This document shows, piece after piece, positions 1 to 64,000 of a stretch of DNA of 64,000 bases. The notes below the pieces were generated by a model. That model searched no databases. It worked only from the letters and a program-made list of their open reading frames with translations, and was not told where the DNA came from. This stretch comes from Armatimonadota bacterium (GTDB lineage Bacteria > Armatimonadota > Fimbriimonadia > Fimbriimonadales > Fimbriimonadaceae): assembly GCA_018268255.1 (NCBI GenBank), contig JAFDWX010000001.1:620001-684000 (forward strand). Reading direction: 5' to 3'. Made by a program: the position numbers and the translations under genes. Position 1 is the stretch's first letter. Each line of letters starts with the position of its first letter.

Positions 1-240
1 AGCCGAGTCAGGAGCATTGGTCGGATCGGTGTACTCCACTTTCCCTTGGCCGCTGTTCGGCATTCCAGCCGGATTTTTCGTGCCGCCAGAGGTGTCCTGC
101 GGCATCCCCGCGAATGGGGGAGGAGCTTCCATCTTGCGCGTCGTTTTGGTCGGAGCAAGCATTTGGCATCCAGACAAAACCGAGACAACCGCAATCACGG
201 TGGAAATGGATATTCGCGATGCGTATTGATTCAGTTTCAT
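1..240 (-). CDS. lipoprotein, 3' end outside the window
   Basis: Reading from the ATG at 240 gives 80 codons without a stop to the window edge. The N-terminus is charged, then hydrophobic (ISISTVIAVVSVLSGC), with the lipobox LSGC, so a lipid-anchored envelope protein is expected. The rest visible is rich in Pro, Gly, Thr and Asn and looks disordered. The ATG overlaps the queE stop (ATGA), making it the last visible member of the operon. Function cannot be told from this fragment. Confidence 0.75.
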   Translation of the reverse strand, partial: MKLNQYASRISISTVIAVVSVLSGCQMLAPTKTTRKMEAPPPFAGMPQDTSGGTKNPAGMPNSGQGKVEYTDPTNAPDSA

Positions 241-935
241 GTTCCTCTAGTATTGCCGAAGAGCTGGATATGGAATCGAGGTGTGATTCTCCAACCACGG
301 TCCAAGACGACGCTTACCAACTGCTGCTGGCAGGTCTCTAGTGTGGTTTGATCAATTCCTTGGGCCATCAGCAATACTCGCTCGGGTTCAACGCTTTTTA
401 GTGCGTTTAGAATTCCATCAATCTGTTGGACATCTTCCACAATTGTCGCCGTTTGGACAACGAATTTAAGCTGATAAGTGTAAGTTTCTATGAGTTTCAG
501 AAGTGTATCCTGGGAGATGCGCTGGGCCTCATGTCTATCTTTCCATGGACCTTCTGGGGTGGAATGGGCCAACTTCGGGCTGATGCTCATGAGATCACAT
601 TCCACCGTGCGAAATCGGGTGCCTGCCGTCTCGATGGTGATGTGGAAACCTCGTGCTTTGAGTTCCCGGGCGAGACCTTCGATGGGTTCGAAGATCATCG
701 GTTCACCGCCTGTCAGGACCACGTGTCTCGACCGGTAGGGTGCGATCGCGTCTAGGATCTCGTTGATCGACATGACCGGTCCTTCCGGATTCCAACTGGC
801 GTATGGGGTGTCACACCAAACGCATCTCAGATTGCATCCGCTTACACGCACAAAAATGCTGGGGACTCCGAGTAAGAGCCCCTCACCTTGAACGGACTCG
901 AAGATTTCTGAGATTCGGAGCTGGCTCTCGGTCAT
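237..935 (-). CDS. queE: 7-carboxy-7-deazaguanine synthase (radical SAM)
   Basis: 232 residues. Makes 7-carboxy-7-deazaguanine from 6-carboxytetrahydropterin in the queuosine pathway. The N-terminus has FESVQGEG and a CX3CX2C iron-sulfur motif (Cys34, Cys38, Cys41, [13 protein letters not shown]), followed by LTGGEP, all as in QueE; the CX3CX2C spacing is the classical radical-SAM one. The start at 935 was chosen because its ATG overlaps the queC stop as ATGA and gives the usual short N-terminus; the longer reading frame upstream lies inside queC. The product is the substrate of QueC, encoded just upstream. Confidence 0.95.
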
Positions 936-1618
936 AACCTCAAATGTGCGAGCACCGGGTCGTCCATCCCAAGACTGTGGAAAGCAGCGCTTCGAATCTG
1001 GCACGAATCGCATGCGCCGCACGCTCTCCCCGTGGAGTCAGGATCATAACAGGAGTGGGTGAGGCCGTAATCGACACCCAGGCCGAGACCCGTTTCGATG
1101 ATTTGCGCTTTGGTCATGGAGATTAGAGGCGCGTGGATGGTGATCTTCTCGCCAGAGACTCCCACCTTCGTGGCGACATTGGCAAGATGCTCGAATGCCT
1201 CGATAAACTCTGGCCGACAGTCTGGATAGCCGCTGTAGTCCACTGCATTGACTCCCACGAAGATGTCGAAAGCACCGGAAACCTCTGCAAACGCCAACGC
1301 GAGGCTCAGCATCACTGTGTTGCGGGCCGGGACATAGGTGATTGGAATATCTTCGACCATTTCCGATTCGGTTCGGTTCTTCGGAACATCAAGATTGTCC
1401 GTGAGAGCCGAGCCCCCGAAATCCGAAAGTGGCACACGGACCAACTTATGCTTTACCTGCAGCGCGTCGGCGATCCGTCGCGCTGCATCCAGTTCCACCC
1501 GGTGGCGTTGTCCGTACTCGACAGTCAACGCGATGGTTTCAAACCCCTGGTGCCGGGCGATCGCCAAAACTGTCGCCGAATCAAGACCACCGCTGAGAAG
1601 TACGATCGCTTTTTTCAT
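932..1618 (-). CDS. queC: 7-cyano-7-deazaguanine synthase
   Basis: 228 residues, normal for the family. ATP-dependent conversion of 7-carboxy-7-deazaguanine to preQ0. The PP-loop SGGLDS is at residues 9-14 and the zinc-binding Cys cluster near the C-terminus is Cys190, Cys200, Cys203 and Cys206 (HSCYDP, CGACDSC). The ATG at 1618 overlaps the stop of the cysteine desulfurase (ATGA); a start five codons upstream is possible but less likely. Canonical length and motifs argue for a housekeeping role in queuosine synthesis rather than the QueC-like proteins of defence loci. Confidence 0.95.
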
Positions 1619-2763
1619 TCGTCCGCTCCCCATTGTGACGGGTCGAGAACTCGCGAAATGCGTCTGGCGGCTTCTGTGGCCTCTTCCAGCGTGGTCGAAT
1701 CTCCAAAGGTGAACCTCAAACCGCGATTTGCCCTTGCCTCATCGAATCCCACAGCAAGGAGCACGTGAGAAGGTTCCAACGATCCGGAACTGCATGCGGC
1801 ACCACTGGAACAGCTCACTCCCGCACGGTCGAGCTTGATGAGAGCAACTTCTGCGGATGATTTCTGCAACACAAAGTGCGCGTGGCTCGGAAGGACATCA
1901 TCACCGACCCCGACTGTGAGCCCGAGCGGAACCTGCATCTTTTCCAATACCGCGACGAATTGATTTCGAGCTGCCTTCCGCAGGCTAGGTTCACGGTTTA
2001 GTCCGACCGCAGTACCAAATCCGATGATTCCGGCGACATTCTCGGTTCCTCCCCGCATTTCGCGCTCTTGGCCTCCCCCAAATAGGATTGGATCCAGTTT
2101 GATCCCGGATCGGAATGCGAGCGCACCGATGCCTTTCGGACCGTTTACCTTGTGCGCGGAAACGCTCACCATATCCGCTCCCAAAGCATCCAAGTCGGTC
2201 GGGAGTGTGAGATACGTTTGGACAGCGTCCGTGTGGAATAGCGCCCCATGTCTGTGGGCGATCACGCTGAGCTCCGAGATTGGGTTTACAACTCCGGTTT
2301 CGTTGTTGGCGTGCATCACGCTGACCAAAAGTGTCGCCTCATCGATGCACTCCACGAGCGCCGAAGGCTGGATGCGGGAACGAGAGTCGCAGGGAATCAG
2401 CGCGATCTCATAGCCGAGTTTTGCCAAAGGCTTTATGAGATGGAGCACACAATGGTGCTCGGCAGCTCCAATCAGAATTTTGTTTCGCTCTCCGCCTAGG
2501 CCAGCCATTGCCGAACCCAGAATCGCCAAATTGGCAGCCTCCGTGCCACCGGAGGTGAAGATGACCTCACCGAACAGTACTCCTAGGGAGGTTGCCACGG
2601 CCTCACGTGCCGAATCGATGGCCGCACGCGCTTTCCGACCCTCGAGATGGGTGCTGCTCGGGTTGCCGAAGTCCTGAGTCAACCAGGGAGCCATGGCCTG
2701 CGAAACAGCTTCAGCCAGCGGGGTGGTTGCGGCGTGATCCAAGTAAATCCGAGAATCGATCAT
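1615..2763 (-). CDS. cysteine desulfurase, NifS/IscS type
   Basis: 382 residues. PLP-dependent release of sulfur from cysteine as an enzyme persulfide. Visible signatures are [10 protein letters not shown] at the N-terminus, AAEHHC (cofactor-stacking His), the PLP lysine in [14 protein letters not shown], and the catalytic-loop cysteines in [11 protein letters not shown], typical of group I enzymes. ATG at 2763 overlaps the stop of the CPBP gene. Its place just upstream of queC-queE suggests it supplies sulfur for tRNA modification or iron-sulfur assembly of QueE, but a general role is equally possible. No scaffold protein gene (iscU/nifU) is nearby. Confidence 0.92.
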
Positions 2764-4109
2764 CGCCAAAGGGAAATTGTCAGTAGGACGCTGTTGTGCA
2801 CGGCATGCATCATCACCGAGGGCCACAGGGAACCGGTTTGAAAGGCCAGGGTCGCCGACACCGCGCCGACGGTGGCCAGAGGAAGCCATGCACCGATACC
2901 CTGAGGGTGAATCATCGCAAATGCGAAGCTCGAGACGAGGATTCCAAAAGTCGGAGTGCGGAGCCGTGCAAGTGCGGGAGCGAGCATGCCTCTAAATAGG
3001 ATCTCCTCCAATACCGGCGCCATGATGGCTGCCTGAAATCCGAACAGGATGATGTTGAACAAAGTTGGGTTCTTCATCAGTTCGGTCGCTCCGGGGTGAC
3101 TTGCGTCGGGAAGATATTTTTGAACTGCGGCTAACAGCAGCAGCGCACAAAACATTGGCGGCACCGTCCCGAAGTTGCCCAATAGACCGACGACCGGTAC
3201 TTTCCAAATGGGTATTCGTCTGCCGAATAGCTTGGATAAGGGAAGCTTCTTCCCCAAAATGGGGATCGCGATAATGGCAAATGCTAGTGCCAATTTCACC
3301 GTCGTCTCCACCACCTCGCCCGTTCCTTTGCCCATGATGTCCGGTATCGGTAGCGGCAACATGAGAACCAGCAGTATGTAGAAGAATCGGAACGCTAAGG
3401 AATCGGCTTCAAATGCCGAGATCGGACCAATCGGAAAGCCCACTGGAGCCCAGTCGCCTTTCGACCGCTTGATCATGAAGAACAGCCAAACAATGAATCC
3501 TACGACAAGGGCAGCCAGAAACGCGATAACGAACCCCATCATTTTGAAGGTCGATCGCTCAACCGAGTTTTGCACCCATTGCTTCATTCCGGCCAGCTCA
3601 GCCGCTCGGAGTTTTGCCGCGCCAACTTTGTAATTTGGCCCGCTCAATCCATCAAAGATGGTCTTCGCTGTTTTTGGATCGACTTTCTTGGTGTAGAGCT
3701 GGTGCATCAGGAAGGCGTTGCCGCCGCTCTGCTTTCCCAGAGCCTTGAGATCGGCAGGATCCATCTTGCGGCCAGTTTCGTATGCCAGCTGGACCCTCAG
3801 TTCGGAGATGACGATGCTTGACCGATCACCGCGATTCAAGCTGTCCCAAATGGCTTGGCCGGAAGTTGCAGATTCCTTCACCAACGGTTTGAAGATCTCG
3901 GACCGGTTCTGGCAGGCCAGCGTATAGATTTGCTCCCCTGCAAGGATCGCCACTGATTCCGACTTCTTGTCTCGCTTAAAATTCAGAATCAAGGCGCCTG
4001 CGATCAGCAAGAAGAAAAGTGCTCCCAAGAGGAACCACCCTCGGATATCGCGTCGTTCGGGAACCGGAGGCGGCGGCGCGACGGGCAGTTCAAACTGAAT
4101 CTCGGGCAT
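2760..4109 (-). CDS. CPBP-family intramembrane glutamic endopeptidase
   Basis: 449 residues. A proline-rich cytosolic N-terminus (VAPPPPVPERR) precedes one transmembrane segment, a soluble domain of about 170 residues, then several membrane segments. The C-terminal part holds the CPBP (Abi/CAAX) signatures: APVLEEILFRG (EExxxR motif), FAMIHPQG and SVMMHAVHNS. Such proteases cleave within membranes; the substrate is unknown. First gene of the five-gene ATGA-coupled operon. The ATG at 4109 is preceded by TACAAT eight bases upstream and no ribosome site, so the message is probably leaderless. A longer start at 4157 exists but lies upstream of that box. Confidence 0.88.
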   Translation of the reverse strand: MPEIQFELPVAPPPPVPERRDIRGWFLLGALFFLLIAGALILNFKRDKKSESVAILAGEQIYTLACQNRSEIFKPLVKESATSGQAIWDSLNRGDRSSIVISELRVQLAYETGRKMDPADLKALGKQSGGNAFLMHQLYTKKVDPKTAKTIFDGLSGPNYKVGAAKLRAAELAGMKQWVQNSVERSTFKMMGFVIAFLAALVVGFIVWLFFMIKRSKGDWAPVGFPIGPISAFEADSLAFRFFYILLVLMLPLPIPDIMGKGTGEVVETTVKLALAFAIIAIPILGKKLPLSKLFGRRIPIWKVPVVGLLGNFGTVPPMFCALLLLAAVQKYLPDASHPGATELMKNPTLFNIILFGFQAAIMAPVLEEILFRGMLAPALARLRTPTFGILVSSFAFAMIHPQGIGAWLPLATVGAVSATLAFQTGSLWPSVMMHAVHNSVLLTISLWR

Positions 4110-4117
4110 ATCCAATG

Positions 4118-4123
4118 ATTGTA
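4118..4123 (-). promoter_or_regulatory. -10 box (TACAAT) of the CPBP-queE operon
   Basis: TACAAT on the minus strand, eight bases before the ATG at 4109. No clear -35 element and no Shine-Dalgarno site. The predicted transcript starts within about 2 bases of the ATG. Confidence 0.6.
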
Positions 4124-4197
4124 CGCTTAACCTGATCGGAACCTCTCCGTCACACACGCGTTCGAACTAACGTATCCTCTAACCAGAACCAATCCCT

Positions 4198-5331
4198 ATG
4201 CTCAGCACCGCACTAGTTATTGCAGTCTTGGCCGCCGTGCCAGATCCCACAAGTCTCTCAATCGAAACTTATCGAACACGAATCGGGCTTGGATTGGCTG
4301 ACTCGGCCTATTCCAAACTGGATTGGGACCTTGATTTGGGACGCGCTCTCGCAAAATCCGTTGCCGACCAAAAGCCAGTTCTTGTGTGGGTCGAAGCTGG
4401 CCACCCACTTTCGACCACAGACGCCCACGGAATCGATCTGCGGCAGAAGGTGTGGAATCAAGCATCCAAGCTGACGGGCACGGACAAGGTCCACTGGGTG
4501 GCCATGAGCACGACCGATTGGCTGTCGGCCCCAGGCAATCTGGACCGCCCCAAGCCGGAATCAGGTCGCGAATTTGCAGGCGTCCTTCTCTTTACTCCAG
4601 AAGGAAAACTTGTCGCGCGCAACCCGAATCCCAGCATGGGTGCACTGCAAACCATGATTGATCTCGGCATGCCAAAAGCAGCGGGAGCAACTGATTGGAA
4701 GCCATTTCGGGACTATGAAGTTGCCTCGAAATCGGTACGGCTGAAATCGATTGCCCGAGACGTGACGGCAGAGAACCAGCTGGCCGACTCTACGTTTAAT
4801 GTGTCGACGTTGGACGTCCCACTAGCCTTGTTCGAGCCGCTCATGCCCAAATTCCAAGAGGTAGGGCAAACGGCAGTGGCGGGCAACGATTTGGCACGGT
4901 TCTTCGCCCAGTACCTGTGGGTAGATTTCTCCAAAGGAATAGCACTTCCGTTTGATCAGAACCACTTGCAGGAAGCCAGTCTTGTGAGCCGGATCTACTC
5001 GCTCGATCCCAAGTCAATCAAGCTAGAGTTCACAGGTAGGACGACTGCGACAGCCTCGGGCACTTGGACCCTCGATGGTAATGACCCTCAAGCCGAATCT
5101 ACTTCCCAGACCCGCGGCGTCGAGGCGGTTTTTTCGGGACGCGTCCGATTTGATCGAGCCTCCAAGAGTTGGACCGACCTGGAGATGATTGCTCTCTGTG
5201 ACCGGTGGGGTGGATCGCCATTCAATGGACGAAAGGATAAGACCGATCCCTCGCCCATCGCAATCTATTCGGCGCAGGTCGCGGGAGCGTTGGATCTGCA
5301 GATCCCGCCGACTTTTGTCCCAGGTAATTGA
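4198..5331 (+). CDS. secreted hypothetical protein with thioredoxin-like N-terminal part
   Basis: 377 residues. An N-terminal signal peptide (MLSTALVIAVLAAVPDP) is likely. Residues of about 45-160 (DLGRALAKSVADQKPVLVWV, then KVHWVAMSTTDW and FAGVLLFTPEGKLVAR) resemble a thioredoxin fold of the thiol-free type, as there is no CxxC. The C-terminal half is unrecognised and contains a threonine-rich beta segment (EFTGRTTATASGTWTLDG). A TATCCT box sits 19 bases before the ATG. It converges on typA with a 3-base gap. Function unknown. Confidence 0.7.
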   Translation: MLSTALVIAVLAAVPDPTSLSIETYRTRIGLGLADSAYSKLDWDLDLGRALAKSVADQKPVLVWVEAGHPLSTTDAHGIDLRQKVWNQASKLTGTDKVHWVAMSTTDWLSAPGNLDRPKPESGREFAGVLLFTPEGKLVARNPNPSMGALQTMIDLGMPKAAGATDWKPFRDYEVASKSVRLKSIARDVTAENQLADSTFNVSTLDVPLALFEPLMPKFQEVGQTAVAGNDLARFFAQYLWVDFSKGIALPFDQNHLQEASLVSRIYSLDPKSIKLEFTGRTTATASGTWTLDGNDPQAESTSQTRGVEAVFSGRVRFDRASKSWTDLEMIALCDRWGGSPFNGRKDKTDPSPIAIYSAQVAGALDLQIPPTFVPGN

Positions 5332-5334
5332 TCT

Positions 5335-7167
5335 CTAGACGACCACTTCGGCGCGTCGTTCGGCAACGCGGCGCTCGGAGTGGTCGAGAATCCGCTTGCG
5401 GAATCGCAGCTGCTTCGGCGTGACTTCTAAGAGTTCGTCGTCGCGGAGCCAAGCAAGCGCTTGCTCCAGCGAAAAGTCGCGGTGGGAGTCGAGCACCGTC
5501 GTGGCGTCGCTCGTTGCGCTCCGCATGTTGTTGGCCGCCTTTTGGAGCGTAATGTTCACCACCATGTCGTCGTCTCGCGAATTCGCCCCAACGACCATGC
5601 CGACATACACTTCAGTCCCAACCGGATAGAAAAGTGTTCCGCGCTCCTGAATACCTTCATAGGCATAGCGGGTGATTTTGCCCGGGTCCTTGGCGATGAG
5701 CGACCCGTTGGTCCGGCTGACCACTTCGCCTTTGTAGATACCGTAGCCATCAAACAGCGACGACAGGATTCCCAGCCCACGAGTGAGGGTGAGGTAGATC
5801 GTTCGAAATCCGATGAGGCCGCGGGTTGGGATCACGTATTCCAGTCGAACGGAATCGTTCTGCTGGAGCATATCTCGCATTTCGCCCTTGCGGCGAGCCA
5901 ACTCCTCCATTACATCACCCATCGATTCGGCGGGCAGTTCGAGCGTCACCAACTCGTAGGGCTCCACGATTTGTCCCGATTCGTCGCGTTTGAGGATGAC
6001 TTGGGGTCGCGAGATTGCCATCTCGTAGCCTTCGCGGCGCATGGTTTCGATCAAGATGGCGAGCTGCAATTCTCCACGAGCTCGGACTTTCACGGCGTCT
6101 GCTGGGGAATCCGGGTCGATCTGGATCGAGACGCTCACGTGCTCTTCTTTTTCGAGCCGCTCCCGGATCTTGTGGATCGTGAGGAACTTGCCTCCATCCT
6201 TGCCCGCCAGCGGTGATTGGTTCGGATAGAAGTTCATGCTGAGCGTACTGGGCTCGATCTTGATAGCCGGGAGCGCTTCCGTCGAATCGGGCGTCGCAAC
6301 GGTGTCGAAGAGGTCGATGTTATCGACACCGGCGAGCATGACGATTTCGCCCGCTGAAGCTTCCGTGATTTCCTTGAGATCGACGCCTTCGTAAGTCCAA
6401 AGCTTGGTCACGTTGAAACCTTGGACCTTGCCACCATCGGGTTTGAGATGGCTGAGACGATCTCCGATTTTGACAGTGCCCCGCAAGATCTTTCCTCCGA
6501 ACATGCGGCCGACATAATCGTTGTAATCCAGGTTGTTGATTCGGAGCAGCAGTGGACCTTCGAACTCAACCGATGGAGGCGGGATGCTGTTGATCACTGT
6601 CTCGAAAAGCTCGCGCATGTCCGTGTCGTGAGCTTCGGGCTCCGTCCGGGCGAATCCGGCCACACCGCTGGTGTAGATGTGTGGGAAGAACAGATCTTCT
6701 TCTTCGGCACCCAAGTCGATAAACAGGTCGATGGTCTTGTCGTATGCCTCGTGTGGCCTCGCCCCCGGGCGGTCGATCTTGTTCACGCAAACCACGGGCT
6801 TGAGCCCGTTCTCAAAGGCTTTCTTCAACACAAACCGGGTCTGCGGCATGGGACCCTCAAAGGCGTCTACCACTAGGAGCACGCCATCGACCATGCTAAG
6901 GACTCGCTCGACCTCGCCTCCGAAGTCGGCGTGGCCAGGAGTATCGACGATGTTGATCTTGATATCCTTGTAGCGGACGCTTGCAACTTTAGAGAGGATA
7001 GTAATGCCCTTTTCACGCTCCAAGTCGTTGCTATCCATGACACGTTCGGCCACGTGCTGGTTCTCACGAAATATGCCTGCTTGTTTGAACATTGCATCTA
7101 CCAGGGTGGTTTTCCCGTGGTCGACGTGCGCAATGATGCCGATATTGCGAATCTGGGGGAGGGACAT
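5335..7167 (-). CDS. typA: translational GTPase TypA/BipA
   Basis: 610 residues, the family's usual length. Ribosome-associated GTPase involved in 50S assembly and stress or cold growth. G1 AHVDHGKT at residues 13-20, G2 ERGITI-like [10 protein letters not shown]3 [12 protein letters not shown]4 NKIDRPGA; the C-terminal part has the [11 protein letters not shown] motif characteristic of the family. The start at 7167 ([10 protein letters not shown]) places the P-loop correctly; the frame extends ten codons upstream. A TATCCT box lies nine bases upstream with no ribosome site. Divergent from the GH44 gene. Confidence 0.96.
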
Positions 7168-7176
7168 GCGGGTTGT

Positions 7177-7182
7177 AGGATA
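7177..7182 (-). promoter_or_regulatory. -10 box (TATCCT) of typA
   Basis: TATCCT on the minus strand, nine bases before the typA ATG, predicting a 5' leader of about three bases. No Shine-Dalgarno sequence is present. Confidence 0.5.
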
Positions 7183-7233
7183 CCTCTCAGGGGCCAAATT
7201 GCCGTAAAAGTTCCGAAACTAGCCGTATTACTG

Positions 7234-7239
7234 TAAATT
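7234..7239 (+). promoter_or_regulatory. -10 box (TAAATT) of the GH44 gene
   Basis: TAAATT ends six bases before the ATG at 7246, so transcription would begin at the A of the start codon. A poor -35 (TTCCGA, 7211-7216) stands 17 bases upstream. Confidence 0.5.
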
Positions 7240-7245
7240 GAAATC

Positions 7246-8907
7246 ATGAGAAGTACCTTGCTCTCCTCACTGGCGTTATCGAGCCTGATGCTTGTCGGCT
7301 GCTCGGCAGCCGCTATCGACACCGTCACAGTGGATGTAAATGCCGAACGCCATGCGATCAGCCCTCTCATCTACGGAGTGAACTTTCCTTCGGCCGGGCA
7401 GCATGCGCTCCTGAACCTCAAGATTGCGCGATCTGGCGGAAACGCAACCACTCGTTATGATTGGCAGACCGATGCAACGAGTTCTGGAAGCGACTGGTAC
7501 TTTCTGACCCACACCGGTGACGGAACGACCCCGAGCTTCGGTCCCGACAAGTTCGTCACCGACAATAAGACTGCCGGCGCCGAGAGCATGCTGACGGTGC
7601 CCATTATTGGCTGGGTAGCAAAACTCGGAGCTAACAATGCTTGGACCTGGTCCTTCTCTGTTGCAAAGTACGGTGCCCAACTACAAAGTGAGCCTGGCCG
7701 TCCTGATGCTGGGAATGGAATCAAGCCCAACGGCACCAAAGTTACCGGGAATGACCCCACCGATGCTAATAAATCCGTTGCCATAAGCTACCAACAGGGT
7801 TGGATTCAACACCTCATCGGAAAGTTTGGAAAGGCCAGCGCAGGTGGAGTCAAGTACTACTTGCTCGATAACGAACCGTGCCTCTGGCAAGAGACACACC
7901 GGGATGTCCAGCCAACAGGAGCGCATATGGACGATATGTGGCTCAAATCTCGGAACGCAGCATTCATGATCAAATCAGTAGATTCCAGCGCGCTGGTTTG
8001 TGGTCCGGAAGAGTGGGGCTGGCTGGGTTATAAGTACTCCGGCTACGACTTCCAATGGCTTGGTGCCAACGGCTGGAACAATACTCCCCCGGATCGATCA
8101 TCGCATAACAACATGGATTTTGCGCCGTGGATGCTGCAGCAGTTTAAGAACTATAACACGCAGACAGGCACGCGGCTGCTCGATGTTTTTACGCTCCATT
8201 ACTATCCGCAGGGAAACTACGGCGACAGCGATACGAGCCAAGCGGCACAACTTTGGCGAAATCGGAGCACCCGCTCGCTTTGGGATCGGAACTACATCGA
8301 TGAAAGCTGGATCAATGACAAGATCTATGTGCTTCCCCGAATGAAGGATTGGGTGGCGCAGTACTATCCGGGCACCAAGATCGGCATTACGGAATACAAC
8401 TTTGGTGCCGAATCTCACATTTCGGGAGCCATCGCCCAAGCGGACACTTTGGGGATTTTTGGCCGCGAGAATGTCGATTTGGCGACGCGATGGGTTGCTC
8501 CTGCAACCAGCTCGGTCACTTTCAAAGCGATGCAGATGTATCGCAATGTAGACGGGCAGAAGACCGGCTTTGGGGACACGTCGGTTAAAACCACAGTCGC
8601 AAATCCCGACGATCTGAGTGCGTTTGGTTCCGTTGATTCGGCTGGCGGTGCCGTAAGGGTCATGGTCATCCACAAGCGATTGTCAGGGAATGCCACGGTG
8701 GATGTCAATCTTGCTGGACTCAAAAAGGTCAATGGGAAGGCGACCGTTTACCAACTCACCAGTGGGAATCAAATCACAAAGCTCGCTGACGTTCAGCCAT
8801 CGGGCAGCAAAATCACGCTGACCGTTCCCCCGCAATCCATTACGCTGATCATTCAGAAGGCGGTCTATCCTGTAGTCTCCACACCCACCAAAGTGGTCAA
8901 GAGTTAA
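7246..8907 (+). CDS. glycoside hydrolase family 44 endoglucanase/xyloglucanase, lipoprotein
   Basis: 553 residues. Signal peptide with lipobox LVGC (Cys19), so the enzyme is probably anchored in an envelope membrane. GH44 signatures: SPLIYGVNF, then ARSGGNATTRYDWQ and GSDWYF; the likely acid/base is Glu210 in LLDNEPCLWQ and the likely nucleophile Glu383 in GITEYNFGAE. A beta-sandwich of about 100 residues follows the barrel (VRVMVIHKRL, ATVDVNLAGLKKV), as in known GH44 enzymes. It should cut beta-1,4-glucan backbones such as xyloglucan or carboxymethylcellulose. An alpha-xylosidase at 38-40 kb could act on the products. Confidence 0.9.
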   Translation: MRSTLLSSLALSSLMLVGCSAAAIDTVTVDVNAERHAISPLIYGVNFPSAGQHALLNLKIARSGGNATTRYDWQTDATSSGSDWYFLTHTGDGTTPSFGPDKFVTDNKTAGAESMLTVPIIGWVAKLGANNAWTWSFSVAKYGAQLQSEPGRPDAGNGIKPNGTKVTGNDPTDANKSVAISYQQGWIQHLIGKFGKASAGGVKYYLLDNEPCLWQETHRDVQPTGAHMDDMWLKSRNAAFMIKSVDSSALVCGPEEWGWLGYKYSGYDFQWLGANGWNNTPPDRSSHNNMDFAPWMLQQFKNYNTQTGTRLLDVFTLHYYPQGNYGDSDTSQAAQLWRNRSTRSLWDRNYIDESWINDKIYVLPRMKDWVAQYYPGTKIGITEYNFGAESHISGAIAQADTLGIFGRENVDLATRWVAPATSSVTFKAMQMYRNVDGQKTGFGDTSVKTTVANPDDLSAFGSVDSAGGAVRVMVIHKRLSGNATVDVNLAGLKKVNGKATVYQLTSGNQITKLADVQPSGSKITLTVPPQSITLIIQKAVYPVVSTPTKVVKS

Positions 8908-8910
8908 ACG

Positions 8911-8950
8911 AACAAAGACGTGCTGCTCTGCAAAGCAGCACGTCTTTGTT
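8911..8950. terminator. bidirectional intrinsic terminator
   Basis: A perfect 17-base-pair stem (8911-8927 with 8934-8950) around a six-base loop, with A-rich and T-rich flanks on both sides. It separates the converging GH44 and gdhA genes and can serve both. Confidence 0.85.
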
Positions 8951-8970
8951 TGACTCTCTGATATGTACGT

Positions 8971-10224
8971 TTAGGGGAAGATGCCGCGCTTGATCGTGGC
9001 TTCCGCGACTCGGTGCACACCGATGATCATGGCTGCGGTGCGCATGTCGGTCTTGTGCCGCTCGCGGGCTTGTGCAACTGCGCTATAGGCACTTCGCATG
9101 ATTCGGGCAAGCTTGGTGTTCACTTCGTCTTCCTCCCAGAAGAAGTTCTGGAGGTCTTGGACCCATTCGAAGTAGCTGACGATGACACCGCCCGCGTTCG
9201 CAAGGATGTCGGGAACGAGGAACACGCCTCGATCATTGAGGATCTGATCTGCGTCAGGAGTGGTTGGACCGTTGGCACCCTCGACGATCAGCTTGGCTTT
9301 GATCTTGTCTGCGTTTTCTTTCACCAACTGAGCTGAGATCGCGCACGGAAGAAGAACATCGCAATCCAGTTCCAGCAACTGCTCGTTGGAAACAATTTCG
9401 CAGTCCTTGTATTCCTGGATTCCCCCGTCTCTTCCGCTGTACTTATGATACAGTTCCTCGATTGGCAATCCGTTTGGGTTGTAAATCGCCCCTCGTGCAT
9501 CGCTGACTCCGATAACCTTCGCACCTTGATCGGCCATGATCCGTGCGGCAACTGAACCGACATTACCAAAGCCTTGGACCACGGTTCGGGCTCCATTCAG
9601 GTTCATTCCGATCTGCTTCGCAGCTTCCTCTGCCGCCACGACGACCCCTCGTCCGGTTGCTTCCACTCGACCTTCGGATCCACCGAGATCGACGGGCTTT
9701 CCTGTGACGACACCGGGGGTGGTATGGCCCGCTTGCATGGAGATGGTGTCCATGATCCAAGCCATGACTTGCCCATCGGTACCGATGTCCGGTGCTGGAA
9801 TGTCGCCACGTTCGCCGATAACAATGTTAATCTCGGTCGCGAACCGACGGGTGAGCTTCTCCAACTCTCGTCGCGAAAGCTGTTTGCGATCAACCTTGAC
9901 GGAACCTTTCGCTCCGCCGTAAGGGATGTTGACGACCGCGCATTTCCAGGTCATCCACATGGCCAACGCAGTTGTTTCGTCTACATCAACATCGGGATGG
10001 TAGCGGATGCCGCCTTTGGTGGGGCCACGACTCGTGTTATGCTGGACCCGGAACCCCTCAAACACAATCACTTCGCCATTGTCCATGACCACTGGGAAGT
10101 TGACGGAGAGCTGGCGTTTGGGGCGCGCTAGGACTTGGTGGAGACCTTCGTCGAGATCAAGGTATTTCGAGGCGATCGACAGTTGCTGTCGCGCCATTTC
10201 CAGAACGTTAAAATGCTCACTCAT
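8971..10224 (-). CDS. gdhA: glutamate dehydrogenase
   Basis: 417 residues. Interconverts glutamate and 2-oxoglutarate plus ammonia. Substrate domain with GGIRYHPDV and the catalytic-lysine region PYGGAKGSVKVD; nucleotide domain with VQGFGNVGSVAAR followed by VSDARGAIYN, and the acidic residue after the second strand fits NAD preference. Length and motifs match the hexameric small-subunit GDH of bacteria and archaea. The ATG follows the mreD stop by 12 bases and is probably expressed from the mre operon. Confidence 0.95.
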   Translation of the reverse strand: MSEHFNVLEMARQQLSIASKYLDLDEGLHQVLARPKRQLSVNFPVVMDNGEVIVFEGFRVQHNTSRGPTKGGIRYHPDVDVDETTALAMWMTWKCAVVNIPYGGAKGSVKVDRKQLSRRELEKLTRRFATEINIVIGERGDIPAPDIGTDGQVMAWIMDTISMQAGHTTPGVVTGKPVDLGGSEGRVEATGRGVVVAAEEAAKQIGMNLNGARTVVQGFGNVGSVAARIMADQGAKVIGVSDARGAIYNPNGLPIEELYHKYSGRDGGIQEYKDCEIVSNEQLLELDCDVLLPCAISAQLVKENADKIKAKLIVEGANGPTTPDADQILNDRGVFLVPDILANAGGVIVSYFEWVQDLQNFFWEEDEVNTKLARIMRSAYSAVAQARERHKTDMRTAAMIIGVHRVAEATIKRGIFP

Positions 10225-10236
10225 GAAAAAAGGAAC

Positions 10237-10713
10237 CTACTTCGGTTTGGCGAAGCGGCGCAGTAGGACGTACAGTGGCATCGCGATCACACCGTTGTAT
10301 ATCGCCGTTCCTATTGTAGCTTGAATGAACGGCCCAATGGCGGGGGGAGGAGCGACCAACATGAGGAGAAATTGAGAGATTGCAGTTGCCGCCGCTGCGA
10401 CAAGACCCGCCGCGGGGGCTCCTAGTTCAATTTGTGAATTTCGCACGAACGAGCAGGCAAATCCCGTAAGGGCTCGGGTCAACACGTACTGCGAGAGGTT
10501 CGCGCCTGCCAGCGTCCCTTGGGCCAATCCGAAGAAGAACCCGGTCGCCGCTCCTGAAGAAGGGCGCAAAAAAAGCGCGAGCATGGCTGTGAACACGATC
10601 AGAAAATCGGGCCTTACTCCGAACAGCGCAAGATAGGGTGCTAGGCCGTGTTGTAGAACTGGGCCGATGACGATCAGCACCACTGCCCACACGAACAAGG
10701 ATGGGGATCTCAT
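10237..10713 (-). CDS. mreD: rod shape-determining protein MreD
   Basis: 158 residues, small and very hydrophobic with about five membrane segments (VWAVVLIVIGPVLQHG, PDFLIVFTAMLALFL, AAGLVAAAATAISQFLLML). Identified mainly by context after mreC and by the GAATGFFFGLAQG region, similar to MreD's GFxxGLxxD. Its ATG overlaps the mreC stop as ATGA. Acts with MreBC and the elongasome in the inner membrane. Confidence 0.9.
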   Translation of the reverse strand: MRSPSLFVWAVVLIVIGPVLQHGLAPYLALFGVRPDFLIVFTAMLALFLRPSSGAATGFFFGLAQGTLAGANLSQYVLTRALTGFACSFVRNSQIELGAPAAGLVAAAATAISQFLLMLVAPPPAIGPFIQATIGTAIYNGVIAMPLYVLLRRFAKPK

Positions 10714-11459
10714 TTGAGGATCACAACCTCCTCCAGCCGTGAAACCTGCATAAAGGGAGCGACATCCACCCGCTTGGAGCCGTACTCGGCCTCAAGATTG
10801 GTATTGACCACCTGGCCGATCCTGATGCCCCGTGGAATCCGAGAGCTGTATCCGGAGGTGACGACCAAATCACCGACCTGTGCTTGGACGCCCGCCTCCA
10901 GATACTCGATCACCAGGGAATCTGTGCCCGTTCCTTTGATTAGGCCAGCAGGATTGGGGTCGCGTACGATCATCGCGCCAAGCTGAACCTGGGGAGAGAT
11001 GATCAGGTTCATCTGGCAGGAATTGGCGGTAACGGTGCTCACGATTCCTGCAAGACCAGTCGGCCCGACCACAGGCAGCATGGGTTCAACACCTTGGTTC
11101 GATCCCACGTTAAGGGTCATGCGTCGCTCGTGAGGTAAGTAGGCGATGACTTGAGCCTTGATCGCTTTCCGACCGAAATCACCCGAGGCGAAACCCGACA
11201 TCGCGCGGGCGTCCTCAAGCTGCTGTTCAAGAACTGTGATTCGCTCCGAATAGAACAGCGTTGCCTTCAGCTGATTCTTGAGCGACGCATTTTGCTGTGC
11301 CAAGCCTCGCGCCGAGGCGATCCCTTGTAGGAATTGGATCGTCGAGTTTCCAGCTGAATGGACTGCGGCGATGGGCGGGTTGTAGACGGTTTGATAGAGT
11401 TTGGAGATGGGATCGACGGCGCCGTGCGCCCGCAACTGGTTCTGAAACTTACCCAGCAC
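10710..11459 (-). CDS. mreC: rod shape-determining protein MreC
   Basis: 249 residues from the GTG at 11459. A coiled coil (ARGLAQQNASLKNQLKATLF, then RITVLEQQLEDA) precedes the beta-rich MreC domain (GSNQGVEPMLPVVGPTGLAGIV, VGDLVVTSGYSSRIPRGIRIG). The reading frame continues upstream through SDWIWLVVLLLIGF, a clear membrane anchor expected in MreC, but it contains no ATG, GTG or TTG between an in-frame stop near 11571 and the GTG. The real start is therefore probably a rare codon (for instance GTC at 11510) coupled to the mreB stop at 11516, and the coordinates given are the shortest safe version. Confidence 0.88.
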   Translation of the reverse strand: MLGKFQNQLRAHGAVDPISKLYQTVYNPPIAAVHSAGNSTIQFLQGIASARGLAQQNASLKNQLKATLFYSERITVLEQQLEDARAMSGFASGDFGRKAIKAQVIAYLPHERRMTLNVGSNQGVEPMLPVVGPTGLAGIVSTVTANSCQMNLIISPQVQLGAMIVRDPNPAGLIKGTGTDSLVIEYLEAGVQAQVGDLVVTSGYSSRIPRGIRIGQVVNTNLEAEYGSKRVDVAPFMQVSRLEEVVILK

Positions 11460-11515
11460 GAACCCGATCAGCAGAAGGACAACAAGCCAAATCCAGTCCG
11501 AAAGCCGGACGCGTT

Positions 11516-12580
11516 CTACCCTCTCGATGCTTTCTCCAGCATTCTTCGGATAGCGGGGCGTTCATGGAGCAACTCAAGCATTTTGCCGGTCCCTATCACC
11601 ACGCAGTCCAGAGGATTTTCCGCGATGCGGACCGGCATTCCCGTCTCTTGGGTGATGAGAGTCCCCAGGCCACGGAGCAATGCTCCTCCGCCAGCAAGCA
11701 TGATCCCTGAGTTCATGGCATCCGCGGCAAGTTCGGGTGGAGTCGCCTCCAACGTCAGCTTGATGGCCTCCACAATGGTTGCGACAGGTTCGGCGATCGC
11801 TGCGCGCACTTCCTCGCTGCTGATCATGGCGCTGCGCGGCAATCCCGTGACCATATCGCGCCCTTTGATGGTCATGGACAATTCCTGCTCCATCTTGTAG
11901 GCGCTGCCTAATTCAATCTTGATTTGTTCGGCGGTGCGTTCGCCGATGTAGAGGTTGTAGGCTCGACGCACGTAGTTGATAATCGCCTCGTCCAGTTCGT
12001 CTCCGGCGACGCGTACAGACCGCGAATGGACGATGCCAGCAAGCGAAATGACAGCCACCTCGGTGGTTCCGCCGCCGATGTCGACAATCATGTTGCCAAT
12101 GGGCTCATCGATGGGCATGCCAGCGCCGATGGCGGCGGCCATGGGTTCCTCGATGACGTACGCCTTAGATGCGCCGGATTTACGACTCGCTTCGATGACT
12201 GCGAGACGCTCGACTTCCGTAACGCCAGAGGGGATTCCAACGACAACCGTGATAAAAAGACTCGACCGCCGCGCTGCTTTTTTCACAAAGTCGCGGAGCA
12301 TGGCCTCGGTCTGCACAAAGTCTGCGATAACTCCATCCTTCAAAGGACGTGTCGCGACGATGTTGGCGGGTGTGCGACCCAGCATGCGCTTGGCCTCTTC
12401 ACCAACCGCAAGGACCTCATTGGTGTCCTTGTTGATTGCGACAACACTCGGTTCGCGGAGGATGATTCCCCGTCCGCCCAGATGCACCAGAGTGTTTGCC
12501 GTGCCTAGATCGATGCCAATATCGCGGCGCAATCCACTGAACAACGATCCGAAGAGCGAGCCTCGCCCGTTACGACTCAT
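11516..12580 (-). CDS. mreB: rod shape-determining protein MreB, actin-like
   Basis: 354 residues. ATP-binding cytoskeletal protein guiding lateral wall synthesis. Phosphate 1 motif [14 protein letters not shown], connect and phosphate 2 region [16 protein letters not shown], adenosine motif [14 protein letters not shown], and [14 protein letters not shown] are all present. The ATG at 12580 has GGAGGG seven bases upstream; a TTG one codon earlier is less likely. Heads mreB-mreC-mreD-gdhA. Confidence 0.97.
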
Positions 12581-12738
12581 CAACCGGCCCTCCGATCACC
12601 ATGGGAGCACCCGATTGGGGCAAAGAGTTTTCAGCACAATTTCTTGAGTCGAAGTGAATATCACGCACGTTGTTTTTGCGACCTTGGATGGCACTTAGCC
12701 AGCCGACTTCCAATTCTCTACATTCTGTCGCAAAATCA

Positions 12739-12775
12739 GGCTGGGTCACCCTGAAATCGTCAAGATGGGCCAGCC
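12739..12775 (-). terminator. probable terminator after the Pro/Gly-repeat gene
   Basis: On the minus strand GGCTGGCCC pairs with GGG (bulge) CCAGCC and is followed by TGATTTTG. It lies in the 237-base gap between the small repeat-protein gene and mreB; the remainder of the gap presumably holds the mreB promoter, for which no convincing pair of boxes was seen. Confidence 0.5.
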
Positions 12776-12817
12776 TAATTTTAGTGGAGTGGTCGAAACC
12801 TCTCGTTCCGGGCCAAA

Positions 12818-13147
12818 TTATCCGGCTTGTGCGGCAAGCTTCGGCTTAGATGAGGCTCCCGGAGGAGCTCCCGGCGCTCCTGGAGGGGCACCCGGTGCCC
12901 CAGGAGGTACTCCCGGTGCGCCTGTCGGAGCCATGGATCCACCCTGAGCCGCCTGCGTGCTGCTCCCTGCATTTGGTAGTCCAGCCTGCAACTGGATTGC
13001 GCTCTTCGGAATCTCGACAGGAGTGATGGGAACGGGCTCCGGTCGAGCCGGAGTTTCGGGCTGGCGAGCTTGGGTGATGCCGACCACCGCGACGATAATC
13101 GCGATGACAGCGCAGACACCCGTGACAATCCAATCAGTTTGCTTCAT
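12818..13147 (-). CDS. small membrane-anchored Pro/Gly-repeat protein
   Basis: 109 residues. Residues 6-25 form one membrane segment (IVTGVCAVIAIIVAVVGI); the remainder is low-complexity, first Pro/Glu-rich (PETPARPEPVPITPVEIP) and near the end four near-repeats of GAPG(V/A)PP. That is a short collagen-like or polyproline stretch. SD-like AAGGAAAG stands before the ATG, 32 bases after purH. The end of the protein is SSKPKLAAQAG. Not recognised; a linker or wall-spanning role is a guess. Lies between purH and the mre operon. Confidence 0.75.
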   Translation of the reverse strand: MKQTDWIVTGVCAVIAIIVAVVGITQARQPETPARPEPVPITPVEIPKSAIQLQAGLPNAGSSTQAAQGGSMAPTGAPGVPPGAPGAPPGAPGAPPGASSKPKLAAQAG

Positions 13148-13179
13148 AACGGAAGACTTTCCTTGCGTGATATTTTAAC

Positions 13180-14718
13180 CTAGTGTCGGAAGTGGCGACT
13201 ATGAGTAAATACCATCGCCACGCCTAATTCGTTCGATTTTTCGATGACCGCCTGGTCCTGCTTGCTTCCACCGGGCTGAATCACCGCAACAATACCAGCT
13301 TCGGCGGCTGCTTCGATACTATCCGAGAATGGGAAGAACGCGTCGCTCGCTAGGACCGCGCCTTTGGCCTTTTCTCCTGCCTGGAGCAGTGCGAGACGAA
13401 CGGACTGCACCCGGTTCATTTGACCGGCTCCCACTCCCAGGAGGCGATCCACGGTGCCTACCACAATTGCGTTGGACTTGACATGCTTCACCACGCTCCA
13501 TTGGAATCGTAGGGATTTCCATTCCTCTTCCGTAGGCGTTCGCCGACTCGCAACCTCCCACTCGGTTGCAGGCGCCTCATCGGTCTCCTGAACCAACACT
13601 CCTCCGCGCACCGTTCGCAGAGAGATCTCGGGGTGGGAAGGCGGCAGCGGAACTTCAACCAATCGAACCGTTTGACCCCACCCTGATCGATTCGCGAAGA
13701 CATCCAAAGCTTCGGGGGTGAATCTTGTGGCCAATATCACCTCGAGGAAGTTGCCTTTTTGGGCCATTGCTTCGGCAGCCGCGAGGTCGACTTCTCCGTT
13801 GAAGGCTGCAATCCCACCAAAAGCTGAGATGGGATCAGCTTCGCGTGCTGCGATATAGGCGTCTCCAAAGGTCGAGGCTGTCGCCGCGCCGCACGGATTG
13901 CCGTGCTTGATAATCGCGCACGAATACGGAGGCAGGTCCCCCACCAACTCCCACGCGCCATCGCTATCCAAAATGTTGTTGTAGCTCAGCTCCTTGCCGG
14001 CGAGCATCGTTCCCATGGCAACGCCTGGCGCACCGAGCGGATCAACATACAACGCCGCGCTTTGGTGAGGATTCTCGCCATACCGCATCGACTGCACCAG
14101 TCGATATCCCATGGTGAGGGTGTCTGAAAGCGGGTTGTCCCCGGCTGCGTGGGAAAAATATCGAGAGATAACCGAATCGTAGTAGGCGGTGTGTCGAAAC
14201 GCCTTTGCCATCAGACTCTTGCGAAGTTCGGGGAGGTTGTTTTGGTCGATGGCTTCCAAAATGAGCGGATAATCCAATGGATCCACGATCACCGCGACGT
14301 TGGCGTGGTTTTTTGCGGCTGCTCGGATCATCGCAGGGCCTCCAATATCGATGGACTCAACCGCCTCATCATAGGTGTGGGTCGATCGGACGGTCTCCTC
14401 AAAGGCGTAGAGATTCACCGCGAGAATCGAAATGGGAACGATCCCTGAAGTTTCCATCTGATGCCGGTGGGAGTCCAAACGAGTGTCGCCCAAAAGCGCA
14501 CCGTGAACCATGGGATGCAGGGTCTTGAGGCGTCCGTCCATCATTTCAGGGAATTGCGTGACTTCGCTCACGTCGATCACTGCAATTCCTGCGGCTCGGA
14601 GCTCTCGGGCGGTGCCTCCGGTGCTTAATATCTCGAATCCCCGTTCGGCGAGCCCTTTGCCAAATTCGACGACGCCGGACTTGTCAGTAACTGAAATAAG
14701 AGCTCTCGGATTTGGCAT
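13180..14718 (-). CDS. purH: bifunctional AICAR transformylase/IMP cyclohydrolase
   Basis: 512 residues, standard length. Catalyses the last two steps of IMP synthesis. The N-terminal cyclohydrolase domain has SVTDKSG, LSTGGTA and DGRLKTLHP; the transformylase domain has KHGNPCGAA and SDAFFPFSDSIE plus QPGGSKQD. Starts 12 bases after the upstream membrane-protein gene, likely co-transcribed. purE lies alone at 40.2 kb, so purine genes are scattered. Confidence 0.97.
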   Translation of the reverse strand: MPNPRALISVTDKSGVVEFGKGLAERGFEILSTGGTARELRAAGIAVIDVSEVTQFPEMMDGRLKTLHPMVHGALLGDTRLDSHRHQMETSGIVPISILAVNLYAFEETVRSTHTYDEAVESIDIGGPAMIRAAAKNHANVAVIVDPLDYPLILEAIDQNNLPELRKSLMAKAFRHTAYYDSVISRYFSHAAGDNPLSDTLTMGYRLVQSMRYGENPHQSAALYVDPLGAPGVAMGTMLAGKELSYNNILDSDGAWELVGDLPPYSCAIIKHGNPCGAATASTFGDAYIAAREADPISAFGGIAAFNGEVDLAAAEAMAQKGNFLEVILATRFTPEALDVFANRSGWGQTVRLVEVPLPPSHPEISLRTVRGGVLVQETDEAPATEWEVASRRTPTEEEWKSLRFQWSVVKHVKSNAIVVGTVDRLLGVGAGQMNRVQSVRLALLQAGEKAKGAVLASDAFFPFSDSIEAAAEAGIVAVIQPGGSKQDQAVIEKSNELGVAMVFTHSRHFRH

Positions 14719-14730
14719 GGTGAATGGAAG

Positions 14731-16314
14731 TTAGGGATTGATGGGCTGGGATTGGTCGGGATCGCCCGATGCGGGATCCTGCGGGCCGGTAGGCTCCGCC
14801 TCGATCCGAACCGTGACAACTTTGGACTGGATCATCAGGCCGTTTTGGTCATAGGCCCGCAACTGGATTTCGGTGTCGCCGTCGATTTGAACCTCGATGG
14901 TCCCCTGATTGCCATCCAAATCACGCACAACTCGGTTGACGAGCAACTCGGCCCGAGCTGCCTTAACTGTTTGCCACCGTACGGTGACGACCGTGCCTGG
15001 TTGCTCTACGGTGAGAGGCTCAACTTTGAATTGGCCAATGGCAGCGGTGCTCCGACGCACCACCATTACCGAAACCTCACGCGAGTCGATCTCGCCTTTG
15101 GCGTTTTCGGCGACAAGCTTGAGCGTGACCTTGCCCAATCGGTCCGGGGCTGGCACTTCGATCTCGTTGCTCGTGATTTTGGGATCCAGAGACAGCATCA
15201 TCGGGTAGAGGGTGAGTCTAACTACCGAATCATTGGTTGTGTACTGGATCGGGATCTTTGCGCCGAGATCCACTTCCTTGACGGGGATATTCAGGGACAG
15301 GATGCGAGGTTCTGGCACTACGGGAGGTTCTGTGACCTCGAACTCCCGCCGCACCGGATCGCTGATTCGGTCGCCTCTGCTTGCCACCGCAACCACTTCG
15401 TACTTCTTGGCCAATGCCGGTACGAACGTGTAGCTCCCTGTTTGGGTAAGAAGGACCCGCTTCTGCCCATCGATCGTGAGCTCAAGCTTGGTGGCGTGGG
15501 CGATTCGGTAGTCGATCTTGATCGAGTTTCCTACCATCACCTTGGTGTCGCTCAGCACCAAATCCTCCACAGTGGGAGCCTTGGGAAAAGACCAGATCCA
15601 GAAGGCGATCAGGCTCACCAAAAACAGAAGGCCGATGACCACACCAGGAGCAGCTAGCGCGCGTTGCTCGATCTGGGCTTGGGCACTGCCACCCACACTG
15701 GGCAACTCTCGGCTGCGAGCATTGACCGTGAGCCCGTAGAGCCTGGAATTCGCAAACAATGGTCGTCGGGTTGTGGAAACCGTGAAGGGAACCGTTCGTT
15801 CCTGGCCGGGGCCAAGGGTCATCTGGGCAACCGGGAACTCGAATTCGCAGGCATCGTCGGTGTCTGTCCCGGTCAGGAGCAGATTATGCTCGCTGTTGCC
15901 CAAATTCATCGCGGTAACGGAGAATTCTGCGGTCCGTTTGAACGGAGTGAGGATCCCTTTGCGGGGTGCGACATCCACGCTGAGATGGTGAAAGGCCTTG
16001 ATCGTGAGCGTGGCGGGACAGCTCCGCGCTTCTCCGCTCTCCAAGGATCGGACGTGAACGATGAACGGGTAAGCGCCAGCGGGACTTTCGCTTGCCCGAA
16101 GGGGTTTGATCTGGACAGCCTCTTGCTGCGTGTCGTTGGGGTGCAGCGTGACCGTTGGTACAGGTAAGGCGTACCACTCGGGATCGAGACCTTCGACCAT
16201 GATTTCGTAGGTCTCGACTTCGGGGCCGGTGTGTTCAATCGTCAACCCGAGTGGGCTGTTGGCGCCGGCTTCGACCTCTATTTTGTCGGTTGCGAGCTGG
16301 ACGCGAAAGCTCAT
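14731..16314 (-). CDS. membrane protein with Ig-like domains on both sides of one membrane segment
   Basis: 527 residues. Residues 1-210 are two beta domains resembling NEW3/COG1470-type modules (VEAGANSPLGLTIEHTG, KAFHHLSVDVAPRKG). A single membrane segment follows (APGVVIGLLFLVSLIAFWIW), then about three Ig-like repeats of roughly 90 residues with recurring DLGAKIPIQYTT, NSIKIDYRIAHA and GTVVTVRWQTV patterns, ending in a Pro/Asp-rich tail. No catalytic motif. No signal peptide, so which side faces out is unclear. ATG at 16314 has TACAAT nine bases upstream. Function unknown; co-transcribed with purH. Confidence 0.8.
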   Translation of the reverse strand: MSFRVQLATDKIEVEAGANSPLGLTIEHTGPEVETYEIMVEGLDPEWYALPVPTVTLHPNDTQQEAVQIKPLRASESPAGAYPFIVHVRSLESGEARSCPATLTIKAFHHLSVDVAPRKGILTPFKRTAEFSVTAMNLGNSEHNLLLTGTDTDDACEFEFPVAQMTLGPGQERTVPFTVSTTRRPLFANSRLYGLTVNARSRELPSVGGSAQAQIEQRALAAPGVVIGLLFLVSLIAFWIWSFPKAPTVEDLVLSDTKVMVGNSIKIDYRIAHATKLELTIDGQKRVLLTQTGSYTFVPALAKKYEVVAVASRGDRISDPVRREFEVTEPPVVPEPRILSLNIPVKEVDLGAKIPIQYTTNDSVVRLTLYPMMLSLDPKITSNEIEVPAPDRLGKVTLKLVAENAKGEIDSREVSVMVVRRSTAAIGQFKVEPLTVEQPGTVVTVRWQTVKAARAELLVNRVVRDLDGNQGTIEVQIDGDTEIQLRAYDQNGLMIQSKVVTVRIEAEPTGPQDPASGDPDQSQPINP

Positions 16315-16323
16315 GAGCACATC

Positions 16324-16329
16324 ATTGTA
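16324..16329 (-). promoter_or_regulatory. -10 box (TACAAT) of the Ig-like protein/purH operon
   Basis: Minus-strand TACAAT, nine bases before the ATG at 16314. It faces a second TACAAT on the plus strand at 16345, giving a compact divergent promoter pair. Confidence 0.6.
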
Positions 16330-16344
16330 GCACCCACGACTGAA

Positions 16345-16350
16345 TACAAT
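16345..16350 (+). promoter_or_regulatory. -10 box (TACAAT) of the ceramidase-like gene
   Basis: TACAAT followed by exactly six bases and the ATG at 16357, which would make the first transcribed base the A of the start codon. Confidence 0.65.
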
Positions 16351-16356
16351 ACGAAA

Positions 16357-17622
16357 ATGATCTCCCTCGCACTGTTAGCAGTGTCTGCTAACACCTTATA
16401 CGTTGGATTTGGGACGGCAAGCATCGTGCCGCCTGAGCCTCTACCTTTGGGAGGGTACACCGCTCGCAAGGATGCTCTGATGCTGGACGATGGCAAAGGC
16501 GACGATCTGAAAGTGCGAGTTCTGGTAATCAAACGAGGTGATATGAAAGTTGCGATTGCCAGCGCAGACCTGCTGACAATTCCCGCGAGCCTTAACGATG
16601 CAGTTGAAGAGCATCTGGACCCGACTCTTCATCTCTATCTGGCAGCAACCCACACCCACTGCGCCCCAGATAGCCAGATGCTGAATGACAAGATGACCTT
16701 TAAGGTTCCGGGGATTGCCAAGTTCGACCGAAAGTGGTTGGAGTGGTTCAGCCAGCGAATCGGGGTTGCGGTGGAGGATGCCGAGAAAGACTGCGTCCAT
16801 CCGGTGACCTCCATGGCTATCGAGCGGGGAACTCGAGATTTGAACCGTGGACGTCGGCCCAAGGCCGACCCGAGCAAGTCTCGACTCCTCATTCAGCTCA
16901 CCTCAGGTTCGAGCCACTACTCCATATTCAGCTACGCAGCCCACGCCACCAATTACGACGAGAAGGAACTTCACACTCGTGGCGATTGGCCGGGCGTACT
17001 TTCCAAGAAGCTTGAGCCAGGATTGGTTTTGGCCGGTGCAATCGGAGATGTTTCGCCAGCGGGGAAGGGCGAAACGCCTGAAGCAAGAGTTTCCTCGATG
17101 GCCGAGGGGCTGCTTAAAAAGGATCCGAAGGATCGAACCCGCCTCATCACCATCTCCGATTCTTTCCCGTTCGAATGGCGAGAAGCTCCCATCGAACTCG
17201 CCAAGCCCAGCCCACACCCGGACTTTGCCAAAGCTAACGGAGTTAATAATGCGCTGGCCCAGATGGCGGTTTCGGCATTCGCGCCCAAAATGGCCAGCGT
17301 TCGAATGGTACGGCTCGGGCCGGTTGCCCTGATTGGGATACCCGGCGAGCCGTCGTCCCATCTCGGCAAAGCTTGGGAGGCGGTGGCCACTCAAATGGGT
17401 TGCGACTTCCCGGTTGTGAACAGCCACGTGGGCGGATGGATCGGCTATCTGCTGGATCCCGAAGACTACGCGCGCGGAGGCTATGAGGCCACGCTGAACT
17501 TCTATGGCAAAGATGGCTCCATCCCGGTCGGAAATGCCGTCAAAACAGCTCTGAGTCAGCTTTGGGTTAAGCCCACGGAAGCGCGTCGCGATAGTGGTGG
17601 AACTCGCCAGCGCAGACAGTAA
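16357..17622 (+). CDS. neutral/alkaline ceramidase-like protein
   Basis: 421 residues. N-terminal YVGFGTASIVPPEPLPLGGY matches the start of the neutral/alkaline non-lysosomal ceramidase N-terminal domain, followed by KVAIASADLLTIP, the zinc-type THTHCAP and later YAAHATNYDE. Bacterial members are often secreted amidases of unknown substrate. A weak signal sequence (MISLALLAVSANTLYVG) is possible. No C-terminal ceramidase domain. Starts at 16357 just after TACAAT. Its 3' end overlaps yraN by 56 bases, tail to tail. Confidence 0.8.
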   Translation: MISLALLAVSANTLYVGFGTASIVPPEPLPLGGYTARKDALMLDDGKGDDLKVRVLVIKRGDMKVAIASADLLTIPASLNDAVEEHLDPTLHLYLAATHTHCAPDSQMLNDKMTFKVPGIAKFDRKWLEWFSQRIGVAVEDAEKDCVHPVTSMAIERGTRDLNRGRRPKADPSKSRLLIQLTSGSSHYSIFSYAAHATNYDEKELHTRGDWPGVLSKKLEPGLVLAGAIGDVSPAGKGETPEARVSSMAEGLLKKDPKDRTRLITISDSFPFEWREAPIELAKPSPHPDFAKANGVNNALAQMAVSAFAPKMASVRMVRLGPVALIGIPGEPSSHLGKAWEAVATQMGCDFPVVNSHVGGWIGYLLDPEDYARGGYEATLNFYGKDGSIPVGNAVKTALSQLWVKPTEARRDSGGTRQRRQ

Positions 17623-17959
17623 CGACATCGAACCGGCATTCCGCATATGGTCCCGGATATTGCAGCATGTACTCGTCGGCGGCTAGCCGGAGTCGTTCGA
17701 TCTTGCCCTCATCGATCCGGGCTTCGGCACCTGACGCTAGGGATTGCTTGACTTCCACCAGCACCAGTATTTCGCCATCCAGCGCGACGAGATCGATCTC
17801 CCCCGATCGGCTTTTGAACCGGCGAGTGATGATGGTAAAGCCCAAATCCAGCAGGAATCGAGCGGCCGCGTCTTCGGCTTCGACGCCTACACGACGAGCA
17901 GCGCGGGCTCTTCGACCAGCACTCGAACCGGGGCGAACGATCTTCGATGAATCGGACAA
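17567..17959 (-). CDS. YraN/UPF0102 endonuclease-like protein
   Basis: 130 residues from a TTG at 17959. Family core AEDAAARFLLDLGFTIITRRFKS, then the PD-(D/E)XK-like residues GEIDLVALDGEILVLVEVK. The RNase HII-YraN gene order is common in bacteria. There is no ATG or GTG in frame before the conserved core, so the gene overlaps rnhB by 73 bases. Cellular role unproven. Confidence 0.88.
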   Translation of the reverse strand: MSDSSKIVRPGSSAGRRARAARRVGVEAEDAAARFLLDLGFTIITRRFKSRSGEIDLVALDGEILVLVEVKQSLASGAEARIDEGKIERLRLAADEYMLQYPGPYAECRFDVVTVCAGEFHHYRDALPWA

Positions 17960-18567
17960 GGGCCGTACTTCCTCAGGGCATCCAGATGCTCGGGTGTGGG
18001 GTAGCCGAAATGGTGCTGGAACCCATACTTAGGATACTGGACTGCGTATTCCAGCATCAAATCATCGCGTTGCTGCTTGGCGATGATGCTGGCGGCGGCA
18101 ACCGCTGCATACAATCCGTCGCCCTTGACCACTGGGTGCATCCGCACGCGTGATCCGGCAGGAATTCGATTGCCATCGACAAAGGCTTCCTTGATGTGGA
18201 TTCCCAATGCCTCCACCGAGGTTCGCATGGCGACCATTGTTGCCTCGAGGATGTTGATTTCGTCGATGGTTTGAGAATCCACAGCGTGCCAAGCGAACTC
18301 CGCGTGATTCACGATGCGCTGATATTGCTCGGCGCGTTGCTGGCGAGTGAGCTTCTTGGAATCTTGGATGCCTTCGAGCTCAAACGATTCCGGCAAGAGC
18401 ACCGCCGCCGCCACAACGGGACCCGCCAAAGGCCCTCGCCCAGCTTCATCCACCCCCGCGATGCCCGGAGTTGCGATGAGCGTGCACGAAGTCTCGGTGA
18501 ATCGGATCATGGTTCCGATAACACCGGACGATTGAACAGGCTGGGATGGCGCGGGTTTTCTCGCCAT
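17887..18567 (-). CDS. rnhB: ribonuclease HII
   Basis: 226 residues. Removes RNA from RNA-DNA hybrids, including single ribonucleotides. Motif GVDEAGRGPLAGPVVAAAV carries the first Asp-Glu pair, DGNRIP a further catalytic Asp, and AAVAAASIIAKQQRD the conserved AASIxAKxxRD. The start at 18567 has GGAG three bases upstream; a second ATG at 18510 would give a more usual N-terminus, so the start is uncertain. Confidence 0.95.
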   Translation of the reverse strand: MARKPAPSQPVQSSGVIGTMIRFTETSCTLIATPGIAGVDEAGRGPLAGPVVAAAVLLPESFELEGIQDSKKLTRQQRAEQYQRIVNHAEFAWHAVDSQTIDEINILEATMVAMRTSVEALGIHIKEAFVDGNRIPAGSRVRMHPVVKGDGLYAAVAAASIIAKQQRDDLMLEYAVQYPKYGFQHHFGYPTPEHLDALRKYGPCPIHRRSFAPVRVLVEEPALLVV

Positions 18568-18732
18568 GGGCTCCAAAGAGATACCCGAATCGAGGACTCA
18601 CTGGGAGAACTGGGGACGATGGGGCGACCTGAAGAATCGACAGTGCGGGCGCCTTGTGTTCCAGAAGACGTCCGTCCCAAAATCCCGCCTCGCGCAGGTG
18701 GCAATTGGCATCATAGATCAGTGCGCAGGCTT
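18568..18732. other. gap between rnhB and the accessory island
   Basis: 165 bases. No gene, clear promoter or repeat was recognised; it marks the edge between housekeeping genes and the AT-richer island. Confidence 0.4.
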
Positions 18733-19530
18733 TCACAAATCTGGTCTGCAATCGAAAATAAACTCGTTCTCGCTCCCGGTTGAAGAGGAGATTCTCCTCA
18801 AAACGATCTTATTGCCACGAAGATTGACTAAGTATGTCGTGGATTCTTCAGAGCTATGGGTCACTCCTTTCCACGAGTTTGTTGAAAGAGCGATCCAATC
18901 TATCGAGTCGGACATCGTTCCGAGAATATCCAAGTTCTCACATGGTTCTCCCATTTTCCGAAAATAGGTGCGAATACACTTAACACCACGGAACTCGCGA
19001 AAACAAAATCTATTTGCCTTAGCGCTATTGCAGCTAACACCTAGTGAGAGCCAATTTCCGTTCGATAAATAGAATAATGGGTACCCCGACTGAAATGTGT
19101 TTTTCAGGATGGCATAGTGCGGCTTGCTAACTTCAACGTACCACAGGTCAAACCATGAAAACCACTTTACAATGTCCTCTGGCTCATATTTCCTTGTCGC
19201 ACCATCGTCGTTTACGAAGCAAAAGGAAGTACGTCCGACAACAAGATGATTTGGAGTGTAAGTGGGCAATCTTAATGTTGTTGATTTCGAGTGCCCCAAT
19301 TTATTAACCAATTTAAGGATATGGCCTTTGGGCTCTACTACTGGAATCCACCGCGCTTTTGATGAGATTGATGGATGCAAATCCCAAGCTACCGTCTTCT
19401 TTCTCCAAACTCTTTGTTTTCCGTAGTAGATTGAGGTCACGGCGTCCGGCTGGATGACTTCTCCTGCGCAATATTCCACATGGAGCTTCTGGTTAAACAG
19501 AAGGATTGTTAGGAACGGAGAGATCATCAT
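18733..19530 (-). CDS. hypothetical secreted protein of the Rhs-remnant island
   Basis: 265 residues. A hydrophobic start (MMISPFLTILLF) may be a signal sequence. The body is beta-rich with repeated aromatic strands (RWIPVVEPKGHIL, FDLWYVEVSKPHYAIL, GYPLFYLSNGNW), suggestive of a propeller-like fold, and resembles in style the broken gene at 24.8-25.6 kb. In frame and without a stop it is preceded by SPYGYAQADTTGHSPLVT, a likely Rhs tip remnant, so the true start may lie further upstream at the neighbour's stop. AT-rich codon use unlike the flanking genes. No family recognised; an immunity-type protein is inferred from position only. Confidence 0.6.
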   Translation of the reverse strand: MMISPFLTILLFNQKLHVEYCAGEVIQPDAVTSIYYGKQRVWRKKTVAWDLHPSISSKARWIPVVEPKGHILKLVNKLGHSKSTTLRLPTYTPNHLVVGRTSFCFVNDDGATRKYEPEDIVKWFSWFDLWYVEVSKPHYAILKNTFQSGYPLFYLSNGNWLSLGVSCNSAKANRFCFREFRGVKCIRTYFRKMGEPCENLDILGTMSDSIDWIALSTNSWKGVTHSSEESTTYLVNLRGNKIVLRRISSSTGSENEFIFDCRPDL

Positions 19531-19605
19531 ATGAAAGGTTCTATCGTGTGTGACCAGTGGTGAGTGTCCCGTTGTATCGGCCTGGGCATAACCATAGGGA
19601 CTCCA
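19531..19605 (-). other. Rhs core-tip remnant (PYGYAQADTTG)
   Basis: The minus strand encodes WSPYGYAQADTTGHSP in frame with the 265-residue gene. It recalls the end of Rhs cores (PYGYAxxxPVxxxDPxG). The match is short and decayed. Confidence 0.35.
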
Positions 19606-20055
19606 TCAATCAGGTTCCTCATTGCTTATGTCTTTGGAGGACATCAGGATCTGGCCGATGGTAATCAAGAGAATCGACGGTAAGGAGGAACTCAGCAACA
19701 ATCCGACGGGGTAGAGGCCGGAGTCAAAGTTTGCAGCCCCTCCCTCTGGCAATGGAAACATCGCCAGGAAGGCAGTTAGACAAATTGGTGCAGCCAACAG
19801 CGCACACCCGGCTACGCCAAGTGCCCAGCCCAAACGGAACCTTGTGGTGTACTTCTTGAAGAATGGTATTGCGCTGGAGATTGCACAACTGGACACCATC
19901 GAAACAACGCTAAGAGCTATCACCGCCGCTGGCACGGTCAGATATGCAACGAGTAAAAAACGACCGGCCAAGGCAAGGGCGAGTGCTACTGCCGCTATCG
20001 CAATGCCTTGCACGCAGTTATACTGCTTCCATTTGTCGGCGGGACTTCTAAACAT
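19606..20055 (-). CDS. hypothetical four-helix membrane protein
   Basis: 149 residues from the ATG at 20055. Four membrane segments are visible (CVQGIAIAAVALALALAG, VAYLTVPAAVIALSVVSM, WALGVAGCALLAAPICLTAF, YPVGLLLSSSLPSILLITI) and a charged, acidic tail (SSKDISNEEPD). The start was chosen because it overlaps the stop of the short Rhs-like frame upstream as TGATG. Small multi-helix membrane proteins are a common form of immunity protein, but no homologue is recognised. Confidence 0.6.
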   Translation of the reverse strand: MFRSPADKWKQYNCVQGIAIAAVALALALAGRFLLVAYLTVPAAVIALSVVSMVSSCAISSAIPFFKKYTTRFRLGWALGVAGCALLAAPICLTAFLAMFPLPEGGAANFDSGLYPVGLLLSSSLPSILLITIGQILMSSKDISNEEPD

Positions 20056-20270
20056 CACCCCATTTGATTCCAGTATGCCTTGCACACACTGCTTCTACCT
20101 TGGTACGGATCTGAATTGCTCAAAATCGTGAATGTCATCCGCTTGGCTATCCCGATGCCTCCTGCGCTGCTGGAAACGTTGGCCGCCGATCCGAGAAAAG
20201 GAACGAGGTAGTCGTCTCCGTCCCGGATCAGCACATCCAGCGGCATAATCTGTCCTTGGCGCACCTTCAT
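20055..20270 (-). CDS. short Rhs-core-like ORF (copy E)
   Basis: 71 residues: starts MKVRQGQIMPLDVL, then DDYLVPFLGSAANVSSSAGGIGIAKRM and a divergent tail ending AYWNQMG. The LGSxxxxxSSAGGIGxAxRM pattern is shared with copies at 24.0 kb and 23.0 kb and resembles the Rhs segment YLVPDxLGSxRxxxxxxGxxxxRxxYxPYG. AAGG stands seven bases before the ATG. Its stop overlaps the next start (TGATG). It may be a translated leader or merely a decayed fragment. Confidence 0.45.
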   Translation of the reverse strand: MKVRQGQIMPLDVLIRDGDDYLVPFLGSAANVSSSAGGIGIAKRMTFTILSNSDPYQGRSSVCKAYWNQMG

Positions 20271-20344
20271 TCCCAAACCTTCGGACTGTGCAGACCCTCG
20301 TACTTCCAAATATTTAAACCCTTATAATCTGAAATAGTCATTGA

Positions 20345-21322
20345 TTATTCTATTGTACATTTGGCCAATCCAGCGTTCTTACCATCATCACTAACAAATC
20401 CGGCGTATAACTCATTTCCTTTCAATTGGATATCTATGATCTTGCTATATCCTTTCGGAGGGCGAACCAACGTTAATTCTAAACCTCCACGAACGCGTAC
20501 TAGAATTGCGGTACCATCTCGATTGAACAACCCAATCACATCTGAACTCACTTGCATCACAGAGCAGGAATTAACAGAGACTGTTCGCCGTGAGGTTCTG
20601 GTCGATATTGACACTGTTCTTCGATCGGCTGCGAAATCAACTGTCAACGACTCTCCACCAACAACATACTTGTTGTGGGCAATCCGCGTCGGTGGATTTA
20701 GACTTTCCACTTCCTGTTCACCTATACGCACTTTCGAACGTACACAATAGGGTGCAGGATCGGGTAGGAACTCGCCTCCTGAGCTGGTCTTTACTCGTTT
20801 GCCATTCGCCGATACAATGGACCACTTGAAGTCAGACTCTTGTTCAAGCCAGATTGGCCCAAGCGGTTTGTCGATGTTGAAGATTATGGCTATGGCTCCT
20901 GATGCTCGCTTATTAAACAATATAGACGAAGGTTTATCGAGCTGGCGGACTGATACGTAATAATCCGGAGCCTGTCTTTGTCCCAAGTAGAATATGTCCG
21001 AATCCCAGTAGAGGAGATCTGTTTGCTTTTCGGACACCTGAACAACTGGCTCTTGAGCACTTTGGTCTTTGTAGAACCTGATTCGGTCTTGCGTGCCTTC
21101 TCCACCATCAACCACAGCATATCCTTGGCCGCCAGATTGCCAAATCACATATGGGAGACCAGATACTGGAATAGTTCGGTATAACTCCAGTTGTAGGGTG
21201 CGAGCGGGAATCCCATGGGGTTCCGCGGCAGTCCTATTGCCGGAGTTATGACATCCAAGCTGGCATGCGCCTAAGTTGAAGATCGCCACAAGCACAGCAA
21301 CGTTTCGCTTCTTAAGTTCCAT
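20345..21322 (-). CDS. hypothetical lipoprotein, beta-rich
   Basis: 325 residues. The N-terminus MELKKRNVAVLVAIFNLGAC then QLGC gives two possible lipoboxes (LGAC at Cys20 or LGC at Cys24). The body consists of beta strands with WxSGGQGYAVVDGG, LLYWDSDIFYLG, YYVSVRQLD, IIFNIDKPLGPIW and a last ELYAGFVSDDGKNAGLA, suggesting a propeller with WD/Kelch-like blades. GGAG stands before the ATG. Position after an Rhs tip remnant suggests the island's common pattern. Function unknown. Confidence 0.65.
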   Translation of the reverse strand: MELKKRNVAVLVAIFNLGACQLGCHNSGNRTAAEPHGIPARTLQLELYRTIPVSGLPYVIWQSGGQGYAVVDGGEGTQDRIRFYKDQSAQEPVVQVSEKQTDLLYWDSDIFYLGQRQAPDYYVSVRQLDKPSSILFNKRASGAIAIIFNIDKPLGPIWLEQESDFKWSIVSANGKRVKTSSGGEFLPDPAPYCVRSKVRIGEQEVESLNPPTRIAHNKYVVGGESLTVDFAADRRTVSISTRTSRRTVSVNSCSVMQVSSDVIGLFNRDGTAILVRVRGGLELTLVRPPKGYSKIIDIQLKGNELYAGFVSDDGKNAGLAKCTIE

Positions 21323-21325
21323 AGA

Positions 21326-21466
21326 TTAGTTCCAATCTCCAGACAGACTAGTCCTGGAGTCTGCACCGTCGGCGACTCCTATGGCCCGCCTGTTAGTAGG
21401 CCCTTTGTGGGCAGGTGCTTCAGGCGGATTTGTCGCAACATAGCCGTAACGCCAACACCCCAGCAT
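21326..21466 (-). other. possible Rhs core-tip remnant (WRYGYVATNPPEAP)
   Basis: An open frame of 46 codons starts MLGCWRYGYVATNPPEAPAH and stops three bases before the lipoprotein ATG. RYGYVATNP resembles the closing YGYVxNNPV of Rhs cores. Too short to be sure. Confidence 0.35.
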
Positions 21467-21482
21467 CGGCAGTGAAGTAGGT

Positions 21483-22019
21483 CTAGCATTGCTTCCTCCA
21501 TCTTAAGAAGCAAAGTGGGAGAAGTGTGAAGTATCCGCCTGGAAAAATTGAGATGAGGATTGTCGAGTTTATGAGTTCGGTGCGGTTTTGAGAAGTCTCC
21601 CTCAAAAACGAATACCAGTAGCTCAAGGCCAGATAACCGAACAGAAAAACAAAATACGAAATCTTGAAAACCAACTGGTAGTCGGCTCGCTTCCACCAAA
21701 CTCTGTTGACTAAAGACGTAGTTGAGTCAGGTGTAACCTCCGCTTTGCGCCGAATCCGCTGGATCTGAACTTGAGTAAACAAGAGTGGCCAGAGGGTTAC
21801 AACACCTAAAAATGAAAGAACCTCGAGCAGGAGAATAAAGGGAGCAACCATTCGTAGGGCCACATCCTGCTCAAAGAAGGTCGCCACAAACATATACGCA
21901 AAGAGCAGGGTTGTCAGGACAAAGAATATCCCGCGAGCGACGTAATAGAGTTGCAGCGTCGAATTGCCGTGGTTCGACCGCATGGATGATCCGTTGCTTG
22001 TCGAAGTTTCAAATTCCAT
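21483..22019 (-). CDS. island membrane protein, paralog 2
   Basis: 178 residues. Polar N-terminus then about four membrane segments (GIFFVLTTLLFAYMFVATFF, APFILLLEVLSFLGVVTLWPLLF, YFVFLFGYLALSYWYSF, ILISIFPGGYFTLLPLCFL). PFILLxExLxxxGxxTxWPL and ISIFPGGYF are shared with the protein at 24268-24801, so the two are paralogs. CGGAGG lies five bases before the ATG, one of the strongest ribosome sites in the island. No known family recognised. Confidence 0.65.
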   Translation of the reverse strand: MEFETSTSNGSSMRSNHGNSTLQLYYVARGIFFVLTTLLFAYMFVATFFEQDVALRMVAPFILLLEVLSFLGVVTLWPLLFTQVQIQRIRRKAEVTPDSTTSLVNRVWWKRADYQLVFKISYFVFLFGYLALSYWYSFLRETSQNRTELINSTILISIFPGGYFTLLPLCFLRWRKQC

Positions 22020-22297
22020 AGTTGCCTCCGTAAGTTGGTGAATGGCAATGCCGAGCTTCGAAATGTAGCGAGATGGCGAGGCATCCCCTGCGGCTCACAT
22101 GACGGGCTTTGTTCCTTCGGCCAATGTTATCCAGCGTCTTGATCGTGCACATGGCAGTAACTCCCAGTATATGCCAGCTACGGCAAGACAAGCATGATTC
22201 AGCGACGAATCTTCGTTCAATTCATCCGCCTGACCGTCCAGTAGCCTCTAAACGCGGTGCTGAGGTTGGTCAAAGAGCTAGATCGGGCGAGCGTCAG
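22020..22297 (-). repeat. degenerate copy (D) of the island repeat
   Basis: Within this 278-base gap, 22158-22260 aligns with 24090-24200 (CCAGTATATG, ACGGC-AGAC-AG-ATGA, CGAATCTTCGT, GCGGTGCTG-GGTTGGTC) with many substitutions. It can be read as a decayed Rhs-like frame (AYTGSY matching SYTGRN). No intact gene is seen. Confidence 0.5.
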
Positions 22298-22888
22298 TCA
22301 TCGATTATACGTTAGGATTTTCACCTTTGCGCCAAAACGTTTGGCAACTTGATTGGCGCTAGATAGCGATTCATCATAGGCGATACCTTTCTGAATGGTT
22401 CTAAGAGTCGATTCAGCCTCTGAAACTGGCACTGTCCCAGTGAGTAAAACGCCTATCGCTGCCTTCTCGCGCGACCACATCAAAATTCCTGTAGTTGATT
22501 TCCGTTTGTCATAGCCTTGCGGCTGCCTCGTAAAGCCTTCTTCAACTCTGAGTATTGCAAGGGATCCGTCGGTATTGCGAAAGATGTTCTTGGCGTTCGT
22601 TTTGGCAAACATATCAGGCCCGTTGACTTCGGGGCCCATCGTCGCACTTGGGGAAATCGAAAGGAGCGACGAGTTTGGCATGAAAAAGTCATAGCTGTCG
22701 TCGGTAGGCCCTGGTTTAGGAACAGCTGCTTCAGGCAGTGGAACGATAAACCACTTTCTGTTGCGATCCTCCAGAGCGTAGTAGACATAGTGGGGAATGG
22801 GTGCCAACGGCGCCTTACTTGGGCCAAGCGATGCTAAGTTGCACCCCGAAAGTCCTATGAGTCCAATGAATAGATAGCTCTTTGGCAT
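22298..22888 (-). CDS. hypothetical lipoprotein
   Basis: 196 residues. Signal peptide with lipobox LSGC (MPKSYLFIGLIGLSGCNLAS). The mature protein is polar with YYALEDRNRKWFIVPLPE, SDPSLAILRVEEGF-like strands and ends VKILTYNR. The start at 22888 was chosen for the lipobox and because the Rhs-like frame upstream ends on it (TGATG); a longer in-frame extension to 23212 is not meaningful. No family recognised. Confidence 0.65.
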   Translation of the reverse strand: MPKSYLFIGLIGLSGCNLASLGPSKAPLAPIPHYVYYALEDRNRKWFIVPLPEAAVPKPGPTDDSYDFFMPNSSLLSISPSATMGPEVNGPDMFAKTNAKNIFRNTDGSLAILRVEEGFTRQPQGYDKRKSTTGILMWSREKAAIGVLLTGTVPVSEAESTLRTIQKGIAYDESLSSANQVAKRFGAKVKILTYNR

Positions 22889-23151
22889 CAACACAACCTG
22901 CCTAACAAATTCTTGAGCGCTCGGCGAACGAATCGCCAAATTCCTATGTTGTACTCCCCGATCCAGGTGCAGCCGGTGTATCGAGATCCGGTATTCCCGG
23001 TCCAGCCGAAACCTTTGCCAGAGAATGTCCCCGACAGAATCGTGCCGTAGGGCTTCCACCTTCTGGCAGTCCCGATGCCTCTTACTCTCTGGGTAGTGCG
23101 GTGAGGATCGGAGAAAAACGTTCGGCTGTAATTTCGGGTGGGTGCTACCAT
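22888..23151 (-). CDS. short Rhs/YD-core-end ORF (copy A)
   Basis: 87 residues. The centre reads GIGTARRWKPYGTILSG and then FGWTGNTGSRYTG, very like the end of an Rhs core (YxYKPYGxLLSxTGxxxxxFGWVGNxGYRxTG). It continues IGEYNIGIWRF where a full core would have YYVRARxYxxxxGRW, then stops after LKNLLGRLC without a toxin domain. The stop overlaps the lipoprotein start (TGATG). It begins 17 bases after the preceding gene. Best preserved of the island's fragments; whether it is translated is unknown. Confidence 0.55.
   Translation of the reverse strand: MVAPTRNYSRTFFSDPHRTTQRVRGIGTARRWKPYGTILSGTFSGKGFGWTGNTGSRYTGCTWIGEYNIGIWRFVRRALKNLLGRLC
23033..23072. repeat. 40-base exact repeat, copy 1
   Basis: Identical to 25638-25677 and continuing with weaker similarity on both sides. 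It encodes ARRWKPYGTIL on the minus strand, so two Rhs-like fragments 2.6 kb apart are close relatives. Confidence 0.9.
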
Positions 23152-23168
23152 AGGCTTTAAAACAGGCC

Positions 23169-24023
23169 CTAAGAAGCAATTGCCGTATACTGCGCCAAAT
23201 CTTGCACAGCAAGCATAATGTTCACCTGCCTCCATACATCTTCGCCGTGCAGGGCTTTGAAGTCGAGATCGGGTGCCCATAGACGCTCCTCAAATAGATA
23301 GGTATCAACTTGGCTAATGAGAGATTGCAGATCCGCACTAGCATCGGTGTATTTCCCAATACTCCAACAAGGTAGCAGAATTTGCTCAAAGTCCTCTTTC
23401 CTAAGCGAACTAACATGTCCCAAATCAATGAGATCTCGCCCTCGTTTGAGCAGTACGCTTAAGTTCCCGATCGCAGATAATCGTTCAGCTAATTCGTAGG
23501 GATCGACTGCGCACACAATTGGTACTCCTTCGGCTCCAGCCCAAAGGCCCTCAATTGTCTCAATGTCGCTATACAAAAGCCAGATCAGACAATACCGAAT
23601 CGCAGCTGCGTCCGCTCCCTGAATAGGCGGCAAAATAGTTTCATGGTTAATTAATACGTTAGTGGTTATAAATGTGGATTGAAAGTCCTCAAGCAAAACG
23701 CCATAGTGGGTAGCTCCCTCTCCTGTATAACCCATGGTCAAAAACGCAGGAAGGCAATATGCAGTAGCCACCGAACCGTAGTTAGTACAATAGACAGAAT
23801 CCGAGAATACTCGAGCCGCTTGCTGAGCGTTTAAGGGTCCGTTCGCCGCAGAGATAACTTTATAGAGGTCTTCCGTGTCGATGGTGTCAGGTAACCCCGC
23901 TTTTACTTGGTTCACAAGCTTTTGGCTAGGCAGGACACTCCTGGAAGCCCGGACTGCGCGATCAACAAGCGTGGCGTCAGGTGTGCTTAGCTTTATTTCA
24001 ATCTGCAAGGGGCTCCTTCTCAT
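23169..24023 (-). CDS. hypothetical soluble protein of the Rhs-remnant island
   Basis: 284 residues, no signal peptide or membrane segment. Mostly alpha-helical and acidic, with YGVLLEDFQSTFI, IRYCLIWLLYSDIETIEGLW, PYELAERLSAIGNLSVLLKRG and KEDFEQILLPCWSIGKY. The ATG overlaps the stop of short ORF C (ATGA). Size and lack of export signal fit a cytoplasmic immunity protein, but this is inference from position only; no family recognised. Confidence 0.65.
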   Translation of the reverse strand: MRRSPLQIEIKLSTPDATLVDRAVRASRSVLPSQKLVNQVKAGLPDTIDTEDLYKVISAANGPLNAQQAARVFSDSVYCTNYGSVATAYCLPAFLTMGYTGEGATHYGVLLEDFQSTFITTNVLINHETILPPIQGADAAAIRYCLIWLLYSDIETIEGLWAGAEGVPIVCAVDPYELAERLSAIGNLSVLLKRGRDLIDLGHVSSLRKEDFEQILLPCWSIGKYTDASADLQSLISQVDTYLFEERLWAPDLDFKALHGEDVWRQVNIMLAVQDLAQYTAIAS

Positions 24024-24271
24024 CCAATGATGTTTCGGTCGCGAAGTGCTTTGTGCAGCTGGGATGGGCGGTCTGAATCACGGGTGTTTCTACCAGTATA
24101 TGACACATACGGCGAGACGAGTATGACTCTGAGTCGAATCTTCGTCCACCTCATGCGAATGGCAGTCCCGATGCCTCCAGCGGCGGTGCTGGGGTTGGTC
24201 TCCGACCCCGAGGAAGATGTCCCCAGAATGTTTGGAATATTCGTCAGTGTGAGCGTTTCCACCTGTATCAC
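24020..24271 (-). CDS. short Rhs-core-like ORF (copy C)
   Basis: 83 residues from a GTG. Starts MIQVETLTLTNIPNILG, then STAAGGIGTAIRM shared with copy E (SSAGGIGIAKRM), then SYTGRNTRDSDRPSQLHKAL shared with fragment B. The GTG overlaps the upstream stop (GTGA) and its own stop overlaps the next ATG (ATGA), so it fits exactly between two genes. That fit argues for translation, at least as a coupling device. No function known. Confidence 0.5.
   Translation of the reverse strand: MIQVETLTLTNIPNILGTSSSGSETNPSTAAGGIGTAIRMRWTKIRLRVILVSPYVSYTGRNTRDSDRPSQLHKALRDRNIIG
24078..24105. repeat. 28-base exact repeat, copy 1
   Basis: Identical to 25747-25774; minus strand encodes SYTGRNTRD. Similarity continues on one side through GCAGCTGGGATG. 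Confidence 0.85.
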
Positions 24272-24801
24272 TCCCTCACCTCTTCCTGCAACTTCTGACT
24301 CGCAAGAACATCCTGGTAGCGGCCGATCCTGCGTGCTATCCTCCGCCTAACCAGTATGGGTCCAAATAGAAAGTATCCCCCAGGGAAGATTGAAATCCAG
24401 AATGTTGACCAGATCCAAGGCGTTTTCTTAGGTTCTGGCACATTTGAAAACCGCCAAACACAGATTGCAAGCCAAACAACTGCAATCACGATGTGAATTT
24501 TCCCCACTTTGGACAACACAAACTGTAGATTCTTGATTAGGACATTGCTCTCAGTAGAGCGCTTGGGATCAGCAAGCATCCTCACTTCCCATGCTTCAAC
24601 TTGTGAATCTACAATCCAAAGAGGCCAAATGGTCGCGAGACCCATGACGGTGAGTGATTCGGCAAGCAGAATAAAAGGTAGTTGGAATCGAATACTCATG
24701 CTCTGCTCAGAAAATGCTGCTCTGAGAATGTATAAGTAGTAAAGTGTTGTCACCCACCAAAACACCGATCTTGCATTTCGGTAACGATTCGGCTTGCCCA
24801 T
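24268..24801 (-). CDS. island membrane protein, paralog 1
   Basis: 177 residues with about four membrane segments (VFWWVTTLYYLYILRAAF, FILLAESLTVMGLATIWPLWIV, IHIVIAVVWLAICVWRF, FWISIFPGGYFLFGPILV). Shares PFILLxExLxxxGxxTxWPL and ISIFPGGYF with the protein at 21483-22019. Begins six bases after the end of the broken gene and overlaps ORF C by four bases (GTGA). Unknown family; both paralogs keep a charged cytosolic loop of similar size between helices 2 and 3. Confidence 0.65.
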   Translation of the reverse strand: MGKPNRYRNARSVFWWVTTLYYLYILRAAFSEQSMSIRFQLPFILLAESLTVMGLATIWPLWIVDSQVEAWEVRMLADPKRSTESNVLIKNLQFVLSKVGKIHIVIAVVWLAICVWRFSNVPEPKKTPWIWSTFWISIFPGGYFLFGPILVRRRIARRIGRYQDVLASQKLQEEVRE

Positions 24802-24807
24802 GAGCTT

Positions 24808-25566
24808 CTAGTTACTCCTAGAGTGCGTTGCCGGAACATCACCTGACCGTCTGACTAAACTAGTCGTAGGTATATTGCTACTGGATAATTCCTTGATCCA
24901 AAGATCAGCACCTTGAGCAGTTGGCAGCCAATCTTCCTGGGCGACCCTCCACTTCACTTTTCCGATTGGTGCAAATTGCCTATCGACCGACTGCCTGCAC
25001 ACGAAGAAGATGCCTCTTCCATCTGCAGGGGCGAAAGCTATCGTCTTCGCGTCTTTAGGCTCTATTAGCCCAAAAGTCTCGTCCGCATACGGATACTTGA
25101 TATGGGTGACGCAAGTCAATTGGCAGTTTTCAGATATTTAAAAAACGCCATAGGAATATGGCGTTGAATCGAGTTCTACAAGCGCTAGCTCGCCTTGCGC
25201 GGAGACTCCTATGAACCTTAAGCCCGCTATTGGAAGTTGTATTGAAGTTCGCTTCCATACAAGGAGTCTCTGATCTTCAGAAATCCAACCTATAGACTTA
25301 CTCCTATAGAATGAAAAGTACCCGCTGCCTTTCACAATTACAGATGCACGCTTTGTATTGACGAAATAGAATCTTTGATCCAAGGACAGCAACAATCGCT
25401 CTTTCGCGACCCACAAGAAGCGCTTATAGTATGGGAATGGAATCTTCAACTCGATGCGTGATTTGTTAACAATCAAGTCACCTCCTCTTAATTCGATCAC
25501 GCCACCAGGATGCAATTGTGGAACGAAAAGCGACCCCGAAAGGCATAGCAAGATGGAGGCAATCAT
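24808..25566 (-). pseudogene. beta-rich secreted protein broken by an in-frame stop
   Basis: Two frames, 25138-25566 (142 residues, signal-like MIASILLCLSGSLFVPQ) and 24808-25119, are in the same phase and separated by a single TAA at 25138-25140. Joined, they give 252 residues: ...DSTPYSYGVF [stop] ISENCQLTCVTHIKYPYADE..., with aromatic beta strands and KDAKTIAFAPADGRGIFFV. The stop sits in TTTTTTAAATATC, so one substitution (AAA to TAA) or a slip explains it. The first ATG overlaps the end of Rhs-like fragment B (ATGA). Length and style resemble the 265-residue protein at 18.7 kb. Confidence 0.65.
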
Positions 25567-25637
25567 CTCAACCCCCCGCGGTCACGAGCTTTGCGCAAAT
25601 ATTTGGTCCAACCGAGCCCCTTCGGGAAAATGTGCTG

Positions 25638-25677
25638 GACAGAATCGTGCCGTAGGGCTTCCACCTTCTGGCAGTCC
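25638..25677. repeat. 40-base exact repeat, copy 2
   Basis: Identical to 23033-23072; see that entry. Confidence 0.9.
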
Positions 25678-25746
25678 TGGTGCCTCCAACTCTCTGGAGG
25701 CGGATAGGATTGCGGGTTCTTGCGCAGCTGGGATGTGCGGTTTCGG

Positions 25747-25774
25747 TCACGGGTGTTTCTACCAGTATATGACA
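25747..25774. repeat. 28-base exact repeat, copy 2
   Basis: Identical to 24078-24105. Confidence 0.85.
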
Positions 25775-25877
25775 GCGGGCCCTGATTTCGGGCAGAATTA
25801 CGTAGAAATCCGTCGAATTGGGGAAAAGTACAAGTCCAGAACGATATTCTAGTTAAAACTGTGAGGGATCTCCGGCG

Positions 25878-26003
25878 GAATCCTCGACTTGAAGAGTTCC
25901 ATGGAGGGATTCCAAAGCAGAATCCTCGAACGGAGTGATTCCATGGTGGGATTCCAAAGCAGAATCCTCGGAATGAAGAGTTCCATGGAGGAATTCCAGA
26001 GCA
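25878..26003. repeat. three tandem 42-base repeats
   Basis: Units 25878-25919, 25920-25961 and 25962-26003, each beginning GAATCCT and ending AG(A)GCA, with about 4-8 differences between units, and a fourth truncated start at 26004. Each unit contains GAATCC...GGATTC-type inverted ends and the palindrome TCCATGGA in two of three. The period is a multiple of three; the minus strand can be read as FGIPPWN-containing repeats, but no start or ribosome site supports a gene. Confidence 0.9.
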
Positions 26004-26067
26004 GAATCCTGCCAAGATAATCCCCCAGGAAGGGTTTCTGCAGCACTTTTGCGACACTGGATCGCGG

Positions 26068-26205
26068 CCTGAGGTTCGGAACAGACGCCCTCCTTCTCCG
26101 CCGCCGGGCAGAGCTCCGTGGCCGTGGGATTTTGGTGGAAGTGCGAGGTTGAGGTCCACGGAGCGAGGGCGCGGCCTTGGGCGGCGGCGGAGAAGAACCT
26201 TCAGG
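26068..26205. repeat. long GC-rich inverted repeat, possible structured RNA
   Basis: Three nested arm pairs: 26068-26077 with 26195-26205, 26093-26105 with 26183-26195 (13 of 13), and 26113-26121 with 26156-26164 (9 of 9), around a 34-base apical loop. Strikingly GC-rich beside the AT-rich island. No gene here; none of the motifs of 4.5S RNA, tmRNA, RNase P or 6S RNA were recognised. Confidence 0.6.
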
Positions 26206-26277
26206 TGCCCCGAGCCGTCTCCCTTGCGATGGATCTCATCCGCCGAGGATTCCCGGGTTTGAGCCGATATTCATTGG

Positions 26278-26283
26278 TATAAT
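26278..26283 (+). promoter_or_regulatory. -10 box (TATAAT) of tRNA-Ser
   Basis: Consensus TATAAT 12 bases before the mature tRNA 5' end. The -35 region (GGGTTT, 17 bases upstream) is weak. Confidence 0.6.
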
Positions 26284-26295
26284 GCGAAGATCAGC

Positions 26296-26384
26296 GGAGA
26301 GATGGCTGAGTGGTCGAAAGCGCCCGCCTGCTAAGTGGGTATACGGTATCCGTATCTCGGGTTCGAATCCCGATCTCTCCGCCA
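26296..26384 (+). tRNA. tRNA-Ser(GCT)
   Basis: 89 bases with encoded CCA. Acceptor GGAGAGA pairs with TCTCTCC; anticodon loop CTGCTAA gives GCT; a long variable arm (ATACGGTATCCGTAT) and T-arm GGTTCGAATCC are typical of a class II serine tRNA. It flanks the Rhs-remnant island. The downstream gene starts 28 bases later with no terminator between, so it may be co-transcribed. Confidence 0.97.
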
Positions 26385-26412
26385 GGCGACTTTTGACTTC
26401 TGGGAGGCCATC

Positions 26413-27390
26413 GTGAAAATCCTCAAGTCTGCGAGTTTTCTTGCCCTTACCTTTTTGGTCGCCTCCTCGGCTCTCGCCGGATCAGTCGACGCGTACCTCA
26501 AGCTCCGCAAGGCGAACCACATTTCACAGGCCGTGGGCGCTGAGGCGATCAGTACGTTCGTCGGCGAACGAACCATGGAAGTCGCGGGAGTCGTCAAGGG
26601 GGTTATCAAGGGCTCCGAGTTCTCCCACGTGGTGGTTGCCACCGAATCTGGCGACGTCTTTATCAAAGCCAAGGTGGTCCCCGATTGGCTTGGCATGGGT
26701 GATGTTGCCGCGCGGCTGATTATCAAGGCTCAACGCACTGAAGAAATGGGGTCTGTGAAAGCGGAACTCCTTGACTGTGCGCCGGAACGCGACATCGAAA
26801 AATACGATCCGAAGCCTCCCAAGACGGCGAAATCTGGAAAGAACCCGCTCAACGGTCCGATCGGCCAGAGCCCAAAATCCAAGCAGGAAGCAGCCAATTG
26901 GAATCTCCCGGCAAGCGATGCTGCTCCGTACTACGCTTCCTTCATCCGGAGCCAGAACAAAAAGGTGTCTGAGGCGGAAGCGATGCGGATCGCCCAAGGG
27001 ATTATCGGATTCAGCCTCAAGTTCGGCGTGGATGCGCGGCTGATTATGGCGATGGTCCTTTGCGAGAGCAATTTCAACTCGCGAGAGGTAAGCCACACGG
27101 GTGCCACCGGATTGGGCCAGCTCATGCCGGGTACTGCTGCCGGTCTCGGCGTGACGGATTCCTTCAACATCGAGCAAAACCTGTACGGGACCGTAAAGCT
27201 CATCCGAGGGCATATCGACAAATATTCTCAAACCACCGATGGCGACTACGACAAGCTCATCTTGAGCCTTGCCGCCTACAACGCGGGGGGTGGCGCGGTG
27301 AGAAAATATGGCGGAGTGCCTCCATACCGTGAAACGCAGAACTACGTGCGGAAAGTCATGGCTTGGTACAACGCCCTCTGCGGAAGGTGA
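26413..27390 (+). CDS. secreted lytic transglycosylase (SLT domain)
   Basis: 325 residues from the GTG at 26413, which has GGGAGG five bases upstream and gives a clean signal peptide (ILKSASFLALTFLVASSALAG). N-terminal domain of about 130 residues unknown. The C-terminal SLT/goose-lysozyme domain has the catalytic Glu218 in MVLCESNFNS, then GATGLGQLMPGTA and AYNAGGGAVRKYGG and YVRKV. It cuts peptidoglycan glycan strands in the periplasm. Abuts the methyltransferase gene tail to tail with no gap. Confidence 0.92.
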   Translation: MKILKSASFLALTFLVASSALAGSVDAYLKLRKANHISQAVGAEAISTFVGERTMEVAGVVKGVIKGSEFSHVVVATESGDVFIKAKVVPDWLGMGDVAARLIIKAQRTEEMGSVKAELLDCAPERDIEKYDPKPPKTAKSGKNPLNGPIGQSPKSKQEAANWNLPASDAAPYYASFIRSQNKKVSEAEAMRIAQGIIGFSLKFGVDARLIMAMVLCESNFNSREVSHTGATGLGQLMPGTAAGLGVTDSFNIEQNLYGTVKLIRGHIDKYSQTTDGDYDKLILSLAAYNAGGGAVRKYGGVPPYRETQNYVRKVMAWYNALCGR

Positions 27391-28122
27391 TTACTTTCGA
27401 ATCGAAGTGAAGTGAATCCTATCGCTGCGGGTTCTGGGCGGATCGAGAGTATACGAATCGTACGTGCAGATATCCCCAAATCCAGCTCGGTCGAGCAGAT
27501 CGATAATTTCCTCGGTGGTATGCGCCCTTTGGATGTGGGTCTCTTGGTAGAACTGGCCCTCGACCCAAAAATCCATGTTCACCTTGATGATCCGGCTCGA
27601 CTCATTGTAAGAGCCTTTCCACTTGTACTGAACCTTGCTCTTTTTGCGAGTGTCCTGCTGATCGAACATCTTCTGCTCGAACGCGTACGCCGTGTTGAGA
27701 TCAAAAATGAAGCTAGCACCTGGCCGAAGGTGCTCGGATACTCGAGCAAAGCTCTTTCCAAGATGCCCAAGGTCCGTGATGTAGTTGAACGAATCGAAAA
27801 AGGAATAGGCCGCGTCGAACTGCGTTTCGAACCGAAATGAAGCCGCGTCGCAGGCAAGGTAATCGATTTCCCAGCCGAGAGAGGCGGCTTTCGCCTTGGC
27901 TTCTACGATCATCGGCTCGCTGAGATCCACCCCTGCCATTCGATAACCTCGGCGTGCGAGGCATTCCGTTACGTTGCCCGTGCCGCAACAAACGTCGAGG
28001 ATGCGATGGGGTTGAACATCCTGCTGGCACAACAGCAGAAGATAGTATTCGGCCCACATTTCGTAGGGCACTGAACCCATCAATTCATCGTAAAAGGGGG
28101 CAATCGGACCAAAAGACGCCAT
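27391..28122 (-). CDS. class I SAM-dependent methyltransferase
   Basis: 243 residues. Motif I ILDVCCGTGNVTECL, then GVDLSEPM and a C-terminal DxxNY-like region; N-terminal FGPIAPFYDELMG is typical of small-molecule methyltransferases of the UbiE/YcgJ type. Substrate unknown. Divergent from the prepilin gene. Confidence 0.85.
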   Translation of the reverse strand: MASFGPIAPFYDELMGSVPYEMWAEYYLLLLCQQDVQPHRILDVCCGTGNVTECLARRGYRMAGVDLSEPMIVEAKAKAASLGWEIDYLACDAASFRFETQFDAAYSFFDSFNYITDLGHLGKSFARVSEHLRPGASFIFDLNTAYAFEQKMFDQQDTRKKSKVQYKWKGSYNESSRIIKVNMDFWVEGQFYQETHIQRAHTTEEIIDLLDRAGFGDICTYDSYTLDPPRTRSDRIHFTSIRK

Positions 28123-28186
28123 CAGAAACTACATTCAATGATGCCCCAAATGGGGTTAGTTGTGATATTGTGTAAGAAGGACAGAT

Positions 28187-29011
28187 ATGAAAACGTTTGC
28201 AAGTCGCGCATTTACTTTGATCGAGCTACTGGTTGTCATTGCCATCATCGCTATTTTGGCGGCAATCTTGTTCCCGGTCTTCGCCCAGGCGAAGGAAGCC
28301 GCCCTCAAGACCGGATGCCTGTCCAATGCCAAGCAAATCGCCATCGCGCACACGCTCTACAACGATGAGTGGGACGAGACCCTGATGGTCATCAACGATA
28401 TGACGGCAAGCTCCGCCACCCTTTGGGGATGGACTGGCAAACTCAACCCATACGTAAAGACCAAGACACGACAGGACACAGGCGTTTTCAAATGTCCATC
28501 CAGCCGATACCAGTTCGGCTTCATCTTCAACGCGTTTGCCATGAGCTTTACGGGAGGGCCGCTGAAGGACGACAAGGGCACAACCCTGATCTCTCAGGGA
28601 GACAAGAATTCGTCGATGTTCGCCGAGCCAAGCAAAGCAATCCTCGCTTTTGACACTGCGCGCCTGAACGGCATGGAAGCCTCCGGAACCAACACGCTGG
28701 GTTGCTCCTATAAAGGGAACCTCACCAATGCTGCCCAAGGTGATCCGGACGCGACCAACGAGAACTCAATCGAGCCCGATCCTAACGCCGTGTACACCGA
28801 TCCCGACACGAATCAGAAGTACTATCGCAGCGGTTGGTATTGCGCACCGGTGTGCCTATGCATGACCACGTACAACAACCAAAAGATGTACGGCAGCCAC
28901 AGGTTGGGTCAGGTCGTGGTATTCGGGGACAGCCACGCAAAGTACTGGGCGAACTGGCCAGGCAATGAGCCCAAACGAATGGGCTACATGGTTAAGTACG
29001 GCGTGCACTAA
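28187..29011 (+). CDS. prepilin-type protein with N-terminal methylation motif
   Basis: 274 residues. Class III signal [19 protein letters not shown] with Glu+5, then [24 protein letters not shown], the form common in Armatimonadota and Planctomycetes (DUF1559-like). The C-terminal domain has CPSS, the YSLN-like region and [19 protein letters not shown], close to the H-xGGxNxxFxDGHV motif of that family. Secreted through a type IV pilus or type II-like system, plausibly with the ATPase at 32.4-34.1 kb. AAGGA stands before the ATG. Confidence 0.92.
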
Positions 29012-30147
29012 TCGAGTTCATTGCCCCACCGTTCGCCTTCGCCGCGCATCTTGCGCCAAGCGTCGCGCCATCGATGGACATCCACCGGATCGATCATCGA
29101 GCGTGGTGTTCGCAGCTCGGCCGGGGGGATGGGCTGCAACGGCTTGGTGACTTCCGTTTGGTACCAATAGGCAACGGTGGAGATTTCAAGCGTCAGACAG
29201 TTGCTGTGCCCATGCTCAATTGATGCTCGCAAGCTCTTCTTGAAACGGATGGGGTCCTCCATGTGGAACCTGTAGCAGTGCGTCCGACCCAACCATCCGA
29301 AGAGTGGATCGCGGTTGATCCGTCCCGGGGCGCGAGCAATTCCGAAATACGGATGCAGATAGTGCTCATCCGGCCCCCACGCGGTGTTGAAGTAATCCTC
29401 AGTTCCCGTGCCGTGGGCAGATCCGGGCCACGGTTCGCCATCCACTAAGAACATGTCGTCGCCTTCGCCGTACCACAAGGGAGTCGGAGAGTTGACAAAG
29501 TAGTTCACGCCAATGTAGTGGCCTTCACCCTCGGCTCGACAGAAAACATAGTTGTTCTCGTCGGTTTGATTTTTCGAGAGGTTGCCCATCCCCCACTCGG
29601 TTTCCCTGTCGCCGTCCTCCGATTCTGGATGGGTGAGCTCCTGGTTGTACCAAGCGTGAAACCGCCCTTTGCCCGCCGGGAGCGTGGAGAATTCGTCGTA
29701 ATCCACGTAAAAATAGAATGCCTTGGTCTCGTGGTCGCTCTGGTTCTCGACCTCGATCCGCGCGCCTTTCTCGAAGGGCATCGGGAAATAGCTAACGAGC
29801 GCGTGCCCTTCTCTCGGAGCAGCAGCGAGCGGCATCGATGCAAAGTTATAGCGCATTCCCCAGCCCTGGCCAAAGAAATCTCCGATCGGAGCCTCGACGC
29901 TGGGGAATGGGCTGCCGTCCCAATACATCCTCAGCACAAGGTTGCGTCGATGCATCGGGTCGTCGCTGGCAATCGTGACCCACATGTGCCGGATAATGCC
30001 TGCGCCTTCGATTTGAGCAAGCGTGTGCGTTTGGCGAGCCGGGATGACATGCCAATCCTCATTGCCGCCCGACACATCGAAACTGCTTTTGCGGCGGCTC
30101 CGTGCGTCAATAATGGTATCGATTTGCGACAAGGGCCCGTGGCTCAT
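29008..30147 (-). CDS. DUF2961 / glycoside hydrolase family 172 protein
   Basis: 379 residues. Signatures of the family: [47 protein letters not shown], and [13 protein letters not shown] with the likely catalytic Glu. Members act on alpha-fructofuranosides or arabinofuranosides. No signal peptide. The ATG at 30147 has TATCGT five bases upstream. Stop codons of this gene and the prepilin gene share CTAA. Confidence 0.88.
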
Positions 30148-30152
30148 AGTAA

Positions 30153-30158
30153 ACGATA
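30153..30158 (-). promoter_or_regulatory. -10 box (TATCGT) of the GH172 gene
   Basis: Minus strand, five bases before the ATG at 30147; no ribosome site. Confidence 0.4.
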
Positions 30159-30209
30159 ATTTTCCCCAACGGCATACCCAATTCCTGTCCAATCGGTAAA
30201 ACCATCAAG

Positions 30210-30941
30210 ATGTGCGCAAAAATTCACTTGGAAGCCATAGGCACGAGTCCGAATGACTGCCAAATAGCCGAAGATTGCGGCGCTGATCAGATTGAACTGG
30301 TCGCTGCGATTGAATTGGGTGGACTCACACCGACTTCTGCAGTTGTCGCTCGATGCGTGCAAACCGTCTCGATCCCTGTATATGCCATGGTCCGCATTCG
30401 GGGCGGCGGATTCTGCTATTCGCGGGAGGAAATTGATCTGATGGCTCAAGATTCCCGCACCTGCATGGAAGCGGGAGCAGCGGGAATCGTCTTCGGCGCC
30501 GTAACACCTGCCGGAATGGTGGATCTGGGTGCTTGGAGTCAAATCCTCGATGCGGCGGGTGCTGGCGAACACGGATGCCATCGCGCGTTTGATGCGGTAG
30601 CCGATCGCATTTCGGCTTTGGATCAACTTGTTGCACTGGGCGTGGCTCGCGTCCTCTCAAGCGGCGGCGCAAAGACAGCTCTTCAAGGCTCTCCTCGGCT
30701 CCAAACGCTGATCCAAAATGCCCCCCCGTCCATCACCGTCATGGCGGCTGGTGGAATTCGGTCCCACAACGTGGGGGAAGTTGTTCGCCAGACGGGATGC
30801 ACGATGGTCCACGCAGGTGCCCTGCGGGATGAGAACGACCTCACACCCGCAAGCGAAGTCTCGTACGGAAGCTACAAGGTGGTTGATTCGGGGCAACTGG
30901 CAAGCTTGCGAAATGCGCTCGACAACATCTCGGGTTTGTAG
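30210..30941 (+). CDS. cutC: CutC family protein
   Basis: 243 residues, TIM-barrel. KIHLEAIGTSPNDCQIAEDCGADQIELV, GGLTPTSA, VYAMVRIRGGGFCYS, GIVFGAVTP, HRAFDAV and RVLSSGGAKTA are the family's successive strands. Linked in E. coli to copper tolerance, though the direct role is disputed. Start is divergent from the GH172 gene. Confidence 0.9.
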   Translation: MCAKIHLEAIGTSPNDCQIAEDCGADQIELVAAIELGGLTPTSAVVARCVQTVSIPVYAMVRIRGGGFCYSREEIDLMAQDSRTCMEAGAAGIVFGAVTPAGMVDLGAWSQILDAAGAGEHGCHRAFDAVADRISALDQLVALGVARVLSSGGAKTALQGSPRLQTLIQNAPPSITVMAAGGIRSHNVGEVVRQTGCTMVHAGALRDENDLTPASEVSYGSYKVVDSGQLASLRNALDNISGL

Positions 30942-30981
30942 TTTGGCCTCGGGCCCGACGGCGGAACTCAGAACCGTAGGG

Positions 30982-30987
30982 TAAGTT
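30982..30987 (+). promoter_or_regulatory. -10 box (TAAGTT) of the beta-barrel gene
   Basis: TAAGTT seven bases before the GTG at 30995. Confidence 0.35.
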
Positions 30988-30994
30988 AGCCTGA

Positions 30995-31606
30995 GTGCGA
31001 AAGGCATTCATTCTTGGCATGTGTCTCCTCCAATCCGCGGCCTTTGCGGATCGGTTGATTGAAATTCCCATCGGGCGAAAAATCTACATCGGAACCACCA
31101 AAATTGGCGACCAATGGAATCTCAGGAAAGCTGGTGATCACAAGTTTTCCCTTCGGGCACCAGTCTTGGAGAGCTACGAGATCGAGTTGGAAGGGATCAA
31201 GAGACCTGGCAGGGATTTCCGCGGAACACTTGGAGCTAGCTACCAGCTTGCGGTGCCCATCGTTGACTCGGTGCCTGGCATCTCTATTGGAGTGCGAGAC
31301 GTCGCCAACGAAACTCCAGAGGGCTCCGCAGCATACTTAACCTCAACCTGGCTCATTGGCCTCAATGGGGACACAGTCGCGGATACGCCGGCTAATCTCA
31401 CCCTTGGTCTTGGCACGGGTGGTCTGCGGGGTTTATTTGCGGGGTTCATGCTTCCGCTCGCGCCGCAAGTCCGCTTGATCGGTGAGCACGACACCCATCG
31501 TCTCAGCATGGGATTTGAACTCAGACCGGTTCGCGATCTCCAGTTGCAGTGGGTATTTCGGGAGTCGGAGACTCGGCTCGCAGCGTACTGGACCCTGCGG
31601 TTTTAA
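30995..31606 (+). CDS. putative outer-membrane beta-barrel protein
   Basis: 203 residues from a GTG. Signal peptide (FILGMCLLQSAAFADR) then alternating strands such as SGISIGVRDVANE, AAYLTSTWLI, PANLTLGLGTGGLRGLFAGF, VRLIGEHDTHRLSMGFELRP and a closing strand ending YWTLRF, with a terminal Phe. The style is that of YjbH-like outer-membrane barrels, which implies an outer membrane. Its end overlaps plsC by 86 bases tail to tail. Confidence 0.65.
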   Translation: MRKAFILGMCLLQSAAFADRLIEIPIGRKIYIGTTKIGDQWNLRKAGDHKFSLRAPVLESYEIELEGIKRPGRDFRGTLGASYQLAVPIVDSVPGISIGVRDVANETPEGSAAYLTSTWLIGLNGDTVADTPANLTLGLGTGGLRGLFAGFMLPLAPQVRLIGEHDTHRLSMGFELRPVRDLQLQWVFRESETRLAAYWTLRF

Positions 31607-32246
31607 GAGGTAGCCCGTTGGCCGCGCACAGCGCTTGAATTCGCTCAGCCAGAATGTGTGCGAAGCGCTCCCGATGTTCGCGATCCCCTTCACCCTCCAG
31701 AGCGGTGCCCTCATAGGTGATCGGTTCTCCGTAGGCCACGGTAATTCGATGCCTACGCAATTTTTTGCCTTTGCCCAAGGCAATATGGCTCCCCACGATC
31801 CCCACGGGCACGACCTTGGCTCCAGTCCTTTTGGCAAGCATGGAAACGCCCAAATTGACCGCATTCATGGAAACCCCGTCTCCCCGTGTACCCTCCGGAA
31901 AGACCAAGACCGCTCGGTCTTGCTTGAGAAGTTCAATCGCGGTCTTGATTGCTTCGGTGTCACCGGTGCCTCGCCGGACCGGAAAGGCTCCCAAACTCCG
32001 GATGAGGGGTCCGAAGATCGGCGGCTTGAATAACTCCTCCTTCGCCATAAACGTGAGAGCTCTTCGAGTACCACAGGCGGTCGCGGGAGGGTCGAGATGG
32101 CTTACGTGGTTGGGGGCCAAGATGATGCCGCCGTCCATGGGCACATTGTGCTCGCCGACGGACTTTAGACCGCCGAGCAATCCAAAGAAGGTGCTTTTGA
32201 CAACCCATCGGACCGTCCGATACCACCACGACCCTCGATTCCCCAT
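31521..32246 (-). CDS. plsC: 1-acyl-sn-glycerol-3-phosphate acyltransferase
   Basis: 241 residues. Makes phosphatidic acid. Acyltransferase block I NHVSHLDP (HX4D), block III VFPEGTRG with VSMLAKRTGAKVVPVGI. The start at 32246 (MGNRGSWWYRTVRWVV) is preferred; a TTG at 32273 is possible. The last 28 or so residues overlap the neighbouring barrel gene on the other strand and are low-complexity, which hints at recent C-terminal extension by stop loss. Confidence 0.9.
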   Translation of the reverse strand: MGNRGSWWYRTVRWVVKSTFFGLLGGLKSVGEHNVPMDGGIILAPNHVSHLDPPATACGTRRALTFMAKEELFKPPIFGPLIRSLGAFPVRRGTGDTEAIKTAIELLKQDRAVLVFPEGTRGDGVSMNAVNLGVSMLAKRTGAKVVPVGIVGSHIALGKGKKLRRHRITVAYGEPITYEGTALEGEGDREHRERFAHILAERIQALCAANGLPLKTAGSSTLRAESPTPEIPTATGDREPV

Positions 32247-32373
32247 CTCTGGGAACAAATACCCGAAACTCAACTTGCCGAAGACCGGTGCGTTCAGAAA
32301 CGAGTTATGAACGGAGTGCGGGAACTGACTATTGGCAAGAGCGATCAGGGATCATCGGCACCTGAACGGACAT

Positions 32374-34077
32374 TCACAAATCGTCGAAATAGACAACCCG
32401 GCGAACTTCTTCCAGCGAGGTGACCCCAGACAGCACTCGCTCCAAGGCATCCGCCTGAAGGGTCGAATACTGGGTTCCATCGACGTGCGCACCGATGACT
32501 TCCATGCTGGCTCGCTGAGCGATCAATGACTCCACAGTGCGATCCACCTTGATAATCTCGTGAACCGCGACACGGCCGCGATAGCCTGTGCTGTAACACT
32601 GGTTGCATCCCACGGGGGTGAAGACTGGCTCGTCGGAAATTGGCACGCGATAACGGCTGAACAGCCGAGTTTCCTCATCGGTTAGTGATCGCGGAGCTTT
32701 GCATTTCGGACAGAGCGTTCGTACAAGTCGCTGGGCTTGGACCCCGATCAAACATGTCGCCAGGAGCGAAGGCTCCACACCCATATCCATCAACCGCGGG
32801 ACTGCCGATAGCGCATCGTTGCAGTGCAGGGTGCTAAAGACCATATGTCCAGTAAGAGCAGCCCGGATAGCGGTAGTTGCCGTCTCGCTATCGCGCACCT
32901 CACCGACCAAGATGACGTCGGGGTCTTGCCGCAAAATGGCTCGGAGTTGGGTTGCGAACGTCAGGCCGACTTTTTCATTGACCTGCGATTGGGCAATCCC
33001 GGGAAGTTCGTATTCCACTGGGTCTTCGCATGTCATCACATTGTTGGCACTGGTCTGCACCTCTCTCAAGGCAGAGTAGAGCGTCGTGGTTTTGCCGCTG
33101 CCAGTGGGTCCAGTGACCAAAAATAGCCCATAGGGTTTGTGGATAAGACTTCGGAAGATCTGCAGGTTCGAAGGCGTGAATCCGATCTCCTCCAACGCCT
33201 TCATCGCGACTTGGCGGTCTAGAATTCGCAGCACGATGCGTTGACCGTGGACGTTCGGTAGAACGCTCACACGCACGTCGATTGACCTGCGTCCCAAGGC
33301 GACACTCATTCGACCATCCTGCGGAGCGCGGTACTCAACCACATCCAATTCGCTCATGATCTTGATGCGAGTCACAAGCATGGAATGGAGTTCCTGCGGA
33401 ATTTCTCGGAGTTTGATGAGCTGCCCATCAATGCGGAATCGGACCTCGACTTTGTCCTCGAAAGGTTCAACGTGGATGTCGCTGGCGTGCATCCGGATGG
33501 CGTCGGCCAATATCTGGTTGACGATCCCGATGACTGGCCGCGTCGCTTCCTCGGTCACATCGGTCGCTTTGGGTCCGGACTTGTCGCGAGTCCCCATTTC
33601 CGACATTGCCTGGGCCACATGGCGTTCCATGCCGGATCGGATCGGTTTGCCCGCCGCAAAATCCTCAATGAGAAGCTGCAGGCGCTCCTCGGAAGCTAGG
33701 ACAGGCTCGACCCGCATCCCCGACAGAGCCTTTGCCGCCTCTACAACGTCGTAGGTGGGGCAGTTGCCGTAAGCCACCAACAGCAGGTCACCGCGAACCT
33801 GCACAGGGAGCATCTGGTATTTGACGCAAGCCTCGATGGGGATTCGATGCACGGCGGCCATCTCAGGGGGGTCTTTCTCCAGCATCCATGGGGTCATGTG
33901 GTGCTGCGCCGCCAGAGCATGCAAGAGTTTTTCCTCGCTAATGTAGCCTTGATCGATGAGGATCTGGCCCAATTTTCGCCGGGTTGTGCCTACCAATTGG
34001 TCGGCTTGCTGGAGTTGCTCCTGAGTAATGAGGCGGCGGGCGGCGAGAATTTCTCCGAGCTGGCTTTCGGTCGGCAT
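32374..34077 (-). CDS. GspE/PilB-family secretion ATPase
   Basis: 567 residues. N-terminal MshEN/T2SSE_N domain (GEILAARRLITQEQLQQAD; KLGQILIDQGYISEEKLL), then ATPase with Walker A GPTGSGKTTTLYS, Asp box VMTCEDPVEY, Walker B ILVGEVRDSETA, His box LTGHMVFSTLHCND and the four-Cys zinc site (CPKC, GCNQC). Powers pilus or pseudopilus assembly in the cytoplasm. Lies alone without pilC, pilT or secretin genes. The ATG at 34077 was chosen over an upstream one for its family-like N-terminus. Confidence 0.94.
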   Translation of the reverse strand: MPTESQLGEILAARRLITQEQLQQADQLVGTTRRKLGQILIDQGYISEEKLLHALAAQHHMTPWMLEKDPPEMAAVHRIPIEACVKYQMLPVQVRGDLLLVAYGNCPTYDVVEAAKALSGMRVEPVLASEERLQLLIEDFAAGKPIRSGMERHVAQAMSEMGTRDKSGPKATDVTEEATRPVIGIVNQILADAIRMHASDIHVEPFEDKVEVRFRIDGQLIKLREIPQELHSMLVTRIKIMSELDVVEYRAPQDGRMSVALGRRSIDVRVSVLPNVHGQRIVLRILDRQVAMKALEEIGFTPSNLQIFRSLIHKPYGLFLVTGPTGSGKTTTLYSALREVQTSANNVMTCEDPVEYELPGIAQSQVNEKVGLTFATQLRAILRQDPDVILVGEVRDSETATTAIRAALTGHMVFSTLHCNDALSAVPRLMDMGVEPSLLATCLIGVQAQRLVRTLCPKCKAPRSLTDEETRLFSRYRVPISDEPVFTPVGCNQCYSTGYRGRVAVHEIIKVDRTVESLIAQRASMEVIGAHVDGTQYSTLQADALERVLSGVTSLEEVRRVVYFDDL

Positions 34078-34182
34078 AGCAATCACTGGTGGGCACAACT
34101 TGCCCTGCAATGATTATCGGGTTGCACGGGGCTTGTCCAGAGAGCTTGGATTGCAGACCTGAAATTCTGATCCAGCCTCAGC

Positions 34183-35097
34183 CTAACGCTTGCACAACCC
34201 GAGATTCCCAACTCGGATCCCCAATTGAGTTTCGAGGATGGAAATTACAGATAGCTCCTCGTCGGCATTTGCTGCTAACAACGGCAACCGGACCGCGGCA
34301 TCTCCGATGACTCCCCAGTGCTTCAGGACCCCCTTGTGCACCTGCGGTTGAGGGACCGACCGGATGGTGCTGAGAACTTCTGAGAGCAACTGGAACTTGC
34401 ATTCGGCAGATGCGCGGCTCTCTGGACCACCCCACTCAGAAACTATCTGCGCGAGCCACTGCGGCACCACGTTTGCGGCTCCACTGATGCTCCCCGACCA
34501 CCCGTGCTCCAGCGCTTCAAGAAGGAGTGTCTCGTCTCCAACGAATAGGCGATGGTCCTTGCCTAACGCACTGCGATAGGTTTCTAAATTTTCCCGTTCG
34601 CCACTGCTGTCCTTGAGTCCAGCAAATTGCGGATGTTGGGCTAAACGCTGGAAAATCTCTGCTGAGATTCGAAAGCCGTTGTATTTGGGGAAGTTGTAGA
34701 TCAATACGGGAATCGGAGATTCGTCGAGCAAGGATTCGAGCCAGGCGGCCATCGCCGATTCCTCTACCTTGAAATAAGTTGGCGGCATAACAAGCAACCC
34801 TGCCGCGCCGAACTTTGCAGCCTGGTAGGCCAACCAACGAGCTTCTGTTAAGGCATTGGTCGCAATTCCTAGAAGAATCGGCAAGCCATTCGAAAGCGCT
34901 ACAGCTTCGCGAATGAGGTCTCGCTTTTCCACTGCAGCGAGTGAGGGGCCTTCTCCGTTTGTTCCGGCGACCACCACTCCGGCACAACGGGCCGCCTGGA
35001 AAAATGCGAGCAACCTAGCCACGGAAGGGTAGTCGATCTCGCCCGATTCCGTAAAGGGTGTCACCATCGCGGGCATCACACCCAAAGGCACGCTCAT
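34183..35097 (-). CDS. dihydrodipicolinate synthase/N-acetylneuraminate lyase family aldolase
   Basis: 304 residues. Class I aldolase barrel: MPAMVTPFTESGEID, AGTNGEGPSLA, conserved Tyr in LIYNFPKYNG and the Schiff-base Lys in FAGLKDSSG. NGEG instead of TTGE suggests a substrate other than the DapA one, perhaps a sugar acid; the adjoining divergent glycosidase fits. ATG at 35097 is six bases after TAGAAT. Confidence 0.88.
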   Translation of the reverse strand: MSVPLGVMPAMVTPFTESGEIDYPSVARLLAFFQAARCAGVVVAGTNGEGPSLAAVEKRDLIREAVALSNGLPILLGIATNALTEARWLAYQAAKFGAAGLLVMPPTYFKVEESAMAAWLESLLDESPIPVLIYNFPKYNGFRISAEIFQRLAQHPQFAGLKDSSGERENLETYRSALGKDHRLFVGDETLLLEALEHGWSGSISGAANVVPQWLAQIVSEWGGPESRASAECKFQLLSEVLSTIRSVPQPQVHKGVLKHWGVIGDAAVRLPLLAANADEELSVISILETQLGIRVGNLGLCKR

Positions 35098-35102
35098 ACG
35101 GA

Positions 35103-35109
35103 TATTCTA
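35103..35109. promoter_or_regulatory. overlapping divergent -10 boxes
   Basis: TATTCT (35103-35108, plus strand) lies six bases before the GTG at 35115; TAGAAT (35109-35104, minus strand) lies six bases before the ATG at 35097. The two boxes share five base pairs, so polymerase cannot occupy both at once. Confidence 0.65.
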
Positions 35110-35114
35110 GCCTT

Positions 35115-37322
35115 GTGAAGTTGGTGAATTGGACAGTCGATTACGGTTCCGGCGCGAAGGAGATCACCGTGCCCCACGGATGGGGGCAAGACGTCGATAT
35201 CCGGTGGGAAGGCCCAGCCACGTATCGCGCTTCCTTCACCTGTCCCACGGACAACCCGGTGATGAGGTTCCACGGAGTCTCATACCTTGCTGCGGTGAAA
35301 ATCAATGGTGGGGAACCATTCACACACGAAGGGATTTGGGACGCCTTCGATGTACCTGTCAGAGCTAAGGCTGGGGCGCAGGTCGAAGTTGAGGTCCAAG
35401 TGATCAAGAACGGAGGTGTTACGTTCCCCGTCCGAGATGTACTGAGCGGATTCTATCCGTACGTTTTTAACACTTTCGGCGGCATTTTCCGTGACGTTGA
35501 AATCGTCGCCGGGGCGCCCGAGGCCGCGCCCTCGCTCCTCCTTCGTCGGAGTTCCGCCCACCCCGACGCCGATCCATATCGCTGGAAAGGAAACTATGTG
35601 CGGGGCGTGCTCACCTGGGGCTGGTATCCGGAATTCCCACATTGCAACCCGGACTTGGCGACCATACAAGGGGAACTGGATCAGGTCGAGTCCCTGGGAT
35701 TCAATTTGGTGAAGTTCTGCCTGTGGATGCCGCCCCACGCTTATCTGGAAGAGATGGCAAAGCGCGGATTGGCAGCGTGGCTGGAACTTCCGCTCTGGGA
35801 TCCGTCCGAGGACCCGATTCACCAAAAGAAAATGGCGGATGAGATCATCCGCATCGTTGAGCAGTACAAGAATCATCCCAACGTGCTGATGTGGACCATC
35901 GGCTGTGAACTGAGCACCTCGACCTCACCGGAATTCCGTCGTGACTTGGTGCAGAGAGTCGTGGATTTAACCGGCTGTCCGTGGGTGAAAGACAATTCCG
36001 GCGGAGCCGAGATGTACGGCGGAGATCCTCGCGAGTTCGGCACCTTTGACGACTTCCATCCCTACTGCGACACACACTACTTCCCAGTTGTTCTAGATTC
36101 CTTGCTTCCGGGTCCCCGAGAGTCGCTTCCGATCTTTCTGGGTGAAACGAACGACTATGATGTCCATCGGGATCTTGCCCGGATCAAAAATCTCGATCCA
36201 TATTGGGCGTCAGCGGACCCAAGCTTGAATGACCAGGGCGTTCGGTGGCAATTTGATCTGCCGGACCTCCTGGCTGGAGGCACGCCATTGGTCAATCAGC
36301 CTGAACGGAGTTCGAAGCTGGAAGTCGCGAGCCACCAAAAGTCCGTTTTCATCAGGAAGTACGTGAACCAAGCTTTCCGAGGCAGGGAGAAAATTCGAGG
36401 GTTTGTCATAACCGGTTGGAGAGACACTCCGATCGCGGGCTCGGGGATGCAGTTGGATAATGGCTCCCTCCGCTTTACTCCGGAGGAGTTGGCGGATTGG
36501 AACAAACCGGATTGCTTCTATCTCATTCCTCGGCGGAGACCTCCCTTTACGGACGGCGGCAATCGCCCGGGTTGGCAAGATCCGTTCACCCATTTCGAGG
36601 GACCCGTTGTTCTCAAAATCGGGATGCACAGCGAGTTTGGTTTGGGTGGAGAGGTGCAGTGGTCGTTGGGTGAACACTGCGGATATTTATCCGCTAACCT
36701 CCGTGCACTTGAGTCCAGGGAGTTGGGCCAAATCGTGGTCGAAGGACTTCGACCTGGACGGTACGAATTGTCGGTCGGCACCCAACGCTGGCCGATCACG
36801 GTCGTCCCGAAGCCAGAGTGGCCCTCGCGTGCGATGTGGCACCTTGAGGATCCGTATGACAAGGCTCGAATCAAGCTGGCGGATGGTCCCCTCGTGCTGA
36901 AGATCGGGGGAGACCCTCCGCCGTGCGATCAGAGCGGAATCTGGTTACCGATTGGGAGCCATCAAACTTCTCGAAAGCCGTTCTGGCGCGAATGCATCCA
37001 CGAATTCGCCGGCAACTCGCCGATAGCGGAACTTGAATTCCAGTGGGAACAGATGCTCGCGATCGGGAGCGAAGGTGTATTGACCCAACATCTCCAGCCC
37101 CATGATGCCGCTCAAGTCGAGACCTGGATGACTCGCATCGATACTCGCAACTACGCGGAAGACCCAGTTGTGGCGCGAGTTCAATGCGGTCCGGTCTCAC
37201 AGATTTGGTGTGCGCTGGATCTCTTTGGCGGCTCAGGCGTTCAGCCGTACGGGCTCAACCAGAACCCAGCCGGAGCAACGGTGCTCGGACGCCTCATGGA
37301 TTTCCTGGAATCTTGCCGGTAG
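35115..37322 (+). CDS. glycoside hydrolase family 2-like protein
   Basis: 735 residues from a GTG. N-terminal jelly-roll (ITVPHGWGQDVDIRWEGPATYRASF, VKINGGEPFTHEGIWDAFDV), then a TIM barrel with LVKFCLWMPPHAYLEEMAKRGLAAWLELPLWD, the putative acid/base Glu in LMWTIGCELS (usual GH2 motif is NE) and nucleophile Glu in IFLGETNDYD, and C-terminal beta domains. No signal peptide, so an intracellular beta-glycosidase is likely; specificity unknown. The Cys-Glu in place of Asn-Glu is unusual and should be checked. Confidence 0.75.
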   Translation: MKLVNWTVDYGSGAKEITVPHGWGQDVDIRWEGPATYRASFTCPTDNPVMRFHGVSYLAAVKINGGEPFTHEGIWDAFDVPVRAKAGAQVEVEVQVIKNGGVTFPVRDVLSGFYPYVFNTFGGIFRDVEIVAGAPEAAPSLLLRRSSAHPDADPYRWKGNYVRGVLTWGWYPEFPHCNPDLATIQGELDQVESLGFNLVKFCLWMPPHAYLEEMAKRGLAAWLELPLWDPSEDPIHQKKMADEIIRIVEQYKNHPNVLMWTIGCELSTSTSPEFRRDLVQRVVDLTGCPWVKDNSGGAEMYGGDPREFGTFDDFHPYCDTHYFPVVLDSLLPGPRESLPIFLGETNDYDVHRDLARIKNLDPYWASADPSLNDQGVRWQFDLPDLLAGGTPLVNQPERSSKLEVASHQKSVFIRKYVNQAFRGREKIRGFVITGWRDTPIAGSGMQLDNGSLRFTPEELADWNKPDCFYLIPRRRPPFTDGGNRPGWQDPFTHFEGPVVLKIGMHSEFGLGGEVQWSLGEHCGYLSANLRALESRELGQIVVEGLRPGRYELSVGTQRWPITVVPKPEWPSRAMWHLEDPYDKARIKLADGPLVLKIGGDPPPCDQSGIWLPIGSHQTSRKPFWRECIHEFAGNSPIAELEFQWEQMLAIGSEGVLTQHLQPHDAAQVETWMTRIDTRNYAEDPVVARVQCGPVSQIWCALDLFGGSGVQPYGLNQNPAGATVLGRLMDFLESCR

Positions 37323-37373
37323 GACGGCACTTTCCACAACAACTTGCGCCCAGCAGCCGTAGAGGGATGAAGA

Positions 37374-37985
37374 ATGGAAGCAACTGCACAATCGTCTGTT
37401 TCACAGGCAGCACATCGACGGGTTTCGATCCGTAAGTACACGGATCGGCCTATCCCTCGCGAAACGATCGACGCGATTCTGACCACCGCCAGCAAGGCCC
37501 CATCTCCTTGGAATGTGCAACCTTGGAGGGTGATCGTTGTTACCCAGCCCGAGACCAAGCAGAAACTCATGGAAGCCGCCTTCAATCAGGCACAAGTGGG
37601 TGCGGCGGCGGCGGTATTTGTGGTGTACAGCGACATGCGAGATGCTCTCGCCGATCCGATAGAGTTCATTCATCCTGGGATGGGCGATCGTCGAGACGCT
37701 ACCAGACTTCAGATCCAGCAGGTATTTGAGAACATGGGCGAAGAGCGAGCCGATCAGTGGGGATTTGCCGAATCGAACATCTTTCTTGGCTATCTTCTGC
37801 TCGCAATTGAGGAGCACAACCTCGGGTCCTCACCGATGCTCGGATTCGATGCGGCCAAAGTGAAGGAGCTCTTTGGATTGCCAGAGCACGTCACTCTGCC
37901 GGCGATCGTCGCAGTCGGCGAGAAGGCGGAAGAAGGGTTTCCCCAGTTCCGCCATGAGTTAAGCCGATTCGTAACCTATATCTAA
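37374..37985 (+). CDS. nitroreductase family protein
   Basis: 203 residues. FMN-binding N-terminus RVSIRKYTDRPIPRETIDAIL, KAPSPWNVQPWRVIVV, and GAAAAVFVVYSD; C-terminal MLGFDAAKVKELFGLPEHVTLPAIVAVGEK. NAD(P)H-dependent reduction of nitro or quinone compounds is likely. SD-like AGAGGGAT stands before the ATG. Shares CTAA stops with the GH31 gene. Confidence 0.9.
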   Translation: MEATAQSSVSQAAHRRVSIRKYTDRPIPRETIDAILTTASKAPSPWNVQPWRVIVVTQPETKQKLMEAAFNQAQVGAAAAVFVVYSDMRDALADPIEFIHPGMGDRRDATRLQIQQVFENMGEERADQWGFAESNIFLGYLLLAIEEHNLGSSPMLGFDAAKVKELFGLPEHVTLPAIVAVGEKAEEGFPQFRHELSRFVTYI

Positions 37986-40147
37986 TCGATTTGAATAACG
38001 GGTGTTCCGGCGTCCAGACGTCCGGTCACCCGTTTTGTCTCTCCTGCAGGGCCTCTCAAGTTGAATTCCGCCGACTCGGCCGGTTCAAACCACTCGACAG
38101 TAACGGTATCTCTCGGATCGTAGTTGCAGTCGGTGTCTTGTCCCATCGGAATGATTGAATTCGGACGCACCAGGAGCGGCAAGCTCAAAGGTCCATGGGT
38201 TTGCTTGACCCAGCGAGGTCCCTCCACCACGGAACGATCAATGAGGGAGGTCCACCTCCCCTCTGGAACATAGAAGGTGACCTCACCCGATTCGGTGAAT
38301 ACTGGCGCGACCAGCAGCGAATCGCCGAGCATGTACTGCCGATCCACGACGTCGCAAGTGGGGTCGTGTGGGAATTCGAGATGCATGGCACGCATCATCG
38401 GAAGTCCCTGCTCGTGAGCGTCGTTCGCGACCGCCCACAGGTAAGGCATCAGCCTGTTTTTGAGTTTTACAAAGAACCTCAGGACATCCACTGCCTCGTC
38501 ATCGTAAACCCACGGCACTCGGTACGACGCGCTCCCATGGAGACGACTGTGAGATGACAGGAGCCCAAATGCGACCCATCGCTTGTAGAGGTGGGCTGGA
38601 GGCAGACCCTCGAACCCACCGATATCGTGGCTCCAGAAGCCAAAGCCGCTCATTCCCAGCGAAAGCCCGCCTCGTAAACTCTCTGCCATGGCCTCAAAGG
38701 TGCTCCAGCAGTCTCCTCCCCAATGAACGGGGAATTTCTGCCCACCAACGGTGGCAGATCGAGCGAAAAGCACTGCCTCACCTTTGCCTCGCTTCTCTTC
38801 TAGGACCTCAAAAACGGCCTGGTTGTACAAGTAGGTGTAGAAGTTGTGCATCCGCTCCGGATCCGACCCATCGAAGTAGGCAACATCGGTCGGAATTCGC
38901 TCGCCAAAATCGGTTTTGAGTGCATCGACGCCTTGGTCGATGAGCGCTGCCAGCTTCGATTGGAACCACTTCTTTGCGTTCGGATTGGTGAAATCCACCA
39001 GGGCCATGCCTGGTTGCCACATATCCCACTGCCAAACATCCCCATTAGGCTTACGAAGCAAATAGCCGTGCTCCAATCCTTCTTGGAACAGAGCCGATGC
39101 CTGGGCAATGTAGGGGTTGATCCATACGCAGACCTTCAGTCCCTTTTGGTGCAGGCGGTTCAACATACTGGGCGGATCGGGGAACACGGCTGGGTCCCAT
39201 TCAAAATCGCACCAGTGCATCTCGCGCATCCAAAAGCAGTCGTAGTGGAAGACGCTCAGCGGGATGTCTCGGTCGGCCATGCCCTGGATGAATTCATTGA
39301 CCGTGGCTTCGTCGTAGCTCGTTGTGAACGATGTCGAAAGCCAAAGCCCGAACGACCACTGTGGAGGCAGAGCTGGCTTTCCTGTGAGGTCGGTGTATCG
39401 CATCAACACTTCTTTGGGACCAGGTCCAGCGATAACCATGTACTCCAGCGACTCGCCAGGAACACTGAATTGAACTAAGTTCGTCCTCTCTGAGCCGACC
39501 TCGAATGAGACCTTTCCGGAACTGTTCACCAGAACCCCATACCCTTGGTTGGTCATATAGAACGGAATGTTCTTATATGCCTGTTCGCTGTTGGTCCCTC
39601 CATCCTCGTTCCAGATATCCACGGTCTGACCGTTCTTGACAAACGCCGTGAATCGCTCACCCAAACCGTACACGCACTCGCCAACTCCAAGGCCCAATTT
39701 CGCCATGAGGTGCTTGCCGCCCGGCTCAAGTTCCATCATCGCCAACCCGCGACAGGGACTGGTGGTCAGGCTCCTGCCGTTGAACTCAAACTCAAGGGTC
39801 CAAGGGTTCTTTCGGACGATCGCTTTGAGGCCTCCGGACGAGATCTCAAGCCGATCTTCGAACTGAGAAACCTGGAAGTGCCCCTGTTCCTCGTATAGGT
39901 TAAAATGCGGGCCGGAATCCGAAACTCCTCGGAAATGCTCCGCCTTTACCGCGATCACATTTTCGCGGGGTGCGCGAAGGGTAACCGTCAGTGCGGGTCC
40001 CGCGAGAGTATCTCCCCGATGCCGAATAGCATGGCAGGGGACCAGAATTTCGACTCGATCAGGGAAGACCTGAATCCTGTTGGCTTCTGCAGCGTAATGT
40101 GGGGTCACTCCTTCGCGGTGGAGCCAGTTGCCGTCCGTGAACTTCAT
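37982..40147 (-). CDS. GH31 alpha-xylosidase, YicI-like
   Basis: 721 residues. The start MKFTDGNWL corresponds to MKISDGNWL of E. coli YicI. Motifs: catalytic nucleophile in [17 protein letters not shown], then [16 protein letters not shown]; acid/base Asp in [23 protein letters not shown]. These distinguish alpha-xylosidase from alpha-glucosidase. Removes xylose from xyloglucan oligosaccharides such as isoprimeverose, which fits the GH44 xyloglucanase elsewhere in the window. No signal peptide. Divergent from purE. Confidence 0.9.
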
Positions 40148-40230
40148 ACCAATTCCCATTTTGCCAAACGTCACCTTTCCAGGTACGAGACAACAGCGTC
40201 TCTCTGTCAAATCGGGTATCCCGTGAGCGT

Positions 40231-40719
40231 ATGGAAAACGCCCTGGTAGGCATCATCATGGGGAGCAAGAGTGACTTGGAGACAATGAGGCCATCTGCTG
40301 AGATCCTTCAAGAGCTGGGTATCTCGTTTGAGATGGATATCGTCTCTGCCCATCGAACTCCATTAAAAATGGTCGACTACGCCCAGACCGCCCGATCGAG
40401 GGGCCTCAAGGTCATCATCGCCGGCGCTGGAGGTGCCGCACACCTTCCAGGGATGGTCGCCAGCCTCACGACGTTGCCAGTCATCGGTGTACCTGTTCAA
40501 TCTAAAGCCATGAGCGGGCTGGATTCCCTTTACTCCATTGTCCAAATGCCCGCCGGAATACCTGTGGCAACGGTGGCTATCGGCAGCGGCAAGAACGCAG
40601 GGCTCCTCGCTGCTGAGATTATCGGTGCGTTTGACCAGAATGTTGCCGAACGCCTTGAAGACTTCCGGCATCGCCAGACACATGCGGTCGAACAGGATTC
40701 TGAAACCATGAGGTCCTGA
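40231..40719 (+). CDS. purE: N5-carboxyaminoimidazole ribonucleotide mutase
   Basis: 162 residues. Class I Pur[53 protein letters not shown] and [15 protein letters not shown]. Converts N5-CAIR to CAIR. TATCCC lies eight bases before the ATG. No purK follows. Confidence 0.95.
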
Positions 40720-40814
40720 ACACTCGCATCGAAGTCCAGCAAGATACCTAGGTCTTTTTTTGAGCCCGGAACGATATCCTGTACCATATCCACGTGAGGT
40801 GGAGGTACGTCGTC

Positions 40815-42752
40815 GTGCATGTCACTAAGAGAGGAGCCGTTTTCGGAACAGCCGTGCTGGCATCTGCCGCACTGGGAGCTGCTCCGTTTTCGGCTGTCGT
40901 CGTGCCCAACGAATTCGAAAATCACACCACGGGGTACCTGGCAGAACCCATCCTCTTTCGAACCGCTGGAGGCGTTCGATCCCAGATCATCATCCGCCAA
41001 AGCGAGCTTTCCGGAGTAGCCATTGGTTCACGAATCAGAGGAATTCGTTTTCGTGCTGGCGATCCCATTCCAGGCACCATCCAATCCTCCAATTTCTATC
41101 CGTTCGGAAATGTGTATCACAACCAGTTAAGGGTCTGGCTGGGACAGACAGGAAAACTCGCGACCGCACTCGATCCAAAGTTCTCCTTGAACTATCCCAA
41201 GGATCGCACACAGGTTCGCGGCACGTTGACCCAATTCAATACCTTTGTCACCCAAGCCGGGACTCTTGACCTTTCGGACACGCTTGGCGAATTCGGCCCG
41301 GTCATTTGGTTTGATGCGCCCTACACCTACAAAGGCGGAAATCTCTACATCGAGCTTTCTCATACGGGCGCCGATGCAAGTGCCAGCGATCCTTTCCTAC
41401 CTTACGAGCCCGCACCCTACGATAAGGTTTATGGCGGGATATTCGCCTACAGCGCAACGGCCGGAACGGCTGTGAGTGCCTTTCGTGTGCCGGTGGTGCA
41501 GATCGTTGCTCAGCCTCGCGAGAATACGAAGGGACAGTGGGGCAAACAGCTTAAGGAATACGACCCTGCAACCACCCAATACAAGCAGGTCTCAATCTAT
41601 ACCGACTTTGGAGCGGGCTTGCGGGCTGATGGCTCGATCGGACTATTTGGGAGCACAGACAGCCAGACTTCCCAGGTCCCGACCGGACCGTTCTCGCGGA
41701 TTTCGGTGGGACATCGGTTTGGCGTGGCGCTTCGTCTGGACGGGTCCCTTGCGGCGTGGGGTCACTCTGAGTCCGGACAGACTCAAATCCCTAGCGGGCA
41801 GTTTGTCGCCGTGGAAACGGGTCCCGATTTTGGGCTTGCCCTTCGACCCAACCGCAAGGCCGTCTACTGGGGGCCGACCAAGAACGGAGTCCAGAACGTC
41901 CCCGATGTCAGATTCCGTCAAGTTGCTTGCGGCCAATCGTTTGCCATTGGTCTAAAGCTCGATGGAAGCCTCATCGCGTGGGGGATTCAGCCCAGCGGTT
42001 CAACCGTTTTCTCCTTGCCCAGTGGACCCTTTACGGCGGTTTACGCCCATGCAGATTACGCCGCCGCGATCCGTTCCGACGGCTCTGTGGTCTGCTGGGG
42101 CACCAAGCGGTTTAACCTCAATGAGCCACCAGCTGGCCTGATTGCCGAGGAGCTTGATCTTGGGCCAAACCACGTGGCCGCCAAGAATAAGCAGAAACAT
42201 GCTGTCGTGTGGGGGAGCACTTCCTCCGGCGAAGATGAGGTTCCCAAGGATCCCATCAGCGAAATCGAAGCTTTTGATAGCGGGTGTATGGCCGTCATGT
42301 CGGCGGAAGCGACCAGCGTTGATGGTGCCATCGAGTTTGATGGCTTTGCGGCAGACCCCAGCACAATCCCTGTTCACGTGAATTTCCGGAATGCAACAGA
42401 CGTCGGGGACGGGGATTTTAGCGTCAACAACACGGGCACGTTCTCATTGCTTTCGCCCGTTCCAGACGGCACCTATGACATTCAGTTCACGGCTCCAAAG
42501 TATTTGAGCCATACCGAACCGGGATCCAATGTGAACAATACGGGAACGTTCCTTAAGTTCACCATGTACGCCGGAGACGTGGATGGCGATAACGCTGTCA
42601 CCGTTTTCGATTACCTGGAAATGTCGAATTGCTTTGATACATCAAAGGGCGATGCCAAGTACAACGATATGTGTGATTTTGACGGAGACGAGTCGATCAC
42701 CATTTTCGATTATTTGATCCTGAGTCGAAACTTTGATAAGGTCGGAGACTAA
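40815..42752 (+). CDS. secreted RCC1-repeat protein with C-terminal dockerin-like pair
   Basis: 645 residues from the GTG at 40815, nine bases after GGAGG; a GTG at 40794 is also possible. Signal peptide (GAVFGTAVLASAALGAAPFSA). N-terminal beta domain to about 235, then RCC1-like blades of about 45 residues (GSLAAWGHSESGQTQIP, KAVYWGPTKNGVQNVP, SLIAWG, SVVCWGTKRF, HAVVWGSTSSGEDEVP). A short Ig-like part follows, then two EF-hand-type repeats GDVDGDNAVTVFDYLEMSNCF and FDGDESITIFDYLILSRNFD. The same tail is on the metalloprotease at 45.9-49.2 kb. Likely surface-bound; no ligand is known. Confidence 0.82.
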   Translation: MHVTKRGAVFGTAVLASAALGAAPFSAVVVPNEFENHTTGYLAEPILFRTAGGVRSQIIIRQSELSGVAIGSRIRGIRFRAGDPIPGTIQSSNFYPFGNVYHNQLRVWLGQTGKLATALDPKFSLNYPKDRTQVRGTLTQFNTFVTQAGTLDLSDTLGEFGPVIWFDAPYTYKGGNLYIELSHTGADASASDPFLPYEPAPYDKVYGGIFAYSATAGTAVSAFRVPVVQIVAQPRENTKGQWGKQLKEYDPATTQYKQVSIYTDFGAGLRADGSIGLFGSTDSQTSQVPTGPFSRISVGHRFGVALRLDGSLAAWGHSESGQTQIPSGQFVAVETGPDFGLALRPNRKAVYWGPTKNGVQNVPDVRFRQVACGQSFAIGLKLDGSLIAWGIQPSGSTVFSLPSGPFTAVYAHADYAAAIRSDGSVVCWGTKRFNLNEPPAGLIAEELDLGPNHVAAKNKQKHAVVWGSTSSGEDEVPKDPISEIEAFDSGCMAVMSAEATSVDGAIEFDGFAADPSTIPVHVNFRNATDVGDGDFSVNNTGTFSLLSPVPDGTYDIQFTAPKYLSHTEPGSNVNNTGTFLKFTMYAGDVDGDNAVTVFDYLEMSNCFDTSKGDAKYNDMCDFDGDESITIFDYLILSRNFDKVGD

Positions 42753-42758
42753 AGACCC

Positions 42759-42787
42759 TTGACTCCGACTTGGATCAGAGGTATCAT
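42759..42787 (+). promoter_or_regulatory. sigma70-type promoter of rpsO-pnp
   Basis: TTGACT, exactly 17 bases, then TATCAT. The best -35/-10 pair in the window. Confidence 0.75.
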
Positions 42788-42793
42788 GGCAAG

Positions 42794-42915
42794 CGCTGGA
42801 ATCGGCGTTGATTGCCGTTGTACGGAGCCCGTTAAGGCGGGTTGCTTAGAGCGGTTAGTCACACGATCCGGCAAAATTTACAAACTACCGGGTTTGACTT
42901 AAACAAAGACTAACG
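42794..42915 (+). promoter_or_regulatory. structured leader of rpsO
   Basis: About 120 transcribed bases before the ATG. Three helices can be drawn: 42813-42816 with 42824-42827, CCCG 42838-42841 with CGGG 42848-42851, and ATCCGG with CCGGGT around 42866-42893. S15 leaders are autoregulatory in several phyla and often contain such a multi-helix junction, so this is a candidate S15-binding leader. Confidence 0.5.
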
Positions 42916-43197
42916 ATGCCACTGGACAAGCAGATTAAATCAAAGGTAATCGAAGACTACCGCACCAAGGACGGAGACACGGGTAGCGCTGAAGTGCAAA
43001 TTGCACTCATGCAGGCTCGGATCGCCCAGATTACGGACCACCTTCGAACTCACAAAAAGGATTTCCACAGCACACGAGGATTGCTCCTTTTGGTCGGCAA
43101 GCGCCGACGCCTTGAGGGATATCTGCGACGAAAGGATATTACAGCCTATCGCGCCCTTATCCAAAAGCTCGGTATTCGAGAAGTCAAGCCTCGATAA
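42916..43197 (+). CDS. rpsO: 30S ribosomal protein S15
   Basis: 93 residues. TGSAEVQIALMQARIAQITDHLRTHKKDFHSTRGLLLLVGKRRRLEGYLRRKD is the S15 core; a primary 16S-binding protein. No strong ribosome site but a long leader upstream. Followed 14 bases later by pnp, the usual order. Confidence 0.98.
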   Translation: MPLDKQIKSKVIEDYRTKDGDTGSAEVQIALMQARIAQITDHLRTHKKDFHSTRGLLLLVGKRRRLEGYLRRKDITAYRALIQKLGIREVKPR

Positions 43198-43211
43198 TTT
43201 AGGAGGCAAAA

Positions 43212-45662
43212 ATGATTCACTCCCACGAGTTCGTGGTTGGAGGTAAAACCTTCAGCCTCGAGACTGGTCGTGTTGCCAATCAGGCGGGAGGCTCGGTGCT
43301 GCTAGGCATGGGCGAAACCGTTATCCTGGGCACGGCCACCATGTCCACCAATGCCCGAGAAGGCATTGACTTTCTACCCCTCGTCTGCGATTACGAAGAG
43401 CGCAAGTACTCGGTCGGCAAAATTCCTGGCGGCTTTATGAAGCGCGGCGGGCGACCCAGCGAGAAAGCAACGCTGGTCAGCCGACTCATCGACCGACCTA
43501 TTCGACCCCTGTTCCCGAAAGGACTCCGCAACGATGTCCAAGTCATTGCGATGCCGTTCGCAGTCGACCAAGCCTGCCCGCCGGATGTTCTTTCGATTAA
43601 CGCGGCTGGTGCAGCTCTGGCTGTCAGCGATATCCCGTTCCAAGGCCCCATCGGTGGCGTTCGGGTCGGATTGATCGATGACGAACTCGTTCTCTTCCCA
43701 ACTCAGGAGCAGATTCAGGCATCCAAGCTCGACCTTTTGGTCGCAGGACACGCCGGTGCAATCTCCATGGTCGAGGCAGGCGCAAGTGAAGTCACCGAAG
43801 AGGTGATGATCAAGGCGCTGAAATTTGCTCACGAAGCAATTCAAGCGATCTGCAAAGAGATCGAAGTTTTCGCCAAGAAAGTTGCCAAGCCCAAGCGCGA
43901 GGTCAATCTCCAACTGGTGGACAAAAAGCTCCTCGCCGAGATCGAAAAGGGTTCCGGTAAGGACATCGCTGATGCGATTGTCAACCCAGACAAGGCTTCT
44001 CGCGAATCTGCGTTGGGCGAACTGACCAAAGAACTGGTCGCCAAGTATTCCGAAACCTATAAAGCTGACCCTGAGAAGGTTGCTCAGCTGCCAGAAGCTG
44101 TCGATAAGGTCATCAAAGACACGGTTCGAAAGCTGATCATCAGCGAAGGCAAGAGACCAGACGGACGAGGACCAAAGGACATTCGCAATCTGGAGGCCAT
44201 CGCTGGCCTTCTGCCGAAGGTCCACGGTTCCGGCTTGTTCACCCGAGGTCAAACTCAGGTCATGACTGTTGTGACGCTGGGACTTCCCGGTGATGCCCAG
44301 GTCATCGACGGATTGGAAGACGAGCCAGATAAGCGCTACATGCACTTCTACAACTTCCCGCCGTACTCGGTTGGAGAAGTTCGTCCGCTTCGCGGGCCGG
44401 GCCGAAGAGAAGTCGGCCACGGTGCTCTCGCCGAGCGTGCGCTCCGTGCGGTCGTGCCCGTCGACGATCCAGAGTTCCCATACACCCTCCTGCTGATCAG
44501 TGAGGTTCTTGAGTCCAACGGTTCCACATCGATGGCTTCGGTTTGCGGCTCGACGCTTGCGCTGATGGATGCTGGAATCCCCATCAAGGCTCCAGTCGCT
44601 GGTATCGCTATGGGCTTGATGTCCGATGGCAAGAAGTTCACCGTGCTTACAGATATCCAGGGCATGGAAGACTTCTGCGGCGACATGGACTTCAAAGTCG
44701 CCGGAACTCGAGACGGCATCACCGCACTCCAACTCGACACGAAGCTCGATGGAATTCCCGACAAGGTTCTTGCCGACGCACTCGCCCAGGCGAAAGATGC
44801 CCGATTCAAGATCCTCGACGTGATCGATGCCGAAATTCCGGCTCCGCGCACGGAAATCAACGTAAACGCTCCACGCGTGACGACCATTCAGATCAATCCC
44901 GACAAGATCGGTGCACTGATCGGACCGGGCGGCGCTACGATTCGCAAGATCACTTCGGAGACCGGTGCCACCATCGACATTCAGCAGGACGGCCGCGTGT
45001 TGATCGGTGCCAACGACGGAACCGTCGCTAACGCCGCGATCGAACTGGTCAAGGCTATCACCGCGACGGCAGAAGTGGGTGCCCTGTTCAAGGCCAAAGT
45101 GTCGCGTCTTATCGGACGTGGTGCGCTTGTCGAGTACATGCCCGGTAAAGACGGCATGATTCCGACAAACCAGATCACGGTTCCGGCACCTCGGCGCCCA
45201 GACGACGTTCTGAATGTAGGTGACGAAGTTAACGTCAAGGTCATTCAGGTGGACGCACAGGGTCGGGTGGACTTCACCGCAATCGGTTTGGAGCAGTCAC
45301 TGCCCGCACTTGCCGCGAATGAATCGGCTGAGGCGCCACCACTCGAGTCGGGTGGAGGCGATAGAGGCGGTCGCTTCGGCGGCGGAGGCCGTGATCGAGA
45401 CCGCGGACGGGGTGATCGAGATCGGGGCCGTGGAGATCGCGGCGGAGATCGAGGTGATCGCGGGGATCGAGGCGACCGAGGCGGTGACCGCGGCGGAGAT
45501 CGATACAATCGCGGCCCAAGGACGGACGAACGCACGGAGTCGGCTCCCCAATCGGCTGTAACTGAACAACCCGAAGATGATTCGACTTCAGTGCCGAGTT
45601 CGTTCCCAAAGAAGAAAGCAAACAGTGACGAAGTCAACACTCGATTTCGCCCAAGACGTTAG
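43212..45662 (+). CDS. pnp: polyribonucleotide nucleotidyltransferase with Arg/Gly/Asp-rich tail
   Basis: 816 residues. Phosphorolytic 3'-5' exoribonuclease. Two RNase PH domains (VSRLIDRPIRPLFPKG; RGQTQVMTVVTLG, SDGKKFTVLTDIQGMEDFCGDMDFK), KH domain (IGALIGPGGATIRKI) and S1 domain to about residue 700. The remaining residues, from 714, consist of repeated GGR, DRGRGDRD and RGDRGD units, an unusually long RGG-like tail probably increasing RNA binding. AGGAGG five bases before the ATG. Confidence 0.97.
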   Translation: MIHSHEFVVGGKTFSLETGRVANQAGGSVLLGMGETVILGTATMSTNAREGIDFLPLVCDYEERKYSVGKIPGGFMKRGGRPSEKATLVSRLIDRPIRPLFPKGLRNDVQVIAMPFAVDQACPPDVLSINAAGAALAVSDIPFQGPIGGVRVGLIDDELVLFPTQEQIQASKLDLLVAGHAGAISMVEAGASEVTEEVMIKALKFAHEAIQAICKEIEVFAKKVAKPKREVNLQLVDKKLLAEIEKGSGKDIADAIVNPDKASRESALGELTKELVAKYSETYKADPEKVAQLPEAVDKVIKDTVRKLIISEGKRPDGRGPKDIRNLEAIAGLLPKVHGSGLFTRGQTQVMTVVTLGLPGDAQVIDGLEDEPDKRYMHFYNFPPYSVGEVRPLRGPGRREVGHGALAERALRAVVPVDDPEFPYTLLLISEVLESNGSTSMASVCGSTLALMDAGIPIKAPVAGIAMGLMSDGKKFTVLTDIQGMEDFCGDMDFKVAGTRDGITALQLDTKLDGIPDKVLADALAQAKDARFKILDVIDAEIPAPRTEINVNAPRVTTIQINPDKIGALIGPGGATIRKITSETGATIDIQQDGRVLIGANDGTVANAAIELVKAITATAEVGALFKAKVSRLIGRGALVEYMPGKDGMIPTNQITVPAPRRPDDVLNVGDEVNVKVIQVDAQGRVDFTAIGLEQSLPALAANESAEAPPLESGGGDRGGRFGGGGRDRDRGRGDRDRGRGDRGGDRGDRGDRGDRGGDRGGDRYNRGPRTDERTESAPQSAVTEQPEDDSTSVPSSFPKKKANSDEVNTRFRPRR

Positions 45663-45683
45663 GTTCTTGTAACCGCAGACGCA

Positions 45684-45720
45684 AAAATCGGCCCAGACAA
45701 CGCTTGTCTGGGCCGATTTT
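45684..45720 (+). terminator. intrinsic terminator of rpsO-pnp
   Basis: A perfect 17-base-pair stem (45684-45700 with 45704-45720), three-base loop, ending in TTTTCTTTTG. Confidence 0.9.
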
Positions 45721-45728
45721 CTTTTGAT

Positions 45729-45757
45729 TTGACAAGGAAAAGTGCCAGGACTATGGT
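45729..45757 (+). promoter_or_regulatory. promoter of the metalloprotease gene
   Basis: TTGACA, 17 bases, TATGGT, giving a leader of about 165 bases before the strong ribosome site AAGGAGG. Confidence 0.6.
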
Positions 45758-45929
45758 CCCTTCAGTGCAAGTTCTTTATCAATGCTTTAGAAAAGGTTGT
45801 ATCCTATGTACACGAATTGAAACGAGGTTTGTTCCACGATAACGCCTTGAAAATTCGATGAATCCCGTTCCTACCGGGGGAGCATTCGTGAGATGCGGGT
45901 AGTGCGGATTCTGTGCTTAAGGAGGAAAA

Positions 45930-48900
45930 ATGAACGGCTCAAAGCCATCTATGGCAACTGCACTCCGGACTATCGGTTTCGGTGCACTTGCGTTGGCAGC
46001 AGCTACGGCGATGGCCCACGGGGCAGATGAAGCGAACGGAATGTACGCTCAGAACCACGTGGCAAATCTTGCGAAGAGCAAGTCACCCATCATCCGAAGT
46101 TTGGCTGATCAACTCAAGGATCGATCCGGCTGTCCCGGCTCACCATTACTTTCGGAATTCCGCTATGACGGAACTCCCGCTTATGGCCAGGCGATCCCCT
46201 TGCGCTTCGACGTGATGAACCTCATCGACGGCGATGTGAAAGTGGAATGGCAGGTCTCTCGCGGAGTTCGCGTAGCAAAGGTTCCACAAAACTTTGTTGG
46301 AAAGTTCAAAGCGGAACAGGCTTACAGCTTCGATTCCGCTATTGTGATTGACCAGCCCGGCTACTACGAAGTAACCGCTAAGGCCCATCACGATGAGAAG
46401 AATGAGTTCAGCTACTGGACTTCCCGAACCTTCTACATTTACGCAGACCAGACCGGAATTCGCATCTTCGATCAAAAGCAGCTCGCCGATCCGGCAGCCG
46501 CGCTGAAGACCGAAGCTGGAGCTCCCGCAATTGCCAAGCCAGGCGAAAGTTCAAGCCACAAGCTGATGGACGCAAGCTGGACGGTTAAAGGCAACGATAA
46601 AGAAACAGAGTTCAGTGACGGAATCGTGGGTAACGCCACGACCACCATCAATGGAACCTGGTGGTATCGAAACCAGAACAACACTTACACGAACGGCTAC
46701 GGAACCATCGTGTACTTCTATGATCAGAACTCCATTGTTGGCGATACCTATTTGGGGCAAGCAGTCGTTGACGGTAACGGTAATTACTCGTTCACGTTCA
46801 GCAACGTGGAGCACGGCGCTTTTGATGGCGGGACAGCTGACGTTTACGTCCAGTTCCGATCGGATAACGGCGCCATTCAGGTGAAGAACTACGGCGGCGG
46901 CACCTACACCTCGACGAGCGGTGTGCAGTGGGCCAACATCGGAGGCGGCACCTACAACGCACCCACATGGGTGGCTGACTGGGGCACCTTCGGCGTCTCG
47001 GATAGCACGGAGCGAGCGTTCCAACTCTGCGATACGATCAGCGGAGCCTGGGCTACTTCGAACTATGGATTAGGCCACGATGTTCACTACACTCACCTTG
47101 AGTGGCAGCTCGGCAAGAACGACGTCTGGCCAAACTACACTGGCAGCGACGACACCGTTCACATCAGCGACTACGACTACTATTCAGATGATGTTATAGA
47201 TCACGAGTATGGCCACAGCCACATGGATTCGGTCTATTCCGATTCCTACTGGCCGCCAGGAGCTGGTGGTTCGCACAGTGTTACCGGCCACTATACGGAA
47301 GGACTCGCGTGGTCTGAAGGCTATGCAACCTACTACTCGGCCTACTGCACTGCATGGGACGGCACCTACAGTTGGTTCCACCCAACCGCTGGTTTCACGT
47401 TCAACTACGAGACCAACTACGACGGACACGGTAGTGCCAACAGCAACTCTGATGGTGCTTCACTGGTCGTCGGCGACTACGGTTTTGACACCGAATCGGC
47501 CGTCCAGGGCATGCTTCTGGACCTCGGCGACACTACTAACGCGGCTGACTTCGACTGGCTAAGTGGAAAGCAAGGCGTCATCTATGACGTGATGCGAAAC
47601 TACGATCCAGCTGGTGCAGATACTCGCTGCGGATCGGTTCGACACTTCTACCAAGGTTGGAAGGATCGCGGCTGGGCCAACATCCCACAGCTGAATGGCG
47701 ATATGTGGAACCATGGCATGAATATGGGATGGGCTAATTCCAACATTGGAATGTCCTACCAGTATGCCTACTCCGGAACATGGTATCGAAACGGATACGG
47801 CTCAGCGGCTGTAACGGTTAAGAACTATGGCAGCCAGAACCGAACGGTTAATCAACTATGGCTGTGGCTCAGGGGCCCCAATGGAGAACGATACGACAAC
47901 GGCGACCAATTCGGCGCTGACGGCACGTTCACGTTAACCCCCGGCGGAGACCATTACTTCTTTAGCAACACTTCGCACATCCTGCCGAACCACCGAGTAC
48001 TAGGTTCTCACTCGATTACCTACGGTATGTACGATCAGAATGGCGACTGGCGAGAGCTTCTGCCCGCAGAAGGCGGATCTGCTTCGGTTCTTTATCGAAC
48101 CGTGGTTGCGGACACCGACATGGCTGACTACTGCAATGCTCAGGATGATGGAGCATATCAGGCCAGCACAACTTCCTTCCACGTTACGGCGCAGGCTGAC
48201 GACTATGATGGCGGCATCTACTCGTACTGGGTTCAACTCGGTACTGCGGCAGGTTCCGGCAACATCATGGCTTGGGTGGAAACAGTTGCACTGAACCAGA
48301 CCAGCTTCGACAAGACCTTCACGGGACTTTCGATTACTCCTGGTACCAAGGTCTACGCAACCGTCGTAGCTCGCAACACGGACGGATATGATCGATGGGC
48401 TTACACTGATGGTATCTACTGCAGTGACCAAACGGCTCCGATCAACGTGACCGTGACCGATGATGGCACTCAGACTTCCGATGGCGATTCGCTGCACTTC
48501 GTGGCGACCGGACAAGAAGTCGAAAGTTACATCACCCACTACTGGTATCGCATCTACGACGACCTCAGCAACAACATCCGAAACTGGACGCAGATTGCCA
48601 CCGGCAATATCACCAGCTGGGATTACACTGCTACGGGTCTCACGTTGACGCCGAACACCCGAACGTACTACATCCAGGTCGCCGTGCAGAACGCAACTGG
48701 CTACTATGGATATGCCAATACCAATGGTATCAAGTACGTTCCGCCCACGATCACAGTAAGCGGTAAGGTCAATCTTCCCGACACGGTGGAGAATGGCAAG
48801 ACCATCTACATCTGGGTGAAGGATGCTGGCCCTGGCGGCAGCTACTACGAGTTCTACACTCGTACGTTGGATGCCTCTGGCAAGTTCTCCTTTGGCACGA

Positions 48901-49202
48901 CGCTCACTGGCAACAGGGGCATCATCATCGGAGTAGCCAAGCACCTTTGGAAACAGGTTAACGCTAACCTGGTATCCGGTGGCGTGAGTGGCCTGACGTT
49001 CAACATGATCAACGGTGACGTTGACTGGAATTCTGACAACGCGATTACGGTCTTTGACTATCTGAGACTTTCGAACGCGTTCGACACCGTTCCTGGCGAC
49101 GCCAACTGGGATGAGCAGGCAGACCTTGACGAGGACGGAGTGGTCTCAGTCTTCGACTACCTGATCCTGTCCAATAACTTCGACAAGTTCGGCGACTCCT
49201 AA
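45930..49202 (+). CDS. large secreted zinc metalloprotease with dockerin-like tail
   Basis: 1090 residues. Signal peptide (GFGALALAAATAMAHG). N-terminal propeptide-like part; gluzincin motif HEYGH at 425-429 with a third ligand Glu457 or Glu463 in EGLAWSEGYATYY; then beta domains at about 620-940 with recurring Y-x-x-x-V-x-N patterns, an Ig-like module (KVNLPDTVENGKTIYIWVKD) and two calcium-loop repeats at 1028-1090 (VDWNSDNAITVFDYLRLSN; LDEDGVVSVFDYLILSNNFD). No family is assigned. Promoter TTGACA and AAGGAGG suggest high expression. Probably degrades extracellular protein while held at the surface. Confidence 0.85.
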   Translation: MNGSKPSMATALRTIGFGALALAAATAMAHGADEANGMYAQNHVANLAKSKSPIIRSLADQLKDRSGCPGSPLLSEFRYDGTPAYGQAIPLRFDVMNLIDGDVKVEWQVSRGVRVAKVPQNFVGKFKAEQAYSFDSAIVIDQPGYYEVTAKAHHDEKNEFSYWTSRTFYIYADQTGIRIFDQKQLADPAAALKTEAGAPAIAKPGESSSHKLMDASWTVKGNDKETEFSDGIVGNATTTINGTWWYRNQNNTYTNGYGTIVYFYDQNSIVGDTYLGQAVVDGNGNYSFTFSNVEHGAFDGGTADVYVQFRSDNGAIQVKNYGGGTYTSTSGVQWANIGGGTYNAPTWVADWGTFGVSDSTERAFQLCDTISGAWATSNYGLGHDVHYTHLEWQLGKNDVWPNYTGSDDTVHISDYDYYSDDVIDHEYGHSHMDSVYSDSYWPPGAGGSHSVTGHYTEGLAWSEGYATYYSAYCTAWDGTYSWFHPTAGFTFNYETNYDGHGSANSNSDGASLVVGDYGFDTESAVQGMLLDLGDTTNAADFDWLSGKQGVIYDVMRNYDPAGADTRCGSVRHFYQGWKDRGWANIPQLNGDMWNHGMNMGWANSNIGMSYQYAYSGTWYRNGYGSAAVTVKNYGSQNRTVNQLWLWLRGPNGERYDNGDQFGADGTFTLTPGGDHYFFSNTSHILPNHRVLGSHSITYGMYDQNGDWRELLPAEGGSASVLYRTVVADTDMADYCNAQDDGAYQASTTSFHVTAQADDYDGGIYSYWVQLGTAAGSGNIMAWVETVALNQTSFDKTFTGLSITPGTKVYATVVARNTDGYDRWAYTDGIYCSDQTAPINVTVTDDGTQTSDGDSLHFVATGQEVESYITHYWYRIYDDLSNNIRNWTQIATGNITSWDYTATGLTLTPNTRTYYIQVAVQNATGYYGYANTNGIKYVPPTITVSGKVNLPDTVENGKTIYIWVKDAGPGGSYYEFYTRTLDASGKFSFGTTLTGNRGIIIGVAKHLWKQVNANLVSGGVSGLTFNMINGDVDWNSDNAITVFDYLRLSNAFDTVPGDANWDEQADLDEDGVVSVFDYLILSNNFDKFGDS

Positions 49203-49225
49203 GTCCACGCTCTAATCGAAGAAAA

Positions 49226-49256
49226 CCGGGGCGGCTCCTATTCGGAGCCGCCCCGG
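49226..49256. terminator. bidirectional terminator
   Basis: 13-base-pair GC-rich stem (49226-49238 with 49244-49256) with a five-base loop between the converging metalloprotease and serS genes. On the minus strand it is followed by TTTTC. Confidence 0.75.
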
Positions 49257-49277
49257 CTAATTTGTGCTTCAAATGAA

Positions 49278-50552
49278 CTACTTGGTAATCAGGTCAGTGC
49301 CGACGTACGATTGAAGAGGCTCAGGAATCCTGATCCCGATGCCTGGTTCATAGAAAGTTTCCAAGAGCACTGCGAATAGCCTTGGCGTGGCCAGCCCTGA
49401 ACCATTGAGCACATGCGCGAACTCTGGCTTTGCGCCTTGTTCCCTTCTGAATCGTATATTGGCTCTCCTGGCTTGGAAGGCCTCAAAATTGGAGCAGCTT
49501 GAGATTTCCAGATACTTCTGCATCGCCGGGGACCAGATCTCGATGTCGTAGCACTTCGCATTGCTGAAACTCATTTCCGGTCCGCACAGCAACACCACTC
49601 GGTAGTGCAATCCGAGAGTCTGCAAGACGCTTTCGGCATCGGTAACGAGTGTCTCCAGTTCGTCGTAGCTCGATTCCGGTGTGCAGAGTTTGACTAGCTC
49701 GACCTTATCAAACTGGTGCACGCGTTGGATTCCCCGAGTGTCCTTTCCGGCTGCGCCTGCCTCCTTCCGAAAACATGCGGAGTATGCGGCCATTCGTATC
49801 GGCAAGTCCGCGACATCGAGGATCTCATCCCGATACAAGTTCGTCACAGGCACTTCGGCTGTGGGGATAAGATAGAGGTCCTCTTCGACCTTGTAAAGGT
49901 CCTCCTCGAATTTTGGTAGTTGGCCTGTCCCTCGCAACGAAGCAGAATTCACGATATACGGCGGGAAGATCTCGTGGTAGCCGTTTTTGGCCACCTGATG
50001 ATCCACCATGAAGTTAAAAAGGGCGCGCTGTAATTTTGCCCCCCAACCGGTGTACACCACGAAACCGCTTCCGCTGATTTTGCTCGCGCGCGAAAGATCC
50101 AAAAGCCCAATTTCATCGGCGACATCCCAGTGGGGTCTTGGCTCAAAAGGAAGAGTCGCGGGCGAGCCCCAGCTGCGAACGACCACATTATCGTGCTCAT
50201 CCTTACCCTCAGGAACGGTCTCATGCGGAAGATTCGGGATGGAGAGCTCCATTTGCTCAAGCGTTGCGTCTAGTTCGCGAACCTTGGGTTCTAGCCCGGA
50301 AATCTCCTCTTTGAGTGCTTTCGTTGAACTCTTGGCGACTTCCGCTTCCTCACGCTTGCCCTGAGCCATCAACTCGCCGACCGACTTGCTGATTCGATTC
50401 GATTCTGCCTTCTTGTTTTCCAACTCCGCATTGAGGGTCCGCCACTCTTGATCAGTGGCGATCCATTCGTCGATGGGTGCTGTGATTCTCTTCTTCAGTG
50501 CGCCTTGACGCACAAATTCAGGGTTTTCTCGAATGAGCTGTCGGTCTAGCAT
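49278..50552 (-). CDS. serS: seryl-tRNA synthetase
   Basis: 424 residues. N-terminal long coiled-coil arm (EWRTLNAELENKKAESNRISKSV) and class II core with motif 2 region AYSACFRKEAGAAGKDTRGIQRVHQFDKVE and motif 3 HVLNGSGLATPRLFAVLLE. The ATG at 50552 has TACAAC eight bases upstream. Divergent from tatD. Confidence 0.98.
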   Translation of the reverse strand: MLDRQLIRENPEFVRQGALKKRITAPIDEWIATDQEWRTLNAELENKKAESNRISKSVGELMAQGKREEAEVAKSSTKALKEEISGLEPKVRELDATLEQMELSIPNLPHETVPEGKDEHDNVVVRSWGSPATLPFEPRPHWDVADEIGLLDLSRASKISGSGFVVYTGWGAKLQRALFNFMVDHQVAKNGYHEIFPPYIVNSASLRGTGQLPKFEEDLYKVEEDLYLIPTAEVPVTNLYRDEILDVADLPIRMAAYSACFRKEAGAAGKDTRGIQRVHQFDKVELVKLCTPESSYDELETLVTDAESVLQTLGLHYRVVLLCGPEMSFSNAKCYDIEIWSPAMQKYLEISSCSNFEAFQARRANIRFRREQGAKPEFAHVLNGSGLATPRLFAVLLETFYEPGIGIRIPEPLQSYVGTDLITK

Positions 50553-50601
50553 ACGACTTCGTTGTACCCGCGTGGCGTGGCACTTAGTCACAATACACAA
50601 C

Positions 50602-51363
50602 GTGCGACTCTTCGATACCCACTGCCACCTCTACGACTCAGAGGCCTATCCAGACCCTCACCAAGTGGTGGAAGAGGCTCTTCGCAGCGGGGTAAATCGA
50701 ATGGTTTTGGTGGGGATTGACCTCGCCACCTCGGAGCGTGCGATAGAACTCGCACACCGGTTCGAGGGACTTTACGCGAGCGTCGGATGGCACCCAAACC
50801 ATGCTCGCACCTATCACAAGGGCGCCCTTAACCAAATGGTTGAGCTTGCCAAAGATCCCAAGGTGGTTGCGTGGGGTGAAATCGGGCTCGACTATCACTG
50901 GGACTTTGCCACGCCTGATCAGCAATCCACTTGCCTTCGGGACCAACTCCTCGCCGCCCAAAGTTTGGACCTCCCGGTCATTTTCCATTGCAGAGAGGCG
51001 TATCCGAGCCTGCTGGACATTTTGGAGCAAGATACACCTCGGCAATTTGTCCTACACTGCTTTGCTGGGACCATGGAGGATCGAGAACGGGCGTCTCACA
51101 TGGGCGCTTTCTTCGGGGTGGATGGACCGATCACCTATAAGAAAGCGGATTCTCTGCGGGAGATTATCTCGACGATGCCTCAGGATCGGATCTTGTTGGA
51201 GACCGATGCTCCCTACCTTGCTCCACATCCATTGCGAGGGCGAGTCAACACACCCGCGAACCTGCCCCTTATCAACGAAAAGTTGGCTGAGCTTCTGGGC
51301 ATGGAGCCTTCTTTCACAGCCGAGATGACCACGACAAATGCAGAACGTTTCTATCGTCTCTAG
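50602..51363 (+). CDS. TatD family metal-dependent hydrolase
   Basis: 253 residues from the GTG at 50602. FDTHCHLYD with the HxH metal pair, GEIGLDYHWD, HCREAYPSLLDIL, HCFAGTMED and LETDAPYLAPHPLRGRVN are the full set of YcfH/TatD motifs. DNase or tRNA-processing activity is known for relatives. The start was chosen just after CACAAT, seven bases upstream; upstream codons would overlap the serS promoter. Confidence 0.93.
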   Translation: MRLFDTHCHLYDSEAYPDPHQVVEEALRSGVNRMVLVGIDLATSERAIELAHRFEGLYASVGWHPNHARTYHKGALNQMVELAKDPKVVAWGEIGLDYHWDFATPDQQSTCLRDQLLAAQSLDLPVIFHCREAYPSLLDILEQDTPRQFVLHCFAGTMEDRERASHMGAFFGVDGPITYKKADSLREIISTMPQDRILLETDAPYLAPHPLRGRVNTPANLPLINEKLAELLGMEPSFTAEMTTTNAERFYRL

Positions 51364-51401
51364 TTTCGTAACTTTGGGTCAGCAATGGTTGGGGTGGTGA
51401 G

Positions 51402-51407
51402 TACAAT
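51402..51407 (+). promoter_or_regulatory. -10 box (TACAAT) of the DUF4127 gene
   Basis: TACAAT followed by seven bases and a GTG at 51415. Confidence 0.6.
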
Positions 51408-51414
51408 AAAGCAC

Positions 51415-53079
51415 GTGTCGAGAATCCGAGGACTGGTAAAAATCGTTGCGAGCTTGGCTACTTTGGCCATGGCGCTCACAGGTCCGTCCCAGACCTACCA
51501 TGGCGAGTCTTTTGTAAACCCGATTCTCGATGCCAGCCCCAAGCGAATCCTCCTGATTCCTCTGGATGATCGCCCCGCAACCAACCAGTTCGCCCAAATG
51601 ATTGGAGAGATCGCGGACGTTACGGTCGATACTCCGCCCCGCGAATGGTTGGGCCGGTTCACGATCCCCGGAAAGCCGGACTACATCTTGGACTGGCTGG
51701 AGCGACGGAACCTGGCGCAGTACGATGCGGTCATCGTGAACACCGATATGGTCTGCTACGGTGGGCTGATCGCATCTCGAACGACGGCCACCCGCTACGA
51801 GATGGCCATCCGGCGGCTGCGGAGACTTTGGACGATCCGAAAAAAGGCACCTGCGACCAAGTTCTATGCCTTCAGCGCGATTATGCGCATCGCACCCACC
51901 TCGCTTAAGTCGAACGTGGACTGGCGCGATTCGCTCACAACCTTGGCGGTTTACCGCTCAAAGATTACGGGCAAGCCCACCAAAAGCCAGCAGAAGTTCA
52001 TTGCCAAAACTCAGGCTGCTCTGCCTGCGGGAACACTCGAGGCTTATGACGAAACGCGCCGCAGAAATCACAAGGTCCAGCAAGAACTTGTGCGGATGTT
52101 GGCAGCCAACGTTTTCGACTACATGGTTCTGGGTCAAGACGACGCCCAAAAATTCGGCCCCCATGTCGCTGAGACGGCGAAGTTGGAGTCAATGGCATCC
52201 AACCTTAAGGCAACGGATCGGGTGTATTTCTGTGAAGGCATCGATCAACATGCCAACGTTCTACTGAGCCGGGCGATGCTTGCTTCCTCTCATTGGAGCC
52301 CGCGCGTGAAGATCATCTACGCGGACCAAGAAGGGCGCGCACTGGTGGCCCCGTACGAGACCGAAACGGTCGAGCACAGCGTGATGGATCAGCTTGTCGC
52401 CAGTGGTGCTGAACCCGCCCGGGGGGATGGCAGCTTTGACTACGCCCTCTACATCAACACTCCAAAACCACGCGAAGCGGAATTCGACTCATTTGTCGGC
52501 GCGCTTAAGACTGAAGTGGACCAAGGGTTTCCAGTGGCTGTTGCCGACATCAATCTCGGGGTGAGTGGAACTGGCGACCCTCGGCTCTTTGACGCGCTAT
52601 CCGAGGAGGGGCGATCCATGAAGCTTCTCAGCTACGCAGGGTGGAACACCGCTGGAAACACCATCGGGACCACGATCCCAGCCGCAAACGTGTACCTTTA
52701 TGCACGCAAGCGGGAAGTGGACCCTTTGGCACGGGAACTCCACCAACGCCAATTCCTTCTCCACCGTTTGGTTAATGACTTTGAGTACCACCGGTACACG
52801 AGACCCAAGGCTTACGAGATTCAGAAGGAGCTTGGAGAGAACAAAGAAGAAACCTATGGTCCTCAGTTCGATTCGCTCAACGAATTCGTGAAGCAAGACG
52901 TGTATCAACGGCTCATGGCCGTGTACCAAAGCCAATTCCAAGGCAAAACATTCTTTGCCGGGAACCACCTCTACCAGCTGGACGGCCTCGAGTCTGTCGA
53001 TATCGGACTTCCATGGCCCCGAGCCTACGAAGTCCGGATAGGATTTGTTTTGAAGGCCCAAGAGGTCAACATCAAGTGA
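51415..53079 (+). CDS. DUF4127 family protein
   Basis: 554 residues from a GTG placed just after a TACAAT box, with a signal sequence (LVKIVASLATLAMALTG). RILLIPLDDRPATNQFAQMIGEIADV and YDAVIVNTDMVCYGGLIASR are the hallmarks of this family of unknown function, thought to be periplasmic hydrolases or binding proteins. WNTAGNTIGTTIPAANVYLYAR is further conserved. The stop TGA overlaps the esterase ATG (TGATG). Confidence 0.88.
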   Translation: MSRIRGLVKIVASLATLAMALTGPSQTYHGESFVNPILDASPKRILLIPLDDRPATNQFAQMIGEIADVTVDTPPREWLGRFTIPGKPDYILDWLERRNLAQYDAVIVNTDMVCYGGLIASRTTATRYEMAIRRLRRLWTIRKKAPATKFYAFSAIMRIAPTSLKSNVDWRDSLTTLAVYRSKITGKPTKSQQKFIAKTQAALPAGTLEAYDETRRRNHKVQQELVRMLAANVFDYMVLGQDDAQKFGPHVAETAKLESMASNLKATDRVYFCEGIDQHANVLLSRAMLASSHWSPRVKIIYADQEGRALVAPYETETVEHSVMDQLVASGAEPARGDGSFDYALYINTPKPREAEFDSFVGALKTEVDQGFPVAVADINLGVSGTGDPRLFDALSEEGRSMKLLSYAGWNTAGNTIGTTIPAANVYLYARKREVDPLARELHQRQFLLHRLVNDFEYHRYTRPKAYEIQKELGENKEETYGPQFDSLNEFVKQDVYQRLMAVYQSQFQGKTFFAGNHLYQLDGLESVDIGLPWPRAYEVRIGFVLKAQEVNIK

Positions 53080-53741
53080 TGCAATCAGGGATCCACTTTC
53101 TCTCGCTCCGAGTCCAGGAAGAAGCGCATCGTTACGCTCTGATCCTCCCCTGGGAGGTCGATACGAGCCAACCGATACCCACGATCTTGTACCTCCATGG
53201 ACGTGGAGAAAGCGGCGCAGATGGTGTCCGGCAACTCCTCATCGGCTTGCCATCAGCCATGTTCGATAACAGCTCCCGATGGCCATTCGCTGTGGTCGCG
53301 CCCCAAAAACCTACGTTTGACTCCGAATGGTATGACCAAAAAGACTGGCTGTCTGCGGTCCTTAACCAAGTGGATAAATTGATCGAAAGAGATCACACAA
53401 AAACGTATCTTACAGGTTTATCTCAAGGCGGACGGGGGACGTTCCGGTTGGTGAAGTCGCTTCCCTGGAAATTTGCCGCTGCTGCGCCAATCTGCGGTTG
53501 GGTCGATCCAGCAGAGGCGGCCCAGAACTATAGAGAGACGCCAATTTGGGCGTTTCATGGCGAACAGGATGATGTGGTCAAACCAAGCGGATCGATCGAT
53601 GCAATCAAAGCGATCAATCCCGTGAATGGAAACGCCACGGTGACTCTTTATCCCGAAGCAAACCACAATTCGTGGGACAAAGCCTATCGGGAGAGCGAAC
53701 TTCCCGAGTGGTTCCTCCGCCATCGATTGGCTGGGGGGTAA
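53079..53741 (+). CDS. alpha/beta-hydrolase, esterase or phospholipase
   Basis: 220 residues. ILYLHGRGESGADG (oxyanion loop), catalytic Ser in GLSQGGRGT, Asp in GEQDDVVKP, His in NHNSWDKAY; similar to PHB-depolymerase-like or dienelactone-hydrolase-like esterases. No signal peptide. Translationally coupled to the DUF4127 gene, so they may share a substrate. Confidence 0.85.
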   Translation: MQSGIHFLSLRVQEEAHRYALILPWEVDTSQPIPTILYLHGRGESGADGVRQLLIGLPSAMFDNSSRWPFAVVAPQKPTFDSEWYDQKDWLSAVLNQVDKLIERDHTKTYLTGLSQGGRGTFRLVKSLPWKFAAAAPICGWVDPAEAAQNYRETPIWAFHGEQDDVVKPSGSIDAIKAINPVNGNATVTLYPEANHNSWDKAYRESELPEWFLRHRLAGG

Positions 53742-53744
53742 TGT
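53739..53744 (+). promoter_or_regulatory. -10 box (TAATGT) of ruvA
   Basis: TAATGT six bases before the ruvA ATG, inside the stop region of the esterase gene (stop at 53739-53741). Confidence 0.4.
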
Positions 53745-53750
53745 CAACCC

Positions 53751-54350
53751 ATGATCGCTCATCTACGCGGCACACTCTTGTTCTCTGGGCCGCAAACAGC
53801 CATTATTGAGGCTGGAGGGGTTGGCTACGAGATAGCCATGCCGGAAAGCGCCCTGGCACACCTTCCACCAAATGGTGGAGAGGCTTCTTGCTTCGTCCGC
53901 CAGGTGTTTCGAGAGGATGGGGTGTATCTCTTCGGGTTTAGCACGTTGGTCGAACGTAACGTATTCGACCTCTTGACCGAAGTCAAAGGATGCGGTCCCA
54001 AAACAGGCCTTGCGATTTTGAGCACCGTAGGAGTCGAAGCCACCCTCGCCGCAATCATGAGCGAAGATCGCAACTCGCTGACCAAGGCCTCTGGGGTCGG
54101 GCCACGGCTTGCGGACCGCATCATCTTGGAGCTCAAAGACAAAGTTACCAAAGGCGGCGCTTCGATCCCGATTATGGATACGGGTGCCCTTTCAACCAAA
54201 CGGTTAAACTCCACCGACGAAGTTGTCGAAGCCCTCATCAACCTGGGTTACAAGCGAGCCGAGGCCGAAACAGCCGTATCCAAGGTCGATTCAAGCGTCT
54301 CAGGTGTGGAGGCAAAGATCGTAGCCGCGCTGCGCGGATTGCAGAAATAG
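53751..54350 (+). CDS. ruvA: Holliday junction DNA helicase RuvA
   Basis: 199 residues. OB fold MIAHLRGTLLFSGPQTAIIEAGGVGYEI, helix-hairpin-helix stretches (LTEVKGCGPKTGLAIL, LTKASGVGPRLADRIILEL) and a C-terminal RuvB-binding domain (EVVEALINLGYKRAEAETAVSKV). Binds four-way junctions; ruvB follows. Confidence 0.97.
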   Translation: MIAHLRGTLLFSGPQTAIIEAGGVGYEIAMPESALAHLPPNGGEASCFVRQVFREDGVYLFGFSTLVERNVFDLLTEVKGCGPKTGLAILSTVGVEATLAAIMSEDRNSLTKASGVGPRLADRIILELKDKVTKGGASIPIMDTGALSTKRLNSTDEVVEALINLGYKRAEAETAVSKVDSSVSGVEAKIVAALRGLQK

Positions 54351-54389
54351 ATCGCATTTGAGTAGTCTTTCGTCTAGTACTCAAAGCAC

Positions 54390-55442
54390 ATGAACGACTT
54401 CAGCCGAGATAATCCCCATATCTCCGGAGCTCCTTGGCCCGAAGATCGCTCCTATGAACTGAGCCTTCGGCCCAAGCGTCTTGACGAATTCATCGGACAG
54501 GAGAAGCTCAAAGAGAATCTGCGTGTCTTCCTGAAAGCGGCACTGCAGAGGGAGGAGCCACTGGATCACGTGCTTCTCTACGGGCCTCCTGGTCTCGGCA
54601 AGACGACGCTGGCGAACATCATCGCTACGGAGATGGGTGCGGAAATCCACGTCACGAGTGGCCCGGCAATCGAACGGCCGGGAGATCTTGTGGGTGTACT
54701 GACCAACCTTGAGCCTGGTGCGGTGCTATTCATCGATGAGATTCACCGTCTTAACCGTTTGGTTGAAGAAGTCCTCTACCCGGCCATGGAGGACAACAAA
54801 GTCGATATCATGATCGGGAAGGGCCCCGCGGCCCGGTCCATTCGACTAGATTTGCCACGATTCACCGTCGTTGGTGCTACAACTCGCCAGGGTCTTCTGA
54901 CTGGCCCTTTGCGTGACCGATTCGGCATCGTATCCCATTTCCAGTTCTACGAGCACGACGCCCTCTTTGAGATCGTGACGCGATCTTCGAAACTCCTCGG
55001 TTTTCAGGCGGATGAGCAAGGAGCGATGGAGATCGCACGCCGGTCTCGTGGCACGCCCAGAATCGCCAACAGATTATTGCGAAGGGTGAGAGATTTTGCC
55101 CAGGTGGATGGCGAGCCAAGGATTTCGGAGCGAGCAGCGGCGAAGGCTCTTGACTCACTAGAGGTCGATATCATGGGGCTGGACAGAATTGACCGAGCGC
55201 TCCTTCTGTGCATGATCCAAAAGTTCGGCGGGGGACCAGTTGGGCTCGATACTTTGGCAGCTTCTACTGGGGAAGACCCGGGAACGATCGAGGAAGTTTA
55301 CGAGCCCTACCTCCTTCAACAAGGCTTCCTCCAACGGACGCCCCGAGGTCGCACCGCAGGAAAATTGGCGTACCAACACCTCAAAATCGCTCCGCCAAAA
55401 TCCGCAGTGCCAGAGGCAGATCTGTTCGATCGTGAAAGTTAA
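54390..55442 (+). CDS. ruvB: Holliday junction DNA helicase RuvB
   Basis: 350 residues. AAA+ motor: [13 protein letters not shown], Walker [14 protein letters not shown], Walker [13 protein letters not shown], sensor [17 protein letters not shown], and a winged-helix end ([24 protein letters not shown]). Forms the branch-migration motor with RuvA. Confidence 0.98.
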
Positions 55443-55489
55443 AGGTATTTCAACCTTTCCTCGTTCGTACTTATCTTGGAGACTTTTCT

Positions 55490-56440
55490 ATGCTAACGAT
55501 GCTTCCCTTTTTGCTTGCCGCCCCAAAAGCTGCCACACCCATCGTGGTGAAGCGAGTGGCGATTACAGACCAACACGTTATCAACGTCGCTCCCGGAGCC
55601 AAACAATCCCAAGTTTTGGTGTCATTGGAAGACAACACGGTTCTGCTGATGGACGCCAGTTCCAGAGCCGTGCTCAGGAAATTTCCTGGGCACCCACAGC
55701 CTGTCTTTGGAATAGCCGAAAACAAAGCAGGCACTTTGGTTGCAACTGGAGATGAGACCGCTCGGATCTGGCTCTGGGATGTTAAAACAGGCAAAAAGGT
55801 GAGAGAGTTCACGCGGAATAACGCCCACACTCGTGGCATCTTATCCCTGACCTTCAGCCCTGATGGGAAGCAGATCGCGTCCACCGGCCGAGATGATTTC
55901 ATGATTATCTGGGATGTTGCAACCGGTAAGCCAGTACGAAAAATCCCCGGTGACGGGGCGAATGTGGCGAGCGGGACCTACAATCCCAAGACCATCGCCT
56001 TCTACGCAGCAACGCTGGGTGAGGGCCTCAAAATCTACAACCGGAAAACGTGGACAGCGGCCGGAAACATTGACGCCCATGGTGGCCAAGGCGCGTTGGA
56101 ATTCGCGATCAGCCCGAGCGGGGGAAAAGGGGCGACCGGCGGGAAAGACAATAACGTCGCAATATACGATTTGGCTGCGAAGAAGAAGTTGGCTGTCCTC
56201 AAGGGCCACGAAGATTGGGTCCTCCACGTTGCATTCAGCCCCAATGGTCGCTTGGTCGCCAGCAGTAGCAGCGATCGAACCGTGCGAGTCTGGGATCTCA
56301 ATGGATTCAAGCCCCTGGCGACCTTCCAGGACGAATCGAGTATCGGGTCTCCGGTCTGCTTCACTCCCGACGGCAAGTACCTGGTAACCACAACCGTCGC
56401 GGATCAACTTCAAGTGAACTCCGTTACACCTAGTCAGTAA
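55490..56440 (+). CDS. secreted WD40-repeat protein
   Basis: 316 residues. N-terminal signal sequence (MLTMLPFLLAAPKAATP). About six WD40 blades: LVATGDETARIWLWDVKTGKKV, QIASTGRDDFMIIWDVATGKPV, GATGGKDNNVAIYDLAAKKKL, VASSSSDRTVRVWDLNGFKPL and others. Probably a periplasmic scaffold; partners unknown. Confidence 0.85.
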   Translation: MLTMLPFLLAAPKAATPIVVKRVAITDQHVINVAPGAKQSQVLVSLEDNTVLLMDASSRAVLRKFPGHPQPVFGIAENKAGTLVATGDETARIWLWDVKTGKKVREFTRNNAHTRGILSLTFSPDGKQIASTGRDDFMIIWDVATGKPVRKIPGDGANVASGTYNPKTIAFYAATLGEGLKIYNRKTWTAAGNIDAHGGQGALEFAISPSGGKGATGGKDNNVAIYDLAAKKKLAVLKGHEDWVLHVAFSPNGRLVASSSSDRTVRVWDLNGFKPLATFQDESSIGSPVCFTPDGKYLVTTTVADQLQVNSVTPSQ

Positions 56441-56450
56441 CGCCGTGTCT

Positions 56451-56480
56451 TGCCCGAGTCTGGATGAGGCTCGGGCATTT
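56451..56480 (+). terminator. intrinsic terminator after the WD40 gene
   Basis: TGCCCGAG (56451-56458) pairs with CTCGGGCA (56470-56477) around an 11-base loop, followed by TTTTC. Confidence 0.75.
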
Positions 56481-56530
56481 TCATGGGTTCCCAACAGCAA
56501 AATTGCGATTCCCAAGCCTGCACCATTGCG

Positions 56531-56536
56531 TAGAAT
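56531..56536 (+). promoter_or_regulatory. -10 box (TAGAAT)
   Basis: TAGAAT, six bases, GTG at 56543. Same spacing as at 16345, 35103 and 35104. Confidence 0.6.
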
Positions 56537-56542
56537 GTCGTT

Positions 56543-58027
56543 GTGACTAAGCCATTCGCATTTCTCATCTTGGGAACTAGCGCGCTGCTCGCGTGCAGCA
56601 ATGCTGCACTCGAGGCAAGCTCCGGTGAAAAGAAGCCTGAGCGTCCAGCAGCTCCGACCAATGTTTCCCGGCTCTACAATGAGACTTGCTCGGGATGCCA
56701 CGGGGAAAATGGGCAAGGCGGGGGCGCAGGTACGAAGAGCTTCTTGACGGTCGAGAAATTCTCCCAAGATACTGACAAGCTCTTCTTTGAGACGATCAAG
56801 AATGGCCGAAAAGAAATGGGCATGGAGGCCTTCGGCGGAACTCTGTCTGATCCCGAGATCTGGGCGTTAGTGGTCCACATACGGGAGATGCAATACCGGT
56901 CGCTTCGGGAAAGTCTAGGGCCAAAACAGGAGAACGGAGTGTTCACCACCAACCGAGCCAAATACACGATCGAGACGGTGTTGGATACCGATCAAGGTCT
57001 CAAAACCCCATGGTCGATAGCGTGGCTCCCTGATGGGAAGGGATTGATCACCAACAAGAGCGGTGAATTACTTGTCTTCGAAGGCTCGAAAGTCGTCTCC
57101 CAGGTTCAGGGAATACCGAAATCCCTTGACATGGGCCAAGGCGGTTTGATGGAAGTCTCTCCGCATCCGGATTACGCTAAGAACGGGTGGATCTATCTGA
57201 GCTATACCGAGCCGCTAGCGACGAACCCCCAGGTCGGATTTACCAAGTTTGTCCGCGGCAAAATCGACTTCTCTGGAGAGAAGCCCGTTTGGAAAGACCA
57301 GCAAACCATTTTCCAAGCAAAGCCAGAGGAGTACGTTAATTCGGGAATTCACTTTGGCTCACGGATAGCGTTCGATGGCAAAGGCCATGTCTATTTCTGC
57401 CTCGGTGAACGCGGAAATGGACCTCTAGCCCAAGATCTCACCAAGCCCAACGGCAAGACCTATCGGCTCAATGAGGATGGAACCGTGCCATCCGACAATC
57501 CTTTCGCGGGTTCGAACGCGAGCAAAGGGGAGCTAGCTGCGGTTTGGACTTATGGGCACCGCAATCCCCAAGGTCTTGTGTTCGGACTCGATGGAAAACT
57601 GTACGAAACCGAGCATGCTCCGCGTGGTGGCGACGAGCTAAACGAAATCGTCAAGGGCAGCAATTACGGCTGGCCGGTTGTTTCGTTCGGAATCGAGTAC
57701 AACGATTCGCCCCACTCCGTACCCTGGCCCGATGCCACGCAGAACTTCAAGATGCCATTGCTGCGTTGGCTTCCTTCGATCGCGGCCTGTGGGCTCGACG
57801 TGGTGAAGGGACCCATGTTTGCTGGATGGAAGGGAGATCTGGTCGCAGGTGGCTTGGCCGGAAACATTGTGCAGCGGGTACGGATCAAGGACGGCAAAGT
57901 GCTTGAAACCGAAACGGTGGTCTTAGGTATGGGCCGAGTCCGCGATGTCCAGTGCGGCCCCGACGGCGCAATCTACGTCGTCCTCAATGACCCAAATAAA
58001 GTTGTTAAGCTTATAGAACAAAAGTAG
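56543..58027 (+). CDS. cytochrome c / glucose-sorbosone dehydrogenase fusion lipoprotein
   Basis: 494 residues from a GTG. Lipobox LLAC (Cys18), then a cytochrome c domain with haem site CSGCH at 49-53 and a likely Met ligand in EMGMEAFGG, then a six-bladed PQQ-type sugar dehydrogenase domain from about 140 (TPWSIAWLPDGKGLITNKSGEL, GGLMEVSPHPDY, HFGSRIAFDGKGHVYFCLGERG, AVWTYGHRNPQGLVFG, NEIVKGSNYGWP). Oxidises aldoses in the periplasm, passing electrons to its own haem. Fits the sugar-degrading theme. Confidence 0.9.
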   Translation: MTKPFAFLILGTSALLACSNAALEASSGEKKPERPAAPTNVSRLYNETCSGCHGENGQGGGAGTKSFLTVEKFSQDTDKLFFETIKNGRKEMGMEAFGGTLSDPEIWALVVHIREMQYRSLRESLGPKQENGVFTTNRAKYTIETVLDTDQGLKTPWSIAWLPDGKGLITNKSGELLVFEGSKVVSQVQGIPKSLDMGQGGLMEVSPHPDYAKNGWIYLSYTEPLATNPQVGFTKFVRGKIDFSGEKPVWKDQQTIFQAKPEEYVNSGIHFGSRIAFDGKGHVYFCLGERGNGPLAQDLTKPNGKTYRLNEDGTVPSDNPFAGSNASKGELAAVWTYGHRNPQGLVFGLDGKLYETEHAPRGGDELNEIVKGSNYGWPVVSFGIEYNDSPHSVPWPDATQNFKMPLLRWLPSIAACGLDVVKGPMFAGWKGDLVAGGLAGNIVQRVRIKDGKVLETETVVLGMGRVRDVQCGPDGAIYVVLNDPNKVVKLIEQK

Positions 58028-58048
58028 CTTCTTTCATCGCGCTTATCC

Positions 58049-58068
58049 ATCCCTGCGTTCGCAGGGAT
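58049..58068. terminator. short palindrome before the next gene
   Basis: ATCCCTGCG pairs with CGCAGGGAT through 58049-58068, overlapping the TATGGT box of the next gene at 58068-58073. No T-tract follows, so it may be a regulatory palindrome rather than a terminator. Confidence 0.4.
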
Positions 58069-58080
58069 ATGGTTACATTC

Positions 58081-58578
58081 ATGCTCTCAATGTTGCTGGC
58101 TACGCCAGCCAAAGACGTGACGATGACCGATATGATGAATGGTTACAGCAGAGCTGAGACCAGTGCATTTTCGGTCGAGGTGCCGAACGGATGGACCGTT
58201 TCTGAGAAAACGGACTTTGGTTCGAGAGACATTACTTCAGATGGAAGTACCGCCAAATTCAACATCATGGAACTTGGCGTGAAAAAAGATCCCTGGGATG
58301 ACCTGTATGCCACTTCCGTCGAAATGGCCAAGAAGGAAGTAGCCGATGGATCGTTCACTCCGTACGAGAAGTTCACGACGAAGGGTCGATATGAAGCCAT
58401 TAAGTTCGGAGCAAAAGATTCGAATGACTTCATGACCCATCGGTGGACACTGGTGCGCAACGGCTCAGGCGACCTCGTTGCGATTGGTGTGACTATCCCG
58501 AACGGCGACTCTGAGAAGAAGTTGTCGAAAGACTTCCAACACATGATCGACACCTTGGTTGTCAAGCACCCGATGTAG
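58081..58578 (+). CDS. hypothetical secreted protein
   Basis: 165 residues. Weak signal sequence (MLSMLLATPAKD), then AFSVEVPNGWTVSEKTD and ATSVEMAKKEVADG, recalling small PsbP-like or DUF1795-like lipid-binding proteins (xxxFSVxxPxGWxV). TATGGT seven bases before the ATG; an earlier in-frame ATG at 58069 lies inside the palindrome. Function unknown. Converges on pheA with a 3-base gap. Confidence 0.7.
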   Translation: MLSMLLATPAKDVTMTDMMNGYSRAETSAFSVEVPNGWTVSEKTDFGSRDITSDGSTAKFNIMELGVKKDPWDDLYATSVEMAKKEVADGSFTPYEKFTTKGRYEAIKFGAKDSNDFMTHRWTLVRNGSGDLVAIGVTIPNGDSEKKLSKDFQHMIDTLVVKHPM

Positions 58579-58581
58579 TGT

Positions 58582-59667
58582 CTAGCCCAAGGCCATGGGA
58601 TAGCTTCCCAGTACGGTGGTCTCCAGCGTGTGACCTTTGAGGCTATCCAAGGCGGCTTTCAGATGGTCATCTGTCCGATGGCCCGAGCAGTCGCAATAGA
58701 AGATGTACTCGAACGAGGCTCGCTGTGCGGGCCTCGATTCGATCATCATGAGGTTCACGCCGTGCTCGACGAATGCTCCTAGCGCTCGATACAGTTCGCC
58801 CGGACGATTGCGTAGGTTGAACATCACGCTCGTCTTATCGTTCCCGGTTTTCTGGGGCTCATTGTAGCCAACGACAATGAATCGAGTTCGGTTGTGCGGG
58901 TTGTCCTCGATGTGCTCCAGCAGGATAGGGATCCCCACAGTTTCAGCGGTCAGTCTGTTGCCGATCGCAGCGCTGTATTTTTCCTCCATGGCTCGTTCTG
59001 CCGCCTTGGCTGTGGGCACGGTTTCAACGACAACGGCGTTCGGCAAGTTTGCTCGCAGCCACCGTTTGCACTGCCCTGCCGGTTGCGGGCCCGCATAAAC
59101 CGTTTTGATGCTCTCCAGTGACTCCGCGTGGCTCAACAAATGGTGATGGATCGAAACATTGGTCTCGGCACAAATCTTGACGTTGGTTTGCGGGAACATG
59201 TCCAACGTTTCGGGAACCACCCCGGCCGTCGAGTTTTCGATTGGGCAGACGCCGTAGTCCGCTTGGCCATGCTCCACCGCCAAGAACACATCGGGGATGG
59301 ATTCCTGAGGGTCGAACGAAGTGCTATTCCCGAACGTCTGCATGCTCGCCATATGCGTAAAGGTGCCGGGAGGGCCCCAGAAGGCGACATTCAGTGGCTT
59401 TTCCGCAGCACGGGCGGCACTGATAATTTCTCGGAAAATGGCAATCAGTTGGCGGTTCTGGAGCGGACCCGGATTGATCTCACCCAAACGTTCGTAAATC
59501 GCCCGCTCGCGTTCGGGAGTAAAAAACGGCTTCAGGTCGTTACCTTTGACACGACCGACTTCTTGAGCAAGGCTCGCCCGATCGCTCAAAAGTCGAATCA
59601 GTTCAGAATCAAGTCGATCGATATCTTGGCGGATTGCTCCCAGGTCTCGCAGCGGGCCGTCGCTCAT
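58582..59667 (-). CDS. pheA: bifunctional chorismate mutase/prephenate dehydratase
   Basis: 361 residues. N-terminal AroQ mutase (AIRQDIDRLDSELIRLLSDRASLAQEVGRVK), dehydratase domain (GPPGTFTHMAS, PIENSTAGVV, and the TRF motif in HNRTRFIVV), C-terminal ACT domain with ESRP, where Phe binds and inhibits. Committed step to phenylalanine. TAAAAT lies nine bases before the ATG; a second ATG is five bases upstream out of frame. Confidence 0.97.
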   Translation of the reverse strand: MSDGPLRDLGAIRQDIDRLDSELIRLLSDRASLAQEVGRVKGNDLKPFFTPERERAIYERLGEINPGPLQNRQLIAIFREIISAARAAEKPLNVAFWGPPGTFTHMASMQTFGNSTSFDPQESIPDVFLAVEHGQADYGVCPIENSTAGVVPETLDMFPQTNVKICAETNVSIHHHLLSHAESLESIKTVYAGPQPAGQCKRWLRANLPNAVVVETVPTAKAAERAMEEKYSAAIGNRLTAETVGIPILLEHIEDNPHNRTRFIVVGYNEPQKTGNDKTSVMFNLRNRPGELYRALGAFVEHGVNLMMIESRPAQRASFEYIFYCDCSGHRTDDHLKAALDSLKGHTLETTVLGSYPMALG

Positions 59668-59781
59668 GGCATGGTCATTTTAGCCCTAGATGCGGTGATT
59701 GGGTTGAAGATTTGCGATAACCCGGCAATAGGTCTGTAGTCTTGCGAGCGATGTTGCTAAAATCCGTAAGAGAGCCAACCG

Positions 59782-60633
59782 TTGAGCGAACTTCTTTTCA
59801 AATTTCGAGAGTTCCTTCAACCATCCATGGAGAGCCTGCGCCACTGGGTGGATGTTCTTGTTGTCGGCTTTCTGATCTATCGGTTCCTTTTGTTGGTGCG
59901 CTCCACCCGCGCATGGCGCATCCTGCTGGGCGTCGTCATATTCGTCATTGCCCTGTTTGTCAGTGACTTGCTGGGCCTTCGAACGCTCCACTGGATGCTG
60001 GAGAAGGGCGCACTCTTGGGACCCGTCGCTCTCGTCATTCTGTTCCTGCCCGAACTAAGACAGGCCCTCGAAGGTTTTGGCAAATTGGGTGGCCTTTCGG
60101 AAACGACGCAGGGGAAGGGGCTGGAAATGTCCGCCCACACGGTTGAAGAACTGGTCGCGGCGGTTTCTGAGATGGCCTCCACGCAGACAGGTGCGATTTT
60201 GGTTTTGGAGCATGCCGACCACCTTGTGGACACGATTCAAAACGGGGTTGTTTTGGACGCCGAAGTCACGGCAGCGTTGGTTGCTTCCATCTTTTACGAA
60301 GGCAACCCTCTCCATGACGGAGCTGTCATCGTCCGGGGTAATCGAATCTTGGCGGCGGCGTGCCGTCTGCCTTTGAGCGACTCGACCTACATCGATAAGC
60401 GGGTCCACATGAGGCATCGGGCAGGGCTCGGAATCTCTGAACAAAGCGACGCGCTGACGCTCATCGTCAGCGAGGAGCGCGGCACGATTTCCATCGCACA
60501 CAAGGGATCCATGACCAAGGTCCAGGACGCTTCGGAGTTGCGCGATCGGCTGCGGGCAGAGTTCATTCAGCCGGAGCACAATGGTGAGGAGCGGCCACGG
60601 CGGCGGCGCGGCAAAGCCAAGGTGGAAGCATGA
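59782..60633 (+). CDS. cdaA: diadenylate cyclase CdaA
   Basis: 283 residues from a TTG. Three N-terminal membrane segments (VLVVGFLIYRFLLLV, ILLGVVIFVIALFVSDLLGL, LGPVALVILFLPELRQ), then the DAC domain with DGA at 179-181 (PLHDGAVIV) and RHR at 211-213. Makes c-di-AMP from two ATP. A basic tail (RPRRRRGKAK) is unusual. The TTG is the only start giving the full first helix; GAGAG stands seven bases before it. cdaR overlaps its end as ATGA. Confidence 0.95.
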   Translation: MSELLFKFREFLQPSMESLRHWVDVLVVGFLIYRFLLLVRSTRAWRILLGVVIFVIALFVSDLLGLRTLHWMLEKGALLGPVALVILFLPELRQALEGFGKLGGLSETTQGKGLEMSAHTVEELVAAVSEMASTQTGAILVLEHADHLVDTIQNGVVLDAEVTAALVASIFYEGNPLHDGAVIVRGNRILAAACRLPLSDSTYIDKRVHMRHRAGLGISEQSDALTLIVSEERGTISIAHKGSMTKVQDASELRDRLRAEFIQPEHNGEERPRRRRGKAKVEA

Positions 60634-61592
60634 ATTACCCCGCAACGCGTTTTGAGAGGATTACGCTTGGGGCGGTTGCCATCATCTTGTCGCTAATGTT
60701 GTGGGTTCAAGCTCAAACCATTGCCGATCAGGCGACCCAGCAGCGGTTTCAGGTTCGGTTGCTCCTCAAAGATGTTCCCAATAATCTTGCCGACGTCGAC
60801 GCACTGCCTCTCGTGGAAGTGATCGCCGAAGGCCCCCGCACCGTTCTGGCTGATATCAAATCAGAGGAGTGGGTCGCGGAGGTGAATCTGCGGCAGGGTA
60901 AGCAGGGGCGGCAAAGCTACGCAGTGCGGCTCAACGGACCTTCAGCTCCGCAATATCGGATTGCTCCAGCCCAGCCCTTTATCTCCATCACCTTGGAGCC
61001 TGTTAAGCGAGTTTCCGCTCGGGTGGATGTTGAGGAAACCGGCCAAGTGCCGGACAGCATCGTGTATTCCGGCGTAAGGGCCGACCCTGCCGTCGTGACT
61101 CTGATCGGACCCGCTCCCCTCGTCGATAAAGTGGCAAAACTTCGCGCGACTCTCAACCTCACAGGATTGAGAGTTCGAGACCGGATCGATACAGAAATCG
61201 AGGCTCTTGATTCTAACGGTAAGCGAGTCCCCAAGGTAGATACCGATCCCAAATCGGTCCAGCTTCGTCCGCAGCTGATGTCCTCGACCAGCACGATCGT
61301 GGCCCGCGTATCTGTCCGATGGAAAGGGCAACCTGCTTTCGGCTATCAAGTGCGTGGCTATACCGTATCGCCTGAACAGATTGAGCTCGCCGGAGAGACG
61401 AAGATTGTGGAAGCCATCAAACAGGTCTTGACCGATCCCGTAGACATCTCAGAACTCAAGGCGGATCGAACCTTCCAAGCGAAGCTTGAGATTCCACCCG
61501 GCGCATCACCCGCGGCCGAGAATTCCCAAACTTCGGGCAATATGGTCACAATAACGGTCCAAGTGTCCAAAACTTCGACCGTCCGCCCATGA
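60630..61592 (+). CDS. cdaR: YbbR-domain regulator CdaR
   Basis: 320 residues. One membrane segment (ITLGAVAIILSLMLWVQA) and about three YbbR repeats outside (LLKDVPNNLADVD, TIRVYVDVEETGQVPD-like VDVEETGQVPDS, ARVSVRWKGQPAFGYQV). Modulates CdaA activity in Firmicutes. No glmM follows here, unlike the classic cdaA-cdaR-glmM operon. Confidence 0.92.
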   Translation: MNYPATRFERITLGAVAIILSLMLWVQAQTIADQATQQRFQVRLLLKDVPNNLADVDALPLVEVIAEGPRTVLADIKSEEWVAEVNLRQGKQGRQSYAVRLNGPSAPQYRIAPAQPFISITLEPVKRVSARVDVEETGQVPDSIVYSGVRADPAVVTLIGPAPLVDKVAKLRATLNLTGLRVRDRIDTEIEALDSNGKRVPKVDTDPKSVQLRPQLMSSTSTIVARVSVRWKGQPAFGYQVRGYTVSPEQIELAGETKIVEAIKQVLTDPVDISELKADRTFQAKLEIPPGASPAAENSQTSGNMVTITVQVSKTSTVRP

Positions 61593-62359
61593 TTGAAATT
61601 CGACCCATCTATCGCCATGAGGCTGGCGAGTTTCTGCGGTTGCTCTGCACCGTATTCGAACTCGATTTTGATCGTGCGTCAAAGGTGTTCTTTGCTGATC
61701 CACTGTTCGATCTCAATAGAAAATGGGGTTTGTTTGCATCGGGCAAGCTGACTTCGATTCTTACCACAACGCCGTTAGAATTCAAGGCGGGAACCGTTAT
61801 GGGGATCGCGGGAGTGGCAACTGCCGCTGATGCACGAGGCATGGGCTACGCGGGGAAGTTGCTGGATCATGTGGTCCGTCATGGCGTCGAGCGCAATGAG
61901 CGCAAGGCGATGCTGTTCGCTCACCAAGAGGATCTTTATGTCCAGCACGGATTTGAACCGCTGGACCGAATCGTGAAGGGCATCGTTCGCACCACAGAGG
62001 CCGAGCTTCCTCCAGCGGAAGTACCATTCAAACGCGTGCAGCAGATCTATACCGAGTGGGCTTCACAGAGTCCCCATCGACTGATTCGGACGCCCCTGCG
62101 GTGGCGATATTGGAGATGGCCATTCCGAGTGTGCGAAAACTGTGCCGGTGGCTATATCTGTTACGAGGGAGCTTGCGTTCGAGAGGCTATTCGGGCACCT
62201 GGGAGCGAATGGATCGGTCCCATCGGTGTGGAGTGGGTAGGGCTGGAGCGCGTCACGGAATCGCTCCAGATCCCACTCGCCTCTCGACACGAAGACCTCA
62301 CGATGATGGGGCTCGGGTTTGACACTCCACCCGAGCTCTTCATCACCGATCAGTTCTGA
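61589..62359 (+). CDS. GNAT-family N-acetyltransferase
   Basis: 256 residues. GNAT core: IEIRPIYRHEAGEFLRLL, MGIAGVATAADARGMGYAGKLLDHVVRHG (acetyl-CoA loop as RGMGYAG) and AMLFAHQEDLYVQHGFEPL. The C-terminal 120 residues are typical of Eis-like enzymes but shorter. Third gene of the ATGA-coupled cda operon. Overlaps the GH92 gene by 10 bases tail to tail. Confidence 0.85.
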   Translation: MIEIRPIYRHEAGEFLRLLCTVFELDFDRASKVFFADPLFDLNRKWGLFASGKLTSILTTTPLEFKAGTVMGIAGVATAADARGMGYAGKLLDHVVRHGVERNERKAMLFAHQEDLYVQHGFEPLDRIVKGIVRTTEAELPPAEVPFKRVQQIYTEWASQSPHRLIRTPLRWRYWRWPFRVCENCAGGYICYEGACVREAIRAPGSEWIGPIGVEWVGLERVTESLQIPLASRHEDLTMMGLGFDTPPELFITDQF

Positions 62360-64000
62360 CTCGTCATCGGGACAATCTCGATTCCGTTGATCTTCGCGTT
62401 TTGGTCGGGACTGTCGGGGGTTGCCTTAATTCGGATCTCGATCGCTGCACCTTTTCCTGGCCGGATCGACTTGAACTCTCGCACAACTGCTTTGTGCATC
62501 GCGCCAGCTTCTTTGAGCACATCGAAATTCGCCAGGACAACCTTACCGTTGATCAGCACATCGAACCGGCGCATGCCGATTTCCCCGTCAAAGGTTTCGG
62601 CAAAGTGCAGCCTGACCAGGTACTCGCCCGCGGGCACTTTGAACGACTGCGCGAAGTTTCTCCCGTAGCGCTCATTCTGGTACATCGCCTCCGGGCCAGC
62701 ATTGGGTGCCGAGCGATCAATCATATGGTCCGTTCCGTTGGTGGATCCTTCCAAAGCATTGGGATCGGGAATGAAGTCTCCGGCTGGCTCCGAGAGCGCC
62801 GAGGCGACTCGAATGGGAAGTTTCAAGGTAACGGGTCGATCGTCGGCCGGAGTCGGGAGCGCTGGATACTTAAATCCCGCCGGCATCGTCTTCGGAGGAA
62901 GAGCGGTGGAGCCCCATTTTTGGTTGGGTTTGGAGCCCATGGTGAACTCCAATTTTGCTCCCGCCATGATTTCCTTGTAGGTGATCCAGGCGCGGTCAAG
63001 CGGTTTGCCATTCAGCTTTGCCGATTGGACATAAATGTTCTTGAGGGATGCTCCCGGCGCGGAGATAACAAGGTTCTTCCCGTTTCCAAGCCCAATGGTC
63101 GCTTGCGTAACCATGGGGCTCCCCAGAACGTACACATCTGAAACCGGATTGACCGGATAAAAGCCGAGAGCCGTGAATACATACCACGCCGACATCTGAC
63201 CACAATCGATGTTTCCGCATTGGCCGTCGGGTTTCTCGCTGTAGTATTTGGATGCAACTTCGCGGACTCTCTGCTGGGTTTTCCAAGGTTCGCCAGTCAT
63301 CGAAGACAAATACGCCACGTGGTGGCATGGCTCATTGCCGTGAGCGTACTGCCCAACAAGACCACTGATGTCGGGGAGGCTGGTGTTAAGTTCCGTGCTT
63401 GCGGTGAACAGATCGTCCAGCCGCTTGTTGAAAGCCCTCTGCCCGCCGTAGGTGTCCATCAAGCCGTAGACGTCCTGCGGAGCAAAGAACATGTACTGCC
63501 ACGAGTTCGCCTCCGTATATTCGTCATTGATCAGCCCAAAGGGATTGAATGGTCGCCGCCAACCTCCGTCAGCCAACCGCCCCCGCATCGTTCGAGTCGT
63601 TCTGTCGTACACGTTTCGAAAGTTCGCCGCTCTCGAGTAGAACATCGCTGCATCTTCTTTGTGGCCCAACATTTCCGCCATCTTGGCGACGCACCAGTCG
63701 TTATAGGCCAATTCTAGGGTGATGCTGGTAGCTTGGCGCCCTGGTCGGCTAGGGAGATAGCCGTATTTTCCGTAGTCGGGCATTTCTCGCCAGTTGGCAA
63801 GCTGAGTTTCTTTCAGCGCTTGATAGGCCTTTTCCGCTTCGAAACCCTTAAAGCCCTTGGCGTAAGCCTCGGCGATGACGGGTAAGGCGTGGCGCCCGAT
63901 CATGCAATAGGTTTCGTTGTTCCATAACGGCCAAATGGGGGTGGTTTTCAACCCGCTTTCTCTGTATTGAGCTACGAGCGAATTGACAAATTCCGGAGCT
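62350..64000 (-). CDS. GH92 alpha-mannosidase with malectin domain, 5' end outside
   Basis: At least 549 residues; the frame is open to the window edge, so the apparent start at 63951 is only an internal codon. APEFVNSLVAQYRESG and LKTTPIWPLWNNETYCMIG, then GKYGYLPSRPGRQATSITLELAYNDW, QYAHGNEPCHHVAYL and NIDCGQMSAWYVFTALGFYPV are GH92 hallmarks, with the Glu and calcium ligands. From about 390 of the visible part, a malectin-type beta domain (FKVPAGEYLVRLHFAETFD). Releases mannose from high-mannose glycans. Confidence 0.93.
   Translation of the reverse strand, partial: APEFVNSLVAQYRESGLKTTPIWPLWNNETYCMIGRHALPVIAEAYAKGFKGFEAEKAYQALKETQLANWREMPDYGKYGYLPSRPGRQATSITLELAYNDWCVAKMAEMLGHKEDAAMFYSRAANFRNVYDRTTRTMRGRLADGGWRRPFNPFGLINDEYTEANSWQYMFFAPQDVYGLMDTYGGQRAFNKRLDDLFTASTELNTSLPDISGLVGQYAHGNEPCHHVAYLSSMTGEPWKTQQRVREVASKYYSEKPDGQCGNIDCGQMSAWYVFTALGFYPVNPVSDVYVLGSPMVTQATIGLGNGKNLVISAPGASLKNIYVQSAKLNGKPLDRAWITYKEIMAGAKLEFTMGSKPNQKWGSTALPPKTMPAGFKYPALPTPADDRPVTLKLPIRVASALSEPAGDFIPDPNALEGSTNGTDHMIDRSAPNAGPEAMYQNERYGRNFAQSFKVPAGEYLVRLHFAETFDGEIGMRRFDVLINGKVVLANFDVLKEAGAMHKAVVREFKSIRPGKGAAIEIRIKATPDSPDQNAKINGIEIVPMTSQN

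Follow-up and report, generated by a model that had tools for sequence, protein, structure and literature searches.

The window, by which we mean the whole 64,000-nucleotide stretch of a Fimbriimonadaceae genome that was analysed, carries a tRNA-Ser gene next to a GC-rich inverted repeat (26068-26205), at a boundary where a low-GC island ends. Taken in 500-nt steps, GC content is 0.44-0.52 over 18,501-26,000 and 0.53-0.59 around it, with one exception at 28.0 kb (0.50), in agreement with a sequence-only reading of this DNA that had the repeat standing out in base composition from an island on one side. The frames within the low-GC run (18.5-26 kb) lie on the minus strand, and the five proteins tested from it gave no Pfam match at E<=0.01; the plus-strand gene that follows the tRNA-Ser encodes an SLT transglycosylase. 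The same reading had proposed three nested arms of 11, 13 and 9 pairs around a 34-base apical loop. A base-by-base check confirmed the loop and found every pair of the 13-bp and 9-bp arms in place; in the outer arm (26068-26078 with 26195-26205) 9-10 pairs form, with a one-base bulge, and this arm falls outside the element. The features, with P1 and P2 denoting the two helices, are as follows.

26093..26195 (103 nt), + strand: whole element, a copy of a dispersed two-helix palindrome; limits from the model match at 26095-26193 and the end of a paralogue at 26195
26093..26105, + strand: P1 5' arm, 13/13 pairs with 26183-26195
26106..26112, + strand: 5' core GGGCAGA, with pairs A26110-T26178, C26109-G26179 and G26106-C26182
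26113..26121, + strand: P2 5' arm, 9/9 pairs with 26156-26164
26122..26155, + strand: apical loop of 34 nt, longer than in most family copies
26156..26164, + strand: P2 3' arm, 9/9 pairs with 26113-26121
26165..26182, + strand: 3' core GAGGGCGCGGCCTTGGGC, 27 matches in the own genome at <=2 mismatches, reversed control 0
26183..26195, + strand: P1 3' arm, 13/13 pairs with 26093-26105
26068..26078, + strand: 5' half of the outer arm, outside the element; its 3' partner (26196-26205) is missing from the paralogue
35503..35572, - strand: second copy in the window, model match of 46.8 bits (E 1.8e-7), within a GH2-like frame

P1 extends to 14 pairs if the adjoining 26106-26182 pair is counted. The outer arm is offset from P1 by about 15 bases on the 5' side and by none on the 3' side, and we place it outside the repeated unit because homology with the paralogue (G000:C1:697701-697828, 95% identity over 128 nt) stops exactly at 26195, without the 3' half of that arm. 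Across 134 family copies, the first position beyond the ends of the model pairs in 102 (shuffled mean 53.6, maximum 71) and the second in 68 (shuffled maximum 62), while from the third outwards pairing does not exceed that of the shuffles. The paralogy itself covers about 0.5 kb, matching window 25699-26195 to G000:C1:697701-698281 on the minus strand at 77% over 582 alignment columns; the two stretches are inverted and 51 kb apart, the element lies at one end, 42-bp tandem repeats (25878-26010) occupy the middle, and a 55-bp piece of the duplicated stretch recurs in the island at 24051-24105 (87% identity to the paralogous locus L002).

Folding energy gives no evidence for structure in the inverted repeat (z -0.32, with 78 of 200 shuffles folding equally well); chance is excluded by the family, through stem covariation and through a covariance model that was trained without the window copy and matches it at 26095-26193 with 66.6 bits (E 1.3e-11 for the window). 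At gathering scores Rfam matches nothing in the window but the tRNA, which upholds the suggestion that the repeat is not a standard housekeeping RNA; a search of 25950-26290 at E up to 10 gave three weak matches far under their gathering scores, and Rfam holds no family for the element.

A family of palindromes in Fimbriimonadaceae and in MAGs labelled Rickettsiales

A blast search with the 138-nt repeat as query led to five more places in the own genome, and to weak ones in 4 of 60 relatives, at which the same core is flanked by arms that differ yet remain complementary. The family design that emerges consists of a variable P1, a 5' core GGGCRGA, a variable P2 and a 3' core GAGGGCGHGGCMTYGGGC. 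With at most two mismatches allowed, the 18-nt 3' core, besides its 27 own-genome matches, has 18, 8 and 8 matches in G001, G003 and G004 (reversed controls 1, 0 and 1), none in G002, which is of the same genus, and 0 to 8 in other relatives, where controls gave 0 to 4. Pattern hits were dropped by script and by hand if they had no P1, a wrong start or came from distant genomes, leaving alignments of 42 (A1), 28 (A2) and 14 rows (A3), and the model (R1) was built on the 14 rows of A3.

At E<=0.01, the search for further copies in the genome that the sequence-only reading had proposed returned 54 model matches in the own genome (G000), alongside 43 in G001, 38 in G003, 29 in G027 and 14 in G004; poorer hosts are G007 (6), G023 (5), G031 (3) and G002 (1). 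The distribution is patchy, in that 9 of 61 related genomes are positive with the best 84 candidates per genome scored, and the other 52 gave no match at this threshold, although most yielded hundreds to thousands of first-look candidates. Across the phylum, the model, applied to the best 17 candidates of each genome, detects the element at E<=1e-4 in 16 of 291 genomes, which represent 8 genera of a single family; the Fimbriimonadaceae MAG labscale reactor_MAG7 is another host. Matches span about 60-105 nt, a few being shorter. In the drafts, many copies are found about 80 nt or less from the end of a contig (in G001 on C152, C26, C80, C90, C59 and C103, in G003 on C99 and C167), as if repeats or hairpins broke the assemblies, and draft copy numbers are for that reason likely too low. 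Near elements of G003 there is also a hairpin of the type GCCGAGGCGCAG...GAGGGCGTGGCCTCGGGG (L008 at 1942 and 2564 on the plus strand, L066 at 2079 on the minus strand), related but different, which may represent a sister family.

A pattern scan of the genome collection gave at least 110 stretches, many of them without P1 pairing, which look like coding coincidences; of 100 of these loci scored by the model, 29 matched at E<=0.05. Matches at E<=0.01 are numerous in three MAGs that were deposited as Rickettsiales and whose assemblies measure 0.8-1.0 Mb: RGIG3562 from goat rumen (38), SRR873596_bin.56 (41) and RGIG4838 from roe deer rumen (32). In the Rickettsiales-labelled copies P1 is nearly constant (TTGTTGCGC type) and the core is that of Fimbriimonadaceae, and the elements have 63-75% GC against 37-42% in the six loci measured. 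Their 34 distinct rows are paired in 90.5% of stem cells (80.8% when shuffled), with 62 double-change cells against 21. In a tentative version of the mobile-hairpin reading taken up below, the core would have been kept in Fimbriimonadaceae and in Rickettsiales, probably by transfer, with convergence as the alternative. Carriage by viruses was rejected, as the two pattern hits in viral contigs scored weakly with the model (E 0.22 and 0.46).

Covarying stems around a conserved internal loop

The family alignment holds 134 matches (131 distinct) from 100 loci, other copy-bearing loci being left out, and leans towards structure since it was fitted to the model. Covariation, whose absence had been named beforehand as the finding that would speak against a structured element, is strong in the family. 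Among the 131 distinct copies, standard pairs occupy 91.0% of the stem cells, compared with 60.0% in shuffles and 36-41% in slid registers, stem cells changed on both sides number 797 against 218, and covariation scores 0.684 where shuffles give 0.163; the number of pairs with any double change shows no excess (20 versus 19.4 shuffled). The same pairing trend is seen when 47 copies are registered by hand and listed without gaps, several of them being out of register. The R-Y pair of the core covaries as well (G-C 81, A-U 46, G-U 3, other 1), and the G.G opposition beside it is invariant across the family. What had been put forward as a structured RNA is thus upheld as structured, the folded strand being either RNA or single-stranded DNA.

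Mismatch cells in the stems are G.T in 54 cases and A.C in 19 (G.A in 190), and because G.T outnumbers A.C the strand as written is favoured for folding. Apical loops are most often triloops of the GNA type: in the 120 distinct P2, our script counted 42 GNA triloops, 6 GNRA and no UUCG loops, counts that shared descent inflates. GNA triloops are unusually stable in DNA, and this preference hints at single-stranded DNA.

Genomic setting of the copies

Gene context rests on calls made by our own codon-bias script, as does proximity to stop codons. The 47 own-genome copies lie between convergent (12), codirectional (11) or divergent (6) genes, inside genes (4), far from genes or in unclear positions (10) and at locus ends (4), so that 29 of 47 are clearly between two called genes, which is the extragenic habit of the REP class. 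Copies occur in both orientations. In the own genome, 26 placements (10 sense, 16 antisense) are no more than 40 nt from a stop codon and 10 no more than 40 nt from a start; for all 134 copies the stop-codon counts are 16 in sense and 30 in antisense orientation, where a copy flanked by convergent genes can be counted twice. With local GC skew as a proxy for the replication strand, 72 copies agree and 62 disagree. Some of the calls inside genes look like start-codon artefacts, e.g. the frame through L004.

Most copies are single. Where neighbours are less than 400 nt apart they are head-to-head in 13 of 13 cases (loci L255 and L256 being near-duplicates), and the frames between neighbouring copies in the listed loci include no obvious mobile gene; the one gene checked with Pfam, in L055, has glutamine amidotransferase and phosphoribosyltransferase domains. 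Compared pairwise, own-genome loci share flanks only in L001 and L002 (the window copy and its paralogue), and a larger repeated unit was accordingly rejected; common flanks do occur among loci of G027 and some of G003. In G027, the elements of L228, L229, L230, L222 and L225 have repeated flanks and sit beside repetitive frames, which suggests larger composite repeats. No target-site duplication or empty site was resolved at base level.

Copies also occur in frame inside genes. In the own genome, a hemW-like gene (L271) with Radical_SAM and HemN_C domains (Pfam) contains an element within an in-frame insertion of 38 aa. All 10 orthologues that could be read are without it (row L274, read in a wrong frame, is not counted), and this is one species-specific insertion; about 15 residues of it, preceding the element, are not accounted for by the element. 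A SelB-type gene of G001 has an in-frame model match within its beta-barrel domain, and in the window the GH2-like frame (35058-37037, plus strand) stays open through the second copy. This GH2-like gene was rejected as proof of insertion, its orthologues having a variable linker and no clean insertion. For the L055 region, the hemW-like gene and the GH2-like gene, the surroundings of orthologues in relatives were searched as well, and none of these 22 loci contains an element at E<=1. A further copy in a GH38-type gene (L050:2847-2927) is a pattern hit that is absent from the model matches at E<=0.01.

Explanations for the family and comparison with known systems

With its covarying fold, its copy numbers, its patchy distribution and its head-to-head pairs, the family appears to represent a REP-type mobile hairpin of a new kind. 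The reading that we consider probable is that of a REP-like dispersed palindrome, most copies being about 60-105 nt long, that has spread as a non-autonomous mobile hairpin. One strand folds so that P1 and P2 enclose an asymmetric internal loop that hardly varies, and a putative trans-acting enzyme, proposed by analogy with REPs, would recognise the folded single strand via this loop and move the element. In this manner it would have spread through some genomes, inserting for the most part into intergenic DNA close to 3' gene ends and now and then in frame within genes, and two copies could come to sit head-to-head; any use by the host, e.g. at transcript ends, would be secondary. On the same analogy, what such a trans-acting candidate protein recognises would be the conserved internal loop. 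The divergence of P1 and P2 between copies goes far beyond what simple copying would lead one to expect, and counts against the mobile-hairpin explanation, as do the absence of REP tags, the lack of a Y1 transposase in most hosts searched, the lack of a target-site duplication or empty site at base level and the unaccounted residues of the hemW-like insertion. One version of it, which we put forward tentatively, is a system outside the HUH/Y1 class, in which a putative protein would bind the loop of the folded strand (the core R-Y pair, the facing G.G and the 3' strand GAGGGCGHGGC) and spread the hairpin, with the stems freely rewritten and the loop kept in both groups; rewriting, perhaps by hairpin-templated repair, would leave P1 and P2 different at each locus and still paired.

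The tags and the transposase of REP systems were looked for in the Fimbriimonadaceae copies and in the hosts. A GTAG tag is not enriched, being present in the 5' flank of 2 of 134 copies and in the 3' flank of none (4.3 expected each), and CTAC stands in 0 and 7 of 134 flanks (3.9 expected each). Nor is CGTC enriched (13 and 8 of 134) or GACG (11 and 10), with about 9 expected for each. Within the limits of Pfam sensitivity and of draft genomes, 16 of 20 element-bearing genomes have no match to Y1_Tnp (PF01797) at E<=0.001, among them G000, G001, G003, G027 and the three Rickettsiales-labelled MAGs; the element-bearing genomes with matches are G007, G154, G167 and G295. As Y1_Tnp is also present in 5 of 8 element-free relatives searched, a RAYT was rejected as the driver.

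The main rival to mobility is an RNA role, in which the element would be a structured motif of transcripts (a 3' UTR stabiliser, a processing or protein-binding site or an attenuator) selected at many loci. It accounts for the strong covariation, including that of the core pair, and for the asymmetry of G.T over A.C; placement near 3' gene ends and a conserved internal loop, typical of a binding site, fit it too. The missing sense bias near stop codons (16 sense against 30 antisense in the 134 copies) and the patchy presence are not accounted for, and the latter, together with the copies inside genes and the head-to-head doublets, fits mobility better; the preponderance of GNA triloops (42/120) over GNRA (6/120) and the lack of an Rfam family also weigh against an RNA motif, which we judge rather unlikely. 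An intergenic hairpin acting as a bidirectional intrinsic terminator or as an insulator is improbable by comparison, a role in termination being among those that the sequence-only reading had listed. Convergent genes do flank 12 of the 47 own-genome copies, and in the Rickettsiales-labelled set a T-tract (6 of 8) follows 7 and 4 of 40 copies on the two sides where 2.0 are expected, so that some copies there may also act as terminators. In Fimbriimonadaceae, such tracts follow 4 of 134 copies on the plus side and 1 of 134 on the minus side (1.4 expected), which weakens the terminator and led us to reject it for these copies; moreover, termination does not call for a conserved internal loop, and the family includes intragenic copies.

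The sequence-only reading had also considered an integration or transposition end. Of this, behaviour as a mobile palindrome is retained, in the form of a whole small element at many sites, while an island end is not. That the element marks the terminus of the low-GC island next to tRNA-Ser, or served as its attachment site, as its place at the GC boundary and the ending of the paralogous 0.5 kb (G000:C1:697701-698281) at the same element base could suggest, is very improbable: such a setting is lacking, by construction of the search, at 52 other own-genome model matches, 100 nt separate the unit from the tRNA, and of 40 own-genome loci scanned just two have a tRNA about 100 nt or less from the element, the window copy (L001) and L062. 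A tmRNA lies 60 nt from the element in L212. The tRNA-Ser neighbour looks incidental.

On the mobile-hairpin reading, a family present in two distant phyla, in genomes where no RAYT turned up, makes the spread of palindromes with no known transposase (of which CGTC REPs are an example) directly testable, and to fish for the candidate partner protein the conserved loop offers itself as bait. A further use of the covariance model is annotation: it can label dozens of intergenic stretches, both in Fimbriimonadaceae and in Rickettsiales-labelled MAGs from gut and rumen. No earlier description of the motif was found in searches of open PubMed Central texts. Its working is REP-like, yet it is without tags, exceeds REP size, has no Rfam family and has no earlier description that we found, and we therefore regard it as a new form of a known type of element.

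Integron attC sites likewise have a folded strand with variable arms, are recognised by structure and lie behind stop codons. Unlike them, the present element is dispersed and not arrayed, and by eye the attC boxes are not seen in its core.

REPs, according to PMC3733652, are 20-40 bp long, lie at 3' gene ends, form dimers and have intragenic copies; REPINs have the same genomic habits according to PMC3116915, and TnpA-REP recognition, as PMC8266576 describes it, is specific for one strand of folded single-stranded DNA and makes use of stem irregularities. As these three sources portray REPs, REPINs and BIMEs, the family resembles them in its high copy number, its mostly extragenic position near 3' ends, its inverted doublets, its occasional in-frame copies in genes, its patchy presence across species, its strand-specific fold and its irregular stem. 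With REPINs it shares the inverted doublets (all 13 close neighbours), yet most of its copies are single. At two to three times the 20-40 bp given for REPs in PMC3733652 it lies outside their size definition.

The CGTC REPs are closer in some respects. PMC3733652 gives them stems of 8-9 bp and loops of 4-5 nt, mostly in head-to-head dimers, with intragenic copies, without a known dedicated transposase, and with an occurrence in alphaproteobacteria that includes Rickettsia RPE-4 and RPE-6. Head-to-head dimers, the lack of a known dedicated transposase, intragenic copies and an occurrence in alphaproteobacteria (here the MAGs labelled Rickettsiales) are all found in our family; it is set apart from that description by the absence of a CGTC tag and by a P1 of about 13 bp combined with P2 and a fixed internal loop. 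In-frame copies within protein genes, as the same source describes for the longer palindromic elements of Rickettsia (RPE-1), are a further likeness by description, unlike RPE-1 most copies here being intergenic. Tagged REPs are tied to RAYT transposases and to a terminal tag; here, in contrast to GTAG REPs and REPINs, the richest hosts were searched without finding Y1/RAYT, and REP habits go together with another conserved feature, an internal loop in place of the terminal GTAG foot.
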